Assembly: GCF_038024855.1 (NCBI RefSeq) | Contig: NZ_CP139089.1 | Location: 1,116,001-1,180,000 of the forward strand | Reading direction: 5' to 3' | DNA: 64,000 bases | From: Methylocella tundrae | Lineage (GTDB): Bacteria > Pseudomonadota > Alphaproteobacteria > Rhizobiales > Beijerinckiaceae | Part shown: positions 1-64,000 of the stretch, piece by piece | Layout of the letters: every line of letters begins with the position of its first letter | How positions within the stretch are numbered: position 1 is the stretch's first letter | The notes under the pieces: generated by a model | What the model was told of the DNA's origin: nothing | Seen by the model: only the letters and a program-made list of their open reading frames with translations | The model's database searches: none | Position numbers and translations under genes: made by a program

Positions 1-2
1 TT

Positions 3-437
3 CGCCCGCGCGCCGTGCTCGACGAATGGCTCGACCGCAAGCTCGTCGAGATCGACGCCGACGGCCGCATTGTCCTCGCCGAGTCGGCCTTCGTGCCGCA
101 GGGCGGCTCGGATCAGCAGCTCTATTATTTTGGACGCAATCTGCATGATCACGTTGCGGCGGCGGTCGCCAATGTGCTCGGCGAAGGCCCACGCTTCCTG
201 GAGCGGGCGGTGCATTACGATGGATTGTCGGACGGTTTGGCCGAGAGCCTCGAGAAACGCTCCCGCGAAATCGCCGTAGCGGCCTTGCAGGAGGCTAATC
301 GCGAAGCCCATGCGGCTTGCGCGCAGGATCCCGGCGGCCGTCACCGCTGGATCATGGGGGTTTATATTTATCGCGACGAGGACGCCTCCGCCGAGGACGC
401 GCCGCAGATCGAGGCGGGGGGAGACACGGCGTCTTGA
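3..437 (+). CDS. DUF6502 family protein, 3' part only
   Basis: This open frame enters from the left edge, so the start lies outside the window; about 144 codons are visible. The visible part is soluble and mixed alpha/beta, with no membrane segment. It resembles the C-terminal half of the DUF6502 family, including a run near the left edge reading AVLDEW and a later IMGVYIYRD. The family has no established function that I know of. Its TGA stop (435-437) overlaps the TTG start of the next gene in a TTGA junction, so the two are probably made from one message. Family assignment is from memory of the sequence pattern and is moderately sure. Confidence 0.65.
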   Translation, partial: RPRAVLDEWLDRKLVEIDADGRIVLAESAFVPQGGSDQQLYYFGRNLHDHVAAAVANVLGEGPRFLERAVHYDGLSDGLAESLEKRSREIAVAALQEANREAHAACAQDPGGRHRWIMGVYIYRDEDASAEDAPQIEAGGDTAS

Positions 438-1807
438 GCGTCCCGCCTCCATTAAGCCGCAGAAGCTTTCTTGCCATTTTCGCGGCGCTGCCTGGCGTCG
501 CGGGCTGGGCGCCGCGCGGCATCGCAGGACCGCGCGATCAGGGCATTGGCGGCACCGGCGCGACCTCCGGAAACGAGGATGACGGCGATCGCGGCATCGG
601 CGGCACCGGCGTCATCGGGACGATCCGGCGCTTTGGCAGCATTATCGTCAATGATCTGCGCATCGCCTATCCGAAGGATGTGACCGTCAAAATCGACGGC
701 GAAGACGCCTCCGCGGCCGCCCTCAAGATCGGCCAGGTGGTGCGCGTCGTCGCGGTCGCGGACGACGATCATTTCTCGACGCGTCGCATCAACGTCACCA
801 GCGAGGTTGTCGGCCGCGTCGAAAAGACCGGCGCCAAAAGCCTTACGGTACTAAGCCAAACCGTGTCGATCGCCAGCCTGCCCCCCGCGCAGCGGCGGTG
901 GAGCGTCGGCGATCATGTCGCGATCAGCGGTCTGCGGCGGCCGGACGGGTCGATTGTCGCGAGCCTCATCGAGAAACGCGGGACGAGCCTCGAACAGGTC
1001 GCCGGACCCGTTGCAATCGCCGCCGACGGCTCGCCGATGGTCGGAGGCCTCAAACTCACCCGCGTCGATCCCGGCCTTATCGGTCAACGCGCGGTGTTGC
1101 GCGGGCGCTTGACCGATGGCGCCTTCAACGTCGCCCACGGCGAGAGCGAGCGCACCCTGATCGGAAGCGGCGTGTCCAAGCTTTCGATCGAAGCCTACGT
1201 GGAACGGCAAAGCAATGGATTGCGCCTCGGGTCGGGATTGCCCGTCGATGACGGCGCCATCACCGCGCTGCCTCTTAACCGGACCGTACTCGCCGTACTC
1301 GAAACCGGGGTCGGCCGTGGCGGCGAATGGCGCGTCAATTCTGTGCGCTTTGGCGGCGGCGCCGGAGAGCCCGGCCACTCAGGGCCGCCGCCAGGCAATG
1401 GCGGATCGAATGGCGGATCAAATGGCCCAAGCGGCGGCAAAGCTGGCGCGCCAAATGGCGTCGGCTCGCCCGGATCGCGGCATCTAACGCCGCTCGGCCC
1501 TCACGGGTCTTTTGAGAATCCCGGCGGGTCAACCGCGCCGGGACGCCCCGGAGCCCTCGGCGGCTTTGGGACGCGCGAAGGCGCGGGAATCGCGAACCCT
1601 GCTGGTCAAGGCGGATTTGGCCCCCCCGGCGGAGGGCCGGGCGCCGCGGGCTTCGGAGCTCCGGGCGGCTTCGGCGGCCCCACGGGCGGCCCGGCCCCCG
1701 GAGGATTTGGCGGTCCTGGCGGGGGCTTTGGCCCTAGCGGCGGCGCGGGTCCCGGCGGGGGCTTTGGCCCCGGGGGCGGCGGCGGTCCCGGGGGCGGTCG
1801 GCCTTAG
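434..1807 (+). CDS. Exported DUF5666 domain protein with glycine-rich tail
   Basis: About 457 residues. I place the start at the TTG at 434 because it overlaps the previous stop (TTGA) and puts a signal peptide directly at the N-terminus; the frame stays open upstream only as a shadow of the previous gene. The signal has a twin-arginine pattern, SRRSFLA, then a hydrophobic stretch. Two GIGGTG motifs at about residues 38-62 precede beta-rich DUF5666-like modules (about 65-300), small OB-like units of unknown function. From about residue 310 the chain is low-complexity Gly/Pro/Asn with repeated GGFGxPGG units, probably disordered. Likely periplasmic or surface-exposed. The pairing with DUF6502 is the only context clue. 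Confidence 0.75.
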   Translation: MSVPPPLSRRSFLAIFAALPGVAGWAPRGIAGPRDQGIGGTGATSGNEDDGDRGIGGTGVIGTIRRFGSIIVNDLRIAYPKDVTVKIDGEDASAAALKIGQVVRVVAVADDDHFSTRRINVTSEVVGRVEKTGAKSLTVLSQTVSIASLPPAQRRWSVGDHVAISGLRRPDGSIVASLIEKRGTSLEQVAGPVAIAADGSPMVGGLKLTRVDPGLIGQRAVLRGRLTDGAFNVAHGESERTLIGSGVSKLSIEAYVERQSNGLRLGSGLPVDDGAITALPLNRTVLAVLETGVGRGGEWRVNSVRFGGGAGEPGHSGPPPGNGGSNGGSNGPSGGKAGAPNGVGSPGSRHLTPLGPHGSFENPGGSTAPGRPGALGGFGTREGAGIANPAGQGGFGPPGGGPGAAGFGAPGGFGGPTGGPAPGGFGGPGGGFGPSGGAGPGGGFGPGGGGGPGGGRP

Positions 1808-1839
1808 AGCATCGTTCGCCCGCAAGCCAAGGGCGTCAT

Positions 1840-3474
1840 TTAAGAGGCGTCAAACATCAGTCCTTCGTCGGCGCGAAGGGTCGACGAACCGCGCGAGGCT
1901 TCGCCAGCCCGATCGCAGTTCGTTGAAATCACGATCCTCAATTCTGGCAAATCCGGCGGGATCGGCCAGACCTGCGCGGCGGCGCCTAAATTCAGCACGA
2001 CAATCGTTCGCTCGCCTTCATCGCGCCGCTCATAGGCGAGCAGATCGCCGCCGCATGGAAGGCGGCGCCACTTCCCGCGCGACAACGATCGCCTCGCGCG
2101 ACGATAACGCAAAAGCGCGCGCACGAGCGATAGGATAGAGGTTGGGTCGGCGCCAAATTCCGCGACATTGCGCCGGGGCCAGTCCGGCGTCAGGGGCAGC
2201 CAGGGCTGATCCGTCGAGAAACCGGCGAAGGGGCCTGCGTCCCATTGCATCGGCGTGCGCTCAGGGTCGCGTCCGACGCCGAGGCCCGGCTCGCGCAAGG
2301 CCCAGGGATCGCGGATTCGACTCTCGGGAATCTCGACATTTTCAATTCCGAGTTCATCGCCATAATAGAGCGTCGGCGTGCCGCGCAACGTCAAAAGCAG
2401 CATCGCCGCCACGCGCGCCTGCCGCGGCCCGACGCGCGCCGCGATGCGCGGACGATCGTGATTGCTGAGCACCCAGTTCGGCCAGGCGCCGGGCGGCAAC
2501 GCGCCCTCATAGGCTTCGATCATCTCGCCAAGCGTTGTTGCGATCCACGGCGCCTCGATGAGCTGAAAATTGAATGGCAGATGCGCACCGCCAAGGCCGT
2601 TCTCCGACGCTTCGCCGTAATAGGCGATCACCCGCTGCATCGGCAGATAGATTTCGCCGATGAGGAGACGATCGCCGAACTCCTCCAGCACTCCGCGCAT
2701 CTCGGCGATCACGCTATGGACCTCGGGCTGATCCGCCGAATGAATTTGCAGAAAGCGTTCGATTTCCGGTTGCTTCGGCGTCCATGCGTGGTTTTTCGGA
2801 TTGTCGCGCAAGGCCTCATCCTTGATGAGATGCCAGATCACGTCGACGCGAAAGCCGTCGACTCCGCGCCGCAGCCAAAACCGCAGCACGTCCTGCATGG
2901 CGGCGCGCACTTCGGGATTGCGCCAATTAAGGTCCGGCTGTTCGGGCAGGAATGCGTGGTAATAATACTGGCCGCGCGCTTCATCGAAGGTCCAGGCGGA
3001 ACCGCCGAAATTGCTGATCCAGTTGTTGGGAGGACCGCCCCCCGGCGCACCGTCGCGCCAGATGTACCAATCTGTCTTGGGCCCCTGCCCTGACCTGCTC
3101 TCCTTGAACCAGGGATGTTCGATCGAGCTATGGTTCGGCACGAAATCAAGGATGACTTTCAGCCCGCGCGCATGGGCGTCGGCGACCAGAGCGTCGAAGC
3201 TTTCGAGCGATCCGAAGATGGCGTCGACCCCGCAATAATCGGAGACGTCGTAGCCGAAATCATACATCGGAGACGGATAGAAAGGCGAAACCCAGATCGC
3301 GTCGACGCCAAGCCAGACAAGATAATCGAGCCGCCGTCTGATCCCTTCGAGATCGCCGACGCCGTCGCCATTCGAGTCCTGAAAGGAACGTGGATAGATT
3401 TGATAGATCACGCCGTCGCGCCACCAGGCTCCGGGCGTCGAAGGATTCCGGGGCGAGGTCGAAGCAGCCGTCAT
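1840..3474 (-). CDS. GH13 alpha-glucosidase / alpha-amylase family enzyme
   Basis: A 544-residue glycoside hydrolase family 13 enzyme that should cleave alpha-1,4 or alpha-1,6 glucosidic bonds in small oligosaccharides. All four GH13 regions are present: DFVPNH, GFRVDVIWH with the nucleophile Asp, LIGEIYLP with the acid/base Glu, and VLSNHDRPR. The N-terminal WWRDGVIYQIYPRSFQDS pattern is typical of oligo-1,6-glucosidases and alpha-glucosidases. No signal peptide is seen, so it is cytoplasmic. I choose the ATG at 3474 because this pattern follows shortly after it and upstream codons run into the divergent GNAT gene. It lies 13 kb from the glycogen operon but probably handles its short products. 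Exact substrate is not decided. Confidence 0.9.
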   Translation of the reverse strand: MTAASTSPRNPSTPGAWWRDGVIYQIYPRSFQDSNGDGVGDLEGIRRRLDYLVWLGVDAIWVSPFYPSPMYDFGYDVSDYCGVDAIFGSLESFDALVADAHARGLKVILDFVPNHSSIEHPWFKESRSGQGPKTDWYIWRDGAPGGGPPNNWISNFGGSAWTFDEARGQYYYHAFLPEQPDLNWRNPEVRAAMQDVLRFWLRRGVDGFRVDVIWHLIKDEALRDNPKNHAWTPKQPEIERFLQIHSADQPEVHSVIAEMRGVLEEFGDRLLIGEIYLPMQRVIAYYGEASENGLGGAHLPFNFQLIEAPWIATTLGEMIEAYEGALPPGAWPNWVLSNHDRPRIAARVGPRQARVAAMLLLTLRGTPTLYYGDELGIENVEIPESRIRDPWALREPGLGVGRDPERTPMQWDAGPFAGFSTDQPWLPLTPDWPRRNVAEFGADPTSILSLVRALLRYRRARRSLSRGKWRRLPCGGDLLAYERRDEGERTIVVLNLGAAAQVWPIPPDLPELRIVISTNCDRAGEASRGSSTLRADEGLMFDAS

Positions 3475-3532
3475 AAAATCTTCATCTCTCAATGTTCGAT
3501 AGGCGGGCAATCTTACGCCGGACGTTTTGCCC

Positions 3533-4114
3533 ATGCTCGACCAGCCGCTTCCTGTCATCGTGCGCCCATCGACCGAGCAGGACGTTCCCTTCATGGTCGA
3601 CATTTATGCCTATCATATCCAGAACGGCCTCGGCGATTACAATGCCGAGCCTTTGCATCCGGACGACATCAAGCGCCGGCGCAAGGCGATGTTGAAACGC
3701 CGTCTTCCCCACATCGTCGCCGAACTCGGCGGGGTCGTCATCGGCTACGCTTACGCCGTTCCATTTCTGAAGCGTCCGGCCTATCGCTACGCCGTCAAGC
3801 ACTCGATCTATGTGCATAAAGATCACCTTAATTCCGGCGTCGGCCGCAAATTGCTGCCGGCTTTGATCGAGGCCTGCGCCGGCGCTGGCTACCGCCAGAT
3901 GATCTGTTACGTCGACAGCGCCAACGCGCCCTCGCTGCGTCTGCACGAGGCGGCGGGCTTCGAGCGCGCCGGCCTTTTGAAATCGGTCGGCTTCAAATTC
4001 GGACGATGGACCGACACGGTCCTCCTGCAGCGACCTCTCGGATCTGGAAACACCTCGCTTCCGGGCAAGCTCGAAAACGTCTCGGACGAAGGCGGCGCGC
4101 AGACGATGCATTGA
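3533..4114 (+). CDS. GNAT N-acetyltransferase (phosphinothricin acetyltransferase-like)
   Basis: A 193-residue GNAT-fold acetyltransferase. The N-terminal VIVRPSTEQDVPFMVDIYAYH is typical of the phosphinothricin/methionine-sulfone acetyltransferase group. The acetyl-CoA loop appears as VHKDHLNSGVGRKLL (about residues 104-118), followed by a late SLRLHEAAGFERAG motif. Members acetylate amino groups of small molecules such as methionine derivatives; the real substrate here is unknown. The ATG at 3533 is used; a TTG two codons earlier is possible. It is divergent from the alpha-glucosidase, with only 58 bases between the starts, and convergent with the decarboxylase. Confidence 0.85.
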   Translation: MLDQPLPVIVRPSTEQDVPFMVDIYAYHIQNGLGDYNAEPLHPDDIKRRRKAMLKRRLPHIVAELGGVVIGYAYAVPFLKRPAYRYAVKHSIYVHKDHLNSGVGRKLLPALIEACAGAGYRQMICYVDSANAPSLRLHEAAGFERAGLLKSVGFKFGRWTDTVLLQRPLGSGNTSLPGKLENVSDEGGAQTMH

Positions 4115-4137
4115 AATCGGAGCGCCGCCAACGAGAG

Positions 4138-6492
4138 CTATTCCCGCGCCACATAGGTATAAAACCGGATCGAGCCGTCCGGCTCGATCTCGCGATAGAG
4201 CCCTTGAATCTCGGCTTCAAATCCGGGAAAGAGATTGGCGCTTCGCTCGAACATTTTGAGATAGTCGAGCATGGGCGCCGCGCGATCTCCGATGCGCTCG
4301 CCGGGGACGATCGTCGCGATGCCGGGCGGATAGACGACAAACAGCGTCGTCGCTATGCGTCCCGCAAGCTGGTCGAGCGGCAAATAATCCACCTTGTTGC
4401 GAACCATCTGGCGCACCGCATCGTGCGGAGCCATCGCCATTTCCGGCAAGTGCTCCGGCATGAACTGGGCTCGCTGCAGTTTGCTGACGCCGCAGCTTCG
4501 ATAGAACGCATGCATCTCGCCGCACAGGTCGCGCAGCCGCAGGCCTGCGTAGCGTAAAGGCCGCGCCCTGACGAATTCCGGGATGACATCGACGAGCCGC
4601 GCATTGTCGTCATGCAGTTTCTTGAAAGCGACAAGCGCGCTGAGGAGTGTCCAGGCCTTGCTGGATTCAACGCCGGGCGTCAGCAGAAAGAGCAGCGAGT
4701 TGAGATCATTCTTTTCGGGGACGATGCGATTTTCCCGCAGATATTGCGCGACGACGGGAGCCGGAACGCCATGATCCTCGTAAGCGCCCGTCGCCCGATC
4801 GAAGCCCGGCGTAAGAAGCGTCAGCTTGTTTGGGTCGGTGATCGCAAATCCTTCCGCGACATGCGTAAACCCGTGCCATCGCGCGCCGGGGCTGAACTCC
4901 CAATAGCGCGCATTTGAGGTCAGCTCGTCCGTGGGTATGTCTTCCCACGCAACCTCGCGCGGCCCCTCGCTTGCGCTTTCCGGCAGGCTGACCCGATCGG
5001 GGACAAAGGGGTCGAAGAACCATTTGCGCGCGGGATTCTTCTCTTTTTCCTCGAACTCACGCCGGACCGCGCGGATCTTCTTGCGCAGTTCGACGCCAAG
5101 CCGGATGGTGTCGTCCCAAAGGACTTCGCCCGAGCGGCCCTTCATCATCTGCGCGCCGACGTCGAGCGAGGCGAACAAAGGATAGAACGGAGAGGTCGAG
5201 GCGTAGAGCAGAAAAGATTCATTGAAGCGGCGATGGCCGACATAGCGGTCCTGGCCCTTGAGATGGCTGTCCTTCACATGGATTTGCGAGGCCTGCGAGA
5301 AGCTCGCAAGCTGTTTGTGCGTCGACTGGGTGGCGATGAGCCCCGGCGCGTCGGGACCGAGGCCGCGCAGATCCATCGCGAAGCGGCCGGCGTACAAAGG
5401 ATGGAATTTCATGAATCCCGCCCATGCCTCGTCGAACAGGATATAGTCGCAAAGATGTCCTATTTTTTCGAAGATCGTGTTGGCGTTGTAGATCGTGCCG
5501 TCATAGGTGCATTGCTCGATCACGGCGACGCGGAACGGCCGGTCCCTGCGCCAAGCCTCGCTATCCGTGACGAGCGGATTATTGCGGATTTTTTCTCGGA
5601 TGCGGGTCTCGTCCAGGGCCTCTGGATAGATCGGCCCGATGAGGCCATAAGCGTTGCGATCGGTCTCAAGATAGATCGGAACGCCGCCCGAAATGGTCAG
5701 CGCGCCGTGATGCGCGGCCTTATGATTGTTGCGGTCGAAAAGCACGAGATCGCCCTCGGTCACGAGGGCCGATAGCGCAATCTTGTTCGACGACGACGTG
5801 CCGTTCAAAACGAAATAGGTTTTCTCCGCGCCGAAGATAGCGGCGGCTTCTTTCTGCGCGCGAAGAGCCGGTCCTTCGTGAGTCAAGAGATCGCCAAGTT
5901 CGAGGACCGAATTGTCGAGATCGTCGCGAAAGATCGCCTCGCCAAGATGTTCGACAAAGATGCGCCCGATCGGGCTGCGGCTATAGAAAATCCCGCCATT
6001 GTGGCCGGGACAGGTCCACAGTTGATTGCCTTCTTCGGAATAGTCGACGAGGGCGCCGAAGAAGGGCGTCTTCAGCGTGTCCGCATATTGCTTGAGACGG
6101 CTGACAAGATTTTTGGCGATGAATTCAGGCGTCTCCTCGGCAAGAAACACATAGCCGTCGATATAATCCAGCACCTCGACTGGTATGTCTTCAAACTGTT
6201 TGCGGCGCACAAGCATGACGATCGGCATTTCAAGGCCCCGGCGGCGCATGAGATTGATCAGCGCGGCGGTCTTGCCTTCGACGCCTTTCTTGCCCCAGTC
6301 GATCACCATGCAGCCGATCGCGGCGTCGGTCTGCACGGCTATTTCGGCGTCCTCCATCCGCCTTGCGCGGACGACCTCGATGCCATGCTGTTCAATCGCG
6401 GTGATGATCTGTTGCAGCCGCAGCCCTTCGAGGTCTCTTTCGTCGAAAGCGGGAGCGCAGACAAGGAAGGTGAACCGTCTGAAGAAATCCAT
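4138..6492 (-). CDS. Orn/Lys/Arg-type PLP decarboxylase
   Basis: A 784-residue group III (fold-type I) PLP decarboxylase of the AdiA/CadA/SpeF type. Residues 1-140 form the CheY-like wing domain. The catalytic domain has the PLP-binding lysine at about K393 in STHKQLASF and the expected FDEAWAGF aspartate about 40 residues earlier. The C-terminal domain is complete. It removes CO2 from a basic amino acid, consuming a proton and giving agmatine, cadaverine or putrescine. Substrate cannot be fixed by eye; arginine or ornithine are the likeliest. Near full family length (about 715-780). No antiporter is adjacent, so a classical acid-resistance operon is not shown. Confidence 0.9.
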   Translation of the reverse strand: MDFFRRFTFLVCAPAFDERDLEGLRLQQIITAIEQHGIEVVRARRMEDAEIAVQTDAAIGCMVIDWGKKGVEGKTAALINLMRRRGLEMPIVMLVRRKQFEDIPVEVLDYIDGYVFLAEETPEFIAKNLVSRLKQYADTLKTPFFGALVDYSEEGNQLWTCPGHNGGIFYSRSPIGRIFVEHLGEAIFRDDLDNSVLELGDLLTHEGPALRAQKEAAAIFGAEKTYFVLNGTSSSNKIALSALVTEGDLVLFDRNNHKAAHHGALTISGGVPIYLETDRNAYGLIGPIYPEALDETRIREKIRNNPLVTDSEAWRRDRPFRVAVIEQCTYDGTIYNANTIFEKIGHLCDYILFDEAWAGFMKFHPLYAGRFAMDLRGLGPDAPGLIATQSTHKQLASFSQASQIHVKDSHLKGQDRYVGHRRFNESFLLYASTSPFYPLFASLDVGAQMMKGRSGEVLWDDTIRLGVELRKKIRAVRREFEEKEKNPARKWFFDPFVPDRVSLPESASEGPREVAWEDIPTDELTSNARYWEFSPGARWHGFTHVAEGFAITDPNKLTLLTPGFDRATGAYEDHGVPAPVVAQYLRENRIVPEKNDLNSLLFLLTPGVESSKAWTLLSALVAFKKLHDDNARLVDVIPEFVRARPLRYAGLRLRDLCGEMHAFYRSCGVSKLQRAQFMPEHLPEMAMAPHDAVRQMVRNKVDYLPLDQLAGRIATTLFVVYPPGIATIVPGERIGDRAAPMLDYLKMFERSANLFPGFEAEIQGLYREIEPDGSIRFYTYVARE

Positions 6493-6799
6493 GACAAAGC
6501 TCCGGCAACGGCCGCGTCGGAATCATAGGACGCGGCGCGCATTCATAGCAGAGGCCGCGCAGGCGCGCGCCGTTAAAAACGCGGTGAAAAACGTCGTGAA
6601 AACGTCATTCTTGATCACCCCAATGCTGCCGATCGCGGCAAAATTCCAGCCTCGCGCCGATAAGCGTGTTGAACATTAAGGGATTGGCGTTAGTCTATCG
6701 GCCAATTGGCGGGCAGCGGGGGTTCATTTCGCCAGCCGTCGCCTCTGGCGAAACAGCACTTACAGCCAAACTCTTTGATAAACACTGGAGCACGCGCCA
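6493..6799. promoter_or_regulatory. Divergent intergenic region with a hairpin
   Basis: These 307 bases separate the divergent decarboxylase and DUF1269 genes and should hold both promoters. I see no convincing -35/-10 pair. A perfect 9-bp inverted repeat (TTTCGCCAG at 6727-6735 and its complement at 6745-6753, 9-base loop) lies about 50 bases before the DUF1269 start and would fold in its 5' leader. Nothing coding is supported here. Confidence 0.4.
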
Positions 6800-7357
6800 A
6801 TGAATGATCTCCTCGTGATCGCTTTCTCTTCGGAGCAGAAGGCGGAAGAAGTGCGTCAAAAACTATTCGAGTTGCAGAAAGAATATCTGATCGAGCTTGG
6901 CGACGCCGTCGTCGCGGTCAAGCATGAAGATGGCAAGATCAAGCTCAACCAGATCATCAACACCACCGCCGCCGGCGCCCTTTCGGGAACATTTTGGGGG
7001 CTTCTGGTCGGAACGCTGTTCGCCCTGCCGCTGGTTGGCGCGGCGATCGGAGCCGCCTCGGGCGCGCTTGGCGGATCGCTGGCCGATTTCGGCATCAATG
7101 ATGATTTCATGAGGGAAGTCGCGGAAGCAGTGCCCCCGGGCGGCGCCGCTTTGTTCGTTCTGGTCAAGAAAATGACGACCGACAAGGTTCTGGCCGACCT
7201 TCAGGGCGTCGGCGGAACGGTTCTGCGCACATCCTTCGACAGGTCAAAGGAAGACGCCATCCGGGCGGCGCTGGCTGGGAGGCCGGCTCCGGCGCCGGTT
7301 CAAACGCCGCCCGGCGACGATCAGCCTCCTTCGGCGACCGCCCCGGTGACCGCCTGA
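6800..7357 (+). CDS. DUF1269 domain-containing membrane-associated protein
   Basis: A 185-residue protein of the DUF1269 family. It starts with LLVIAFSSEQKAEEVRQKL, a ferredoxin-like fold pattern. Residues about 55-95 form a glycine-rich hydrophobic hairpin (GALSGTFWGLLVGTLFALPL then GAAIGAASGALGG), like a glycine zipper that could enter a membrane. The segment after it (DFGINDDFMREVAEAVPPG) is the most typical DUF1269 signature. The last 30 residues are Pro/Ala-rich. Function is not established; family members are often stress-induced. It stands alone between a divergent decarboxylase and the helicase. Confidence 0.85.
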   Translation: MNDLLVIAFSSEQKAEEVRQKLFELQKEYLIELGDAVVAVKHEDGKIKLNQIINTTAAGALSGTFWGLLVGTLFALPLVGAAIGAASGALGGSLADFGINDDFMREVAEAVPPGGAALFVLVKKMTTDKVLADLQGVGGTVLRTSFDRSKEDAIRAALAGRPAPAPVQTPPGDDQPPSATAPVTA

Positions 7358-7434
7358 CGCCGCCCCCTGCGAGCGATCGTTAGCTTTACCATATCAGCGC
7401 TGGCTCAACGCCGGCGCCACCCCGCGGCGAGATT

Positions 7435-7480
7435 GAATTTGCGCGCCCGCGGAGGACAGATTGGCGCTTTGCGCAAATTC
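7435..7480 (+). promoter_or_regulatory. Inverted repeat in the leader of the helicase gene
   Basis: GAATTTGCGC at 7435-7444 is matched by its exact complement at 7471-7480 with 26 bases between. It sits about 85 bases upstream of the helicase start in a 208-base gap, so it could form a stem in the mRNA leader or be a protein-binding site. No function is shown. Confidence 0.3.
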
Positions 7481-7565
7481 GACGTATGACGCAGGATCGC
7501 CAGGGCGCAGCAGCCTTCAGGAGCCCGTGGCGACGCATTCTCTGTTTTGAAGGGTAATCGGCGAC

Positions 7566-9275
7566 TTGGCGTTTCTATCAACCATCCCGTCGCTGGCGCG
7601 CGCGCTTGCGGAGCGAAACTATGAGTCTGCGACGCCCGTTCAGACAGCGGTGCTGGAGGCCAACGCCGCGAACCGCGACCTTCTCGTCTCTGCGCAGACG
7701 GGATCAGGCAAGACCGTCGCCTACGGTCTGGCGATCGCCCCCAATCTCATCGCCGAGGCCGAAAGGCTCGGTCAAGCGGCCGAGCCGTTGGCTCTGATCA
7801 TTGCGCCGACGCGCGAGCTTGCGCTTCAGGTTCAGCGCGAGCTTGCCTGGCTCTACCAATACGCCGGCGCGCGCGTGATTTGCTGCGTTGGCGGCATGGA
7901 GCCGAGGCGCGAGCGGCGCGATCTCGCCGCGGGGGCGCATATCGTGGTCGGAACGCCGGGGCGCCTTCGCGACCATATCGAACGCGGGGCCCTCGACGTC
8001 TCGAAACTGAAGACCGTCGTCCTCGACGAAGCCGACGAAATGCTTGATCTCGGCTTTCGCGAGGACCTTGAGTTCATCCTTGAAACGACGCCGAAGGAGC
8101 GGCGCACGCTCCTGTTTTCCGCGACCTTGCCGAAGGGAATCGCGAGCCTCGCCAATCGATTTCAGCACGCTGCGACGCGCATCGAAGTCGCGAGCGGCGA
8201 GAGCGGACACGCCGATATCGAGTATCGCGCCATCCGCGTCGCGCCGAACGAGATCGAACACGCCGTCGTCAATGTGCTCCGCCTCCTCGAGGCGCCGAGC
8301 GCGCTTGTGTTCTGCAATACGAGGGAAGCCGTGCGTCACCTCCAGGCGATCCTGCTGGAACGCGGCTTCTCGGCTGTCCTGCTGTCCGGAGAACTGAGTC
8401 AGAACGAGCGCAACCACGCGCTTCAGGCTCTGCGCGACGGACGCGCGCGGGTCTGCGTCGCGACCGACGTGGCTGCGCGCGGCATTGACCTGCCGGGCCT
8501 TGCCCTCGTCATTCACGCCGAGCTTCCTCATGACGCCGAAATCCTGCAGCACCGCAGCGGACGCACGGGCCGCGCCGGGCGCAAGGGCGTCAGCGTTCTG
8601 CTCATTCCGAATTCACGCCGGCGGCGCGCGGAACAGTTAATGGCGATCGCGGGCGTTCAGCCGGTCTGGAGCGGGCCGCCATCCGCCGACGAAATTCGCA
8701 AGCTCGACCAGGAACGCCTGCTGCGCGATCCGCTGCTGACAGAGTCAAGCAGTGACGAAGATCGCGTCATGGCGCGAGCGTTGCTCGACGAACGATCCGC
8801 CGAAGATATAGCAGCGGCGCTCGTTCGCGTTTATCGCTCCCGCCTTCCGGCCCCCGAAGAGGTCCAGGACCCCGGCCAGGGCCGTGAGCCACGGGCGCCG
8901 CGCGAGGGCAAGGGATTCGAGCGCCCGTCAGGCCCGCGCTCGCGTTCACAAGGCGTCTGGTTCAGGCTCGATATTGGAGCGAAAAAAAACGCCGACCCGA
9001 AATGGCTTTTGCCCATGCTGTGCCGGCGCGGCAAAATTACGAAACAGGATATTGGCGCGATCAGAATCTTCGAGCGCGAGACAAAATTCGAGGTGTCTGA
9101 GAGCGTCGCCAAGCAGTTTCTCGCAAATGTCGGTCGTCCTGACGGCGATCCGATTCGCATTGAACTGGCTGCGGAAGGAGCGGAGAGGGCTCCCGAGAAA
9201 CCGCGCGGCGCGCGCGCCTTCGACCGGAACGCGGCGCCTGACAGGGCGCCTCGCGGCAAGCGCCCGAAGGAATAG
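7566..9275 (+). CDS. DEAD-box ATP-dependent RNA helicase (DeaD/CsdA-like)
   Basis: A 569-residue RNA helicase. The motifs appear in order: the Q-motif region (YESATPVQ), AQTGSGKT (motif I), PTREL, TPGR, DEAD, SAT, then ARGIDLPG and [10 protein letters not shown] in the second RecA domain. A DbpA-type RNA-binding domain follows at about residues 465-530 ([20 protein letters not shown]). The tail is basic and disordered. It should unwind structured RNA during ribosome assembly or mRNA decay, perhaps in the cold. The TTG at 7566 is chosen because an AAGGG lies 10 bases upstream and the protein begins directly with the conserved N-terminus. The YaiI-family gene follows after four bases. Confidence 0.92.
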
Positions 9276-9279
9276 ACCG

Positions 9280-9777
9280 GTGCCTGCCGCTCAAAACGTG
9301 GCGGAAGACGCCCAAAATGCGATCGAGATCTATATCGACGCTGACGCCTGTCCCGTTAAAACAGAGATTTACCGGGTCGCTGAACGGCATAAGCTCAATG
9401 TCTTCGTCGTCGCCAATAGCTATATCGCGACGCCGCGCGAGGATTGGATCAAGCGCATCCTTGTGGATGCGACGCCGGACGCCGCCGACGACTGGATCGC
9501 AGACCGTGCGGCGCGCGGCGCCATCGTCATCACCTCGGATATTCCGCTCGCAAGCCGATGCGTCAAAGCAAACGCGGACGTCATCGCGCCTACCGGCAAG
9601 GCCTTCACGCAGGCCTCGGTCGGCGAGGCGCTCGCCACCCGTAATCTTCTCGACGCATTGCGCTCGCAGGGCGAGCTCACCGGCGGCCCAAAGCCATTTT
9701 CTTCGCGAGACCGATCGGCGTTTTTATCGGCGCTCGATCTCGCCATTGTGCGTTTGCGCCGAAGCGGCTTCAGCTGA
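9280..9777 (+). CDS. YaiI/YqxD family protein (UPF0178)
   Basis: A 165-residue member of the YaiI/YqxD family, a PIN-like fold of unsettled function, possibly a nuclease. The signature [11 protein letters not shown] is at about residues 16-26, with [22 protein letters not shown] and a C-terminal FLSALD. I place the start at the GTG at 9280, five bases after the helicase stop, with AAGGA about 8 bases upstream; an alternative GTG lies at 9298. The tight spacing suggests cotranscription with the helicase, consistent with an RNA-linked role, though that is inference. Confidence 0.88.
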
Positions 9778-9785
9778 GGGCCATA

Positions 9786-9826
9786 GCATGATTACGAAAA
9801 GTTGGGGGCTTTTCGGACCATCATGC
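9786..9826. repeat. Bipartite palindromic intergenic repeat
   Basis: Two nested perfect inverted repeats: GCATGAT (9786-9792) with ATCATGC (9820-9826), and CGAAAAG (9795-9801) with CTTTTCG (9809-9815). It sits just 3' of the YaiI-family gene. Half-copies with the same GCATGAT-CGAAAAG order occur at 11039-11054 and, inverted, at about 61788-61803. The design matches short repeats common between genes in Rhizobiales. Confidence 0.6.
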
Positions 9827-9852
9827 GCCAACCTTGGCATCGATCGCCTCTC

Positions 9853-9883
9853 ATGATTTTGGACTTATGCAGTCCAAAATCAT
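9853..9883. repeat. Perfect 13-bp inverted repeat
   Basis: ATGATTTTGGACT at 9853-9865 is followed by a 5-base loop and its exact complement at 9871-9883. It lies between two converging genes (YaiI family rightward, small exported protein leftward, stop at 9904). There is no T-run, so it may be a second intergenic repeat type or a factor-dependent transcription boundary. Confidence 0.55.
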
Positions 9884-9903
9884 CGTGATCTATAGCGGGC
9901 AGC

Positions 9904-10164
9904 TTACTTGCTGTTCGAGTCCATATTGCTTTTTGGCATCGCGCCGGATTGCGAGCCGGGCTTTGCCTCGACGCCGGGCGCCCCTGCCCCGGATGGCGTC
10001 TGCATCTCGTCAGCGGAGCGGCCTTCTTGTTTTTGGGTCGCAGCGCTCGGCTCGACATTCTTGCCCGCCGCCGTTCCGGACGTCGTTCCACTTGTCTGCG
10101 CGATCGCGACACCACCAAAAAGCAGCGCGGCGGCGGAAATGCCCGTTAAAAGACGTAAGGACAT
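9904..10164 (-). CDS. Small exported protein, unknown function
   Basis: An 86-residue protein not recognised as a named family. An N-terminal signal peptide (MSLRLLTGISAAALLFGG, cleavage probably after AIAQ) leaves a mature chain of about 60 residues rich in Ser, Gly, Ala, Lys and Gln, hydrophilic and probably disordered. The start at 10164 is fixed by a strong AAGGAGGA ribosome-binding site about 6 bases upstream. It is monocistronic. Such small Ser/Thr/Gly-rich periplasmic proteins are common in this order. Confidence 0.7.
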   Translation of the reverse strand: MSLRLLTGISAAALLFGGVAIAQTSGTTSGTAAGKNVEPSAATQKQEGRSADEMQTPSGAGAPGVEAKPGSQSGAMPKSNMDSNSK

Positions 10165-10515
10165 CACGTTCCTCCTTTTCTTGTTAAAGTCCATCTCTAA
10201 CGATGAGCGCATGATTTGGTTGCTGACTATTTCGCGGCGGCGTCTGCATTGCCGCGCCCTTTTTCAGCGTTTCGCCGGGTCGCCATCTGGATTTTCTAGG
10301 GGAAAAATGGGAAAATCGATCAAAGAGTTGAATGAACTACAAAAGTTTCCATTGTAATATCAGCTTGTAAGTCGCAAATGAATTCTTCCGCCCAGCTTTG
10401 AGGCGGCCACTATAGCCTCAGTCCTAGCTTAGCAAAAGGAAAGGCAGTGACGTTTATCCAGGAGCCGGCTTGGCCCTTTAATTAACAAGATTTATTTAAT
10501 TGGGAGGTGAACGAA
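10165..10515. other. Intergenic region, AT-richer than its surroundings
   Basis: About 350 bases between two divergent genes. The right half is unusually AT-rich for this genome, ending in TTTAATTAAC and TTTATTTAAT just before the Nudix ribosome-binding site. It contains one very short open frame (10307-10357, listed separately). I find no clear promoter hexamer pair. Confidence 0.4.
10307..10357 (+). CDS. Possible 16-residue micro-ORF
   Basis: ATG at 10307 to TAA at 10357 encodes MGKSIKELNELQKFPL. An AGGGGA lies about 4 bases upstream and could serve as a ribosome-binding site. Composition is Lys-rich and AT-rich, unlike the surrounding coding style. It could be a real small protein, a leader peptide for the Nudix gene 150 bases downstream, or chance. 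Confidence 0.2.
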   Translation: MGKSIKELNELQKFPL

Positions 10516-11037
10516 TTGGGTAAACTCAATGCGCAAGAAGGCCTACCCGCGATTTCGCCGGCTGCCGTTCAATATGGCGCATTGCCCTATCGCTTTACCG
10601 CTGCGGGAACCCTTGAAGTTCTCCTGATTACGACAAAGCGAAGCAAGCGCTGGATCATCCCGAAGGGCGATCCGATCAAGGGCCTGAGGCCGCCGAAGTC
10701 GGCGGCGCGTGAGGCCTTTGAGGAAGCAGGGATCCGAGGCTCCATCGCCGAGAAATCGATCGGCTCGTTTCGTTTCCAGAAAACCCTCGAAGGCGCGCCG
10801 AACCAATTATGCGACGTCAAGCTCTACCCGTTAAACGTCAAGCAGCAGATGAAGGATTGGCCGGAGGCCTCGCACCGCTCCGTGCGCTGGTTTGCGCCCG
10901 CGGAGGCGCAAGCCGCCGTCAATGACGTAGGCTTACAGACGCTGATTGGCCGCTTCGTCGAAAAAATGTCGTCGAAGGCCGGCTTGCGTCGCAAGGCAAT
11001 GGTCAAGGCCGAGTTAAGCTCGGAACTCAGCGGTTAG
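10516..11037 (+). CDS. Nudix hydrolase
   Basis: A 173-residue Nudix-fold hydrolase that should cleave a nucleoside diphosphate linked to another group. The Nudix box begins at WIIPKGDPIKG and ends with REAFEEAGI; the catalytic REUxEExGU core is intact, while the first Glu of the general box is Leu, which I believe is normal for this rhizobial subfamily (diadenosine/diphosphoinositol polyphosphate hydrolase-like). Start: a GGGAGG at 10502-10507 sits 8 bases before the TTG at 10516, better than the GTG at 10507, which overlaps it. Monocistronic. Natural substrate unknown. Confidence 0.87.
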   Translation: MGKLNAQEGLPAISPAAVQYGALPYRFTAAGTLEVLLITTKRSKRWIIPKGDPIKGLRPPKSAAREAFEEAGIRGSIAEKSIGSFRFQKTLEGAPNQLCDVKLYPLNVKQQMKDWPEASHRSVRWFAPAEAQAAVNDVGLQTLIGRFVEKMSSKAGLRRKAMVKAELSSELSG

Positions 11038-11038
11038 G

Positions 11039-11054
11039 GCATGATGCCGAAAAG
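11039..11054 (+). repeat. Half-copy of the GCATGAT/CGAAAAG repeat
   Basis: GCATGATGCCGAAAAG directly follows the Nudix stop codon and matches the left half of the repeat at 9786-9826. The right half is missing, so it is a decayed or single-arm copy. Confidence 0.45.
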
Positions 11055-11114
11055 TGGGATTTGAGACTTTGGGCGGAATTGCCTTGGGAATGGCGTCCAA
11101 ACTGGCGGCGGCCA

Positions 11115-11762
11115 TCAGATTGAGAGCGCCCAGGCCGAAAGAGGATAGGCCAGGATGAAGCCCAGCGCCGCGCCGGCGCAAATGTCGCTCGGATAGTGAT
11201 GCCCTGAAGCAATCCGCGCCCAGCCCATCAGAAGCATCAGCGCCGCGGCGACGCTGAGGCAGTCGGGCCACGCAAGGACGATTGGCACCAGGACGCCGGA
11301 GAGGGTCATAGCGTGGCCGCTCGGGAAGGAATGTTCGTCGAGCACGCCGAACAGCGACGATAGCCGGGCGTCCGTCCGGAACGGGCGCGGCCGCCCGATG
11401 TAGCGCTTGATGGCCGGATAGAGGCAGTGCAGCAGCCCGGCGTTGAGACCTGCGGCCAAAATGACGCGAATCGCCTTCTCGCCGAAGTGTCCGAAGATGA
11501 TCAGCGCCAGAATCGGATAGAGCCAGCCATTGCCAAGCTTGCTGATGACGACTGCGGAGGTGCGGCCGATTCTCCATTTGACCGAGCGCGAAAAGAAATG
11601 GACCGCCACAAGGTCCGCCGCCGAAAGCCGCTGCTTCGACGACGCCCAGAGTGTCGCGCATCGTCCGGCGTCCAGCTGCGAGGGCTCGCCGCTGCCCGGA
11701 ATAAGCTCTCCAAGCTCAAGCTCTGCGTTGGTTCCATTGATGATCGAGGCTTCCTCAATCAT
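11115..11762 (-). CDS. PAP2-family membrane phosphatase
   Basis: A 215-residue integral membrane phosphatase of the PAP2 superfamily. The three signature motifs are present: KRYIGRPRPF (motif 1), SFPSGH (motif 2) and RIASGHHYPSD (motif 3), with hydrophobic helices around them. It should dephosphorylate a lipid phosphate such as phosphatidic acid or undecaprenyl pyrophosphate on the periplasmic side. The ATG at 11762 is preferred, with a weak AAAGG about 11 bases upstream; a TTG at 11771 is possible. It lies downstream of the Crp/Fnr gene on the same strand, with a 186-base gap. Confidence 0.87.
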   Translation of the reverse strand: MIEEASIINGTNAELELGELIPGSGEPSQLDAGRCATLWASSKQRLSAADLVAVHFFSRSVKWRIGRTSAVVISKLGNGWLYPILALIIFGHFGEKAIRVILAAGLNAGLLHCLYPAIKRYIGRPRPFRTDARLSSLFGVLDEHSFPSGHAMTLSGVLVPIVLAWPDCLSVAAALMLLMGWARIASGHHYPSDICAGAALGFILAYPLSAWALSI

Positions 11763-11851
11763 GCGCGACAATGCCTTTCGTGACTGGGGCGATCAAACCA
11801 CCCGGCCAACTGGAAACGAACCTTACCCTCCAAACATAACAATTTGATGCC

Positions 11852-11885
11852 GCGTCGGCTCACCCCCGAGACAGAAGGCCGACGC
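11852..11885. other. Stem-loop between crp-like and PAP2 genes
   Basis: GCGTCGGC at 11852-11859 pairs with its exact complement at 11878-11885 across 18 bases. It lies downstream of the Crp/Fnr gene and upstream of the PAP2 gene. There is no T-run on the minus strand, so a terminator role is unproven. Confidence 0.3.
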
Positions 11886-11948
11886 CGTTTTCAACGTAGC
11901 GCCGACCGGCCGCCTAAGGCAAGCGATTGGCCCCAATTCGCGGAATTA

Positions 11949-12719
11949 CTAAGGGGATAGCCCGCCCCTTAAGTCCCGGATGGGCGGCAGAACGCAGCTG
12001 AAATGACGTTGCACGTCATCGTAGCATCCACAGGCCAACCCCCTCAGGCCGGCGGGCTCTTCTATCCTGATCAGTCCGCGCTGCAATTTGATGATTCCGC
12101 GGCTTTGTAAACCGCGCACTATGGCGGTGACATAGGTGCGCTGGACGCCGAGCATCTCCGCCAGAAGCTCATGCGTCACCGCGACATCGCTGCCGCCCAT
12201 GGATTCGCGCGCCATCAAAAGCCAGCGACAGCAACGTTCCTCAAGAGAATGGAGGGCGTTGCAGGCAACCGATTGAAGCACCTGCGCCAGCAGAGCGTCG
12301 GCGTATCGCGTGAACAAGTCTCGAATCGCAGGAGACCGTCCTTTCAGCGCATCCAGCCGATCGAGGGAGATGCGCCGCCCATCGCCGGCAATCTGCACGA
12401 CCGCGCGGGCGAACGCGGGTTTGTAGCCCGCGCTGACGACGCCGCCCAAAGCGCCTTCAAAGCCGATATTCGCAACCTCGATCGATTTGCCTTCCGGAGG
12501 ATGAATGACCAGCGAAAGCATGCAACCTTTCGCAGGAAAATAACAATGCTCGACATCTTCTCCCGGTTCAAACAGGACTTGGCCTTTCAGGAGACTGATT
12601 TTTTGGAGGTGCGGAGCCATCAACTCCAGATCAATTGCCGATAATCTCGCGAGAAGGGAATTGTTCTCTTCGAATGTCCCTTCGTTTCCGTCGATGCGCC
12701 GCAAATGATGATTTTTCAT
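11949..12719 (-). CDS. Crp/Fnr-family transcription regulator
   Basis: A 256-residue regulator. Residues about 25-150 form the cyclic-nucleotide-binding-like beta-roll (LKGQVLFEPGEDVEHCYFP); a helix with ALHSLEERCCRWLL leads to the winged helix-turn-helix, ELLAEMLGVQRTYVTAIVRGL at about 195-215. No Fnr-type N-terminal cysteine cluster is present, so an Fe-S oxygen sensor is unlikely; the ligand is unknown. The ATG at 12719 is used, with a GTG at 12731 possible. It is divergent from the HWE sensor kinase across a 509-base gap, with an inverted repeat (12761-12778) just upstream that could be its own operator. Confidence 0.88.
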   Translation of the reverse strand: MKNHHLRRIDGNEGTFEENNSLLARLSAIDLELMAPHLQKISLLKGQVLFEPGEDVEHCYFPAKGCMLSLVIHPPEGKSIEVANIGFEGALGGVVSAGYKPAFARAVVQIAGDGRRISLDRLDALKGRSPAIRDLFTRYADALLAQVLQSVACNALHSLEERCCRWLLMARESMGGSDVAVTHELLAEMLGVQRTYVTAIVRGLQSRGIIKLQRGLIRIEEPAGLRGLACGCYDDVQRHFSCVLPPIRDLRGGLSP

Positions 12720-13228
12720 CTGACATTCCACAATCTCGGCTGGACAAACTGCTCAATATTGTTTCGAAATCCCGAAACGCAGAGAAGCGCAAGTCGCGGC
12801 GAAAACGCGGACCTCCGCTCCGGCAAACATTTTCTGAGAAATACGGGCCGCCCGTATAAATCAGCAACACGGGGTTGAGTTCGCCTCCGGGCGCTGATCC
12901 TCGGAGCTTCACGAGAGAGAGCCTCCGCCACAGCGTACCATGGTCCACCCATGACGGCTGGATAGGAGCCGGCCTGGACGCAGCTATCGCCTCGGAATGG
13001 CGACGTTCACCCTCCCAACGTGTTGCCGCGGCAAAGGTTCATCGACCGCGACCGGATAGCGGAAAGCCTCAAGCTGTGCAAAAATCGCAGCCGTCGATCA
13101 ACCGCAATGATTGCAGAAGCCTCTGGCGACTGCATGCTATAATGTTAGAAATATGGATGACGCCTCAAGCCGCGCCGCGTCTGCGATGACGCCGCCCGGC
13201 GCTTTCGCAGGTCAGCAGAGGAAAGAAC
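12720..13228. promoter_or_regulatory. Divergent regulatory region between crp-like and HWE kinase genes
   Basis: This 509-base gap has no credible gene. It holds a GTTTCG-N6-CGAAAC palindrome at 12761-12778, about 42 bases upstream of the Crp/Fnr start and so placed like an operator, and a candidate extended -10 for the kinase at 13135-13143. The remainder shows nothing I can name. Confidence 0.4.
13135..13143 (+). promoter_or_regulatory. Candidate extended -10 promoter for the HWE kinase
   Basis: TGCTATAAT matches the extended -10 consensus (TGnTATAAT) exactly and lies about 86 bases before the kinase start. No good -35 is present at 17-18 bases (TTGCAG is 21 away), which is tolerable for an extended -10 element. 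Confidence 0.35.
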
Positions 13229-16200
13229 TTGCTCGCCGCCAAGCCGCTCCCGCAAGGCACCGATCCCGCAATCACCCTCTCCCGTAACGGCGAGATCTTA
13301 AGCTGGGACGCCGCGGCTCAGTCGCTGACGGGCTATGCGAGCGAAGAAATCATCGGCCACAAAATTGATGAGATCATCGCTGAGTCAGCGCTCGCGCCAA
13401 GCCGCGCTGCGATCGCGACTTTGAGCGGCGGCGATGCGGTCAAATTTGAAACCCTTCTGCGCTGCAAGGATGGCGCGCTCGTCGCCGTCGAAATCGACGC
13501 CGGCACAAATGCGGACGGTATGCGCCACCTTGCTGAAATCGGGGCCGTCATCCGCGATCTTACGCAACAGCGCCGCGCGAACCGCGCGAGCTGGCGGAAT
13601 GAGGAAAGACTGCGGCTTGCCCTCTGCGCGGCGGACATCGGAACTTATGAGATCGACCTGTTGACGCGGCGATATCATCTCGATGCGCGCGCCGCCGTTA
13701 TCTGGGGCCAAGACCCCTCTCAATCCCTCTGCTACGCATCGCTCGCGGCGCAGGTCCTCGACGAGGATCGACCAGCGGCGGAGGCCGCCTTCACCGCCGC
13801 AAGCGATCCGGCCGGCGACGGCGCTTATGCGCTCGAATTTCGCATTCGCCGCCAAAATGACGCAGCGTTGCGCTGGGTTGCGCTGCAGGGGAGGACATTC
13901 TTCGAGAATGGACAGGCCACGAGCCGCGTCGGCGTCATGCTCGACGTCACCGACCAGAAAAATGCGCAACAGGATTTGCGGCGGCGTGAGGAGTTTCTGC
14001 GCTGGATCGTGAGGGATGCGCCGATTCCGATCATGCTGCATACGGTGAGCGGCGTCATCATCAGCGTCAATCAATGCTTCACCGAACAGAGCGGTTACAC
14101 GCAGAAGGATTTTCCAGACGCGCGCGACTGGTTTACGCTTGGCCGCCGCCTGTCGCGCGAGGCCGCCGACGAACGACTGGAGATCATGCGCCGGCGCGCC
14201 GGCGCGCGCGAACCGCTTGCGCCCGAAGAAATCTCCGTGTGGATCAGAAGCGGCGAAGAGCGCTTCTGGCTCGTCTATTCCAGCACGCCTTTCGTCTCGC
14301 CCGAAGGCGCCGAAATCATCGTCTCCGCGGCGCTTGACGTAACTGAGCGCAAACGCTCGGAAGAAGCCAACGCCCATCTTGCGGCGATCATCGGAGCCAC
14401 CGACGACGCTATCTACAGCCTCACCCTTGAAGGCGTGGTTCTCAGCTGGAACGCCGCCGCCGAACGCGTTTTCGGCCTGCCGGCGGACGCCATCATCGGG
14501 CGCAGCGATTTGATCCTCGCGCCGCAAGAGCTTCGTTCCGAAAGAACAGCGTTACTGGAGGCGGCGAAAATGGGCGCGGTCGTGCGGCGTCAGACGAGGC
14601 GTTTGCGCCACGACGGCGCGGCGATCGACGTCTTGCTCAGCATCGCGCCGATGCGCGGCTCGAACGAAGACGTGACCGCCGTATCGGTGCTGGTCCGCGA
14701 CATCACGGCCGACAAGCGCGTGCTTGCCGAACTGGAGCAGGCACACGCCAAGATGGCGCAGCAGACAGCGGAGCTCGACGCTATTTTCGAGGCGCTGAAC
14801 GTCCCGGTCACGGTGTACAGCCGTCAAGGCACAATCGTGCGAACCAATGCGGCGGCTCGAGCCGTCTGGGGCGTTGCGCCGGACCTGCCCCACCCACTCG
14901 ATTTCCGCCACATCGCCGCTCAGCTCAGCGTGCGCAACGCCGCGGGAGAGGCGGTCGATCCCGGCGTGCTATCGGCGCGGCGCGCGCTCGGCGGCGACGT
15001 CGTCACGGGCGAGGAATATCAGATCACCTCGCCAAGCGGACTGCGGCATTATTTCGACGCGGCCGAACTGCCGCTCGTCGTCGCCGGAGAGATCACGGGG
15101 GCCGTGTCAGTCTGGCATGACATCACCGAACATAAGCGCAAGGACGAACAAACCTCAATTCTTCTGCGCGAATTGTCCCATCGTTCCAAGAATCTCCTGA
15201 CGGTCATCGAGTCGATCCTGCGACAGTCCGCCAAAGGCAGCGGTTCGAAAGAGGAGTTCGTCGCGCGATTCAGCGAAAGGCTGCACGCTCTCGCCAATTC
15301 GCACGATCTTCTCGCCAAGCATAATTCACTGTGCGTCTCGATGACCGATCTGATCTTTTCGCAGGTCGGACATCATTGGGAGCCCGGCCAAAGACGCATC
15401 TCGATGAATGGGCTTGGTCTGAGGTTGAAACCCGACGCGGCGCAGATGATCGGCATGGCTTTGCATGAGCTCTCGACCAACGCCGCCAAATATGGCGCAT
15501 TGTCCAATCAGACCGGCCAGGTGTCGATCAGCTGGAACATCGAAGTCGAGAGCGGGGGCGAAGCCGTGTTCCAGTTGAAATGGGTCGAGCGCGGCGGTCC
15601 GCAGGTCGCGCCTCCCGCGCGCAAGGGTTTCGGCACCACGGTGATCCAACGAGTCGCGGGCCAGTCCTTGAATGGATCGGCAAGCCTTGATTATTTGCCC
15701 GAGGGCGTCGTGTGGGTGCTTCGCGCGCCGCGCTCCGCCGTCGTCGACGCCGCCTTTCAGGAAGCCCCGCGCGGCGAGCGCATGCGGTCTCAGGCGCTTG
15801 AAAAGCTGCAGAGCGCATGGATCGACCTGCATCGGGAGGGACACCTTCCGCGGCTCGCCGATATGCCCTTTGGCTGCGGCGAAACGCAGGACAATCTCAT
15901 CATCGCCCATGTCGACCATGAAAAGACCCCTCCGGGCGTGCGCTTTATCATGATCGGCAAAGCCTTGACCGAACGCATGGGACTTCGTCTTGAAGGGCCA
16001 GAGATGGAACTGACCGAAACGGAGATTGTCGGCGCTGAGGACGGCCCCTATCGCCGCTGCATCCGCTCGGGAAAGCCAGCCTACGAATATGCCTATTTCA
16101 ACCTGGGTCAGGGCCGGTCGTTCTTTTTTGAAAGGCTGCTTTTGCCTCTTTCGGATGACGGACGCAGGATCACCCACATCGTCGGCATGGCGAGTTTCGA

Positions 16201-16252
16201 AGATGGATTGCCCGTCTTGCCGCGCATCTCGGCGCCTGCGCCCGCTCGATGA
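13229..16252 (+). CDS. Multi-PAS HWE-family sensor histidine kinase with C-terminal PAS_5-like domain
   Basis: A 1007-residue soluble sensor kinase. At least five PAS/PAC units fill residues 1-630 (for example NGEILSWDAAAQSLTGY and EGVVLSWNAAAERVFGL). The HWE phosphoacceptor helix ELSHRSKNLLTVIES has its His at about 651; the ATPase part shows ELSTNAAKYGAL and then WVERGGP and KGFGTTVI, the W-x-E being the family hallmark. A further domain at about 855-997, after the kinase, resembles PAS_5 (HLPRLADMPFG, then IVGMASFEDG). The TTG at 13229 has AGAGGA 6 bases upstream and leaves the first PAS intact. No membrane segments and no response regulator next to it. The signal is unknown; HWE kinases act in light, stress or general stress response control. 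Confidence 0.9.
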   Translation: MLAAKPLPQGTDPAITLSRNGEILSWDAAAQSLTGYASEEIIGHKIDEIIAESALAPSRAAIATLSGGDAVKFETLLRCKDGALVAVEIDAGTNADGMRHLAEIGAVIRDLTQQRRANRASWRNEERLRLALCAADIGTYEIDLLTRRYHLDARAAVIWGQDPSQSLCYASLAAQVLDEDRPAAEAAFTAASDPAGDGAYALEFRIRRQNDAALRWVALQGRTFFENGQATSRVGVMLDVTDQKNAQQDLRRREEFLRWIVRDAPIPIMLHTVSGVIISVNQCFTEQSGYTQKDFPDARDWFTLGRRLSREAADERLEIMRRRAGAREPLAPEEISVWIRSGEERFWLVYSSTPFVSPEGAEIIVSAALDVTERKRSEEANAHLAAIIGATDDAIYSLTLEGVVLSWNAAAERVFGLPADAIIGRSDLILAPQELRSERTALLEAAKMGAVVRRQTRRLRHDGAAIDVLLSIAPMRGSNEDVTAVSVLVRDITADKRVLAELEQAHAKMAQQTAELDAIFEALNVPVTVYSRQGTIVRTNAAARAVWGVAPDLPHPLDFRHIAAQLSVRNAAGEAVDPGVLSARRALGGDVVTGEEYQITSPSGLRHYFDAAELPLVVAGEITGAVSVWHDITEHKRKDEQTSILLRELSHRSKNLLTVIESILRQSAKGSGSKEEFVARFSERLHALANSHDLLAKHNSLCVSMTDLIFSQVGHHWEPGQRRISMNGLGLRLKPDAAQMIGMALHELSTNAAKYGALSNQTGQVSISWNIEVESGGEAVFQLKWVERGGPQVAPPARKGFGTTVIQRVAGQSLNGSASLDYLPEGVVWVLRAPRSAVVDAAFQEAPRGERMRSQALEKLQSAWIDLHREGHLPRLADMPFGCGETQDNLIIAHVDHEKTPPGVRFIMIGKALTERMGLRLEGPEMELTETEIVGAEDGPYRRCIRSGKPAYEYAYFNLGQGRSFFFERLLLPLSDDGRRITHIVGMASFEDGLPVLPRISAPAPAR

Positions 16253-16328
16253 AGAAATAAAATCGCTCCTCAACGGTGAACCAAGCAGCGGCTCAACGGT
16301 TGTCCCGCCGGAAAAAGGAGGTCATTTG

Positions 16329-16604
16329 ATGAAAGCTGCTCAACTGTTGAGAAAGGACGCTCTTCTCGCTTCGCTCCTCATTGGTCTCGGCGCCGCCGGT
16401 TTCGCCGGCGCGGCGAACGCCCGGCCGGGCGGCTGCGTCAAGGGCGCCGTCGTTGGCGGCATCGCGGGTCATCTTGTCGGCCACGGCATCGCGGGAGCCG
16501 CCGCCGGATGCGCCTATGGCGCTCATGAGCGTCATAAATATGATCGTCAGCAGACTGGCGAAGGACGATCGAGTTCGGATCAACACGGGGCCAGTCAGTA
16601 TTGA
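16329..16604 (+). CDS. Small exported glycine-zipper protein
   Basis: A 91-residue protein with a signal peptide (LLASLLIGLGAAGFAGAANA) followed by a glycine-zipper segment, GAVVGGIAGHLVGHGIAGAAAG, of the kind found in small outer-membrane or periplasmic proteins, then a short hydrophilic tail. AGGAGG at 16315-16320 lies 8 bases before the ATG at 16329 and fixes the start. It follows the kinase by 76 bases on the same strand and may be cotranscribed. Function unknown. Confidence 0.75.
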   Translation: MKAAQLLRKDALLASLLIGLGAAGFAGAANARPGGCVKGAVVGGIAGHLVGHGIAGAAAGCAYGAHERHKYDRQQTGEGRSSSDQHGASQY

Positions 16605-16971
16605 CGCCAGGCGCGCGCCGGGTCCCGCGCGCGCCCTCGACTCGGCCCCGGCGCCGGCGCAGGTCCCGGCGAGGCCGCCGAGAGCGCTTTGGAGCCAAAA
16701 GATAGGCAACCTGCTTGCGGTTGAAGCGCAGGCATTTCCCTCGATTTCTCGGCCAGCCCGGTTTCGATCGATCTGCCGGCCTTGTGAGAACGCGCGAGTC
16801 CGCGATTTCCTTCATCCTCGCCTTTATCGGCTTTCTCCCATAGGCTAGTGTCGCGCGGTTCGATACGGATCGCGGCTCAAAGCGCTGGCGCCCTCGGGCG
16901 TGTGGCCCGCGCTTTGCTCGAAGCTGACGCCAGCAGCGCCCAAGAGGCCGAAGATTAGGGAGCCCGCCCGG
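16605..16971. other. Intergenic region upstream of the glycogen operon
   Basis: This 367-base gap should contain the promoter of glgP and any terminator of the upstream gene. It is very GC-rich at its left end, and I find no convincing promoter hexamers or hairpin followed by T. No gene is supported in it. Confidence 0.35.
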
Positions 16972-19479
16972 ATGGATCTTGAAACTCATGCCGCGTCGGC
17001 CGCGGACGCCGCAGCGCCCGCGGTCGAGACGCAAGCCATTGGCGAGGATGTCGCAGCGATTCGCGATTTGATTCTCGCCAAGCTCAAATATTCGGTCGGC
17101 AAGAGCGTCACCGCGGCAAGTCCGCACGACTGGTTCGTCGCGACGGCGCTGAGCGTGCGCGACAAGGTCGTCGAAAGCTGGCTATCCTCCATCGAAAGCT
17201 CCAAGCGGACAGGCCGCAAGCGCGTCTATTATCTCAGCCTGGAATTCCTGATCGGGCGGCTCCTCATCGATGCCTTGACCAATATGGAAATGATCGACGA
17301 AACGCGCGCCGCGCTCGCCGAATTTGGCGTCGACCTTGAGACCCTGCGCGAGGTCGAAGACGACGCGGCGCTCGGCAATGGCGGCCTTGGCCGGCTTGCG
17401 GCCTGCTTCATGGAAAGCATGGCGACCCTCTCGATCGCCGCCTACGGCTATGGCATCCGGTACGATCATGGGCTGTTCCGCCAGCGCATCAAGAACGGCC
17501 GCCAACTCGAATATCCCGAGGATTGGCTGTCGTTCGGCAATCCATGGGAGTTTCAGCGCCCCGAGATCGTCTGCCCCATCGGTTTCGGCGGTCACATTGA
17601 CACGGAAACGCGACCCGACGGCGAACTGAGACAAGTGTGGCATCCGGGCGAGACGGTCGAGGCGCTGGCCTATGACACGCCAATCCCCGGCTGGCGCGGC
17701 GCCCACATCAACACGCTTCGGCTCTGGTCCGCGCGCGCGGTCGATCCCTTGCGTCTCGACCAATTCAACAGCGGCGACCATATTGGCGCGCTGATGGATC
17801 GGGTGCGCGCCGAATCGATCTCGAAGGTGCTCTATCCAGGCGACACAACCCCCGCCGGCCAGGAGCTGCGGCTGCGGCAGGAGTTCTTCTTTGCTTCCGC
17901 CTCGTTGCAGGATCTCGTCCGGCGCCACATCAGCCTGTATGGGGACGTCCGCACGCTCGCCGACAAGGCGGCGATCCAACTCAATGACACACATCCCGCG
18001 ATCGCAGTCGCGGAACTTATGCATATCCTTGTCGATTTGCACGACATTCCGTGGGACGAGGCCTGGGCGATTACACAAGCGACATTCAGCTACACCAATC
18101 ACACGCTGCTCCCCGAGGCGCTCGAGACCTGGCCTGTGCCACTGATGGAGCGGTTGCTGCCGCGCCATATGCAGATCATTTATCTGATCAACGCGCTGCA
18201 TCTCGCCAAGGTGAGCGGGGAGCCGGATGCAACAGGCCACCGCCTTGCGGCGCTATCCTTGATCGATGAATCGCACGGGCGGCGGGTCCGCATGGGCCAT
18301 CTCGCCTTCCTTGGCTCGCACAAGGTCAACGGCGTCTCGCAGCTTCACTCCGATTTGATGAAAACGACGGTGTTCCACGATCTCGAATCGATAGCGCCGG
18401 GAAAGATCACCAACAAGACCAACGGCATCACCTTTCGCCGGTGGCTGAAAGAAGCAAACCCTGGCCTCACCTCGCTTTTGATGGAAGTTGTCGGCGACAA
18501 TCTGCTCGACAACGCGATGGTGCTTGAGAAAGTCGCCGCGCTTGCCGACGATTCATCGTTCCAGGAGCGCTACGCCGCGATCCGCCGCGCCAACAAGATG
18601 ACGCTGGCGCGGCTGGTGCAGCAACGCATCGGCGTGAAGCTCAATCCCGACGCGCTGTTCGATGTGCATATCAAGCGCATTCACGAGTACAAGCGCCAGG
18701 TGCTGAATATTCTGGAGGCCGTCACGATCTATGATGAAATTCGCGCGCAGCCCTTCCGGGACTGGATACCGCGCGTAAAAATTTTCGCCGGCAAAGCGGC
18801 GGCGAGCTACACAACGGCGAAGCTCATCATCCAGCTCGCAAATGATGTCGGCAAGGTCATCAATTCGGATCCTGCGCTGCGCGGGCTTTTGAAAGTCGTG
18901 TTCCTGCCGAACTACAATGTCAGCCTCGCGGAAAGGATTATTCCGGCCGCCGATCTTTCAGAGCAGATCTCGACAGCCGGCATGGAGGCGTCCGGCACCG
19001 GAAATATGAAATTCGCGCTGAACGGGGCGCTGACCATCGGAACGCTCGACGGCGCCAATGTCGAAATTATGGAGCATGTCGGCTCAGCCAATATTTTTAT
19101 ATTCGGATTGACGGCCGACGAGGTCGAAGCCAAACGGAGCCAGGGCATCAGTGGGCAGGACGCGATCGCACGATCGCCGAAACTTTCTGAAGCGCTGGAA
19201 TCGATCGCGTCAGGGGTTTTTTCGCCGGACGAGCCGCATCGCTACCGTGGCCTCGTCGACGCCCTAACCTATCATGACTTCTTTCTGGTGACGGCCGATT
19301 TCGACGCCTATTACAACGCGCAGCGCGCGGTGTTCAGACGCTGGCGCGACAAACCCGCATGGTGGCGTTCCGCCATCCTCAACACAGCGCACATGGGATG
19401 GTTCTCTTCGGACAGGACGATCGCTGAATACGCCGAAGAAATATGGAACGTCCCAGTGACTCCGCCAGGACGCAAGTGA
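16972..19479 (+). CDS. glgP: Glycogen phosphorylase
   Basis: An 835-residue GT35 phosphorylase that releases glucose-1-phosphate from glycogen non-reducing ends. Typical blocks include [15 protein letters not shown] (about 83-97), [16 protein letters not shown], and the PLP-lysine region [17 protein letters not shown] with Lys near residue 680. Length equals the family norm (about 815-840). The ATG at 16972 has GGGAG about 9 bases upstream; the frame is open farther left but without conserved sequence. First gene of the operon with glgB, glgC, glgA, pgm and glgX-malQ. The first 40 residues are Ala-rich and variable. Confidence 0.97.
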
Positions 19480-19481
19480 GA

Positions 19482-21698
19482 ATGGGGCATGACGCGAACA
19501 TAATCGCGACGCGGCCTTGCTGGCAGATCAGCGACGCCGATGTGGAAGCCATCCTAAGAGCGCGCCACAATGATCCGTTCGCGATTCTTGGAGCCCATAA
19601 GGTTGCGCAAGGGGTCGTTATCCGGGCCTTTGCGCCGCATGCCGAAAAGCTTGCCGCCTTGATCGACGATGGCGAAGCGGTCGCGCTCGAGGCGCGCGGC
19701 GGCGGCTTTTTCGAAGGGCTCGCTCAGGGCCGGACCGCGCCGCCGCGCTATCGCCTCGAAGCGTCGAACGCCGGCGGATCCTGGAGTTTCATTGATCCTT
19801 ACGCCCTGCCGCCCGTGCTTGGCGAGATGGATGATTATCTCCTCGTCGAAGGCACGCATCGCCTGCTCTACCAGCGTCTCGGCGCTCATCTCATGCGCCT
19901 TGAAGGCGTTGATGGCGTTCATTTCGCGGTCTGGGCGCCGCACGCCGCCCGCGTCTCCGTCGTCGGCGACTTCAACGGCTGGGACGGGCGGCTGCACCAG
20001 ATGCGAAAGCGCGTCGACTCAGGGCTCTGGGAGATCTTCGCTCCCGATGTCATCGAGGGAACCGCCTACAAGTATGAGATCATCTCGCGCGATGGGCGGC
20101 TGTTGCCGCTCAAGGCGGACCCTGTTGGATTTGCCGGAGAGCTCCGTCCCTCGACGGCTTCGCTCGTCGCGCGCACGGACAAGTTCACCTGGTCGGACGC
20201 CGATTATCTCGACCATCGCCGAAACGGCGAGGCCTGGCGCCAGCCGATGACGATTCTCGAGGCGCATCTTGGCTCGTGGCGGCGCGGCGAAGGCGGCCGC
20301 TTCCTGACCTATGACGAACTCGCCGAGCAATTGATCCCCTACGCCGTCGATCTCGGCTTCACTCACCTCGAGCTGATGCCCATATCCGAACATCCGCTTG
20401 ACGCCTCCTGGGGTTATCAGCCGATCGGTCTTTTCGCCCCGACGCGCCGATTTGGCGATCCGGCGGGATTTGCGCGTTTTGTCGACAAGGCGCATGCCGC
20501 CGGGCTCGCCATTATCCTCGACTGGGTTCCGGCCCATTTCCCAACCGACGTGCACGGGCTCGCCCTCTTCGACGGGCAGCCTCTCTATGAGCACGCCGAC
20601 CCGCGCCGTGGATTTCATCCAGACTGGAACACGGCAATCTATGATTTCGGCCGCCGCGAAGTGGCCGGTTTCCTGGCGGCGAACGCCCTTTTCTGGCTCG
20701 ACCGCTATCATATCGACGGGCTGCGCGTCGACGCCGTCGCCTCGATGCTCTACCTCGATTATTCGCGCAACCCCGGCGAATGGCTGCCAAATCCCGACGG
20801 CAGCAACGACAATCGCGACGCGGTCGGCTTTTTGAAAAGGTTCAACGAACTCGTTTATGAAACCTATCCGGGCGTCGTCACGTTGGCGGAGGAATCCACG
20901 GCCTGGGCCGGCGTCTCGGCTCCGACCAGTTCGGGCGGGCTCGGCTTCGGCTTCAAGTGGAACATGGGCTTCATGCACGATACGCTGGAATATATGGAGA
21001 TCGATCCGATCCATCGCCGCTGGCATCATGACAAGATGACCTTTGGCCTCATCTACGCCTTTTCCGAGAATTTCGTACTGCCGCTCAGCCATGATGAAGT
21101 CACGCATGGCAAGGGATCGCTGCTCAGTAAAATGTCCGGCGACGACTGGCAGATGTTCGCCAATCTTCGCGCCTATTACGGCTACATGTGGGGACATCCC
21201 GGCAAGAAACTCCTGTTCATGGGGCAGGAATTCGCCCAACGGCGCGAGTGGAGCGAAGAGGGCGAACTCGACTGGCGTCTTCTCGACGCGCCGGCGCACA
21301 AGGGCGTGCAGACGCTGATCCGCGACCTCAACCGCCTGCACAGGAGCTTGCGCGCACTGCATCTGCGCGATAGCGAGCCTGGCTGTTTCGCATGGATCAT
21401 CGGCGATGACCGCGATCAGTCCGTCTTCGCCTTCGCGCGGTTTGGCGAGGCCGGCGACCCGCCGGTCGTCGTCATCAATAATTTCACGCCGGAGCCGCGC
21501 CATAATTATACAGTCGGCCTGCCGCGCGCCGGGATCTGGCGCGAATTCCTCAACACGGACGCCACCGTCTACGGGGGCTCCGGCGTCGGCAATTTCGGCT
21601 CTATCACGGCGCGCGACGTCCCGGCGCACGGTCAGCCTGCCTCGGCGCAAGTCACGCTGCCGCCACTGGCGACGCTCTATTTCGTCCCGGAGGCCTGA
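19482..21698 (+). CDS. glgB: 1,4-alpha-glucan branching enzyme
   Basis: A 738-residue GH13 branching enzyme that cuts alpha-1,4 chains and rejoins them as alpha-1,6 branches. It has an N-terminal carbohydrate-binding domain ([11 protein letters not shown]), a CBM48 region ([25 protein letters not shown]) and the GH13 regions [18 protein letters not shown] (nucleophile Asp), LAEESTAW (acid/base Glu) and LPLSHDEV. The ATG at 19482, two bases after the glgP stop, with AGGA 11 bases upstream, seems likeliest; an ATG at 19443 inside glgP would add 13 residues. Sixty bases separate it from glgC. Confidence 0.96.
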
Positions 21699-21758
21699 CG
21701 AAAAGCGCGCGCGCCCGGACATGCCTCAGAAGACCATCGCCCCGGAGGGACAAGCGAA

Positions 21759-23012
21759 ATGAGATTGAGCGCGCCAATTGGACGCCAAGCCATGGCTTTT
21801 GTCCTGGCGGGAGGCCGCGGCAGCCGCCTACTCGAATTGACGGACCGGCGCGCCAAACCAGCGGTCTATTTCGGCGGCAAGATGCGGATCATCGACTTCG
21901 CTTTGTCGAATGCGCTGAACTCCGGCATCCGCCGCATCGGCGTCGCCACGCAATACAAGGCGCACAGCCTCATCGGACATCTGACGCGCGGCTGGAACTT
22001 TTTTCGGCCCGGCAGCAATGAAAGCTTCGACATCATGCCGGCCAGCCAGCGCGTGTCCGAGGATCAATGGTATGCCGGCACCGCCGACGCAGTGTTTCAG
22101 AATATCGACATCATCCGCGACCGCGCCCCGAAATATATGGTCATTCTCGCCGGCGACCACATCTACAAGATGGACTATGAGGTCATGCTGCAGCAGCACG
22201 CCGACTCGGGCGCCGACGTCACCATCGGATGCCTCGAAGTGCCGCGGCTCGAGGCGAGCGCCTTTGGCGTCATGCATGTCGACGACAAGGACCGGGTCAT
22301 CGCGTTCATCGAAAAACCCGCCGCTCCGCCGCCGATGCCAGGCGATCCCGAGAGGGCGCTCGCCTCGATGGGCATTTATGTTTTTGAAACGAACTTCCTG
22401 TTCGAACAGCTTGAACGAGACGCTTATGATCCGCATTCAAGCCGCGATTTCGGCAAGGACATCATTCCCTATCTCGTCAAACACGGCAAAGCGGTCGCGC
22501 ATCACTTTTCGGATTCCTGCGTGCGCTCTTCGGACGACGAGCCCTCCTACTGGCGCGACGTCGGCACGGTCGACGCCTACTGGGAAGGCAATATCGACCT
22601 CACCGACATAGTTCCCGATCTCGACCTTTTCGACAAGGACTGGCCGATCTGGACCGATAGCGCGGTCACGCCGCCGGCAAAATTCGTGCATGATGAAGAC
22701 ACGCGCCGCGGCATGGCGGTTTCATCGGTCGTGTCAGGCGGATGCATCATTTCAGGCGCCAAGGTCAAGCGATCGCTTCTCTCGACCGGCGTCAGGGTCA
22801 ATTCCTATTGCGACGTTGAGAATGCGGTCATCCTGCCTTATGTCGAGGTCGGACGGTCAACCCGCCTTCGCAATGTCGTCATCGACCGCGGCGTAAAGAT
22901 CCCGGAGGGTCTCGTCGTCGGCGAAGATCCGGTCGCAGACGGCAAGCGATTTCGCCGCACGGAGAAAGGGATCTGCCTGATTACTCAAACCATGATCGAC
23001 CGCTTAGCATGA
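21759..23012 (+). CDS. glgC: Glucose-1-phosphate adenylyltransferase
   Basis: A 417-residue ADP-glucose pyrophosphorylase; it makes ADP-glucose from ATP and glucose-1-phosphate, the committed step of glycogen synthesis. The nucleotide-binding loop [14 protein letters not shown] is at about 15-28; [11 protein letters not shown], the IEKPAAP sugar-phosphate site and the C-terminal left-handed beta-helix ([20 protein letters not shown]) follow. Full length for the family (about 420). GGAGGG precedes the ATG at good spacing. Usually allosterically controlled by glycolytic intermediates. Confidence 0.97.
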
Positions 23013-23025
23013 GCAACGGCCCGGC

Positions 23026-24504
23026 ATGAGCGACGTCACGGTTCTGGCCGTCGTTTCCGAGATTTTCCCGCTGGTCAAGACCGGCGGCCTCGCCGATGTC
23101 GCCGGCGCGCTGCCCTCGGCACTGGTCCCCGAGGGCGTTGAGGTCGTGACCCTGACGCCCGGCTATCCCGCGGTGATGAAGGCAATCATTCACGCTGAAA
23201 CCGTGGTCGAGGCGGAGCAGATTTTTGGCGGCGAGGCGCGGGTTTTGCGCGCCGACGCCGCCGGGCTCGATCTTTTCGTGCTCGACGCGCCGCATCTTTT
23301 CAATCGTCCGGGCGGTCCCTATGCCGGACCCGACGGGCAGGACTGGCCGGATAATCCCTTTCGCTTCGCGGCCCTCAGCCGCGCCGGGGCGCAGCTCGCC
23401 CTCGGCTTCGCGCCCGGCTTTGCCCCCGATGTCGTTCATACGCACGACTGGCAGGCGGGCCTGACCGCGGCCTATCTCCACTATGACGGCCGCCCTCGCC
23501 CGGGAACCGTGGCGACGATCCACAATCTTGCTTTTCAGGGCCAATATCCCGCCGAGCTGCTCGGCGCGCTCGGTCTGCCGCATGAAGCCTTCGCGATCGA
23601 GGGGGTGGAATATTACGGCATGATCGGCTTTCTGAAAGCCGCTCTCGCCCTCTCCGACCGCATTACCACTGTGTCGCCGACTTACGCCGCCGAGATACGC
23701 ACGCCAGATTTCGGCATGGGCCTCGATGGGCTTTTACGCGCCCGGGGCATGGCGGTGACCGGCATCCTCAATGGCGTCGACGAAGACATTTGGGACCCCT
23801 CCATCGATCCGCTGATTGCGGAGCCTTTCGACGTGCGCACGCTGGCGCGCCGCCCGGCCAACAAGGCGCTACTTCAGCGCAAGTTCGGCCTCGACGTCGA
23901 TCCGGGCGCGCTGCTGTTTGGCGTCGTGAGCCGCCTCTCCTGGCAAAAGGGGCAAGACCTCCTGCTGGCCAATCTCGGCGTTCTCGAGCGCATCGGCGCT
24001 CAGCTCGTCGTCCTCGGTTCGGGAGATCCCGATCTCGAACAGCAGCTTCTGGCGGCGGCGGCCAAACAGCCGCGCCGCATTGGCGCATTGATCGGCTATG
24101 ACGAGGCGACCGCTCATCAGATTCAGGCCGGCGCGGACGCCATTTTGATCCCATCGCGCTTCGAGCCTTGCGGATTGACGCAGCTCTGCGCGCTGCGCTA
24201 CGGGGCGCTTCCCATTGTCGCCCGCGTCGGGGGTCTTGCCGACACCATCGTCGACGCCAATGAGATGGCTCTCGCCGCCGGGCTTGGAACCGGCCTGCAA
24301 TTTTCTCCGGTAACGGCCGAAATGCTGGGCGCCACTCTGGAGCGCGCCTCGCGGCTCTGGGGCGAGCCCGAGATCTGGGACGAATTGATCGAAAACGGCA
24401 TGATGACCGATGTGTCGTGGCGGCGCCCCGCGGCCGCTTACGCGAAACTCTATCGCGACCTCATCCGCCATCGGCGCGCTGGCCTCAAATTCTCAACCTC
24501 GTGA
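23026..24504 (+). CDS. glgA: Glycogen synthase (ADP-glucose)
   Basis: A 492-residue GT5 glycogen synthase that adds glucose from ADP-glucose to the growing chain. The N-terminal [19 protein letters not shown] contains the KTGGL loop; [10 protein letters not shown] and the C-terminal [14 protein letters not shown] and FEPCGLTQL motifs are intact. Length is normal (about 480). Thirteen bases after the glgC stop; the ATG at 23026 is in the conserved position. Confidence 0.97.
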
Positions 24505-26145
<1,641 letters not shown>

Positions 26146-26162
26146 GCGCGCCGTCCGAACCA

Positions 26163-29100
26163 ATGATGCATGGCGTCGGCCCTGGCCGGGCGGAGCCGCT
26201 CGGCGTTTTTGCAGAAGAAGGCGGGATCAATGTCGCTGTCGCCGCCGGCGACGCCGAGGCCATCTTTCTGTCGCTCTTCGATGAAGCCGACCGCGAGACC
26301 GCGCGCATAAAGCTTCCCGGGCGCACGGGCGACGTGTTTCACGCACATATATCGGGCGTCGGCGTCGGCGCGCGCTATGGCCTGCGCGCGCAAGGATCAT
26401 TCGATCCCGTGCAGGGTCGGCGCTTCAACGCCGAAAAACTTCTCGTCGATCCTTACGCGACCCGGCTCGACCGCCCGTTCAAGCTGCACGCTTCACTGTT
26501 CGACGCGCGCATTCACGGCGCGGCGGAAGATCACGCCGACAGCGGGCCCTTTGTCCCCAAGGCGATCGTCGAAGCGCCGGTCCCGCTGCCTCAGCCACGT
26601 CGCCCCGCCGTCGCCTGGCGCGATCTCATCATCTATGAAATGCATGTGCGGGGGTTCACTGAGGCCCATCCGGATATTCCTGAGGCCCTTCGCGGCACTT
26701 TCGCAGGACTTGCTCATCCAGCCGCGATCGCTCACCTGACCCGGCTTGGAGTGACAGCCGTCGAACTGCTGCCAATCGCGGCATGGATCGACGAACGCCA
26801 TCTGCCTGCGCTCGGCCTCTCCAATTACTGGGGCTATAATCCGATCGCCTTTCTCGCGCCGGACCCAAGGCTTGCTCCCGGCAACTGGCCCGAGGTGCGC
26901 GCCGCCGTCGCGGCGCTGCAGGCGGCAGGGATCGCCGTCATCCTCGACGTCGTGCTAAACCATACGGGCGAGAGCGACGATTTAGGCCCCACCGTTTGCT
27001 TGCGCGGGCTCGACAACAGCGCCTATCGCCTCGAGCCGGACAATCTGGCGATTTATGAGAATCAGGCGGGCTGCGGCAATGTTCTCGCGCTGGAGCGGCC
27101 ACAAACTCTCCGCCTCGCGCTGGAGGCGCTGCGCACCGCCGCCACCCGCGCCGGCGTCGATGGCTTCCGCTATGATCTCGCCCCCGTGCTGGCGCGCGCG
27201 CCCGATGGCTTCGACCCCGCCCATCCCTTCCTCGCGGCCGTCGCTCAGGACCCGACGCTGCGCGATCTGATCCATATCGCCGAGCCCTGGGATCTTGGCC
27301 TCGGCGGCTATCAGTTGGGGGCGTTCCCCGCCGGCTGGGGCGAGTGGAACGATAAATCGCGCGACGCCTTCCGGCGCTTCTGGCGTGGCGATGAGGGTCT
27401 TAAGGGAACATTGGCGACGCGTCTTGCGGGCTCGGCCGATATTTTCGCGCCGCGCCATCGCGCGTTGTCGCGCTCGATCAATTTCGTCACGGCGCATGAC
27501 GGCTTCACTCTCGCCGATCTCGTCGCCCACACGCACAAGCGCAATGAAGCCAATGGCGAGCATAACCGCGACGGAAGCGACGATAATCTGTCGTGGAACT
27601 GCGGCGCCGAAGGCGAGAGCATTGATCCCGCCATCATCGCGCGCCGAAAAGGCGACGCGCGCGCTCTGCTTGCGACCTTGATCGCATCGCGCGGCACGCC
27701 GATGCTGTGCATGGGCGATGAACTCGGCCGCACGCAGAAAGGCAACAACAACGCCTATGCGCAAGACAACAGCCTCACCTGGGTGGATTGGGCCGGCGCC
27801 GACGCCGAACTCATCGGCTTCGTGAGCCGTCTCATCAGGCTTCGCCGCACGGTTGGCGCACTGAGCGCCGAAGCGCCCCTGACCGGAGCGCCGTCCGATC
27901 CCTCAGGCATTCCAGACGTCGAATGGCTCAACCTCAATGGGTCCCCCTTACGGCCGCGCGATTGGCATGAACCGGGCTCTGAAGCGCTCATCGCCGTCTT
28001 TTATGACGGCGGGGATAAGGAACAGGAGGCAAGCCGCGCCGCCGTTTTGCTGAACCGCGGATTTGATGCGCCGCAGGCGCAGCTTCCCGCCCCGCGTGAC
28101 GGCCATGTCTGGATGCTCGAAATTGATTCAGCCGATCCCGGCGCGGAGGGAAAGCCGGTCGCGGACGGCAGGCTGTCTCTCGCGCCGCGCTCGGCGGCGA
28201 TCCTGATCGAGACGCGCGCGCGGGCGGCGGGGCGCGGCGGAATCGACGATCACGTGCTTGACGCGCTGGCGGAGGCGGCCGGCGTCGTCAGCCATTGGTG
28301 GGATGTCGAGGGCCGCCTCCATAAAGTCAAGGCGGGCGCCAAGCAGGCGTTGCTCAAAAGCCTTGATCTTTCGGCGGTCTCGACGGGCGAGGCCCGCGCG
28401 CGCCTCGCGGAACTCTCGCAGGAGCGCACATTCCGGCCCCTGCCCGTCGCCACGACGATTTCGGTTGGCGGGGATCGAACGCTTCGCCTCGGCGGCGCGC
28501 TCGCCGGGAGCCAGCGGCCCTTCGCCCTGACCATCGCCTGCGAGGATGGATCCATTCATGAGGTCGAGATCACGCCGCAGCTCGGCCGCCGCGGCGAGGC
28601 CTTGGCGCCAGACGGGCGTCGGGCGCTGATCTGCGACATCCCGCTTCCCGAACTGCCGCTGGGGCGCCATGAAATCATGGCCGACGCCGCGCCGGAGAGT
28701 TCGGGCCATCTCGCCGTCGTCCCTGGCGTCGCCTTCCTCCCTACGAGCCTGCGCGAAGGCCGCGTCTTCGGTCTCGCCGCCCAACTCTATGGCCTACGGC
28801 GCGAGGGGCCGAATGAGCGCGGCGATCAGGGCGTCGGCGATTTCACCTGCCTGCGCCTGCTTGCCGAAGAAGCCGCGCGCGCGGGCGCCGTGACGGTCGG
28901 CGTCAATCCGCTGCATGCGCTTTATCCGCATGATCCTGAACGCGCGAGCCCCTATCATCCCTCCGACCGGCGCTTTCTCGATCCACTTGCGATCGACGCC
29001 TTCGACCCGCCTGCGCAACTCCTCACCGACTCGGTCCGCGCCGCGCTTTCGAGATTGACGCCCGAAGCCACGCGGCTTTCCGGGTTGCGGCTGGTCGATT

Positions 29101-30398
29101 ACAGCGCCGTCTCCGCGTTGAAAAATCGCCTTTTCGACGTCATTCACGCGGCTTTCCGCGCGCGGCGCCTCGCAGCCCCCGACGACGCCTTGGTCATCGC
29201 GTATGAGCGCTTTGTCGCCGGCGGCGGAGAGAGCCTGCGGCGCTTCGCGATCTTCACCGCCATTGAGCGCAGAATCGGCGGAACGCTCGGCCAATTCGGG
29301 CCGGAACTTTCCGCGCCCCACGCGCCGGGAATCGCGAGTTTCGCCGCCGAGCATGAAGACGAGATCGAGCGCGCGAACTTCCTGCAATTTCTCGCGGACC
29401 GGCAGTTCGCCGCGGCCGCGCAGGCCGGCTTTGAGGCCGGCCTTTCATTGGGCTTTTACCGGGACCTCGCGGTTGGCTGCGCGCCGGATGGCGCGGAGGC
29501 TTTTTCAGAAGCGAGCCGCCTGATGCAGGGCGTATCGATCGGCGCCCCGCCCGATCCGCTGGGGCCAAAGGGTCAAATCTGGGGGCTGCCGCCATTCGAC
29601 CCGCGCGCTCTCGCCCGAGATGGCTATGCGAGCTTCGGGCGCCTCATCGCCGCGAACATGGCTTATGCCGGCATTTTACGCATTGATCATGTTCTCGGGC
29701 TCAAACGTCTGTTTCTCGTGCCGGACGGCGCGGAAGCCGCCGACGGCGCCTACCTCGCCTGCCCCTTTGACGCCTTGATGGGTCAGGTGATGCTGGAAAG
29801 CGTACGCAACAACACCGCGGTGGTCGGCGAAGACCTCGGCACAGTCCCCGAGGGGATGCGCGAAGAGCTCGCCGCGAGGAACATTCTCTCCTATCGCGTC
29901 ATGCGTTTCGAGCGGGAGGGCGCTGATTTTGTGCGGCCGGAAGATTATCCGGCGCTCGCGGCGGCCTGCGTCGCAACGCATGACCTGCCGCCGCTCGCCG
30001 GCTGGTGGCAAGGCGCCGATCTTGCCGAAGCCGCGACCCTTGGCCATTTGGCTGACGAGGGGCAGGCTTTTGCCGCCCGAACAGAAGAAAAGGCGGAGTT
30101 GATCGAGGCCGTGGCTGGCCCTGAATTTTCCGCCCGCGAAGTCGACCTCGATGCGCCCTTGACCTCTGCGACCGCCGCGGCGGTGCATGAGTTCATTGCG
30201 CGGTCCAACGCTGCGCTCGTCCTTGTGCAAACTGACGATCTCGCCATGGAGACGATACCGACCAACCTGCCCGGCACCGACCGTGAGCGGCCGAATTGGC
30301 GGCGCAAGATTTTTTCGCCCGTTGAAGGGCTCTTTGACCTTCCCGCGGCGCGCGCGATCATCGAGGCCGTGAGGCGCCAAAGAACGCTTTCCGATTGA
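26163..30398 (+). CDS. Fused glycogen debranching enzyme and 4-alpha-glucanotransferase (GlgX-MalQ)
   Basis: A 1411-residue, uninterrupted fusion. Residues about 1-690 are GlgX: CBM48 N-terminus, then GH13 regions DVVLNHT (about 261), GFRYDLAPVL (334, nucleophile), HIAEPWD (372, acid/base) and TAHDG (442). Residues about 695-1411 are GH77 MalQ: GLAAQLYGLRREG, then RIDHVLGL (about 1173, nucleophile), VVGEDLGTVP (1221, acid/base) and THDLPPLAGWW (1273), ending PGTDRERPNWRRKI. All catalytic residues for both halves look present, so it should both cleave alpha-1,6 branches and disproportionate the freed maltodextrins. The usual GlgX is about 690 residues and MalQ about 700, so the size equals their sum. 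Last gene of the glycogen operon. Confidence 0.95.
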   Translation: MMHGVGPGRAEPLGVFAEEGGINVAVAAGDAEAIFLSLFDEADRETARIKLPGRTGDVFHAHISGVGVGARYGLRAQGSFDPVQGRRFNAEKLLVDPYATRLDRPFKLHASLFDARIHGAAEDHADSGPFVPKAIVEAPVPLPQPRRPAVAWRDLIIYEMHVRGFTEAHPDIPEALRGTFAGLAHPAAIAHLTRLGVTAVELLPIAAWIDERHLPALGLSNYWGYNPIAFLAPDPRLAPGNWPEVRAAVAALQAAGIAVILDVVLNHTGESDDLGPTVCLRGLDNSAYRLEPDNLAIYENQAGCGNVLALERPQTLRLALEALRTAATRAGVDGFRYDLAPVLARAPDGFDPAHPFLAAVAQDPTLRDLIHIAEPWDLGLGGYQLGAFPAGWGEWNDKSRDAFRRFWRGDEGLKGTLATRLAGSADIFAPRHRALSRSINFVTAHDGFTLADLVAHTHKRNEANGEHNRDGSDDNLSWNCGAEGESIDPAIIARRKGDARALLATLIASRGTPMLCMGDELGRTQKGNNNAYAQDNSLTWVDWAGADAELIGFVSRLIRLRRTVGALSAEAPLTGAPSDPSGIPDVEWLNLNGSPLRPRDWHEPGSEALIAVFYDGGDKEQEASRAAVLLNRGFDAPQAQLPAPRDGHVWMLEIDSADPGAEGKPVADGRLSLAPRSAAILIETRARAAGRGGIDDHVLDALAEAAGVVSHWWDVEGRLHKVKAGAKQALLKSLDLSAVSTGEARARLAELSQERTFRPLPVATTISVGGDRTLRLGGALAGSQRPFALTIACEDGSIHEVEITPQLGRRGEALAPDGRRALICDIPLPELPLGRHEIMADAAPESSGHLAVVPGVAFLPTSLREGRVFGLAAQLYGLRREGPNERGDQGVGDFTCLRLLAEEAARAGAVTVGVNPLHALYPHDPERASPYHPSDRRFLDPLAIDAFDPPAQLLTDSVRAALSRLTPEATRLSGLRLVDYSAVSALKNRLFDVIHAAFRARRLAAPDDALVIAYERFVAGGGESLRRFAIFTAIERRIGGTLGQFGPELSAPHAPGIASFAAEHEDEIERANFLQFLADRQFAAAAQAGFEAGLSLGFYRDLAVGCAPDGAEAFSEASRLMQGVSIGAPPDPLGPKGQIWGLPPFDPRALARDGYASFGRLIAANMAYAGILRIDHVLGLKRLFLVPDGAEAADGAYLACPFDALMGQVMLESVRNNTAVVGEDLGTVPEGMREELAARNILSYRVMRFEREGADFVRPEDYPALAAACVATHDLPPLAGWWQGADLAEAATLGHLADEGQAFAARTEEKAELIEAVAGPEFSAREVDLDAPLTSATAAAVHEFIARSNAALVLVQTDDLAMETIPTNLPGTDRERPNWRRKIFSPVEGLFDLPAARAIIEAVRRQRTLSD

Positions 30399-30413
30399 AG
30401 AGAATCGGAAAGC
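30386..30413 (+). terminator. Hairpin at the end of the glycogen operon
   Basis: A perfect 11-bp stem (GCTTTCCGATT at 30386-30396, complement at 30403-30413) with a 6-base loop contains the stop codon of the fusion gene. No T-run follows directly, so it may act as an mRNA 3'-end stabiliser or a factor-dependent boundary rather than a classic terminator. Confidence 0.45.
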
Positions 30414-30441
30414 AATCGGCTCAAGTTGGTTATCGTTTGGT

Positions 30442-30732
30442 TTACTTTGCGGTCTTCTTGATAACGTCCATCAGCGTTTCGGACGGATGATTTTTGCAAT
30501 AGTCGGTCGCGACTTTCGTGTTGCGCTCGAGATAGCGCATGTCGACAGTCGAGCGATCTTGCGTCGCGCTAAAGTAACCAGCCATCCATGCCGTGATGAA
30601 AGGCATGCGCTCTTCAGGCGATTCAAGAAGTTGCTTGCAGGTGATCAAGGACATGTCGACCTTGACTTGAGCATGAGCGATCGGGGCAAATCCCGTTCCA
30701 AGGATGATGGCGGCGAGAATTCTTTTCTTCAT
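30442..30732 (-). CDS. HdeA/HdeB-like periplasmic protein (second copy)
   Basis: A 96-residue protein with a signal peptide ending IAHA|QVKV. The mature part fits the HdeA/HdeB acid-stress chaperone family: DMSLITCKQLL, AWMAGYF and TDYCKNHPSETLM, with the two conserved cysteines that make one disulfide. HdeA-type chaperones bind unfolded periplasmic proteins at low pH. An AGGAG lies 7 bases before the ATG at 30732. It follows a paralogue on the same strand by 32 bases, and its 3' end faces the glycogen operon. Confidence 0.82.
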   Translation of the reverse strand: MKKRILAAIILGTGFAPIAHAQVKVDMSLITCKQLLESPEERMPFITAWMAGYFSATQDRSTVDMRYLERNTKVATDYCKNHPSETLMDVIKKTAK

Positions 30733-30764
30733 GGAAACTCTCCTAACGTCGTCCGAGACGAAAA

Positions 30765-31064
30765 TCATTTCGGCGCAAGTGCGCGCTGCAGACCGCTCAT
30801 CACCGTCTCTTTGGGATAGGAGCCGCACCATTTCGAGACGCTCTCGACATTTTTGGCGAAGCCGTTCAGATCTATGGTGGTCGAGCCGATCTTCTGATTG
30901 AACCAGCCGCTCAGCCACGCTGACGTGAGCACGGCGTCGGCCGGGGGCATGGCGAGGAAATCGGCGCAGGTGACCGCCCGCATATCAATCATGACCTGCG
31001 CCTGCGCGGCGCCGGCGCAAAGCGCGCCGGCAAGAGCCAGCGTTGTAATGGCAAGTTTTTTCAT
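30765..31064 (-). CDS. HdeA/HdeB-like periplasmic protein (first copy)
   Basis: A 99-residue paralogue of the following gene. The signal peptide ends AAQA|QVMI; the mature part has DMRAVTCADFL, AWLSGWF and SKWCGSYPKETVM, keeping both cysteines. GGGGAG sits about 9 bases upstream of the ATG at 31064. The two copies share the pattern but differ at most positions, so the duplication is old or both are kept for different clients. First gene of the pair. Confidence 0.82.
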   Translation of the reverse strand: MKKLAITTLALAGALCAGAAQAQVMIDMRAVTCADFLAMPPADAVLTSAWLSGWFNQKIGSTTIDLNGFAKNVESVSKWCGSYPKETVMSGLQRALAPK

Positions 31065-31393
31065 ATGACTTTTCTCCCCATATGTTGACCGATCGCCAGC
31101 TGATGAAGATCAGTCTACGGCTGGGTACGAGCTTTTATCTTCGGCGGCAAGAGCACCAGAGGCTTCCACGCTGATATCGGGGAATAAATTCGAGACAGAA
31201 TAGAAGCCGCAAGGCGCGCCGATTGGCCAAATCGCATCACACCGCTCGGCAGCCCCATATCTTATTTGATTCAACAACTTGTCTGTAAAGTATTAGATGG
31301 AAGAGCGTCGGCGCGCCCCTCGTTATCAAGCAAAATCCGAGGGCGTTCGAGCATTTTGGAGCGAACCGGGTTGCCGCTTCGCTCCAAAAGACT
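31065..31393. other. Intergenic region with possible promoter and one repeat
   Basis: These 329 bases hold the leader of the hdeA-like pair, a possible minus-strand promoter (TTTACA at 31284-31289 and TAAGAT at 31259-31264, spacer 19, weak) and a stem-loop repeat at 31354-31389. I see no gene. Confidence 0.35.
31354..31389. repeat. Stem-loop repeat downstream of the DUF2126 gene
   Basis: TTTTGGAGCGAA at 31354-31365 pairs with its exact complement at 31378-31389 (12 bp, 12-base loop). The preceding GAGCATTTT resembles, in reverse, the ends of the repeat at 44052-44095. It lies 4 bases past the DUF2126 stop codon. Confidence 0.5.
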
Positions 31394-34300
31394 TCAGACT
31401 CCGCGGGGCCGGCGCAGATCGAGCGTCAGCGGAAAATCGGCCGTGCGCTCTTCCGGCGGCACGAAGATCGGCCCCGGCGTGTGGCCGAAAGCCTGGAACC
31501 GGGCGAGCCGACGCGCTTCGGCTTCATAGGAATTCACCGGGAAAGTCTCATAATTGCGCCCGCCCGGATGCGCGACATGATAGACGCAGCCGCCGATGGA
31601 GCGGCCGCTCCAGTTGTCGATCAGGTCAAACGTCAAGGGCGCATGGACGGGCACGGTCGGATGCAGACCCACCGCGGCTTGCCACGCCTTGAAACGCACC
31701 GCGGCGACCGCTTCCTCGGAAACGCCCGTCGAAGTCATCGGCAGACGGCGCCCATTGCAGGCGACGACGTGGCGGCCCTCGACGAAGCCATTGGCTTTGA
31801 GCTGCAGCCGTTCGATCGAGGAATCGACAAAGCGCACAGTGCCGCCGATCGCGCCCGTCTCGCCCATCACATGCCAGGGTTCGAGCGCCTGACGCACTTC
31901 GAGCTTGACGCCGCTATGCTCGATCGAGCCATAGAACGGAAAGCGGAACTCGCGTTGCGCCTCGAACCAGACGGGATCGAACTGATAGCCGGCCCGGCCA
32001 AGATCGGCCAGAACGCCAAGGAAATCCTGCCAGACGAAATGCGGCAGCATGAAGCGGTCATGCAGGGTCGTTCCCCATCGCACAAGACCGCCCTGCTGCG
32101 GCTCACGCCAGAACCAGGCGATGAGCGCGCGCAGCAGCAATTGCTGCGCAAGACTCATGCGCGCGTCAGGCGGCATCTCGAAGGCGCGAAACTCCACCAG
32201 CCCGAGCCGGCCGGTCGGCCCATCGGGCGAATAGAGCTTGTCGATGCAAATTTCGGCGCGATGCGTATTGCCGGTGACGTCGACAAGCAGATTGCGATAG
32301 AGCCGGTCGATCAGCCAGAGCGGGATCGATTGATCGGGCCCGGGCGTATTCGCCAGCGCGATCTCAAGTTCGTAAAGCTGATCGAGGCGCGCCTCGTCGA
32401 CGCGCGGCGCCTGGCTGGTCGGGCCGATGAAGAGACCCGAAAAGAGATAAGACAGCGAGGGATGACGCTGCCAATAAAGGACGAGGCTTTTCAAAAGGTC
32501 GGGCCGGCGCAGGAACGGCGAGTCCTGCGGGGTCGCGCCGCCGACGACGACGTGATTGCCGCCGCCCGTGCCTGTGTGGCGTCCATCCACCATGAATTTA
32601 TCAGCGCCAAGACGAACCTGCCGCGCATCCTCATAGAGGCCTTTGGTCGTCTCGACCGCCTCCCACCAGGTGGCGCTGGGCTGGATGTTGACCTCGATCA
32701 CGCCGGGATCGGGCGTCACCTTGATGACCTCGATGCGCGGATCATAGGGCGGCGGATAGCCCTCGATATGAACGGGCGTCTTGATGCCTTCGGCGGCGAC
32801 TTCGACGGCGGCGACAAGTTCGAGATAATCCTCAAGCCGCTCGACCGGCGGCATGAAGACGCAAATCACGCCGTCGCGCGCCTCGACCGACATCGCCGTT
32901 CTGACCGAGCCTTCGATGATTTCCTGCTCGATGAGCTGCTGCCGGCTGGAGGCAGGCTCGAGCGATCGCTGGAAATGCTCGACGCGCTGTTTCAGCGTCT
33001 GCGCATCCGGCAAGGAGCCGCGCTCCTCCAGCGGATCTTGCGGGTGAACATAGGGATAGGAGGACGCCGGAATATAGGGCAGCGAGCCGAGCGGCAGGCG
33101 ATAGCCGACTGGCGAATCGCCCGGCACAAGGAAGAGTTTGCCGCGCCGCAGACACCATTTTTCGCTGACCCACTTGAGCCCGCGCGAAATCTGCGCCGGC
33201 GCGTTCCACCGCTGCACCGGCAGCACAAACCCCGTCGGCTTGGTGAGGCCGCGCGAAAAGGTGCGGATCATGCGATTGCGTTCTTCCGGATCCTCGATCT
33301 TGGGGTCAAGCGGATCGACGTTGCCCGGCAGATTGCCTTCCTTGACAAGCCATGTGGCTGGATCTTCATAGGCCGGCATCACGCAATCATCGGCGACGCC
33401 GAGAAATTCGGCGATCCCATGCGTCAGCGCCTCGGCCTTCGCGCGCTGCTCGTCGGAAAAAGTAATATGGGCGGCTTCCGGCGGCTTCTCCGCTTCTGGC
33501 GCAAGCGTGCGGCCGACGGCGTCGATGAGATCGCTGTTCCGCCAGATCGGCTGCCCGTCCTTTCGCCAATAAAGCGAAAAGCCCCAGCGCGGCAGAGATT
33601 CGCCTGGATACCACTTGCCTTGGCCATAATGCAGCATTCCGCCCGGCGCGACGCGATCGCGAACGCGGCGGATCAAGGCGTCCGCGAAGCTCCTCTTCGT
33701 CGGCCCGACGGCGGCCGTGTTCCATTCGGAGGATTCGAAATCATCGATCGAAACGAAGGTCGGCTCGCCGCCCATGGTCAGCCGCACGTCCTGGCTCCTC
33801 AGATCCGCGTCGACCTGTTCGCCGAGAGCGTCGAGCTTTTCCCACGCCTCGCCGGAAAAGGGCATTGTGATCCGCGGCGCTTCCGCGACGCGCGTCACGC
33901 GCATGTCAAAAGCGAAATCGACATTGGCGCCCGCCTCCACGCCACCAGAAATGGGAGCGGCCGAGGAATAATGCGGGGTGGCGGCAACGGGGATATGACC
34001 TTCCGCGCAGAACATGCCGGAGGTCGCGTCCATGCCGATCCAGCCTGCCCCCGGCAGATAGACCTCCGCCCAGGCGTGCAGATCGGTGAAGTCGACCTGT
34101 GTTCCCTTCGGCCCCTCCAGCGGCTCGATGTCGGCGCGCAATTGAATGAGATAGCCGGAGACGAAGCGCGCGGCGAGGCCGAGATTGCGCAGGATCTGGA
34201 CCAGCGTCCAGGCCGAGTCGCGGCATGAGCCGGCGGCCAGCTCCAGCGTCTCCTCCGGGGTCTGAACGCCAGGCTCCATGCGAATAACATAACGGATCGC

Positions 34301-34762
34301 TTTCTGGAGGTTCGTGTTGAGACCGACCAGAAAGTCTACGATATGCATGGGCTCTTTCGGCAAACTCTCCATATAGGCGGAAAGATGCGGACCGAGCGGT
34401 TCAGCCTGCAGATAGGGCGTCAGATCCGATTTGAGTTCAGGCTCATAAGCGAACGGAAACTGTTCGGCATAGGGTTCGATGAAGAAGTCGAACGGGTTGA
34501 CGACCGACAGGTCGACGGTCAGATCGACCTCGACCTTGAACTCCGTCACCTTCTCAGGAAATACGAATCGCGCCTGCCAGTTATTGTGCGGGTCCTGCTG
34601 CCAATTCACGAAATGGTCAGGAGGCGACACTTTCAGGCTGTAGGACAGGATTTTGGTGCGGCAATGCGGCGCCGGACGAAGACGCACGAGCTGCGGCCCC
34701 AGACCGACGGGACGGTCGTATTTATAATGGGTGAGATGATAGATTGCGGCCGATATGGACAA
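31394..34762 (-). CDS. Transglutaminase-like protein with DUF2126 domain
   Basis: A large cytoplasmic protein, 1122 residues from the TTG at 34762. The N-terminal transglutaminase-like beta domain begins [15 protein letters not shown]; the papain-like core has Cys in [10 protein letters not shown] (about 180), His in [10 protein letters not shown] (about 230) and Asp in GMDATSGM (about 244), so the triad is intact. The remaining 750 residues are DUF2126. In other bacteria it sits with an alpha-E protein and an ATP-grasp-like protein in a putative peptide-forming system; none is here. I chose the TTG because the conserved N-terminus starts right after it; a GTG at 34834 would add 24 residues. 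Substrate unknown. Confidence 0.85.
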
Positions 34763-34970
34763 TGCTGCTGACCCGTTGCCCGGCCGGACCGTGCCCGTCC
34801 CCCGCGGAGCGCGTCGGGACTTCCAGGCGCCCACAGGGCTCGCAAAGGTATAGCAATCAAACGAGTCAAGCGAAAGGTTGGGCGATTGCCTCGGCGCCTA
34901 TGTTTTGTCCAACGGGATAACAAAGACTCGCCAAGGCGCCCGATGCGGTGCGATCGGCCAAGTTCTTTTG

Positions 34971-34993
34971 AAAAAGGAGGCGACGACGCCCTC

Positions 34994-34995
<2 letters not shown>
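34971..34995 (-). terminator. Rho-independent terminator of aspS
   Basis: On the minus strand a GGAGGGCG / CGCCTCC stem (7 pairs with one bulged base, TCGT loop) is followed by TTTTT. It begins inside the aspS stop codon. The flanking A- and T-runs make it usable in both directions. Confidence 0.65.
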
Positions 34996-36799
<1,804 letters not shown>

Positions 36800-36908
36800 T
36801 TGATCGTCACAACAGAGAGGAAAAGGAGGCGCGCGAAAGCGCACGGGCGGTTTCTGTCACGGGGCGGGGCTTTGCGTCAAATCGCCGTCGCCGGCCGGAA
36901 ATGAAATG

Positions 36909-36939
36909 TTGAGGGCGATGATCGCGCATCCCGCTATAG
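36909..36939 (+). promoter_or_regulatory. Candidate promoter of rnd
   Basis: TTGAGG at 36909-36914 and CTATAG at 36934-36939 are 19 bases apart (18 if GCTATA is taken), a plausible but imperfect sigma-70 pair. A start of transcription near 36946 would exclude the TTG at 36944 and favour the ATG at 36974 as translation start. Confidence 0.3.
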
Positions 36940-36973
36940 CCGATTGCTGAGCTTTCCTTTATCTAAAAAAATC

Positions 36974-38167
36974 ATGAGCCTCATTACGACAACCAAATCC
37001 CTGGCGGAGACATGCGGCCGCCTCGCGGCGCATCCCTTCGTCACGGTCGACACCGAGTTTTTGCGCGAGACGACCTTCTGGCCGAGGCTCTGCGTCGTTC
37101 AACTCGCCTCGCCCGATGAAGCGGCCGCGATCGACGCCATGGCCGAAGGCCTGGACCTAACGCCCCTGTTCGAGTTGATGGCCAATCCTGAGATCACAAA
37201 GGTCTTTCACGCGGCCCGTCAAGACGTTGAAATCATTTGGAACCTTGCCAAACTTATCCCTGCCCCGCTGTTCGACACGCAGGTCGCGGCGATGGTCTGC
37301 GGTTTTGGCGATCAGGTCTCTTATGGCGATCTCGTGCAAAACGTCGCCAAGGTCACGCTCGATAAGTCATCGCGCTTCACCGACTGGTCGCGCCGCCCGC
37401 TGCTTCCCTCGCAAATTGATTACGCCATCGCCGACGTCACCTATCTGCGTGACATTTATCTCTTCCTGCGCCGCAAGCTGGAGCAGACGGACCGTCTGTC
37501 CTGGCTCAGCGACGAAATGGCGATGCTGACCTCGCCTGCGACCTATGAACAGCATCCGGACAACGCCTGGGAGCGCTTTCGCAACCGTGTGCGCAAGCCG
37601 CGTGATCTTGGCGTTCTGATGGAGGTGGCGGCATGGCGCGAAGCCGAAGCGCAGGCGCGCGACGTCCCGCGTTCGCGCGTGCTGAAAGATGACGTTCTGA
37701 TCGAATTGGCCCTCGCCGCGCCGCGGACGGAGGAAGCCCTCGGCAATCTGCGCGCCTTTCCGCGCGGCATGGAGCGTTCGCGCGCGGGCCTCGATATTTT
37801 GGCAGCCATCGAACGCGGCCTCTCCCGCGATCCGAAGACCTTGCCGAAACTCGATCGCGAACGCCGCTCCGGCGGTAATGGCGCGACCGTCGAGCTTTTG
37901 AAAGTGCTGCTCCGGCAGGTCAGCGAAAGTCACGGCGTCGCCGCCAAAATGATTGCGACAGTCGAGGATCTCGAAGCGATCGCCGCCGACGACAAGGCGG
38001 ACGTCGCGGCTCTCGCCGGCTGGCGGCGCGAGCTTTTCGGCGTCAAGGCGCTGGAGCTGAAACATGGCCGGCTGGCGCTCACGGTTGAGCAGGGCCGCAT
38101 CGTCACGCTTGAATGGCAGGACGCTCCGCCTGAGCAAACCGAGGCGGCGTCGAGAATCGCCGAATGA
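36974..38167 (+). CDS. rnd: Ribonuclease D
   Basis: A 397-residue 3'-5' exoribonuclease that trims tRNA precursors. The DEDD exonuclease motifs are DTEFLRE (Exo I), FHAARQDVE (Exo II) and [10 protein letters not shown] (Exo III, with Tyr); an HRDC helical domain follows at about 205-290. A short extra C-terminal domain is normal. The ATG at 36974 is chosen because homologues begin here; no clear ribosome-binding site is present and the leader may be short. It converges on ppx with 22 bases between stops, spanned by an imperfect GAATGA...TCATTC palindrome. Confidence 0.94.
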
Positions 38168-38189
38168 ACGGCGCGCGCTGCGCCGCCGC

Positions 38190-39671
38190 TCATTCCCCGA
38201 TGGTGACGACCGGCTCGCGTCCGATCAGCCGCGCAAGCTGTTTGACCCGGCTGTACAGACGCTCGCTGGCAAGGTCGGCGAGTTGCTTCGGCAGCGTCAA
38301 CACCACCTTGCTCTTGAGGCAAACGACGGGCGTGCTCGGCAAAATGTCCGGCATCGCGCCCGACACCAGATAGGCAAGGCGGGCCGCCGCGGCGACGATC
38401 CGCGCCCGATCCAGCATGCGCGCGGACACGAGCGCCCTGATCTGCGGATTGACGCCATCGTCATCGAGTCCGAGATAGCGATAGGAAATCGTCAGGGCGA
38501 GAAACGCGCGGCCAGGATGGTCGATGGCGGTCAAGGTCGTGTTCTCGACGAGATTCAAACCCTCTTCGGCGCGATAGTCCGGATGCGCGCGCCAGTTGAC
38601 GTCCGCGAGCAGGCAAGCCGCATGACGCAATCGCCTTTCGTCAGCCGTTTCTTCGAGATGCGTCGATCTCATGAAGCGGTCTGTCCAGTCGCACAGATCG
38701 TCGGCATGGCGCGGCGCGCGTGCGAACATCTGATTGGCGTCGCTCGCGGCGACGATTAGCGGATCCTGCCGGCGCTGCGCAAGATCAAGCTTTTCATAGA
38801 GCAGCCCCTCCCGCACGCCGGCGGTGGAGATCATGATTTCCTTCGGTCCTGCCTGGCGAATGATCTCCGCAAGCGCCACGGCTCCGTACGGAAGCAACGG
38901 ACGACGCTGCAAATTGACGATGTCGATCGAAATCAGCGTTTCAGTATCCACGCGCGCAACGAGGCCCGCGAAATCGGCGGCGTCCCTCGCTGGAATGACA
39001 TAGCCATGCATCACCGACAGCGGATAGTTCCGCTGGCTCATATATAGTTTCGCGAGGGCGCGCCAGGTGCCTCCCACCGCGTAGAAGGTGCGCCCGGCGA
39101 CGCGATCGATGACGCGCGATTGCGCTAATGAGTCGCGGACGATTTTAACCGCCGCGCGTGGCGATTTTTTCGAAGCGTCCATCAGGCTGAGGCCGCCAAG
39201 CGGCAGGGTTTCGCCCTTGCCCAATTGCGCGCCCTTGACGTCGATCAGTTCGAGCGAGCCGCCGCCGAGATCCCCGACCACGCCGTCCGGCTTATGGATC
39301 CCCGAAATGACTCCATGCGCTGAAAGCTCGGCCTCGCGAGCGCCCGACAGCAGGGCGATCGGCGCGCCGATCGCCAGCTTTGCCGCCTCCACGAATTCGG
39401 CGCCATTTGAGGCGTCGCGCGCCGCGGCGGTCGCCAGAACATGCAGCTCGCCGACCTGCAGAATTTCGCTGAGCACCTTGAAGCGGCGCAAAGCGGAAAG
39501 CGCCTTCTCCATGCCGGCTTTCGGCAATTTGCCCGTCGTTGCGACGCCGTCGCCGAGAGCGCAGAGGGACTTCTCGTTGAAAATCTGCCGGGGCGCGCGG
39601 CTGAGGCCTTCATAGGCGACGAGCCGCACGGAGTTCGAGCCGATGTCGACGATGGCGACGGGGCGCTTCAT
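38190..39671 (-). CDS. ppx: Exopolyphosphatase
   Basis: A 493-residue Ppx/GppA phosphatase. It begins with the ASKHA-fold phosphate 1 motif VAIVDIGSNSVRLVAYEG; GDLGGGSLEL (about 140-150) is the second phosphate loop, and an HD-like C-terminal region follows. It hydrolyses polyphosphate from the end, releasing phosphate, and may also act on pppGpp. I use the ATG at 39671 since the conserved motif begins right there; an upstream ATG at 39779 would overlap ppk by 62 bases. It follows ppk on the same strand with a 46-base gap, the usual Rhizobiales arrangement. Confidence 0.93.
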   Translation of the reverse strand: MKRPVAIVDIGSNSVRLVAYEGLSRAPRQIFNEKSLCALGDGVATTGKLPKAGMEKALSALRRFKVLSEILQVGELHVLATAAARDASNGAEFVEAAKLAIGAPIALLSGAREAELSAHGVISGIHKPDGVVGDLGGGSLELIDVKGAQLGKGETLPLGGLSLMDASKKSPRAAVKIVRDSLAQSRVIDRVAGRTFYAVGGTWRALAKLYMSQRNYPLSVMHGYVIPARDAADFAGLVARVDTETLISIDIVNLQRRPLLPYGAVALAEIIRQAGPKEIMISTAGVREGLLYEKLDLAQRRQDPLIVAASDANQMFARAPRHADDLCDWTDRFMRSTHLEETADERRLRHAACLLADVNWRAHPDYRAEEGLNLVENTTLTAIDHPGRAFLALTISYRYLGLDDDGVNPQIRALVSARMLDRARIVAAAARLAYLVSGAMPDILPSTPVVCLKSKVVLTLPKQLADLASERLYSRVKQLARLIGREPVVTIGE

Positions 39672-39717
39672 CGAGGCCTGCGCCCCGGCCTCGCCCTCAG
39701 TCGCAACGCGCAACGGC

Positions 39718-42138
39718 TCAGCGGTTGTCCAGGCGCTTGAAGAGGGTTTTGGGACTGGACGTTTTAAGAGATTTTCCACGGCCTGACAGACTCGGATTTG
39801 TCATGAAATAGGAATGGGCGTTGAATGGTTCTTCGCTCGGCGGGGCTTGTATGCGCGCGCTCGCGCCGTCAGGCAAGACGCGATAGCTCTGCTGGTTGTC
39901 AATGAGATTGGCGACCATGATCTGATCCAGCACCTGCTCATGCACGGTCGGATTCAAAATTGGCAGCAAGGCTTCGACACGCCGGTCGAGATTGCGCTGC
40001 ATGAGGTCGGCCGAGGAAATATAGACCCTCGCCTTTGGATGCGGCAGGCCGTGGCCGCCGCCGAAACAATAGACGCGCGCATGTTCGAGAAAGCGTCCGA
40101 TGATCGATTTGACGCGGATGTTTTCGGAAAGACCCTGCAAACCGGGGCGCAGGCAGCAGATGCCGCGCACGATGAGATCGATTTTTACGCCGGCCTGACT
40201 CGCCGCGTAAAAGGCGTCGATGATCTCAGGATGAACGAGGGAATTGCATTTGGCCCAGATCGCGGCGGGCTTGCCAGCTTTCGCGAAAGCGATTTCCTCG
40301 CTGATATGCTGGAGCAGCCGCGCCTTCAGGGAGATAGGCGAAACCGCCATGAGTTCAAGGCCCTCCGGCTCGGCATAACCGGTGATGTAGTTGAAGATGC
40401 GCGACACATCCCTGCCGATCGCAGGGTCGGCGGTGAAGAAGGAAATATCGGTGTAAATCTTCGCCGTCACGGGGTGGTAATTGCCGGTGCCGACATGACA
40501 ATAGGTCGTCAGCGCGCCGCCCTCGCGGCGCACCACCATCGATAATTTGGCGTGCGTCTTCAGCTCGATGAAGCCGAACACGACCTGCACGCCGGCGCGT
40601 TCGAGATCGCGCGCCCAGCGGATGTTGGCGGCCTCGTCAAAACGCGCCTTGAGTTCGACAAGGGCGGTCACCGACTTGCCGGCCTCCGCCGCGTCGATGA
40701 GGGCGCGAACGATCGGGCTATCGGAAGAGGTGCGGTAAAGGGTCTGCTTGATTGCAATGACATTCGCATCCGTCGCCGCCTGATTGAGGAACTGGACGAC
40801 GACGTCGAATGATTCATAAGGGTGGTGAACGACGAGGTCCTTCTGCTTGATGGTGACGAAGCAGTCGCCGCCATTATCGCGCAGACGTTCCGGGAAGCGC
40901 GGATTGTAAGGCTTGAACTTGAGCTCCGGCCGATCGAGGCTGACGATCTCGGACAACTCGTTCAAGGCCAACATGCCGTCGAGAACGAAAATCTCCTCGG
41001 GAGGAACATCAAGCTCCTCCGCGACAAAGCTGCTGAGCTCTTCCGGCATCTGGCTGTCGAATTCGAGCCTGATCACCGAACCGAGGCGGCGGCGCTTCAG
41101 CGCGCTTTCAAACAGGAGAACCAGATCTTCCGCCTCCTCCTCGACTTCGAGATCGCTGTCGCGAATAACCCTGAAAAGGCCGAGCCCGCGCACGCGATAG
41201 CCTGGGAAGAGATTATGCGTGAACATGCTGATGACGTTTTCGAGCGCGACGAAACGCTGGCGCTTTTCGTCCCCCTGCTCGGGCAGGCGAACGAAACGCT
41301 GGATCTTCGCCGGCAGCCGGATCAGCGCCTTCGACGTCTTTCGATCGACCGGGCCGATGAGCTCGAGGGCGATGGTGAAGCCAAAATTCGGAATGAATGG
41401 AAATGGATGCGCGGGATCGATTGCGAGCGGCGTCAAAACCGGGAAGATATGGGTCAGGAAATATTGCTCGAGCCAATCCTTGTCGGCGGCGTCAAGGTCC
41501 GGCGGATCGAGCAGAGTGATGCCGGCGCCGATCAGTTCCTGGCGGAGCTCCCGCCAGCGGCGCTGCTGCTCGACAGTCAACAGTCCGACGCGTTCGCGAA
41601 TTCTGGCGAGTTGCTGCGTCGGGGCCAGCCCATCCTCTGACGGCGTCGTCACGCCGGCGCGCATCTGTCCGCGCAGGCCGGCGACGCGAACCATGAAGAA
41701 CTCATCGAGATTCGTCGCCGAAATCGAAAGGAAGCGCACCTGTTCGAGGAGCGGATGATTGCGGTTGGAGGCTTCCTGCAAAACGCGCCTGTTGAATTCG
41801 AGCCAGGACAGCTCACGATTGATGAAGCGGTGCGGCGATTGGCGGAGATCGTCCAGGGGCGCCTCGCGGACTGCGCGGTCTGAGAGCGGCGCGGGCCCCG
41901 CCTCGTCCGCCACCGCAGCCGCGCTGGCGAAATCGGGCTCGACGGCGATTTCTTCGACGCTGGCGAGGAATTCGTCGCTCGCCGCGAGCGTCTCGGCATT
42001 CCCATTGTCCTTGACGGCGCTCTCGCCCTGAGCCGAAGCCTCATTCCCTTCGAGATTGGCTTTGGCGGCGCGCTTCGCATCGCCGATCCGTTTGACTTCC
42101 GACATCTTCGGTTCTTGCGCCTGCGAAGTCACTGCCAT
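39718..42138 (-). CDS. ppk1: Polyphosphate kinase 1
   Basis: An 806-residue PPK1 that reversibly transfers the ATP gamma-phosphate to polyphosphate. Residues 1-105 are a variable hydrophilic extension; conserved sequence starts at [19 protein letters not shown]. The phosphohistidine region [13 protein letters not shown] (His near 526) and [10 protein letters not shown] are intact, as is the C-terminal phospholipase D-like domain. The extension makes it about 100 residues longer than the E. coli enzyme. The ATG at 42138 is used; an ATG at 42105 is an alternative. Paired with ppx downstream. Confidence 0.95.
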
Positions 42139-42346
42139 GGTCTCCCGGTGAAAGTCGCTGGAATGTGATCAACCCTGATGACGCCCACATGACTGAACGC
42201 GAGGTTCCGCGCGCCATCTCCGGCCGTCCGCATGGATTGCAAAGAGCGGGCCGATTGAATCCGCCCGGCCCTCCGCGGTTGGAAGCGGCGGATCCTGCGG
42301 CAGCTTGATCGCTGACGCATATGTTGTAAAGGCGCAAGCCCTGGCG

Positions 42347-42820
42347 TCAGCGCCGCTTGCGCCGCGCCGCATGAGCGCCCGGATGGCTCGCCTGCCACGT
42401 CAGCACAAAATAGGCGACGATTAGAACGGCGTTGACGCCAATCCAGACTTTGCCGAAAAAGGGCGGAATCATTGCCGCGGCGAAGATTTGCGCGACCGCG
42501 CTGAATAGCCAGAGCACGCCGCCCCAAGGGGTCGCGAGCCAGAGGCCGACCGCGGCGACGAGATCAAGCACGGCAAAGAATATCACCGCCGCGCTCGCGA
42601 CCGGCGCCGCCGCGTCGAGGAAAGGTTCGCTCGGAACCAGGACGGCGCTCCATTGGATCAGCCCCTGCAACACCCATAACGCGGCCAATAGGCGCATAAA
42701 AATGACAAGGATCACGCCCCAGGGCGACTCCTCGCCGGTTTCGCTGGCTTCGCCGAGCCGGATCGCAGCGCCTGAGTCCGGGCGTTCGACGGTCCCGTCA
42801 GAGCCCCGCAAAGCTTTCAT
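42347..42820 (-). CDS. DUF6163 family membrane protein
   Basis: A 157-residue protein with four predicted membrane helices (for example ILVIFMRLLAALWVLQGL and LWLFSAVAQIFAAAMIPP) after a 40-residue hydrophilic N-terminus. It resembles the DUF6163 family of Hyphomicrobiales, which has no assigned function. The ATG at 42820 overlaps the upstream hydrolase stop codon as ATGA, so translation is coupled and the two form an operon. I am fairly sure of the gene, moderately of the family. Confidence 0.8.
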   Translation of the reverse strand: MKALRGSDGTVERPDSGAAIRLGEASETGEESPWGVILVIFMRLLAALWVLQGLIQWSAVLVPSEPFLDAAAPVASAAVIFFAVLDLVAAVGLWLATPWGGVLWLFSAVAQIFAAAMIPPFFGKVWIGVNAVLIVAYFVLTWQASHPGAHAARRKRR

Positions 42821-43872
42821 CGCCGTGCCACCGGGGTACAAAAGGCGAGATCATCCGGCAGAGCCGCGAAATAGGCGTTGATGTCGGCCTTGCTCACCGC
42901 GTCGATGGCCGCCGGGCTCCAACGCGGACGATGATCCTTCTCGATAATCGTCGCACGAACGCCTTCATAGTAGTCATTGCTCTGCAATATCCGCGCGACG
43001 ATGCGAAATTCAATGCGCAACGCCTCCTCGAGGCCAAGGTCGGCGCCAATTTGCATCTGGCGCAGGGCGATGGCGAGGCTGGTCGGCGATTTCAGCAAGA
43101 GCGCGGCGAGGGTCTTGTCCGCGAAGGCGGAGCCGTCCGCGCCGGCTTTGGCGACGACCTCCGCGACGGTCGCCGCGCTGAAACATGCGTCGATGAAAGG
43201 CCGCTGTCCGGACAGGGTCGAAGGCGGCGCCGGCTTGCTTTCGGCGGCGATCGCCGCTGCGGCGTCCTCGCCCTCGATCAGCCTTCGGGTCAGAGCGTCA
43301 TGGCGCGCGGAAGGGACGTAGGCGGAGGCGAGCCCCAGGGCGGTAGCCTCCGCGCAGCCGATGCGCGCGCCGGTGAGCGCGAGATAAGCCCCGGTCCGGC
43401 CGGGCAAACGCGGCAGGAAATAAGTCGCGCCGACGTCCGGGAAAAAGCCGATGCCGACCTCCGGCATGGCGAAATCGAGAGCGTCGCCGGCGACGCGATG
43501 CGAGCCGTGCACGGAAAGGCCGGCGCCGCCGCCCATCACGACGCCATCCATCAGGGCGACGTAAGGCTTGGGGTAATTTTTGATCCGCCGGTTGAGGCTG
43601 TATTCCTCGCGAAAGAAAGCCAGCTGTTCGGCTGCGCGCCCGGCCTTGCCCAATTGGTAAAGGGCGCGAATGTCAGCGCCGGCGCAAAAGGCCCGGCCTC
43701 CGGCGCCCCTGATAAGGACGCTAGCGGCAGCCGCGTCGTTTTCCCATCGGTCGAGAGCCTCGTGGATCGCCCGGGCCATATCGAGATCGAGCGAATTCAA
43801 CGCGGCGGGGCGATTGAGCGTAATCACGCCGCAGCGGCCGAGCGTCTCGATGATGACTTTTGCCTCACTCAT
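42817..43872 (-). CDS. Enoyl-CoA hydratase/isomerase family, probably 3-hydroxyisobutyryl-CoA hydrolase
   Basis: A 351-residue crotonase-fold protein of the ECH_2 type. Typical blocks are GVITLNRPAALNSLD, GAGGRAFCAGADI (oxyanion loop), YPKPYVALMDGVVMGGGAGLSVHG (second oxyanion loop), and PEVGIGFFPDVGATYFL, whose Glu and Asp fit the hydrolase group. It would hydrolyse 3-hydroxyisobutyryl-CoA in valine breakdown. The ATG at 43872 has GAGGA about 8 bases upstream; a longer frame reaches 43986 without conserved sequence. Operon with the DUF6163 gene. Confidence 0.88.
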   Translation of the reverse strand: MSEAKVIIETLGRCGVITLNRPAALNSLDLDMARAIHEALDRWENDAAAASVLIRGAGGRAFCAGADIRALYQLGKAGRAAEQLAFFREEYSLNRRIKNYPKPYVALMDGVVMGGGAGLSVHGSHRVAGDALDFAMPEVGIGFFPDVGATYFLPRLPGRTGAYLALTGARIGCAEATALGLASAYVPSARHDALTRRLIEGEDAAAAIAAESKPAPPSTLSGQRPFIDACFSAATVAEVVAKAGADGSAFADKTLAALLLKSPTSLAIALRQMQIGADLGLEEALRIEFRIVARILQSNDYYEGVRATIIEKDHRPRWSPAAIDAVSKADINAYFAALPDDLAFCTPVARR

Positions 43873-44051
43873 TAACTGTCCTCGCCGGAGGCTTAGCCCT
43901 GGAGCGGCGGCTCCGTCAACGTCCTCGGCGCCCGCCGCCGCGGACCCGCGTCTGGAAAAACCGCGCGCCTCCCCGAAATTCTCCAAGCGGTTTCAGGTTG
44001 AGCGACATCACTCAGCCGTTTCGAAACCGCCACCATTTCAAGAGGTTATGA

Positions 44052-44095
44052 CATTTTCTGACGCAAAACCGGTGTCCGCCTTTTTGCTGAAAATG
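44052..44095. repeat. Bipartite palindromic repeat at the end of the porin gene
   Basis: Nested inverted repeats: CATTTTC (44052-44058) with GAAAATG (44089-44095), and GCAAAA (44063-44068) with TTTTGC (44082-44087). It ends two bases before the porin stop codon complement. The nested-arm design is like that of the repeat at 9786-9826 although the bases differ. Confidence 0.55.
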
Positions 44096-44097
44096 CT

Positions 44098-45576
44098 CTA
44101 GAATTGCACCGTGGTACGAACGCCAAACACCGCCGCGTCGGGAATGCGTCCGCTCATCGGGTTCAGCGGATTGACGGCGCCTCCGCCCGGATGAAAGACA
44201 TATTCAAAGTCGGGTTGAACCGTCCACCCGGGGACGATCTGTGCCTGATAGGTCGCTTCAAGCAGCAACTCATAATTGCGCGACGCCCGCGGCGTTCCGG
44301 CATAGGCGGCTGCGTCAAGATCGAGCGCATGAACCGATGGAGAGAGTTCAGAATAGGCGACCGACACGCCGAACAGGTCACAAGGACGCTGGCTCCAAAG
44401 CCCGATGAAATCGACGCCCGCGTCGGCATAAAAATCCATGAGATTGCGATCGCTGGGCGAACCCGTGACGCGCGCAAAACCGCCGATGCCCGCTTTCGGA
44501 TCATCGCCCGGCAGCCGCCAGAACATCTGGTCGATCGCGCCATAAACGCCAAAATCGCCGGTGCGCTTCATAGCCTGGCCATTGCTGCGCGGGTCCGCCA
44601 GCGAGAGGCCGTCTGTTCCAAAACGCTCGTCATCGAGCCTGCCGAATTGATACCAGCCGCCGAATTTCACCTTTCCGGCCAATCCGTCAGAATCCTTGTC
44701 CTGATTATAGGCATATTGCGCCTCGCCAATCAGGAAAGGAACGTCGCGCAGGCGAAAATTGGCGCCAAAGTGGTCGAACTCCGCCGGTCTTCCGGTAATG
44801 CCGGCGCCTGTCGGATCGCCATTGAAGACAGCCCCCAGCAGCGTCAGTTGATCCGTCGCCTTGAATTTTACGCGAACCGCAGGCGTCGCATAAGGATAGG
44901 CTGGGCCTCCGCTGGGGAAATCGGTCGCAAAAATGTTCGGCCAACCGAAGGTCGAGTTGAGGGACAATTGAGCAAATTCACTGATGAAGAACTCGCAGTC
45001 GGCCGCCAGTTGACCGGCGCGGACCGCCAGTCTGCCGTCAAAGAAATTCTGCTCGACCCAAAGTTCAAACATCAAGAACGCGGGATGCGCCGCGATATAG
45101 CTGATCGCCGAATAGTTGAAGAGATTGTAAGTTGAAAGGCTCGATCCGGCGATCGCATAGGAATTCACATGAGAGGTGAGCCCTTTGACGCCGGCAATTT
45201 TCTCCATATCGGCGTCGAGCCCAAGTTCGATGCGCTGTTCATAGAGCGCGCCCTGCCTGACGCCGCCCATCGGATTGCCGAAAACCTCGCCAATGTAATT
45301 CACCTGAAGGTTGAAGCCCCGGTCGAGCAGCATCGTCTTGAAAGCTCCCAGCTGCGGAATGCTGGATGAGATTGAGGGCTGATCGCTGGGAGCAGCGGCC
45401 GACGCTTCCAGAGGAGCCGCCGGCGCGCTTGCCGCAACGTCAGCGGCTTCGGCCATCGCCATCGACGCCATGCTCGCGACCGCGGCGGAGCAGAGGATCC
45501 ACAATTTCTTGGCCGCGCGAAGCCTTTGGGGGGCCACAGCTCTTAACATCCCGATCGCCTTATGCTCGCTCATCAT
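44098..45576 (-). CDS. OprB-family carbohydrate-selective porin
   Basis: A 492-residue outer-membrane beta-barrel. A signal peptide (LWILCSAAVASMASMAMAEA) precedes a Ala/Ser/Pro-rich linker and the OprB barrel, recognised by FNLQVNYIGEVFGNPMGGVRQGALYEQRIELGLD and a C-terminal Phe typical of Bam-dependent porins. OprB porins pass glucose and other sugars. Start: ATG at 45576, though the ATG at 45549 has a better upstream AAGG and keeps the signal peptide. It is monocistronic with an AT-rich upstream region. Confidence 0.9.
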   Translation of the reverse strand: MMSEHKAIGMLRAVAPQRLRAAKKLWILCSAAVASMASMAMAEAADVAASAPAAPLEASAAAPSDQPSISSSIPQLGAFKTMLLDRGFNLQVNYIGEVFGNPMGGVRQGALYEQRIELGLDADMEKIAGVKGLTSHVNSYAIAGSSLSTYNLFNYSAISYIAAHPAFLMFELWVEQNFFDGRLAVRAGQLAADCEFFISEFAQLSLNSTFGWPNIFATDFPSGGPAYPYATPAVRVKFKATDQLTLLGAVFNGDPTGAGITGRPAEFDHFGANFRLRDVPFLIGEAQYAYNQDKDSDGLAGKVKFGGWYQFGRLDDERFGTDGLSLADPRSNGQAMKRTGDFGVYGAIDQMFWRLPGDDPKAGIGGFARVTGSPSDRNLMDFYADAGVDFIGLWSQRPCDLFGVSVAYSELSPSVHALDLDAAAYAGTPRASRNYELLLEATYQAQIVPGWTVQPDFEYVFHPGGGAVNPLNPMSGRIPDAAVFGVRTTVQF

Positions 45577-45876
45577 GCCAATGCTTGGCGCATGGCGTTC
45601 GATAAGGCGCAGGCTGGGCTATCTACAACATTTCTATTCTCTTATTGTTTTAATTCTAAATACAATTCTCGGGATATAATTTAGCTATTCAAAGCGGCGT
45701 GATATGTAGATGCAAATATACAACAAGACGCGGATTTTTTGCGGCCGACGGCGGATACGCTCGCGCAGGGCTCACGGGGCAGTTCAAGCTGGAGCCACGC
45801 CCAGGACTGACCGATAATTGCAGGAGCAAGGGACGGCCCTCGCCCATTGCAGCGCCGGGCCGGACAATGTGGAAGC
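45577..45876 (-). promoter_or_regulatory. AT-rich upstream region of the porin gene
   Basis: The 300 bases between the porin start and tRNA-Gly include an AT-rich block at about 45625-45740, striking in this genome. A minus-strand TTAGAA (45654-45659) and TAGAAA (45631-45636) pair with a 17-base spacer is a candidate porin promoter with about a 50-base leader. No gene is supported here. Confidence 0.35.
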
Positions 45877-45950
45877 TGGAGCGGGTGAAGGGAATCGAAC
45901 CCTCGTATTCAGCTTGGAAGGCTGCTGCTCTACCATTGAGCTACACCCGC
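45877..45950 (-). tRNA. tRNA-Gly(TCC)
   Basis: Read on the minus strand, this 74-base gene starts GCGGGTG and closes with CACCCGC, followed by discriminator T and an encoded CCA. The D-arm (GCTCAATGGTAGAGC), the anticodon arm (CAGCCTTCCAAGCTG, anticodon TCC) and the T-arm (GAGGGTTCGATTCCCTT) all pair correctly. It delivers glycine at GGA and, by wobble, GGG codons. Confidence 0.97.
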
Positions 45951-45986
45951 GTCGCGCGGCCGAGTCGTCCCCGGCGCCGCCTGAAG

Positions 45987-46016
45987 CCTATACGCTATCC
46001 GCTCGGATCGAGTCAA
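45987..46016 (-). promoter_or_regulatory. Candidate promoter of tRNA-Gly
   Basis: On the minus strand TTGACT (46011-46016) and TATAGG (45987-45992) are 18 bases apart, a good sigma-70 match, with transcription expected about 30 bases before the tRNA. Confidence 0.5.
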
Positions 46017-46028
46017 AATCGCCGATCG

Positions 46029-46598
46029 TCAGAACCCCGCCTGGATCGGCAGACAAGGCGTCGGCGGGGGCCCCGAAAAAGCCAGCAGCTGCGCCATCTG
46101 CCGCTCGGCTAACGTCAACTTCGAGAGGACGGCGTCACGAATTTTGACCCACTGGTCGCGCTCGGGGCCCGCGCCTCCGACGGCGAGGTTCAACCACGTG
46201 TAGGCCATCACGTAATCCTGGGGCACCCCCTGCCCTCTGTCATACATGAGCCCGAGCATATATTGCGCATTGGGGAAACCCTGCCCGGCCGCGCAATGAT
46301 ACCAGCCGGCCGAGACCATGTAGTTTTGCGGCACGCCCTCGCCATTGGCGTACATGTAGCCAAGGTAAGACTGCGCGCGTGCGTCGCCCCCGACGGCGAG
46401 CGGCAGGAAAATTTCTGCCGCCTTGACATAATTGTGGGCGGCGGCGGCGGACATGCCCTCGCGCAGGCGGCTCCCGGCAAGGCATTGCAGCGGCGCGGCG
46501 ACCAGCAGAACCATGAAGATAATGCGGCGCCCGCGACGGAGCGCCGCCGTTCGCGCTATATTCTTCTTGCCCCTGAGCCCGAAAGTTGCGATCGCCAT
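46029..46598 (-). CDS. Sel1-repeat protein in the secretin operon
   Basis: A 189-residue protein. A basic N-terminus and hydrophobic stretch (RRIIFMVLLVAAPLQCLAG) looks like a signal peptide or anchor. Three Sel1-like repeats follow, with cores LGYMYANGEGVPQNY, AAGQGFPNAQYMLGLMYDRGQGVPQDY and AYTWLNLAV, forming an alpha-solenoid suited to protein binding. The ATG at 46598 is preferred: GAGG lies 6 bases upstream, whereas it abuts the ATG at 46604. It starts 8 bases after the gspO stop, so it is in the gspD-gspO transcript and probably serves secretion, perhaps as a periplasmic adaptor; that role is inference. Confidence 0.82.
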   Translation of the reverse strand: MAIATFGLRGKKNIARTAALRRGRRIIFMVLLVAAPLQCLAGSRLREGMSAAAAHNYVKAAEIFLPLAVGGDARAQSYLGYMYANGEGVPQNYMVSAGWYHCAAGQGFPNAQYMLGLMYDRGQGVPQDYVMAYTWLNLAVGGAGPERDQWVKIRDAVLSKLTLAERQMAQLLAFSGPPPTPCLPIQAGF

Positions 46599-46606
46599 AG
46601 ACATCC

Positions 46607-47206
46607 TCAGAACTGAAAAGCAACGGTCTGAATGAGCCAGCACACCCAGATCGCGGGCGCAAAGAACAGCCCGAATGGCAACCGGGCGGCACGGTCGAAC
46701 GGACGCCGGTCCGCTATCTGATTGAACGCGTAGACAGCCAGCGCCGCAAGCGCCGCGATCTCGACGGCAAGCGGCATGAAAGTCCAGTCAAGCCAGGCGC
46801 CCGCGACGGCGGCGAGCTTCACATCGCCAAGGCCCAACCCCTCACGCCGGCGCAGGCGGCCATAGATCTCGCGAAGTCCGAAAAAGGCGAGGCCGAGGAC
46901 CGCCGCGCGGCCAAGGGCGAGGCCTATCCCCTCGAGCGCGTCCGGCCACGCGTCATAGGAGGCCTCAACGAGGCCCAGCAGAAAGGCGGCGAGGCAGAGG
47001 CTGTTTGGAATGATGAAACGGCGCGCGTCAATGGCGGCGATGGCCAGCATCAGAAGCGCCAGCCCGCTCCCGAACCAGCGCCCGGTCCCATCGGCGACGG
47101 ACACAGTTGCGCCAAGCGCCACGGCGGCGAGCGCGGCCGGCTTGATCATTGCGCGGTCGGCCCATGCCGGCATGCGGGAGGCGCCTGGAGCCGCGCTGCG
47201 GTTCAT
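46607..47206 (-). CDS. gspO: Prepilin peptidase (type A24, short form)
   Basis: A 199-residue membrane aspartyl protease. The two catalytic aspartates lie in AAIDARRFIIPN and GLGDVKL (the GxGD motif). It cleaves the leader of pseudopilins before the F of GFTLxE. The N-terminal methyltransferase domain of classical PilD/GspO, with its CxxC pairs, is absent, so this is a minimal CpaA/TadV-like peptidase. Its ATG overlaps the gspD stop codon (ATGA at 47203-47206). Gene name is given by context. Confidence 0.9.
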   Translation of the reverse strand: MNRSAAPGASRMPAWADRAMIKPAALAAVALGATVSVADGTGRWFGSGLALLMLAIAAIDARRFIIPNSLCLAAFLLGLVEASYDAWPDALEGIGLALGRAAVLGLAFFGLREIYGRLRRREGLGLGDVKLAAVAGAWLDWTFMPLAVEIAALAALAVYAFNQIADRRPFDRAARLPFGLFFAPAIWVCWLIQTVAFQF

Positions 47207-49695
47207 TGCTGCAGGGCCCGCGTTGGCACCGGGGTCACGGCGCCTGTCGGATAGACGCTGCCGACCTTCTCGCCGCGCAATTTGGCGCGCAATTCCTCGG
47301 CGACGAAAGAAGCGTCGACGCCGTCGTGGATCACCTGCGGACGGATGAAGATGATGAGTTCGGTCCGCTGCACGTTGTTGTAGGCGTTGTTGTTGAAGGC
47401 GTTGCCGAGAACGGGGATCTGGTCGAGAACGGGAATGCCCTGCTTGGCGCCGCCCTGTTGGTCCTGGATCAGGCCGGCGAGCAAAACCGTCTGTCCGCTG
47501 GCGACATTGATCGAGCTCTTCACCTTGCGCTGGGTGAAGGTCGGCCCGAGCGTCGTCGTCGCGGCGACCTGTGCGCTGATCTCCTGTTCGATGTCGAGCG
47601 ACACATTGCCGTTGAAATTGACCCTCGGCTGAACCCGCAGGATGATGCCCGTGTCCTTATAGTCGATGGTGTTGACGACGGCGTTGTTGGCGGAGAGCAC
47701 GGTCGCCGAACCCGTCTGGATCGGCACCTGCTGACCAACCTGCAGGGTCGCCACCTGATTGTCGACGACGACGAGCGATGGATTGGAGAGCACCTTCACA
47801 TTGGTGTACTGATGCAAAGCGTTGATGATCGCGTGAGGGCTCAACTGATTGCCCAGCACGAGATTGAAGCCGGGCAAAGTGCCCCCCTGTGTGGCGGAGG
47901 TCTGCGCCAAGGGAATAGCGGTCGCGGTGTTGGTGATCGACCCATTATTGATGCCAAGGCCGAGATTGCTGCTGCCGAGGAAGAACTGGACGCCGTAATT
48001 CAGCGTGTCGTTCAAGGTCACCTCGGCGATCGTCAGATCGACCGCGACCTGCAGCTTCGGACGATCGATCTGCTCCAGCGCTTTTTCGATGACATGATAG
48101 CTTTGCTGATTGGCGTAGATCACGATGGCGTTGTTGGGAATGTCCGCCATGATCCTGACGCCGGGCAGCAACACCGGTCCTTTGCCGCCGCCGCTCGATC
48201 CCGAACCCGCGCCGGCGCCCGCGCCGCCTGTATCTGCGCCGCCCGCCGCCCCGCCGAGCCCGCCGAACGGACTTGGGTTCGAGCCCGAGGACCCAAAACC
48301 GCCGCCACCGCCGCCGCCCGCTCCCATTCCCCCCGCGCCTCCGGCGCCCATTCCCGTTCCCGTTCCAGCACCCCCTCCGATCCCGCCGCCCGTTCCCGCG
48401 CCTGCGCCGCCGCCGCCAAGGCCCGAGGATGAGGCCGATCCGCCGCCCGTCAATCGATCCGCCGCCGAGAGACTGCCGGAGCCTGGCGCCAGTTGATTGG
48501 CCCCAGAGTCGAGGCCGCCGCCGGCGCCGCCCGTGAACAAGTCATTCAGCAGCTTGGCGATCTGCTTGGCGTCGCCATACCGGACCCGGTAAACCTTGAC
48601 CCCCGTGCTGGTCATCGACGATCCGTCGAGGCGGGAAATCCAGGTCGCCGCGGCGCGCAGCAGCTCGGGCTTGCGGGCCACCACCAAAATCGCGTTCGAG
48701 CGCGCGATCGGCTGCAGCTTGACCATGTTCTGGCTGAGGCCGGCTTCGCCCGAATCGAGAATTTTCTCGAGCTCCGCGACAACCGGCTCCGGACTCGTGT
48801 TGCGCACCGGGAAAATGCCGACGGACTGGCCGCGCATCCAGTCCTGATCAAAGCTGAGAATGGTCTCGACGGCGGTGCGGCGCTCGACGCCATTGCCGAC
48901 CACGATGATCAGATTATTTCCAGGATCAGCGCGTATCGAGCCGGGCCGCGTCGCAAACCCCTCCAAGAGCTTCATGATCGTCGGCACGGCGACATGCTGC
49001 ACCGGGACGATGGTCATCCCGTAACCCGGCTCCAGCTCGCCGCCGGCGTGGTCCACGCCGCCATTGCCGACGGCGTCGTCGACCGGGATGATCCGATAGC
49101 CGCCGGCGTCATGGGTCAGCACCGCATTGGCCGTGCGAAGCGCGCTCTCGAGCACGAACAGGAGCCGCGATTTCGGAACCGGACGGCCGGAGGACAGCGT
49201 GATCGAACCCTGCACCCGCGGGTCGACCGAATAGCCAACGCCCAGAATGTCGCCGAGAATGACTTTCGCGACCGCCGTAACCGGCGCGTTGTCGAAATTC
49301 AGGTCGACGCCTTCGCCGGCTCCGGCGCCCCCGCCGCCGGTCGCGGATGCAGCGGAGCCTGCTCCGCCCGCCGGCCCCTCGACGCCATAATAGATCGCCG
49401 GCCGGTCGCTGCCCGACGCTCCCGTGTTGGCCGTCTCGGCTCCTTTGGGAAATCTCGGCTGAAGATCGAGGCCGCGAACCTTGTCAAACGCGTCAGGCGA
49501 TTCAGTGCCGCCGCCCGTCAATGGCAGCTGAGAGCACGACGCCACAAACGCCGTCGCCCACAGGAGCAAGGCGATCGAAACCAATCGGCTCGAAAGATAA
49601 ACTTTGGCGCGGCGCTGAATTCTGAACAATAACCCCAACCCGAATAAAAGCGACCAACTGATGCGCGTCCAAAGCCCGCTAGCGAATATCGTCAC
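47203..49695 (-). CDS. gspD: Type II secretion system secretin
   Basis: An up to 830-residue outer-membrane secretin. A lipoprotein signal ends in a VASC lipobox (Cys about 54 from the upstream start). N0 and N1-N3 domains follow, then the secretin domain with VPIQTGSATV and VPVLGNAFN. A Gly/Ala/Ser-rich insert of roughly 120 residues (about 383-505) breaks N3; a shorter Gly-rich run lies near residue 110. The start is uncertain: the GTG at 49695 has no ribosome-binding site and TTG codons nearer the signal peptide are possible. Divergent from gspE, coupled to gspO. Confidence 0.93.
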   Translation of the reverse strand: MTIFASGLWTRISWSLLFGLGLLFRIQRRAKVYLSSRLVSIALLLWATAFVASCSQLPLTGGGTESPDAFDKVRGLDLQPRFPKGAETANTGASGSDRPAIYYGVEGPAGGAGSAASATGGGGAGAGEGVDLNFDNAPVTAVAKVILGDILGVGYSVDPRVQGSITLSSGRPVPKSRLLFVLESALRTANAVLTHDAGGYRIIPVDDAVGNGGVDHAGGELEPGYGMTIVPVQHVAVPTIMKLLEGFATRPGSIRADPGNNLIIVVGNGVERRTAVETILSFDQDWMRGQSVGIFPVRNTSPEPVVAELEKILDSGEAGLSQNMVKLQPIARSNAILVVARKPELLRAAATWISRLDGSSMTSTGVKVYRVRYGDAKQIAKLLNDLFTGGAGGGLDSGANQLAPGSGSLSAADRLTGGGSASSSGLGGGGAGAGTGGGIGGGAGTGTGMGAGGAGGMGAGGGGGGGFGSSGSNPSPFGGLGGAAGGADTGGAGAGAGSGSSGGGKGPVLLPGVRIMADIPNNAIVIYANQQSYHVIEKALEQIDRPKLQVAVDLTIAEVTLNDTLNYGVQFFLGSSNLGLGINNGSITNTATAIPLAQTSATQGGTLPGFNLVLGNQLSPHAIINALHQYTNVKVLSNPSLVVVDNQVATLQVGQQVPIQTGSATVLSANNAVVNTIDYKDTGIILRVQPRVNFNGNVSLDIEQEISAQVAATTTLGPTFTQRKVKSSINVASGQTVLLAGLIQDQQGGAKQGIPVLDQIPVLGNAFNNNAYNNVQRTELIIFIRPQVIHDGVDASFVAEELRAKLRGEKVGSVYPTGAVTPVPTRALQQ

Positions 49696-49841
49696 AGTTT
49701 GACACTATAATGTAAATCTTCGCCATTCTTACGGTAGAGGTCAAGCTATGCGCCGGCAGCGTCGGTCAGGTCCCATTTTCCCAGTGATCCCTTCGTGGTT
49801 CGCCGAACGGCTAGCTTAGTCTCATTGGCAGGCAGGACGCT
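49696..49841. promoter_or_regulatory. Divergent region between gspD and gspE
   Basis: The 146 bases hold both T2SS promoters. A perfect TTGACA (49699-49704) on the plus strand could be a -35 for gspE, with CATTCT 18 bases on as a poor -10. A TATAAT directly after TTGACA has no spacer and is not a partner. Assignment is tentative. Confidence 0.3.
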
Positions 49842-51518
49842 ATGAATCAAAATCCACTCAACGAATTCGCCAAGCATCTTGTGGACAAAAGACACTTGTC
49901 GTCGGAAACCCCGCTCGACTCCGCGACCGAAGGGAGCGCGGAACCGACCTTACGCAAATTATGGGAAGCAAGCGATCTCTCGGCTCATGGGTTTGCCGAC
50001 GAAGTCGCACATTTTTATGGCATACCGCGTCTGAGCCTGCCTGAACTCGTGTCGGCGAAATCCTTATGCGATCGCTTTGCGCCCCGCTTCTTGCGCGAGA
50101 CCACGGTATTTCCCTTCGTGACCGCCGAGGGCGAGCATAAGCTCGCCGCCGCGGATCCAAGCGACCGCGCCGCCCTGCGCGCCGCCGAAATCGTCCTTGG
50201 CGTTTCCGTCGCGGTCGAGGTCGCCTCCTTCGAGGACATCGCGATCATCCTTGGCGAGCGGCTCGGCGGAGAGGACGCCGCGCCTCAGAATGAGCGCCGA
50301 TCCGCAGGCGCCGACGACGACATTGAAAGCCTGCGCGATCTGGCAAGCGGCGCCCCTGTCGTCCGCGCCGTCAATGATTTGTTTGAAAAAGCCGTGGAGC
50401 TACGCGCCAGCGACATCCACATCGAACCCTTTCGCAATGCGCTTACGGTGCGCATGCGCGTCGACGGGCTGCTGCGGGCGGTTCCGGCCCCGAAAGACAC
50501 GTTGCCGCAGGCGCTGATCTCCCGCATCAAGATCCTCGCCGGGCTTAACATTGCCGAGCGGCGCCTGCCGCAGGACGGCGCGGCCCGCCAGCGCATCGCA
50601 AGATCCGACGTCGACATCCGCGTCTCAACCATGCCGACGCAATATGGAGAATCCGCGGTGCTGCGCTTGCTGCCGCAAGATCGCGGTCTGCTCGACGTCG
50701 CCCGATTGGGATTATCCGCGGCCGACGAAAAGATCGTAACGCGGCTGCTTGCTCTGCCGCATGGGATGATCATCGTCACCGGGCCGACCGGCAGCGGCAA
50801 GACCACGACGCTCGCGACCATGCTCTCCTTGCTCAATCAGCCGTCGCGCAAAATTCTGACGATCGAGGATCCGGTCGAATATGAAATTCCAGGCATCAAC
50901 CAAAGCCAGGTCAAGCCCGCGATCGGTCTCACTTTCGCCACGGCGATGCGCGCATTCGTGCGCCAGGATCCAGACGTCATCATGGTGGGTGAAGTGCGCG
51001 ACGCCGAGACAGCGAATATCGCCGTTAACGCGGCGCTGACAGGCCATCTCGTCCTGACCACACTGCACACCGAATCCGCCGCCGCCGCCATCCCGAGGCT
51101 GCTCGACCTCGGCGTTGAAGGCTTTCTTCTCAAGTCCACCCTGCGCGCCATCATCGCGCAACGTCTCGTGCGCGTTCTCTGCGACCGCTGCAAGGTCCAA
51201 CGGACCCTGACCGATGATGATCTCGCCGATGATCCCCGCCTCAGCGCTCTCGGCCTTAAGGCCGACGACTGCATCTGCGAGCCGGCGGGATGCGAACGCT
51301 GCGGCGGCGTCGGCTATCGCGGCCGCAACGGGATCTTCGAAATGCTCGAATTGCGGGGGGAGGCTTACGACCTCGTCGGGCCGCAGGCTGACGCGCATCA
51401 GATCGATCTTGCCGCGCGCCGGTCCGGCATGACGACCATGGTCGAGGACGCCGTAGCCAAATGCCGCGCAGGGATAACGTCCACCGCTGAAGTGCTCCGC
51501 GTAACGACGCTGCGCTAG
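49842..51518 (+). CDS. gspE: Type II secretion ATPase
   Basis: A 558-residue GspE hexameric ATPase powering pseudopilus assembly at the inner membrane. N1E-like sequence occupies the first 150 residues; then come Walker A GPTGSGKTTT (about 314-323), an Asp box (RASDIHIEPF), Walker B region DVIMVGEVRDAETA and His box TTLHTESAAAAI. The metal-binding insert with two CxxC pairs (CDRC and CERC) is intact. Family length about 500-570. First gene of the rightward operon; a 136-base AT-richer gap precedes gspF. Confidence 0.95.
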   Translation: MNQNPLNEFAKHLVDKRHLSSETPLDSATEGSAEPTLRKLWEASDLSAHGFADEVAHFYGIPRLSLPELVSAKSLCDRFAPRFLRETTVFPFVTAEGEHKLAAADPSDRAALRAAEIVLGVSVAVEVASFEDIAIILGERLGGEDAAPQNERRSAGADDDIESLRDLASGAPVVRAVNDLFEKAVELRASDIHIEPFRNALTVRMRVDGLLRAVPAPKDTLPQALISRIKILAGLNIAERRLPQDGAARQRIARSDVDIRVSTMPTQYGESAVLRLLPQDRGLLDVARLGLSAADEKIVTRLLALPHGMIIVTGPTGSGKTTTLATMLSLLNQPSRKILTIEDPVEYEIPGINQSQVKPAIGLTFATAMRAFVRQDPDVIMVGEVRDAETANIAVNAALTGHLVLTTLHTESAAAAIPRLLDLGVEGFLLKSTLRAIIAQRLVRVLCDRCKVQRTLTDDDLADDPRLSALGLKADDCICEPAGCERCGGVGYRGRNGIFEMLELRGEAYDLVGPQADAHQIDLAARRSGMTTMVEDAVAKCRAGITSTAEVLRVTTLR

Positions 51519-51654
51519 CCAAGGTCTTTTCAAGGACTTCCAAATCGACTAGGAGAAGGCATAAAATATTAGCGATAAGAACACCACAGCCGCGTAACGT
51601 AATAGCTTTCGCGATCCCGCTGCAAAGTTCACTCAACATGCCAAGACGTTCCAG

Positions 51655-52872
51655 ATGTTGAATTTTCGCTATCAGGCCTTAACCCAGACTGGCGAGGTGG
51701 TGAGCGGAACGATCTCGGCCGCGAGCGCGTCGGAAGTCGCGCTGCGCATCGAATATCTCGGCCTCATCCCCATTGAAACGGTGCGCGACGATGGCGGCCG
51801 GACCGGGTCGGCCTGGTGGACGATCAGCGTCGCCGCGGCCCCGCGCTTTGAGGATGTGACCTTCTTCACCGGCGACCTGGCGCTGCTCCTCAAGACAGGC
51901 GCGCGCATCAATGAAGCGCTCGATCTCGTCGCGACGGATTCGGACGTCGGACGTTTGCGGCCGACCATCGCCAAGATCACCGCGACAATTCTCGGCGGCG
52001 AAAGCTTCGCCGATGCGCTATCGCATTACCCTTCGCTGTTTTCGCCAATGTACGTCGCCCTCGTGCGCGTCGGCGAGACGTCCGGCAATCTCGTGCCCGT
52101 GCTCGAGGCGCTGGCGGCGGAGCGCACGCGCTCCGAGGCGTTGCGCCGCAAGGTCGTCGACGCCCTGCGCTACCCCGCATTCGTTCTGTCCGCCGCCGGC
52201 GCGGTTTTGATCTTCTTTCTGACATTCGTGCTGCCGCAGTTCGGCGCCGTGCTGCGCGATTTCAACGCCAAGCTCGATCCGATCGTCACCGGATTTCTCA
52301 ACCTGTCTGATTTTTTCTCCGCCCACATTCAGGCGTTGGGAGCCGGCTTCGTCACGCTCGCCGTCGGCGCGTGGCTGCTGCTGCGCCAGCAGAAGGTGCG
52401 CGCCGCGATCATGGAGACGCTCGGGCGCATGCCTTTGCTCAGCAAAGTCTTGAGCTATCAGCGGACCGCGGTCTTTTGCCGCAATCTCGGCGTGCTGTTG
52501 ACGGCGGGAGTGACGCTCACCGCGACATTGCGCATCCTCGCCGATATGATGGCGACGACGGGGCGCTCGAAGGCCTGGGGCCAAACCGTCGACATCGTCC
52601 GTCAGGGCGGCAAGCTGTCCGATGCGCTGAGCGAAACGCAGGCGCTTCCGCCGATGGCCATCCGCACGCTCAGGCTGGGCGAGGAATCAGGCCAGCTGCC
52701 GATGCTCGCCGAGCGAATTGCCGGCTACTATGAAGTCAAACTGCAACGCAGCCTTGATAAGCTCGTCGGGGTCATCGGTCCTCTGGCCATCATCAGCATC
52801 AGCGTCATAGTCGGCGGACTGATCGTATCGATCATGACGGCGCTCATGTCGGTGAGCCAGGTGGTAGGGTGA
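51655..52872 (+). CDS. gspF: Type II secretion inner-membrane platform protein
   Basis: A 405-residue GspF. It shows two T2SSF cytoplasmic helical domains and three membrane helices (for example VLSAAGAVLIFFLTFVLPQF and LAIISISVIVGGLIVSIMTAL). The signature motif LLKTGARINEALDL and ESGQLPMLAERIAGYYE are typical. It couples GspE to the pseudopilus. The ATG at 51655 is used because sequence similarity begins there (MLNFRYQALTQTGEVVSG). Confidence 0.94.
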   Translation: MLNFRYQALTQTGEVVSGTISAASASEVALRIEYLGLIPIETVRDDGGRTGSAWWTISVAAAPRFEDVTFFTGDLALLLKTGARINEALDLVATDSDVGRLRPTIAKITATILGGESFADALSHYPSLFSPMYVALVRVGETSGNLVPVLEALAAERTRSEALRRKVVDALRYPAFVLSAAGAVLIFFLTFVLPQFGAVLRDFNAKLDPIVTGFLNLSDFFSAHIQALGAGFVTLAVGAWLLLRQQKVRAAIMETLGRMPLLSKVLSYQRTAVFCRNLGVLLTAGVTLTATLRILADMMATTGRSKAWGQTVDIVRQGGKLSDALSETQALPPMAIRTLRLGEESGQLPMLAERIAGYYEVKLQRSLDKLVGVIGPLAIISISVIVGGLIVSIMTALMSVSQVVG

Positions 52873-52921
52873 GCGATGCCCCTGAAGGTAATAAATTCTT
52901 GAATTTGGAAGCGATTACAAC

Positions 52922-53500
52922 ATGAAGAAAAAAGACGGGCCTGCCAAAACCATAGGCGAACGCCGGACCGCGCGAGTTGAACTCCATCCGAGGCGCGCGG
53001 CGCTCTGGCTGACGATGCGCGCCGCCAATCGCCGCGCCGGACCGCCGCCGGACGAAAGACATGGCGAGGCTGGCTTTACGCTGGTCGAAATTCTGGTCGT
53101 CATCACGATCATCGGGCTCATCATGGGCCTCGTCGGACCGCGCGTCCTGAACTATCTTTCCGAATCGAAGGTCAAGGCCGCTACAATTCAGATCGAGAGC
53201 CTGTCCGGCGCGCTCGATCTCTATTATCTCGATCTCGGACGCTATCCGTCGACCGCGCAAGGGCTCGCGGCCCTCGTGCAGCGCCCCGGCGGCGCGAACG
53301 CCTGGAATGGCCCGTACCTCAAGAACGCCAATGTTCCGAATGATCCCTGGGCTCATCCCTATATCTATCGTTCGCCTTCGGAACATGGCCCCTATGAGAT
53401 CACCTCCCTTGGCTCCGACGGACAGGAAGGCGGAACCGGCTTAGCCGCCGACATCAAGAGCTGGGAAATCGGAGGCACGAAGAAAGCGGAGGGGCGATGA
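52922..53500 (+). CDS. gspG: Major pseudopilin GspG
   Basis: A 192-residue major pseudopilin. The cleavage site is EAG|FTLVEILVVITIIGLIMGLVGPRV (FTLVE with Glu+5), followed by KAATIQIESLSGALDLYYLDLGRYPSTAQGLAAL and the calcium-binding C-terminal region GPYEITSLGSDGQEGG. With the ATG at 52922 the leader is 51 residues, far longer than the usual 6-20; an ATG at 53015 gives a 20-residue leader but lacks a visible ribosome-binding site, while 52922 has GGAAGCG about 8 bases upstream. The stop overlaps gspH (ATGA). Confidence 0.94.
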   Translation: MKKKDGPAKTIGERRTARVELHPRRAALWLTMRAANRRAGPPPDERHGEAGFTLVEILVVITIIGLIMGLVGPRVLNYLSESKVKAATIQIESLSGALDLYYLDLGRYPSTAQGLAALVQRPGGANAWNGPYLKNANVPNDPWAHPYIYRSPSEHGPYEITSLGSDGQEGGTGLAADIKSWEIGGTKKAEGR

Positions 53501-53958
53501 AGGAGCGATGGGACGAGAGCGGGTTCACCCTGCTTGAAATCGTCTGCGTCCTTGCCATCATTGCGATGCTGGCGGCGATTGCGCTGCCGGCGTTTCCGCA
53601 CGGCACCTCGCGCTCGCGGCTCGAGGCTCTGGCCGTCGCGACCGCGGCCGTGCTCAAGTCCGACCGCAACGCGGCGCTGCGCCGGGGCGCTCCTGTTTCG
53701 ACGGAAATCAACACGGTTGCGCGAACGGTCCGCTCGGGCGCCGGCGGGGGGTCCGTCAGGGTGCCAGGGGATGTCGCTTTCAGCGCAATCCTCGCCGATA
53801 GCTGCGACCAGCACGACGCGGGAACGAGCATTTCCTTTTTCGGGTCGGGACTCTCCTGCGGCGGCACGTTATCTCTCTCGCGGCTCGGCGCCACGTTCGA
53901 GATCCGCGTCGCGTGGCTGACCGGAGGCGTTGAGATTGTGCAAAAGAAGACCTTCTGA
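53497..53958 (+). CDS. gspH: Minor pseudopilin GspH
   Basis: A 153-residue pseudopilin. The leader is short (MKERWDESG) before FTLLEIVCVLAIIAMLAAIALPAF, with Glu+5. The C-terminal half has two cysteines (SCDQ and LSCGG) that could form a disulfide. The ATG overlaps the gspG stop. Its role at the pseudopilus tip complex is inferred from order. Confidence 0.9.
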   Translation: MKERWDESGFTLLEIVCVLAIIAMLAAIALPAFPHGTSRSRLEALAVATAAVLKSDRNAALRRGAPVSTEINTVARTVRSGAGGGSVRVPGDVAFSAILADSCDQHDAGTSISFFGSGLSCGGTLSLSRLGATFEIRVAWLTGGVEIVQKKTF

Positions 53959-54361
53959 GGCCCGCGCGTCCGCGGGTGGCGAAGCGGGATTCACGCTGAT
54001 CGAGGTTCTGATCGCGCTCGCCGTCGTCGCCGTTTGTATCAGCGCCATTGGAGCGCTGATGGGGACGAATATTCGCGCCGTGCATCAGATCGATCAGCGG
54101 CTCGTGGCTGTTTCGACGTTGCGTAAGGTCGAAACCGCCCTGCCTGAGCGGTCGAAGCTCGTCGCCGCGGATCTTGCCGGCGACGCTTCTGGCGGGACCT
54201 GGAGCGTCTCCGCCTCTCCCTTTATCGACCCATCGCCGCCAGTCGCCGGGAAAGAGCCGCCAAACTGGGTCCCCGAGGCGATTGTCGTGAAGGTTCGCTC
54301 TCCATCGGGATCGCTTGTCGAGGTCGAAACACTCCGTCTTGTCCCGAGGACGGACAAATGA
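53936..54361 (+). CDS. gspI: Minor pseudopilin GspI
   Basis: A 141-residue pseudopilin with cleavage site EAG|FTLIEVLIALAVVAVCISAIGA. I choose the TTG at 53936 because GGAGG (53923-53927) lies 8 bases upstream; the TTG at 53930 is too close. The start lies inside gspH by 23 bases. The stop shares bases with the gspJ ATG. Confidence 0.9.
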   Translation: MCKRRPSEARASAGGEAGFTLIEVLIALAVVAVCISAIGALMGTNIRAVHQIDQRLVAVSTLRKVETALPERSKLVAADLAGDASGGTWSVSASPFIDPSPPVAGKEPPNWVPEAIVVKVRSPSGSLVEVETLRLVPRTDK

Positions 54362-55116
54362 AAGCTCTGCGCGCGATCGCGCGCCGCGGCCTGGCGCAGC
54401 ATGGTTTTTCGCTTATCGAAACGCTTGTGGCGGTCGCCCTCATGGGGCTCATATTGTCGATTCTCGCGGTCGTCACGGCGCAATGGTCTCCGCATTGGCA
54501 GGCCGGCTTCTCTCTTCTCCAGCGCACCGAACTCGTCGGCCTCGGGCTTGATCGCGTCGCCTCCGACCTCGCCGCCGCGGAATTCATCGCGCCAATCGGC
54601 GAAGAACGCGTCCTTTTCTACGGTTCGGAATCCGCCGTGACGTTTGTGCGATCGCCGATCGGCCCTAAACCCTCCACCGGGCCAGCGCCGACGGGCCTCG
54701 AGATCATACGATTCGCAAACAGTGAAAAGGAAGGCGGATTGGTGCGCTCGCGCATCGCATTCTCGCCGGCCGCCAGCGTCGGCGTCAGCACTGATGATTT
54801 CGAATTTTCAGACGCAAGCCTCCTGTTGCGCGCCCCATTGCGTTTATCTTTCGCTTTCGCGGGACCCGACCGGACCTGGGTCGACAGCTGGGACAAGGCG
54901 ACCGTGTTGCCCGCCGCCGTCCGCATCACCGTCAGCAATGCGGATTCGGGCGAGACTCTCGCCGTTTCGACGGCGACCCTCATTCATGTCAACACAGCCG
55001 CCATCTGCGCCTCAGCCACGCCCTCGTCGCAATGCGGCGGCGGACAGTCGACCAAAGGCGGTGGTCAGCCGCCGCCGAACGACGCTACGAAACCAGCGAA
55101 CGGAGAGGTCCTTTGA
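54358..55116 (+). CDS. gspJ: Minor pseudopilin GspJ
   Basis: A 252-residue pseudopilin with leader ending QHG|FSLIETLVAVALMGLILSIL (Glu+5). The C-terminus ends with a Gly/Pro-rich run containing two cysteines (ICASATPSSQC). The ATGA overlap with gspI and TTGA overlap with gspK show tight translational coupling. Confidence 0.9.
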   Translation: MKALRAIARRGLAQHGFSLIETLVAVALMGLILSILAVVTAQWSPHWQAGFSLLQRTELVGLGLDRVASDLAAAEFIAPIGEERVLFYGSESAVTFVRSPIGPKPSTGPAPTGLEIIRFANSEKEGGLVRSRIAFSPAASVGVSTDDFEFSDASLLLRAPLRLSFAFAGPDRTWVDSWDKATVLPAAVRITVSNADSGETLAVSTATLIHVNTAAICASATPSSQCGGGQSTKGGGQPPPNDATKPANGEVL

Positions 55117-56021
55117 GGCTGTCGTCGACGGCAAGGGATCTCCCCCGAGAGCAAGGAGAGGCCGGCTTCATCATCGTCGCCGTGCTCTGGATTATCGCGG
55201 CGCTCGCGACGTTCGCGTCATGCTATGCGATCTATGTCGGCAATAGCGCGCTCGCGGCGCGCGTTTCCAGCGACAGGCTGCAGTCGGACGCCCTGATTTC
55301 AGCCGGGCTCGAACTCACCGCGCTGCAGCTGACCGGCCGGACGCCTGACGATCCCCGTCCGACTGGCGATTTCCGGTTTCAGCTAGCGGGCGCCAATGTC
55401 GCTGTGAATTTCCGCACCGAGGGAGCGCGCGTCGACCTCAACGCGGCGACGAAGGAATTGCTTGCGGGCCTGTTCGAGACGCTCGGCGCAAAGTCCAGCG
55501 ACGCGGCCTATTACGCCGATAGGATTATCGGATGGCGCAAAAAAAACGAGGGCGCCGGTCAAAACAAGGAGGCCGACGCCTATAAGGACGCCGGGCTGAA
55601 ATATTTACCCCGTCAATCGCCATTTCAGAATGTCGCGGAACTCCGGTTCGTGCTGGGTCTGCCGCCGGAACTCGTCGAAAGCGCGATGCCTTTCTTGACG
55701 ATCTACAATGGAATCCCGCAGATCGATGTGATGGCGGCGCCCCCGGAGGTGATCCAGTCGCTGCCCCACATGACGCCCGACCTTGCAAAAACGCTCCTCG
55801 ACACCCGCAGGACGAGCGATCCCAAAGCGATCATGTCCCAGCTCGGTCAGGCCAAGGACAGCGTTTCGCTCGACCCTCGCAAAGCGAACCGCGTCAACAT
55901 GGCCATTCGGCTCAAGGACGGGCGGCGCGTGAACGCCGAGGCGGTCATCCTCCAGAACGACAAAGACACGGAGCCCTATGCCATCCTCGCCTGGAGCGAT
56001 GATTTCGACGGCGTTTTCTAG
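55113..56021 (+). CDS. gspK: Minor pseudopilin GspK
   Basis: A 302-residue pseudopilin. The cleavage site is EAG|FIIVAVLWIIAALATF without Glu+5, the family norm for GspK, which caps the pilus. The larger mature domain carries two SAM-like helical units (VDLNAATKELLAGLFETLG and IDVMAAPPEVIQSLPHMT). Start is the TTG at 55113 in a TTGA overlap with gspJ, with GGAGAGG 5 bases upstream; a frame open to 55032 has no support. Confidence 0.9.
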   Translation: MRLSSTARDLPREQGEAGFIIVAVLWIIAALATFASCYAIYVGNSALAARVSSDRLQSDALISAGLELTALQLTGRTPDDPRPTGDFRFQLAGANVAVNFRTEGARVDLNAATKELLAGLFETLGAKSSDAAYYADRIIGWRKKNEGAGQNKEADAYKDAGLKYLPRQSPFQNVAELRFVLGLPPELVESAMPFLTIYNGIPQIDVMAAPPEVIQSLPHMTPDLAKTLLDTRRTSDPKAIMSQLGQAKDSVSLDPRKANRVNMAIRLKDGRRVNAEAVILQNDKDTEPYAILAWSDDFDGVF

Positions 56022-56109
56022 AGCGCTTTCCGATCAAATGGAGTCATTCGATCGATCAGAAAAAGGCTTAGAAGCCGGATGCGATTCCTCCGGAACGCAT
56101 TCTGCTCTA
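56019..56109. repeat. Palindromic intergenic repeat between gspK and gspL
   Basis: The 6-base outer arms TAGAGC (56019-56024) and GCTCTA (56104-56109) enclose a GC-poorer block with internal GATC-containing inverted stretches (56031-56058) and GCG...CGC arms near 56081-56098. It begins in the gspK stop codon. It resembles repeat units seen at many Rhizobiales gene ends and breaks the otherwise overlapping T2SS operon. Confidence 0.5.
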
Positions 56110-56230
56110 AAGTTTTTTCGCCAGGGAAGCTTAGCTGTTTCTCTTTTCGCATTTTCTGGCCGCTGAACGGCGGCGTTTCGCTTGAAAATGCCCTCACTTT
56201 GGCCATTCTGGCCGCCGAAATGGACATGAC

Positions 56231-57358
56231 ATGAGTTGGATCCACAAGATCCTCAATCGGGCCTCGGCTTGGATCGACGAAGTCGCGGCGGCGATTCTCG
56301 CGGCGGGCGAAGCATTGCGCCCGCCGCGCTTCGCACGTCTTGTCGAACAGGAAGACGGTGGCTTCCTGCTGCAAGCGGCGTCGGCGCCTGACGCCTCCTC
56401 GAAGCTGACGATCCGGCAAAGGGCGGCGCGGGAAAAGGCGCAAGCCGAGTTGCCGCGCGGCGCGATCCATATTGTCAACGGCGTCATCGCGCCGAAGGAC
56501 GCAGCGACCTTGGCCCCGTTCGTGTCGCACGCACGAGTCGAATTCGTGCTGCGACCGGACCGATTCCTGATCCGGCCGCTTCAGCTGCCGCGCCGCGCCA
56601 CCGATTTTCTCGAAGGCATCATCCGCGCCCAGATTGACAGGCTGACGCCCTGGAGCCCCGCGGAGGCCGCCTTCGGCTGGCGCCCCTCGAAGGAGGCGTC
56701 CGGCGAGCGCATGCTGGTGACTGTCGCGGCGACGGCGCGCGCGCGGCTCGCGCCTTACGTCAACGCCGTTCGGGGCCTTCGCGTCCAGGCCGTCACGATC
56801 TCGACGCAGGCGCCAGAAGGCGCGGCCCCGATCAAGGTGCTCGAACAAAAACTCGAGGGCGTCCTCGAAGCGCGCCGGCTTCGGCGCGGTCTCATCGTTC
56901 TCATCGGCGCGCTGGCGTTTGTCTGCGTCGCATCCGTGATCTTTTCCGCCATCGCCGGAAGCGCGCTCGAAGCGCAGCGCGATGAGATCAACCAAAGCAT
57001 CGCGCAACGCCGCGCCGCGCTGCATCGAAACGGCGACGCGAACAGCGCTGCGGCGCTTGCGCTGCGGCAAAGAAAGCGCGATACGCCCTCGGCCGTGATC
57101 GTTTACGAAGAGCTTTCGCGCATCCTGCCCGACGACGCTTATTTGACCGAGATGCACATTCAGGGCAACAAAGTGCAGATCGTCGGCCTCGCGCATGACG
57201 CGCCTGAGTTGATCCACCTCATCGAGCAATCGCCGCATTTCACACATGCGACGTTTTTCGCGGCGACGACGCGCTCGCAGTCGGAGACGGCTCAGCATTT
57301 CTCAATCGAAGCGCATATCGCGCCGGTCTTCCGCGCGCCCGGGGCTGCGAGCCAATGA
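56231..57358 (+). CDS. gspL: Type II secretion protein GspL (PilN-domain)
   Basis: A 375-residue GspL-like protein. The N-terminal cytoplasmic part is shortened relative to E. coli-type GspL; one membrane helix (LRRGLIVLIGALAFVCVASVIFS, about 220-242) leads to a PilN/ferredoxin-like periplasmic domain with ELSRILPDDAYLTEMHIQGNKVQIVGLA. It links GspE to the envelope. The ATG at 56231 follows the repeat by 121 bases; the stop overlaps the gspM ATG. Confidence 0.87.
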   Translation: MSWIHKILNRASAWIDEVAAAILAAGEALRPPRFARLVEQEDGGFLLQAASAPDASSKLTIRQRAAREKAQAELPRGAIHIVNGVIAPKDAATLAPFVSHARVEFVLRPDRFLIRPLQLPRRATDFLEGIIRAQIDRLTPWSPAEAAFGWRPSKEASGERMLVTVAATARARLAPYVNAVRGLRVQAVTISTQAPEGAAPIKVLEQKLEGVLEARRLRRGLIVLIGALAFVCVASVIFSAIAGSALEAQRDEINQSIAQRRAALHRNGDANSAAALALRQRKRDTPSAVIVYEELSRILPDDAYLTEMHIQGNKVQIVGLAHDAPELIHLIEQSPHFTHATFFAATTRSQSETAQHFSIEAHIAPVFRAPGAASQ

Positions 57359-57906
57359 CCAGCGCCGAACTCTGGAAACGCCTCAATCAATCGCATGCGC
57401 CAGCGGCCCTCGCCTATGCCGCCGCCGTGATCGCTTTGCTCGCAGTCATCTCGGTGACATTATCTGGATTGAGCGACGCCTATGCCGACTATGCCGCCGC
57501 CTCCGGCCGGCTCGCGGCGCTTGAACACCACGGAAAATCGGGCGATCAATCCGGCGACGATGAAGCCGCCGGCTCGCCTTTCCTCGATGGGCCTACGGTG
57601 ACGATCGCCGGCGCCGATCTGCAGCAGCGCATCGTCAACGCCGTCACGGCCGTCGGCGGCGCCGTGCTGTCCTCGCAGATCGATCTGCAGGGATCTCAGG
57701 CGAGCCAGGGCTACGTCGTGCTAACCGCGAACTGCGAACTGAGCCAAACCGCGTTGCAGCCGCTCCTTTATGATATAGAAGCAGGCATGCCCTTTCTTTT
57801 CGTCGAACAACTGATCGTCCAGGCGCCGCAAGCCGGCGCTGATTCGGAAGACAAACGAATGCGCATCCAAATCGACGTCGCCGGGCAATGGCAGGTGGCG
57901 AAATGA
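57355..57906 (+). CDS. gspM: Type II secretion protein GspM
   Basis: A 183-residue protein with one N-terminal membrane helix (LAYAAAVIALLAVISVTLSGL) and a periplasmic T2SSM_b-like domain (QQRIVNAVTAVGGAVLSSQIDL, then PLLYDIEAGMPFLFVEQLIVQ). It pairs with GspL in the platform. ATGA overlaps on both ends show coupling with gspL and with the next gene. Confidence 0.88.
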   Translation: MTSAELWKRLNQSHAPAALAYAAAVIALLAVISVTLSGLSDAYADYAAASGRLAALEHHGKSGDQSGDDEAAGSPFLDGPTVTIAGADLQQRIVNAVTAVGGAVLSSQIDLQGSQASQGYVVLTANCELSQTALQPLLYDIEAGMPFLFVEQLIVQAPQAGADSEDKRMRIQIDVAGQWQVAK

Positions 57907-58619
57907 TCCGGCGCGACAGGGCGCTTTTCGGTTTGGCGCTGGCGGCCTTTTGCAGCGCGGCGGCCCTCGCCCGGGCGCAAAGTCCCAGCGACGCTCAGCT
58001 GAGCGCCGACCACAACGATCTCAGCTCGGCGTCTCCGGCGCGCCTCGCCGCGCCGGTCGAACATATCGACATCGAGCCGCGACGCGCGGACGCGCCCGCC
58101 GCGCAGCCGATATCGGGAACAGCCAATCCGCTCTGGGCGATCCCCATCGACTCATTGCATGCGACGCGCGAACGTCCGCTTTTCTCCGCATCGCGGCGGC
58201 CGCCGCCGCCCCCGATGACGGCGCCGGCCCAGGTCGAAGTCAGCGCGCCGCCTCCGCCCCCGGAGCCAGAAAAACCGCAGATCACGCTTGTCGGCGTCGT
58301 CCACGGAGGGGAGGCGGAGTTGGGCCTGTTTTCCGATTCGTCGGGCAAACCCATCACGCTTCACGTGGGTCAGGATGATCATGGCTGGGTCGTTCGCTCG
58401 GTCGATCTTAGGGCGACGACGCTCGAGAAGGACAATCAGCAGGTGAAGCTGGAGCTGCCGGCCCGCAACGCAGAGACCGCGGGATCGCCATTCGCGCCTC
58501 CTGTCGGCGTTATGGCCTCGACAAGCCCGGCGCCGCCGCCCCCCGGAGGCCGTTTTTCGCCCCACCCCTTTTCTAATCCGCCGCCCTGCCCGCCGCATGG
58601 GCCTTGTCCGCAGCCTTAG
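57903..58619 (+). CDS. GspC/GspN-like type II secretion protein with HR domain
   Basis: A 238-residue protein. An N-terminal hydrophobic segment (ALFGLALAAFCSAAALARAQ) may be a signal peptide or anchor. A proline-rich stretch then leads to an HR-like beta domain (ITLVGVVHGGEAELGLFSDSSG and VGQDDHGWVVRSVDLRATTLEKDNQQVKLELP). Such proteins, called GspN in some rhizobia, probably stand in for GspC by touching the secretin. The C-terminal 40 residues are Pro/Gly-rich. The ATG overlaps the gspM stop. No other gspC is in the window. Confidence 0.8.
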   Translation: MIRRDRALFGLALAAFCSAAALARAQSPSDAQLSADHNDLSSASPARLAAPVEHIDIEPRRADAPAAQPISGTANPLWAIPIDSLHATRERPLFSASRRPPPPPMTAPAQVEVSAPPPPPEPEKPQITLVGVVHGGEAELGLFSDSSGKPITLHVGQDDHGWVVRSVDLRATTLEKDNQQVKLELPARNAETAGSPFAPPVGVMASTSPAPPPPGGRFSPHPFSNPPPCPPHGPCPQP

Positions 58620-58630
58620 GCCCCAATCTG

Positions 58631-58660
58631 CGTCGCGGCGTCCGGCCTGACGCCGCGACG
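58631..58660. terminator. Perfect hairpin between converging gspC/N-like and tolB
   Basis: CGTCGCGGCGTC (58631-58642), a 6-base loop and the exact complement (58649-58660) form a very stable 12-bp stem between two convergent stops. No T-run follows on either side. It likely acts as a bidirectional boundary. Confidence 0.55.
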
Positions 58661-58683
58661 TTATGGCTTGAAGCGAACTCTGC

Positions 58684-60048
58684 TCAATTCAGCAGCGGGC
58701 TCCAGGTCGGATCGGACGCAAAGCTCGGCGTCGGGACAGGAAATTCAGCCCTGCCAAACACGTCGATCATATAGATTTTCGCTCCGCTCGAGCCGCCGGG
58801 ATCGCGGAAGAACATCAAATAGAGCCCGTTCGGCGCCCAGGTCGGCCCTTCATTGTGAAAGCCCTCGGTCAAAATTCGCTCGCCAGACCCGTCCGGCCGC
58901 ATCACCCCGATCGCGAATGTATTCGCTTTCTGCTTGGTGAACGCAATCAGATCCCCCTTCGGCGACCAGACTGGCGTCGAATAGCGCCCCTCGCCAAATG
59001 AAATCCGCTTGGGCGCGCCGCCATTCGCCGACATGATATAAATCTGCTGGCTGCCGCCGCGGTCGGACTCGAAAACGATCTGGCTTCCGTCCGGAGAATA
59101 GGAGGGAGACGTGTCGATCGCGCTCGAATCGGTGAGCCGCGTCGTCGTGCGCGAGCGAACGTCCATCGTGAAGAGATTGGAGGCCGAGCCTTGCGCCAGC
59201 GACATCACGATCTTCTGCCCGTCGGGCGAAAACCGCGGCGCGAAAGTCATGCCGGGGAAATTGCCGACGACTTCGCGCTGGCCAGTCTCGATGTTCAGCA
59301 ACAGGACCTTCGGGTCGGTCGGGCCGAAAGACATATAAGTGACGTCCTGCGAGGACGGCGAAAAGCGCGGCGTCACGACGAGATCATCGCCACGCGTCAG
59401 ATAGCGGACATTGGCGCCGTCCTGATCCATGATCGCAAGGCGCTTGCGCCGATGTTCGGGTGGCCCCGTTTCGTCAACGAAGACGACGCGGGTATCGAAA
59501 AAGCCGCCCTCGCCGGTGATCCGCGAAAAGATCGCGTCGGAAACGATGTGCGCGACGCGGCGTGAGTTATTGGGGTCCGTCACATATTGCTGGCCGGCGA
59601 CCTGCTGGCCTGTGGAGACGTCCCAAAGACGGAATTCGGTTTGCAGCCGGCCATCCGGACTGCGCCCGCTCCGCCCGGTGACGACGAATTGCGCATTGAG
59701 CGCGCGCCAGGCGTCCATGTTCGGCGTCTGATCCGGATTGGCGATCGGCTCGACGAAGGTTTTCGAGTCGAGCGGCGCGAGGAACACGGAGCGCTTGAAA
59801 TTATTGGTGATGATGCTGGTGGCTTGCGCCGCCGCGGCGGGATCTCCGGCAAAAGGCGTCACCGCTATCGACACCGGCTTGAATTCGCCGCGGCGAACAT
59901 CGAGGTAGCGGTCCTCGGCGTGAGCCGGACTCGTGACCCATCCAGCCAATGGCTGCGTGAGCAGGACCGCGCATAATGCGAGCGGAGCCGCGATCAGCCG
60001 AGCGAGCCGGGTCTTCCTTAAGCGAGGCGTCAGATTGAAAATTGTCAA
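58684..60048 (-). CDS. tolB: Tol-Pal translocation protein TolB
   Basis: A 454-residue periplasmic protein. After a signal peptide ending [10 protein letters not shown] it has the N-terminal TolB domain ([14 protein letters not shown]) and a six-bladed beta-propeller with repeated [11 protein letters not shown] and [12 protein letters not shown] units. It connects the TolQRA motor with Pal. The TTG at 60048 forms a TTGA overlap with the tolA stop, with GGAGGA 6 bases upstream, and I prefer it to the ATG at 60090, which would overlap tolA. Last gene of the operon here; no pal follows. Confidence 0.95.
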
Positions 60049-61175
60049 AGCATGTCCTCCGGATCGAAGCGAACAACCCGGCCTTTCCACTGGTCATAAT
60101 AGGGCTGGTACTGCGCGGGAATGCGCAACGGATTGCAACGCCGGACGGCCCGTAGGGCGCTTTCGGCGAGAGAACGCATATTGGGGTCGGATGGCGGATT
60201 CAGCAGTTCCGGTTGACCCATCACTGCGCCATCCTGCCCGTATTGAACATGAATCTCGGGCACATATTTCTGTTCGCTGGTGACGCCGACGTAATTCCAG
60301 CAATGCCTGTACTGATCCTGCAGCAGTCCGTCGAGTTGCGCCCAGAGCGAGGGCGACATTTTCAAAGCGCTCGCCGTCGCCGCGCCGAGGGAGGCGACCT
60401 GCTGCAACTCATGGCCGGTCGAGGCTTTCTTCTGCGGCGCCTCCTTGTTGAGGAACCGGCTGATGTCGCTCGCATCGAACTTGTCCGCGGGATCAGCGGC
60501 TTCCTCGCCCGACTTTGGTTTGGCTGCCGGTTTCGGCGGCTGATCCTTCTGCGGCTTTTCCTGCTCGAGCAGCTTCGCCAATTCATCAGGCTTGAATTTC
60601 GGCTCGGCCTTCTTCGGCGGCTCGGCCGGTTTTGGCTTCGGCTCCGTCGCCGTCACCTTTTTTGGCTCCGCCTTCGGCCGCGGGACGGGCTTCGGCTCGA
60701 CGGCGTCGGGCGATTCAGCCGAAGGCGGCGCTGGCGGCGGCGCAGCCGCGACGACGGGCTTTTGGACCTCGGGCTTTAGCTCCGGCTTGGGCTCGGCTTT
60801 GGCGTTGTCCTGAACCGGCCGCTCCGGCGGCTCTGGCGGGCTTTTCGCGTCGTCGCGGCCGGGATCGTCCTCAAGCTTGGCGCGGGTCGGGGGCGCTGGA
60901 ATATCGACCTTGGCGTCGGGCAGCGTCGATTGCGGTTTCGCTTCCGCGACCTCGGCCAGTTTCTCAACTTTCTGCTGTGGCTTCTCGCGTTTCGCGGCGG
61001 TTTTTTCGCCCTTCATGATCTGGTTGAATTCCTGATCGCTGACCATGTCGACCGGGATGCTCTCCTGCGCATCCTCGAATTTGGCCGTGTGCGAAAAGGA
61101 CAGCAGCGCGGCGGCAAGCAGCAAAGCATGCATGCCGCCAGAGACCGCAGCTCCCGGGTTGTCCCGCAACGACAT
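60045..61175 (-). CDS. tolA: Tol-Pal envelope integrity protein TolA
   Basis: A 376-residue TolA. An N-terminal membrane helix ([17 protein letters not shown]) precedes a long region rich in Pro, Lys, Glu and Ala (about 60-260) with many EPK and PPK runs, then the TonB/TolA C-terminal domain with [21 protein letters not shown]. The middle is extended rather than helical-only as in E. coli. Six bases separate it from tolR upstream. Confidence 0.93.
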
Positions 61176-61181
61176 TGAAGC

Positions 61182-61628
61182 TCAATTCTTGCTGGGGTCG
61201 GTGACCAGAGCGACCTTTTTGTACCCGGCGGTCGTAATGATCGACATGACCTCGGCGATCTTGCCGTAATTCACCTGATTGGCGCCGCGCACATAGATGC
61301 GCTCGTCAAAGCCTGATTTCGCGAGCTCTTTCAATTTGTCGGCGAGCTGGTTCATTTCCACCGGCTGGTCCATGACAAAGACGGCGCCCTTCTCGTCGAT
61401 GGCGACGGATAGCGGCTTTTGATCGACATTCAGCGCCGCTGATTTCGTCTGCGGCAGGTCGATCGGCACGCCAGTCGCCAGCAAGGGCGCTGCGACCATG
61501 AAAATGATCAAGAGCACCAGCATGACGTCGATGAACGGCGTCATGTTGATATCGGCCATCGGCCGGTAGCGGGGCGAGCCGCGCCGTCCGCGGCCGCCCT
61601 TGCGCACTGCAATCGCCGACATGGCCAT
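61182..61628 (-). CDS. tolR: Tol-Pal proton channel protein TolR
   Basis: A 148-residue ExbD/TolR protein. One membrane helix carries the proton-binding Asp in NMTPFIDVMLVLLIIFMVAAPL; the periplasmic part includes VPIDLPQTKSA and VYVRGANQVNYGKI-like sequence. The ATG at 61628 has GGGAG 9 bases upstream. A 172-base gap with a stem-loop separates it from tolQ, unlike the near-contact seen elsewhere. Confidence 0.95.
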   Translation of the reverse strand: MAMSAIAVRKGGRGRRGSPRYRPMADINMTPFIDVMLVLLIIFMVAAPLLATGVPIDLPQTKSAALNVDQKPLSVAIDEKGAVFVMDQPVEMNQLADKLKELAKSGFDERIYVRGANQVNYGKIAEVMSIITTAGYKKVALVTDPSKN

Positions 61629-61750
61629 GTTCAAAAACTCCCGTGCAAGCGCCGGATAGGAAGCGGTCGGTCGCGGCCGCCGTGCTGTCCGCTTGAAGGA
61701 CCGCCGAATGGTCCGCGACTTTCAGCTCTGTTCCATTCACCACGTTTCCC

Positions 61751-61774
61751 GGAAGCGAGACGATCATCGCTTCC
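61751..61774. other. Stem-loop between tolQ and tolR
   Basis: GGAAGCG (61751-61757) and its complement (61768-61774) with a 10-base loop lie in the tolQ-tolR gap, next to a half-copy of the GCATGAT repeat. It could stabilise the tolQ 3' end or modulate tolR expression. Confidence 0.35.
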
Positions 61775-61800
61775 GTTGAAAATGCCCCGAAAAATCATGC

Positions 61801-62544
61801 TCAGGCTGCCTGGTCGTGCGCCGTCCGCTGGTCAATCTGACGCGACAGGATCGAGGAGAATTCATCCGCGAAGCCTTCGAGCTGCGCCTGTTTCTTGGCG
61901 ACGTCGCCCTGCAGCTTATTGTAGGCGATCAGCGCCGGAATGGCGGCGAAGAGGCCGATCGCGGTGGCGAAAAGCGCCTCCGCGATGCCGGGCGCAACCA
62001 CCGCCAAGGAGGTGTTGCGCGAAGCGGCGATCGACCGGAACGACGTCATGATGCCCCAGACCGTCCCGAAGAGGCCGATGAAGGGGCTGGCGGAGGCGAC
62101 CGTCGCCAGAACAAGAAGATTTGATTCCAGCTTCTCAACTTCGCGGGAGATCGACACGTCGAGCACTTTTTCAATGCGCGCCTGCAATCCCATGAAGGAG
62201 GAGACGCCGCCTTGCACTGAGCGGCGCCATTCCCGCATCGCGGCGACGAAAAGGCTTGCCGTGCCTGTCGTTGGCCGCGACGACAGAGTGGCGTAAAGCT
62301 CGTCGAGCGAGGCCCCCGACCAGAATACTTCCTCGAACTGCGCCATCGCGCGCTGGGTCCGGCGGAGCAAAATGGCCTTGTTGATGATGATCGCCCAGCA
62401 CCAGACGGAGGCGCCAAGCAATCCCAGCATGACGAGTTTGACGACGATATGGGCGGACAGGAACATCGACAGGAGCGAGACTTCGCTTCCCGGAGCAAAA
62501 CCGGTTGCCGCCACGCCCGTGGCCGCGATATCCGCAGGGTTCAT
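61801..62544 (-). CDS. tolQ: Tol-Pal motor protein TolQ
   Basis: A 247-residue TolQ/ExbB/MotA-family protein with three membrane helices (VVKLVMLGLLGASVWCWAIIINK; ASPFIGLFGTVWGIMTSF; IAEALFATAIGLFAAIPALIAYN). The LFGTVWGIM and ATAIGLFAAIPA motifs line the proton path with TolR. The ATG at 62544 has an AGGA about 8 bases upstream; 33 codons upstream lack similarity. Downstream of ybgC with a 191-base gap. Confidence 0.95.
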   Translation of the reverse strand: MNPADIAATGVAATGFAPGSEVSLLSMFLSAHIVVKLVMLGLLGASVWCWAIIINKAILLRRTQRAMAQFEEVFWSGASLDELYATLSSRPTTGTASLFVAAMREWRRSVQGGVSSFMGLQARIEKVLDVSISREVEKLESNLLVLATVASASPFIGLFGTVWGIMTSFRSIAASRNTSLAVVAPGIAEALFATAIGLFAAIPALIAYNKLQGDVAKKQAQLEGFADEFSSILSRQIDQRTAHDQAA

Positions 62545-62735
62545 CTCATCGTCCTCATCGGCTGGCGAATTTGAATGGAAGGCTATCGCCTTGCGCTGCG
62601 CGAACGCCCAATGCTCCGCAAAGCCGATTCCTCTTGACGCCAAAATCGGTCATTTCTGCGGCTTTATCTGACCCAAAGTTTAACCGTCAGCGCAGTTAAA
62701 ATCCGGTTACCGTCCAGGATGGACAAGGCCGCCAT

Positions 62736-63182
62736 TCAGGTTTTTGGTACCGCCCTGAGCTTATCGAGGAGCGACGCAGGGAGACGGATGGGTTTTCCGG
62801 CCGAGACGACAGCGATTTTGACCTTCGCGCCGACCAGAAGCTCTCCCCCGCGCAAAATCTTTTGGCCCATTTCGATCGACGCGCCTCCGATCGAATCCGT
62901 CCGCGTCTCGACGCTGAGCTTGTCGTCCATCAGAGCGGCCTTGCGAAAATCGAGCGCCATGGCCCGCACGGCGAAATAATAGCTGTCCTTCCCCTGCTCG
63001 AAAATCTCGCGGTGTCCAATGCCGAGAGCGCGCAGAAATTCGGTGCGCCCGCGCTCCAAGAATCGCAAATAGGAGGCGTGATAAACAACGCCGGAAAAAT
63101 CGGTATCTTCATAATAGACGCGCAGGTCAAAGCGGTGCGGCTCGTCCGCAGGGCTTGCCGGTTGTTCAGATTTGTGTCGCAT
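62736..63182 (-). CDS. ybgC: Tol-Pal-associated acyl-CoA thioesterase
   Basis: A 148-residue hot-dog-fold 4HBT thioesterase. The signature YYEDTDFSGVVYHASYLRFLERGRTE carries the catalytic Asp and the family YHASYL block. YbgC hydrolyses acyl-CoA, perhaps in phospholipid supply, and is the usual first gene of tol operons. The first 15 residues are hydrophilic and variable. Divergent from gpsA across 143 bases. Confidence 0.94.
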   Translation of the reverse strand: MRHKSEQPASPADEPHRFDLRVYYEDTDFSGVVYHASYLRFLERGRTEFLRALGIGHREIFEQGKDSYYFAVRAMALDFRKAALMDDKLSVETRTDSIGGASIEMGQKILRGGELLVGAKVKIAVVSAGKPIRLPASLLDKLRAVPKT

Positions 63183-63212
63183 GAGCCTCGGACAATGGGT
63201 TTTCTGACCACG

Positions 63213-63244
63213 AAAAAGCTTAGCTTTTTTGCGAGCGATCGCTC
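63213..63244. promoter_or_regulatory. Paired palindromes between ybgC and gpsA
   Basis: AAAAAGC-TTA-GCTTTTT (63213-63229) is followed by the perfect 12-bp palindrome GAGCGATCGCTC (63233-63244). They sit between divergent starts and could be operator sites; the first one also resembles a small terminator stem. Confidence 0.35.
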
Positions 63245-63325
63245 AAGCTTGGCCGGAGTGGCCGAACCGGCGGACATGGTCGGCATATTGGCTCACGAAC
63301 AATCGGTTGGGGATGGGGAAACATC

Positions 63326-64000
63326 ATGACCAATGGGCGCAGCGGTCGAATAGCGGTCTTCGGCGCTGGCGCCTGGGGCACGGCGCTGGCCAATCTCGCC
63401 GCGCGCGGCGGCCGCGAGCCGCGCGCTGAAACCGTTGTGACGCTTTTCGCGCGTGATTGCGACCATGTCGCCGAGATGCAGGCGACCGGCGTCAACGCCC
63501 GGCGTCTGCCCGGTGTGCCGCTCCTCTCGAACGTTCGCCCGACCTCGGATCTCGCGGAGGCGGCGGCGGATGCCGATGTCATTCTAGCCGTCGTGCCGGC
63601 GCAGGCGCTGCGCGGTCTCCTCGAATCGCTCGAGCCGTTCGTCGCGGGGAGCAAGGCGCCAATCGTCGTCTGCGCCAAAGGCATCGAACATGGCACGGGC
63701 CATTTCCTCAGCGAAGTCGTGAGCGAAGTGCTGCCGGACCATCCGCCGGCGGTTCTCTCCGGTCCGAGTTTTGCGCAGGATGTCGCGCGCGGCCTGCCGA
63801 CCGCCGTCGCTCTTGCCGCCGCGGACGCAGAACTCGCCGCCATCCTCGCTGGCCGGCTCGCGGGTCCTGGATTTCGCGTCTATTCCTCAACCGACGTGCG
63901 CGGCGTGGAGCTTGGCGGCGCGGCGAAGAATGTCCTCGCCATCGCAAACGGCGTCGCAGCCGGGCGAGACCTTGGCGCTAGCGCCGGCGCGGCGCTGGTC
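63326..64000 (+). CDS. gpsA: Glycerol-3-phosphate dehydrogenase [NAD(P)+], 5' part
   Basis: The frame opens at the ATG at 63326, with GGGGA about 8 bases upstream, and runs off the right edge (225 codons visible). It begins with the dinucleotide-binding GAGAWGTALA, then VPAQALRGLLE, CAKGIEHGTG, and SGPSFAQDVARGLPTAV; GVELGGAAKNVLAIANGV carries the catalytic Lys region. It reduces dihydroxyacetone phosphate to glycerol-3-phosphate for phospholipids. About 100 residues are missing at the C-terminus. Confidence 0.93.
   Translation, partial: MTNGRSGRIAVFGAGAWGTALANLAARGGREPRAETVVTLFARDCDHVAEMQATGVNARRLPGVPLLSNVRPTSDLAEAAADADVILAVVPAQALRGLLESLEPFVAGSKAPIVVCAKGIEHGTGHFLSEVVSEVLPDHPPAVLSGPSFAQDVARGLPTAVALAAADAELAAILAGRLAGPGFRVYSSTDVRGVELGGAAKNVLAIANGVAAGRDLGASAGAALV

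Follow-up and report, generated by a model that had tools for sequence, protein, structure and literature searches.

Genomic context

We analyzed a 64,000-nucleotide stretch of the genome of the methane-oxidizing bacterium Methylocella tundrae (here, the window), in which glycogen genes run in the order glgP-glgB-glgC-glgA-pgm-glgX/malQ, all on the + strand. The last of these is one open frame with an ATG start. The features are as follows.

16900..19479, + strand: glgP, glycogen phosphorylase (start codon placed mechanically, GTG)
19443..21698, + strand: glgB, branching enzyme (frame shares 37 nt with the glgP frame)
21759..23012, + strand: glgC, glucose-1-phosphate adenylyltransferase
23026..24504, + strand: glgA, glycogen synthase
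24517..26145, + strand: pgm, phosphoglucomutase (17 nt upstream of glgX-malQ)
26163..30398, + strand: glgX-malQ fused gene (1411 aa; NF011082 spans residues 3-1407)
26163..28211, + strand: GlgX half, with CBM48, a GH13 isoamylase-type barrel and a C-terminal beta domain (residues 1-683; D338, E374, D446)
28212..28256, + strand: linker, unconserved (residues 684-698; pLDDT <50 at window residues 687-692)
28257..30395, + strand: MalQ half, E. coli-type long GH77 with N-terminal domain (residues 699-1411; D1175, E1223, D1274)
30385..30414, strand not assigned: 12-pair hairpin over the glgX-malQ stop codon (weak; scored by a simple scan as a - strand terminator-like site)

By gene order, the fused gene closes the glycogen gene run, as the first-pass annotation had proposed: it comes last, and its downstream neighbor lies on the opposite strand. 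The hairpin is weak as a terminator because the scan returned 20 terminator-like sites versus 14.5 +/- 4.1 in shuffles. The MalQ half is the sole GH77 found in this genome, and a second, separate GlgX encoded elsewhere shares 41% identity with the fused GlgX half.

Domain architecture and catalytic residues

The join of GlgX to MalQ is real and conserved. Pfam places CBM_48 at residues 12-99 and GH77 at 887-1383, with a weak GH13 match in the GlgX half (178-271, 24.1 bits versus a cut-off of 22). The single-enzyme models are clearer. TIGR02100 (GlgX) matched residues 8-680 at 781.7 bits (cut-off, 640.9), and TIGR00217 (MalQ) matched 828-1391 at 332.9 bits (cut-off, 205.65), each match including the catalytic D, E, and D; the two halves fall short of the narrower PRK03705 and PRK11052 cut-offs. 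D338, E374, and D446 (GH13) and D1175, E1223, and D1274 (GH77), which we take to be the catalytic residues, are identical in 50/50 aligned fused proteins, a set that includes the window protein and a same-species copy, and the motifs around all six align with solved GlgX and MalQ chains. These family models and the alignment bear out the initial reading of a complete GlgX and a complete MalQ in a single frame, with the catalytic residues of both present; the junction, too, had been placed close to where we find it (residues 684-698, nt 28212-28256). The two families had also been called unrelated, which does not hold: the CAZy classification places GH13 and GH77 in one clan, GH-H.

A named family and its distribution

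The fusion is of a bacterial type already named in annotation and is not new in kind. Any novelty seen in it at first is removed by a full-length NCBIfam model, NF011082 (PRK14510.1-1, “bifunctional glycogen debranching protein GlgX/4-alpha-glucanotransferase”), which has the same domain order and aligns over its positions 4-1408 of 1410 with residues 3-1407 of 1411. The window protein scored 2383.5 bits, below the curated equivalog threshold of 2511. That cut-off looks very narrow because five other fused proteins scored 1062-1925 bits, all below it, and 0/385 same-class genomes reach it among the matches listed. Judged by titles and the starts of abstracts, none of the open-access papers listed appears to be devoted to the GlgX-MalQ fusion.

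Among the best 80 relatives kept, 47 loci were fused. The fusion count from the class survey is a lower bound because scoring took in no more than two candidates from each genome, among the matches listed. A wider count from open frames of 1420-1531 aa in other class genomes was rejected, since these lengths read through stops: stop codons lie between glgX and malQ in all eight of these genomes checked (G363, G073, G166, G038, G106, G050, G190, and G285; G069, a partial contig, falls outside this check) and likewise in G148, so these frames are left uncounted.

Within the genus, the fusion is kept in 9/10 genomes with a GH77, one of the 9 ending at a contig edge. The unbroken frame recurs, 98% identical, in an independent assembly of the species (M. 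tundrae isolate 2; L040), and both halves lie in one closed frame in 7/9 of the other same-genus genomes with a GH77. Of the remaining two, the G407 frame passes the junction and then stops at the contig end, and the metagenome-assembled genome (MAG) G408 has the gene broken by a frameshift. The frameshift or stop near the junction that the first-pass annotation had named as fatal to its reading is thus absent from L040 and seven further genomes, and we suspect no frameshift or assembly error because these share the closed frame.

Origins and losses

Phylogenetic analysis indicates one main fusion clade, mostly alphaproteobacterial (98-99 SH-aLRT). The fusion in Magnetococcales probably arose separately. 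An approximately unbiased (AU) test on the GlgX tree, forcing the main fused rows and Magnetococcales into one clade with 14 nested standalone rows, gave a p of 0.000114; leaving the nested rows out gave 4.6e-91, which is inflated by that omission, so the former is the fairer version. The groups were picked after the tree was seen, with a quick LG+G4 method, and the claim about origins covers the rows retained in both tests (12 of 107 were dropped: L096, L097, L082, L079, L118, L092, L099, L094, L080, L116, L088, and L089).

The tree also points to secondary losses; it gives 11 changes when L088 and L089 are counted as unfused and 9 when both are set aside. We rejected a standalone label for L088, L089, L085, and L098, whose GlgX frames, judged from their lengths, appear to overrun the contig end. 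The tree omits L085, L098, L002 (own second copy, entered from L037 instead), and L040 (same species). Some Kaistiaceae appear to have lost one half: GH77 was not found in the genome records of five relatives from this family that retain the GlgX half (5/9 unfused relatives checked), suggesting that MalQ activity is not always needed.

Comparison with known systems

The first half shares its fold and catalytic residues with GlgX of E. coli (2wsk) and S. venezuelae (7u39), and the second half shares them, including the N-terminal domain, with MalQ of E. coli (4s3p) and C. glutamicum (5b68); unlike the window protein, all four are stand-alone. Other fusions place MalQ first and have different partners. 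In PRK14507 (NF011077), frames of which occur in family relatives G423 and G283, MalQ is joined to the trehalose enzyme TreY, and in Neisseria it is joined to the glycogen enzyme GlgB (PMC11046441).

The first-pass annotation had drawn a parallel with the eukaryotic glycogen debranching enzyme (AGL/GDE), which also carries glucanotransferase and alpha-1,6-cleaving activities in one chain. This parallel is nominal and weak, given that both the order of steps and the domain families differ. The eukaryotic enzyme transfers first and then hydrolyzes a single glucose (PMC4236520), with a GH13-like transferase preceding a GH15-like glucosidase (PMC4837477), whereas GlgX prefers DP4 stubs and cuts them directly (PMC11046441), removing an entire short stub in one cut; the window protein has a GlgX-type domain followed by GH77. 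PMC11046441 also describes debranching and 4-alpha-glucanotransferase activity in Sulfolobus TreX, a single GlgX-type enzyme and not a GlgX-MalQ fusion. Myxococcus MIsA, termed a typical GH13 isoamylase in PMC11544908, is reported there to transfer 4-alpha-glucans; we liken it to the window protein by isoamylase plus transfer activity.

Proposed function

Based on two complete catalytic modules, one conserved chain, and a position at the end of a glycogen gene run, the protein is very probably a two-headed glycogen-breakdown enzyme. By analogy with the respective families, the glgP product of the same run would shorten outer chains until short stubs are left, the GlgX half would cut the alpha-1,6 bond and free a stub of 3-4 glucoses, and the MalQ half would disproportionate short malto-oligosaccharides into glucose and longer chains, which may again be open to phosphorylase attack. 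The tether would most likely work by 1:1 coexpression and local concentration and not by a tunnel or any set route from one active site to the other.

A direct hand-off is unlikely, whether the MalQ site receives the stub once the GlgX site has released it or MalQ works on a stub that is still held. It would fit a fusion that is old and maintained, with a well-supported main clade and retention across most of the genus, and that probably arose a second time in Magnetococcales (a group chosen post hoc, as noted above). However, the linker varies in sequence and also in length (counted by alignment columns, from 1 to 49 residues across the 50 proteins, with 12-22 in most), and five relatives retain GlgX with no GH77 found. 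A joined structure model (window residues 141-1340; 28 sequences; a single run) gave a pTM of 0.58 despite a mean pLDDT of 84.5: the halves lack confident mutual placement, and pLDDT is low in the linker and, inside the halves, at model positions 316-343 and 778-780. The model therefore does not support a set geometry of the active sites, and the earlier suggestion that hand-off avoids maltodextrin loss is likewise unsupported. We are equally doubtful of a coupled debranching machine, a bacterial analogue of GDE with at least two origins (main clade and Magnetococcales) from neighboring glgX and malQ, in which the MalQ site reuses the stub before it diffuses.

It is very unlikely that one of the halves has lost its catalytic activity and remains just to bind glucan or to regulate. 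Three points would favor this reading: the divergence of the GlgX half from the second GlgX of the genome, its weak Pfam GH13 match, and two MAG versions from Gemmatimonadetes in which the match to the MalQ half spans only some 300-330 residues. Nevertheless, the six catalytic residues are retained in all 50 aligned fused proteins, each half clears a single-enzyme NCBIfam cut-off, and both look to be under purifying selection. Against five same-genus genes, dN/dS was roughly 0.13-0.21 in both halves, values that are rough because dS is near saturation, and dN around the junction was higher (0.35-0.62). The low ratios make a chance origin of the fusion implausible. Finally, although glgX and malQ are adjacent but separate in many relatives, in some cases sharing a frame that one stop codon interrupts (G148, G363, and G073), and G408 shows a split gene, an artefact that deleted such a stop is ruled out, to near certainty, by the closed frame in independent assemblies.

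The two-headed enzyme lends itself to asking how a tether affects two glycogen enzymes, because most of the genus is fused, relatives carry the two genes separately, and one half seems to have been dropped in some Kaistiaceae. If the coupled reading were true, the tether would let the MalQ site recycle each freed stub before it diffuses away.

The fused gene and its neighborhood

On sequence evidence, the GlgX-MalQ fusion is real, conserved, and ordinary in kind. The glgX-malQ gene is one frame of 1411 residues (26163-30398, + strand) with Pfam matches to CBM48, GH13 (weak), and GH77. The NCBIfam models for GlgX (TIGR02100, residues 8-680) and MalQ (TIGR00217, residues 828-1391) match above their own cut-offs, and the junction lies at residues 684-698. 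This architecture, GlgX then MalQ, already has an NCBIfam entry, NF011082 (“bifunctional glycogen debranching protein GlgX/4-alpha-glucanotransferase”), which matched residues 3-1407 at 2383.5 bits versus a curated cut-off of 2511. These matches bear out the first-pass annotation, which placed both enzymes in a single open frame. It had also reported visible catalytic residues in both halves, and the six that we take to be catalytic (D338, E374, and D446 in GlgX; D1175, E1223, and D1274 in MalQ) are identical in 50 of 50 aligned fused proteins, with surrounding motifs that can be aligned to GlgX and MalQ chains of known structure.

We predicted a single structural model for protein residues 141-1340 from 28 sequences (mean pLDDT, 84.5; pTM, 0.58). 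The first half (approximately model residues 3-547) matches GlgX structures, and the second, from model residue 554 on, matches long-type MalQ. The pLDDT falls below 50 at model residues 547-552 (protein residues 687-692, within the linker), as well as at 316-343 (in the GlgX half) and 778-780. The model suggests two good lobes joined by a flexible tether.

The gene closes a single-strand run, glgP-glgB-glgC-glgA-pgm-glgX/malQ, with successive gaps of -37, 60, 13, 12, and 17 nt (mechanically assigned starts). A 12-pair hairpin spans its stop codon, and the next gene, on the opposite strand, encodes an HdeA-family product. Its annotation as the end of the glycogen operon holds for position; the run is presumably co-transcribed. 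Elsewhere, the source genome carries treZ-treY at a separate site, and in total it encodes one GH77 and two GlgX proteins above cut-off.

Features downstream of glgX-malQ (coordinates, strand, description)
30442-30732, -, HdeA/HdeB-family small protein (Pfam PF06411, 65.3 bits), directly downstream
~30768-31064, -, second small frame following the HdeA/HdeB gene (resemblance judged by eye)
31394-34834, -, transglutaminase-like domain and DUF2126 putative amidoligase in a single 1146-aa frame
38190-39779 and 39718-42138, -, exopolyphosphatase and polyphosphate kinase in adjacent overlapping frames, a second storage-polymer locus near the glycogen genes

Conservation and distribution

A frameshift or stop at the junction had been named as what could overturn the fusion; the independent contig of M. 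tundrae isolate 2 (L040; 98% identity) has an equally unbroken frame. GH77 was present in 10 of 14 same-genus genomes, source included, and the fused frame is closed in 8 of these 10 (the source plus 7 further genomes out of 9 retrieved). In genome G407 the frame crosses the junction before the contig ends, and G408 carries a frameshift, 5' of the linker, that breaks the gene in two. G408, a USCa MAG (loci L070/L134), and L070 seem to represent one and the same MAG, as their contigs match in length; the frameshift may be genuine or a MAG error. Against five same-genus genes, dN/dS was ∼0.13 to 0.21 in both halves (rough values, as dS is near saturation), and dN rose to 0.35 to 0.62 around the junction.

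In an even sample of 385 class genomes, 80 matched NF011082 at an E value of 0.001 or better, and none of the 385 scored above its cut-off. Among the matches listed, only G000, G326, and G246 matched end to end in one stop-free frame; this count of at least three is a lower bound because at most two candidates were scored per genome and G069 may be a further case. The end-to-end match in G148 is interrupted by one TGA, which divides two genes. In-frame glgX and malQ with one stop codon between them occur at L128 (G148), L120 (G363), and L121 (G073), plausibly a pre-fusion state. Among family and order genomes fetched, G430, G426, and G452 have the fusion, the genes are separate in G422, and frames of another known MalQ fusion, MalQ-TreY (PRK14507 type), occur in G423 and G283.

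The genes were fused in 47 of the best 80 of 514 relative loci (named genomes), a share that is not a population estimate because the 80 are the best matches. These included Methylocystis, Ancylobacter, Acetobacteraceae, and Magnetococcales, as well as MAGs labelled Burkholderiales, Sandaracinaceae, and Gemmatimonadetes. Two loci from Gemmatimonadetes MAGs counted among the 47 (L092 and L099) have shorter frames (1217 and 1267 aa) in which MalQ is matched weakly and over a short stretch; they perhaps represent a second NCBIfam model, NF011083 (1186 positions). Directly upstream, glgA or glgA then pgm was found in 37 of 49 tabulated fused loci (among nine mapped proteins); all five Magnetococcales loci fall among the other 12.

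Probable origins and losses

In the GlgX-half tree (107 rows; 95 in a second version after 12 were dropped), a branch with 99 SH-aLRT support sets apart 36 main-clade rows, of which 35 are fused and one is the frameshifted L070, together with 14 nested standalone rows. The MalQ-half tree, built from 72 rows, has a branch with support of 99 that divides L070 and 36 fused rows from all others; neither tree carries an inferred root. Because Magnetococcales fusions stand apart from the main clade in both trees, and a constraint joining them to the main clade and its nested rows in the GlgX tree was rejected (p 0.000114; groups picked post hoc from the tree), the fusion likely arose at least twice.

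Standalone Kaistia and Rhodoblastus acidophilus rows are nested among fused rows, suggesting that these lineages lost the MalQ half. Rows for Bosea AAP35, Humitalea, and G070 are placed closer to the base, at lower support, and may represent earlier splits. Genome searches of nine unfused clade relatives detected no GH77 in five (four Kaistia and Prosthecomicrobium pneumaticum), all of which retain the glgP-B-C-A-glgX order of the fused lineage (L081, L084, L087, L091, and L093). The other four (two R. acidophilus, Humitalea, and Bosea AAP35) encode GH77 elsewhere in a 681- to 749-aa frame, and Rhodopila globiformis has both the fused gene and an additional GH77 in a 705-aa frame.

Comparison with known enzymes and proposed mechanism

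GH13 and GH77 belong to one clan, GH-H, so the halves are distant kin, not members of unrelated families as the first annotation had it. Our search of open-access literature (titles and abstract starts) found no study of a GlgX-MalQ fusion among the papers listed; one could have been missed, since subscription journals lay mostly outside the search. Another MalQ fusion, Neisseria MalQ-GlgB, is described in PMC11046441. The GlgX-MalQ protein differs from the eukaryotic debranching enzyme, in which three-glucose transfer is the first step (PMC4236520) and the domains are GH13-like and GH15-like (PMC4837477). Because phosphorylase halts at DP4 stubs, GlgX prefers these stubs as its substrate, and MalQ extends short glucans for phosphorylase (PMC11046441), the fused enzyme would perform two successive steps, GlgX debranching and then MalQ lengthening of short glucans.
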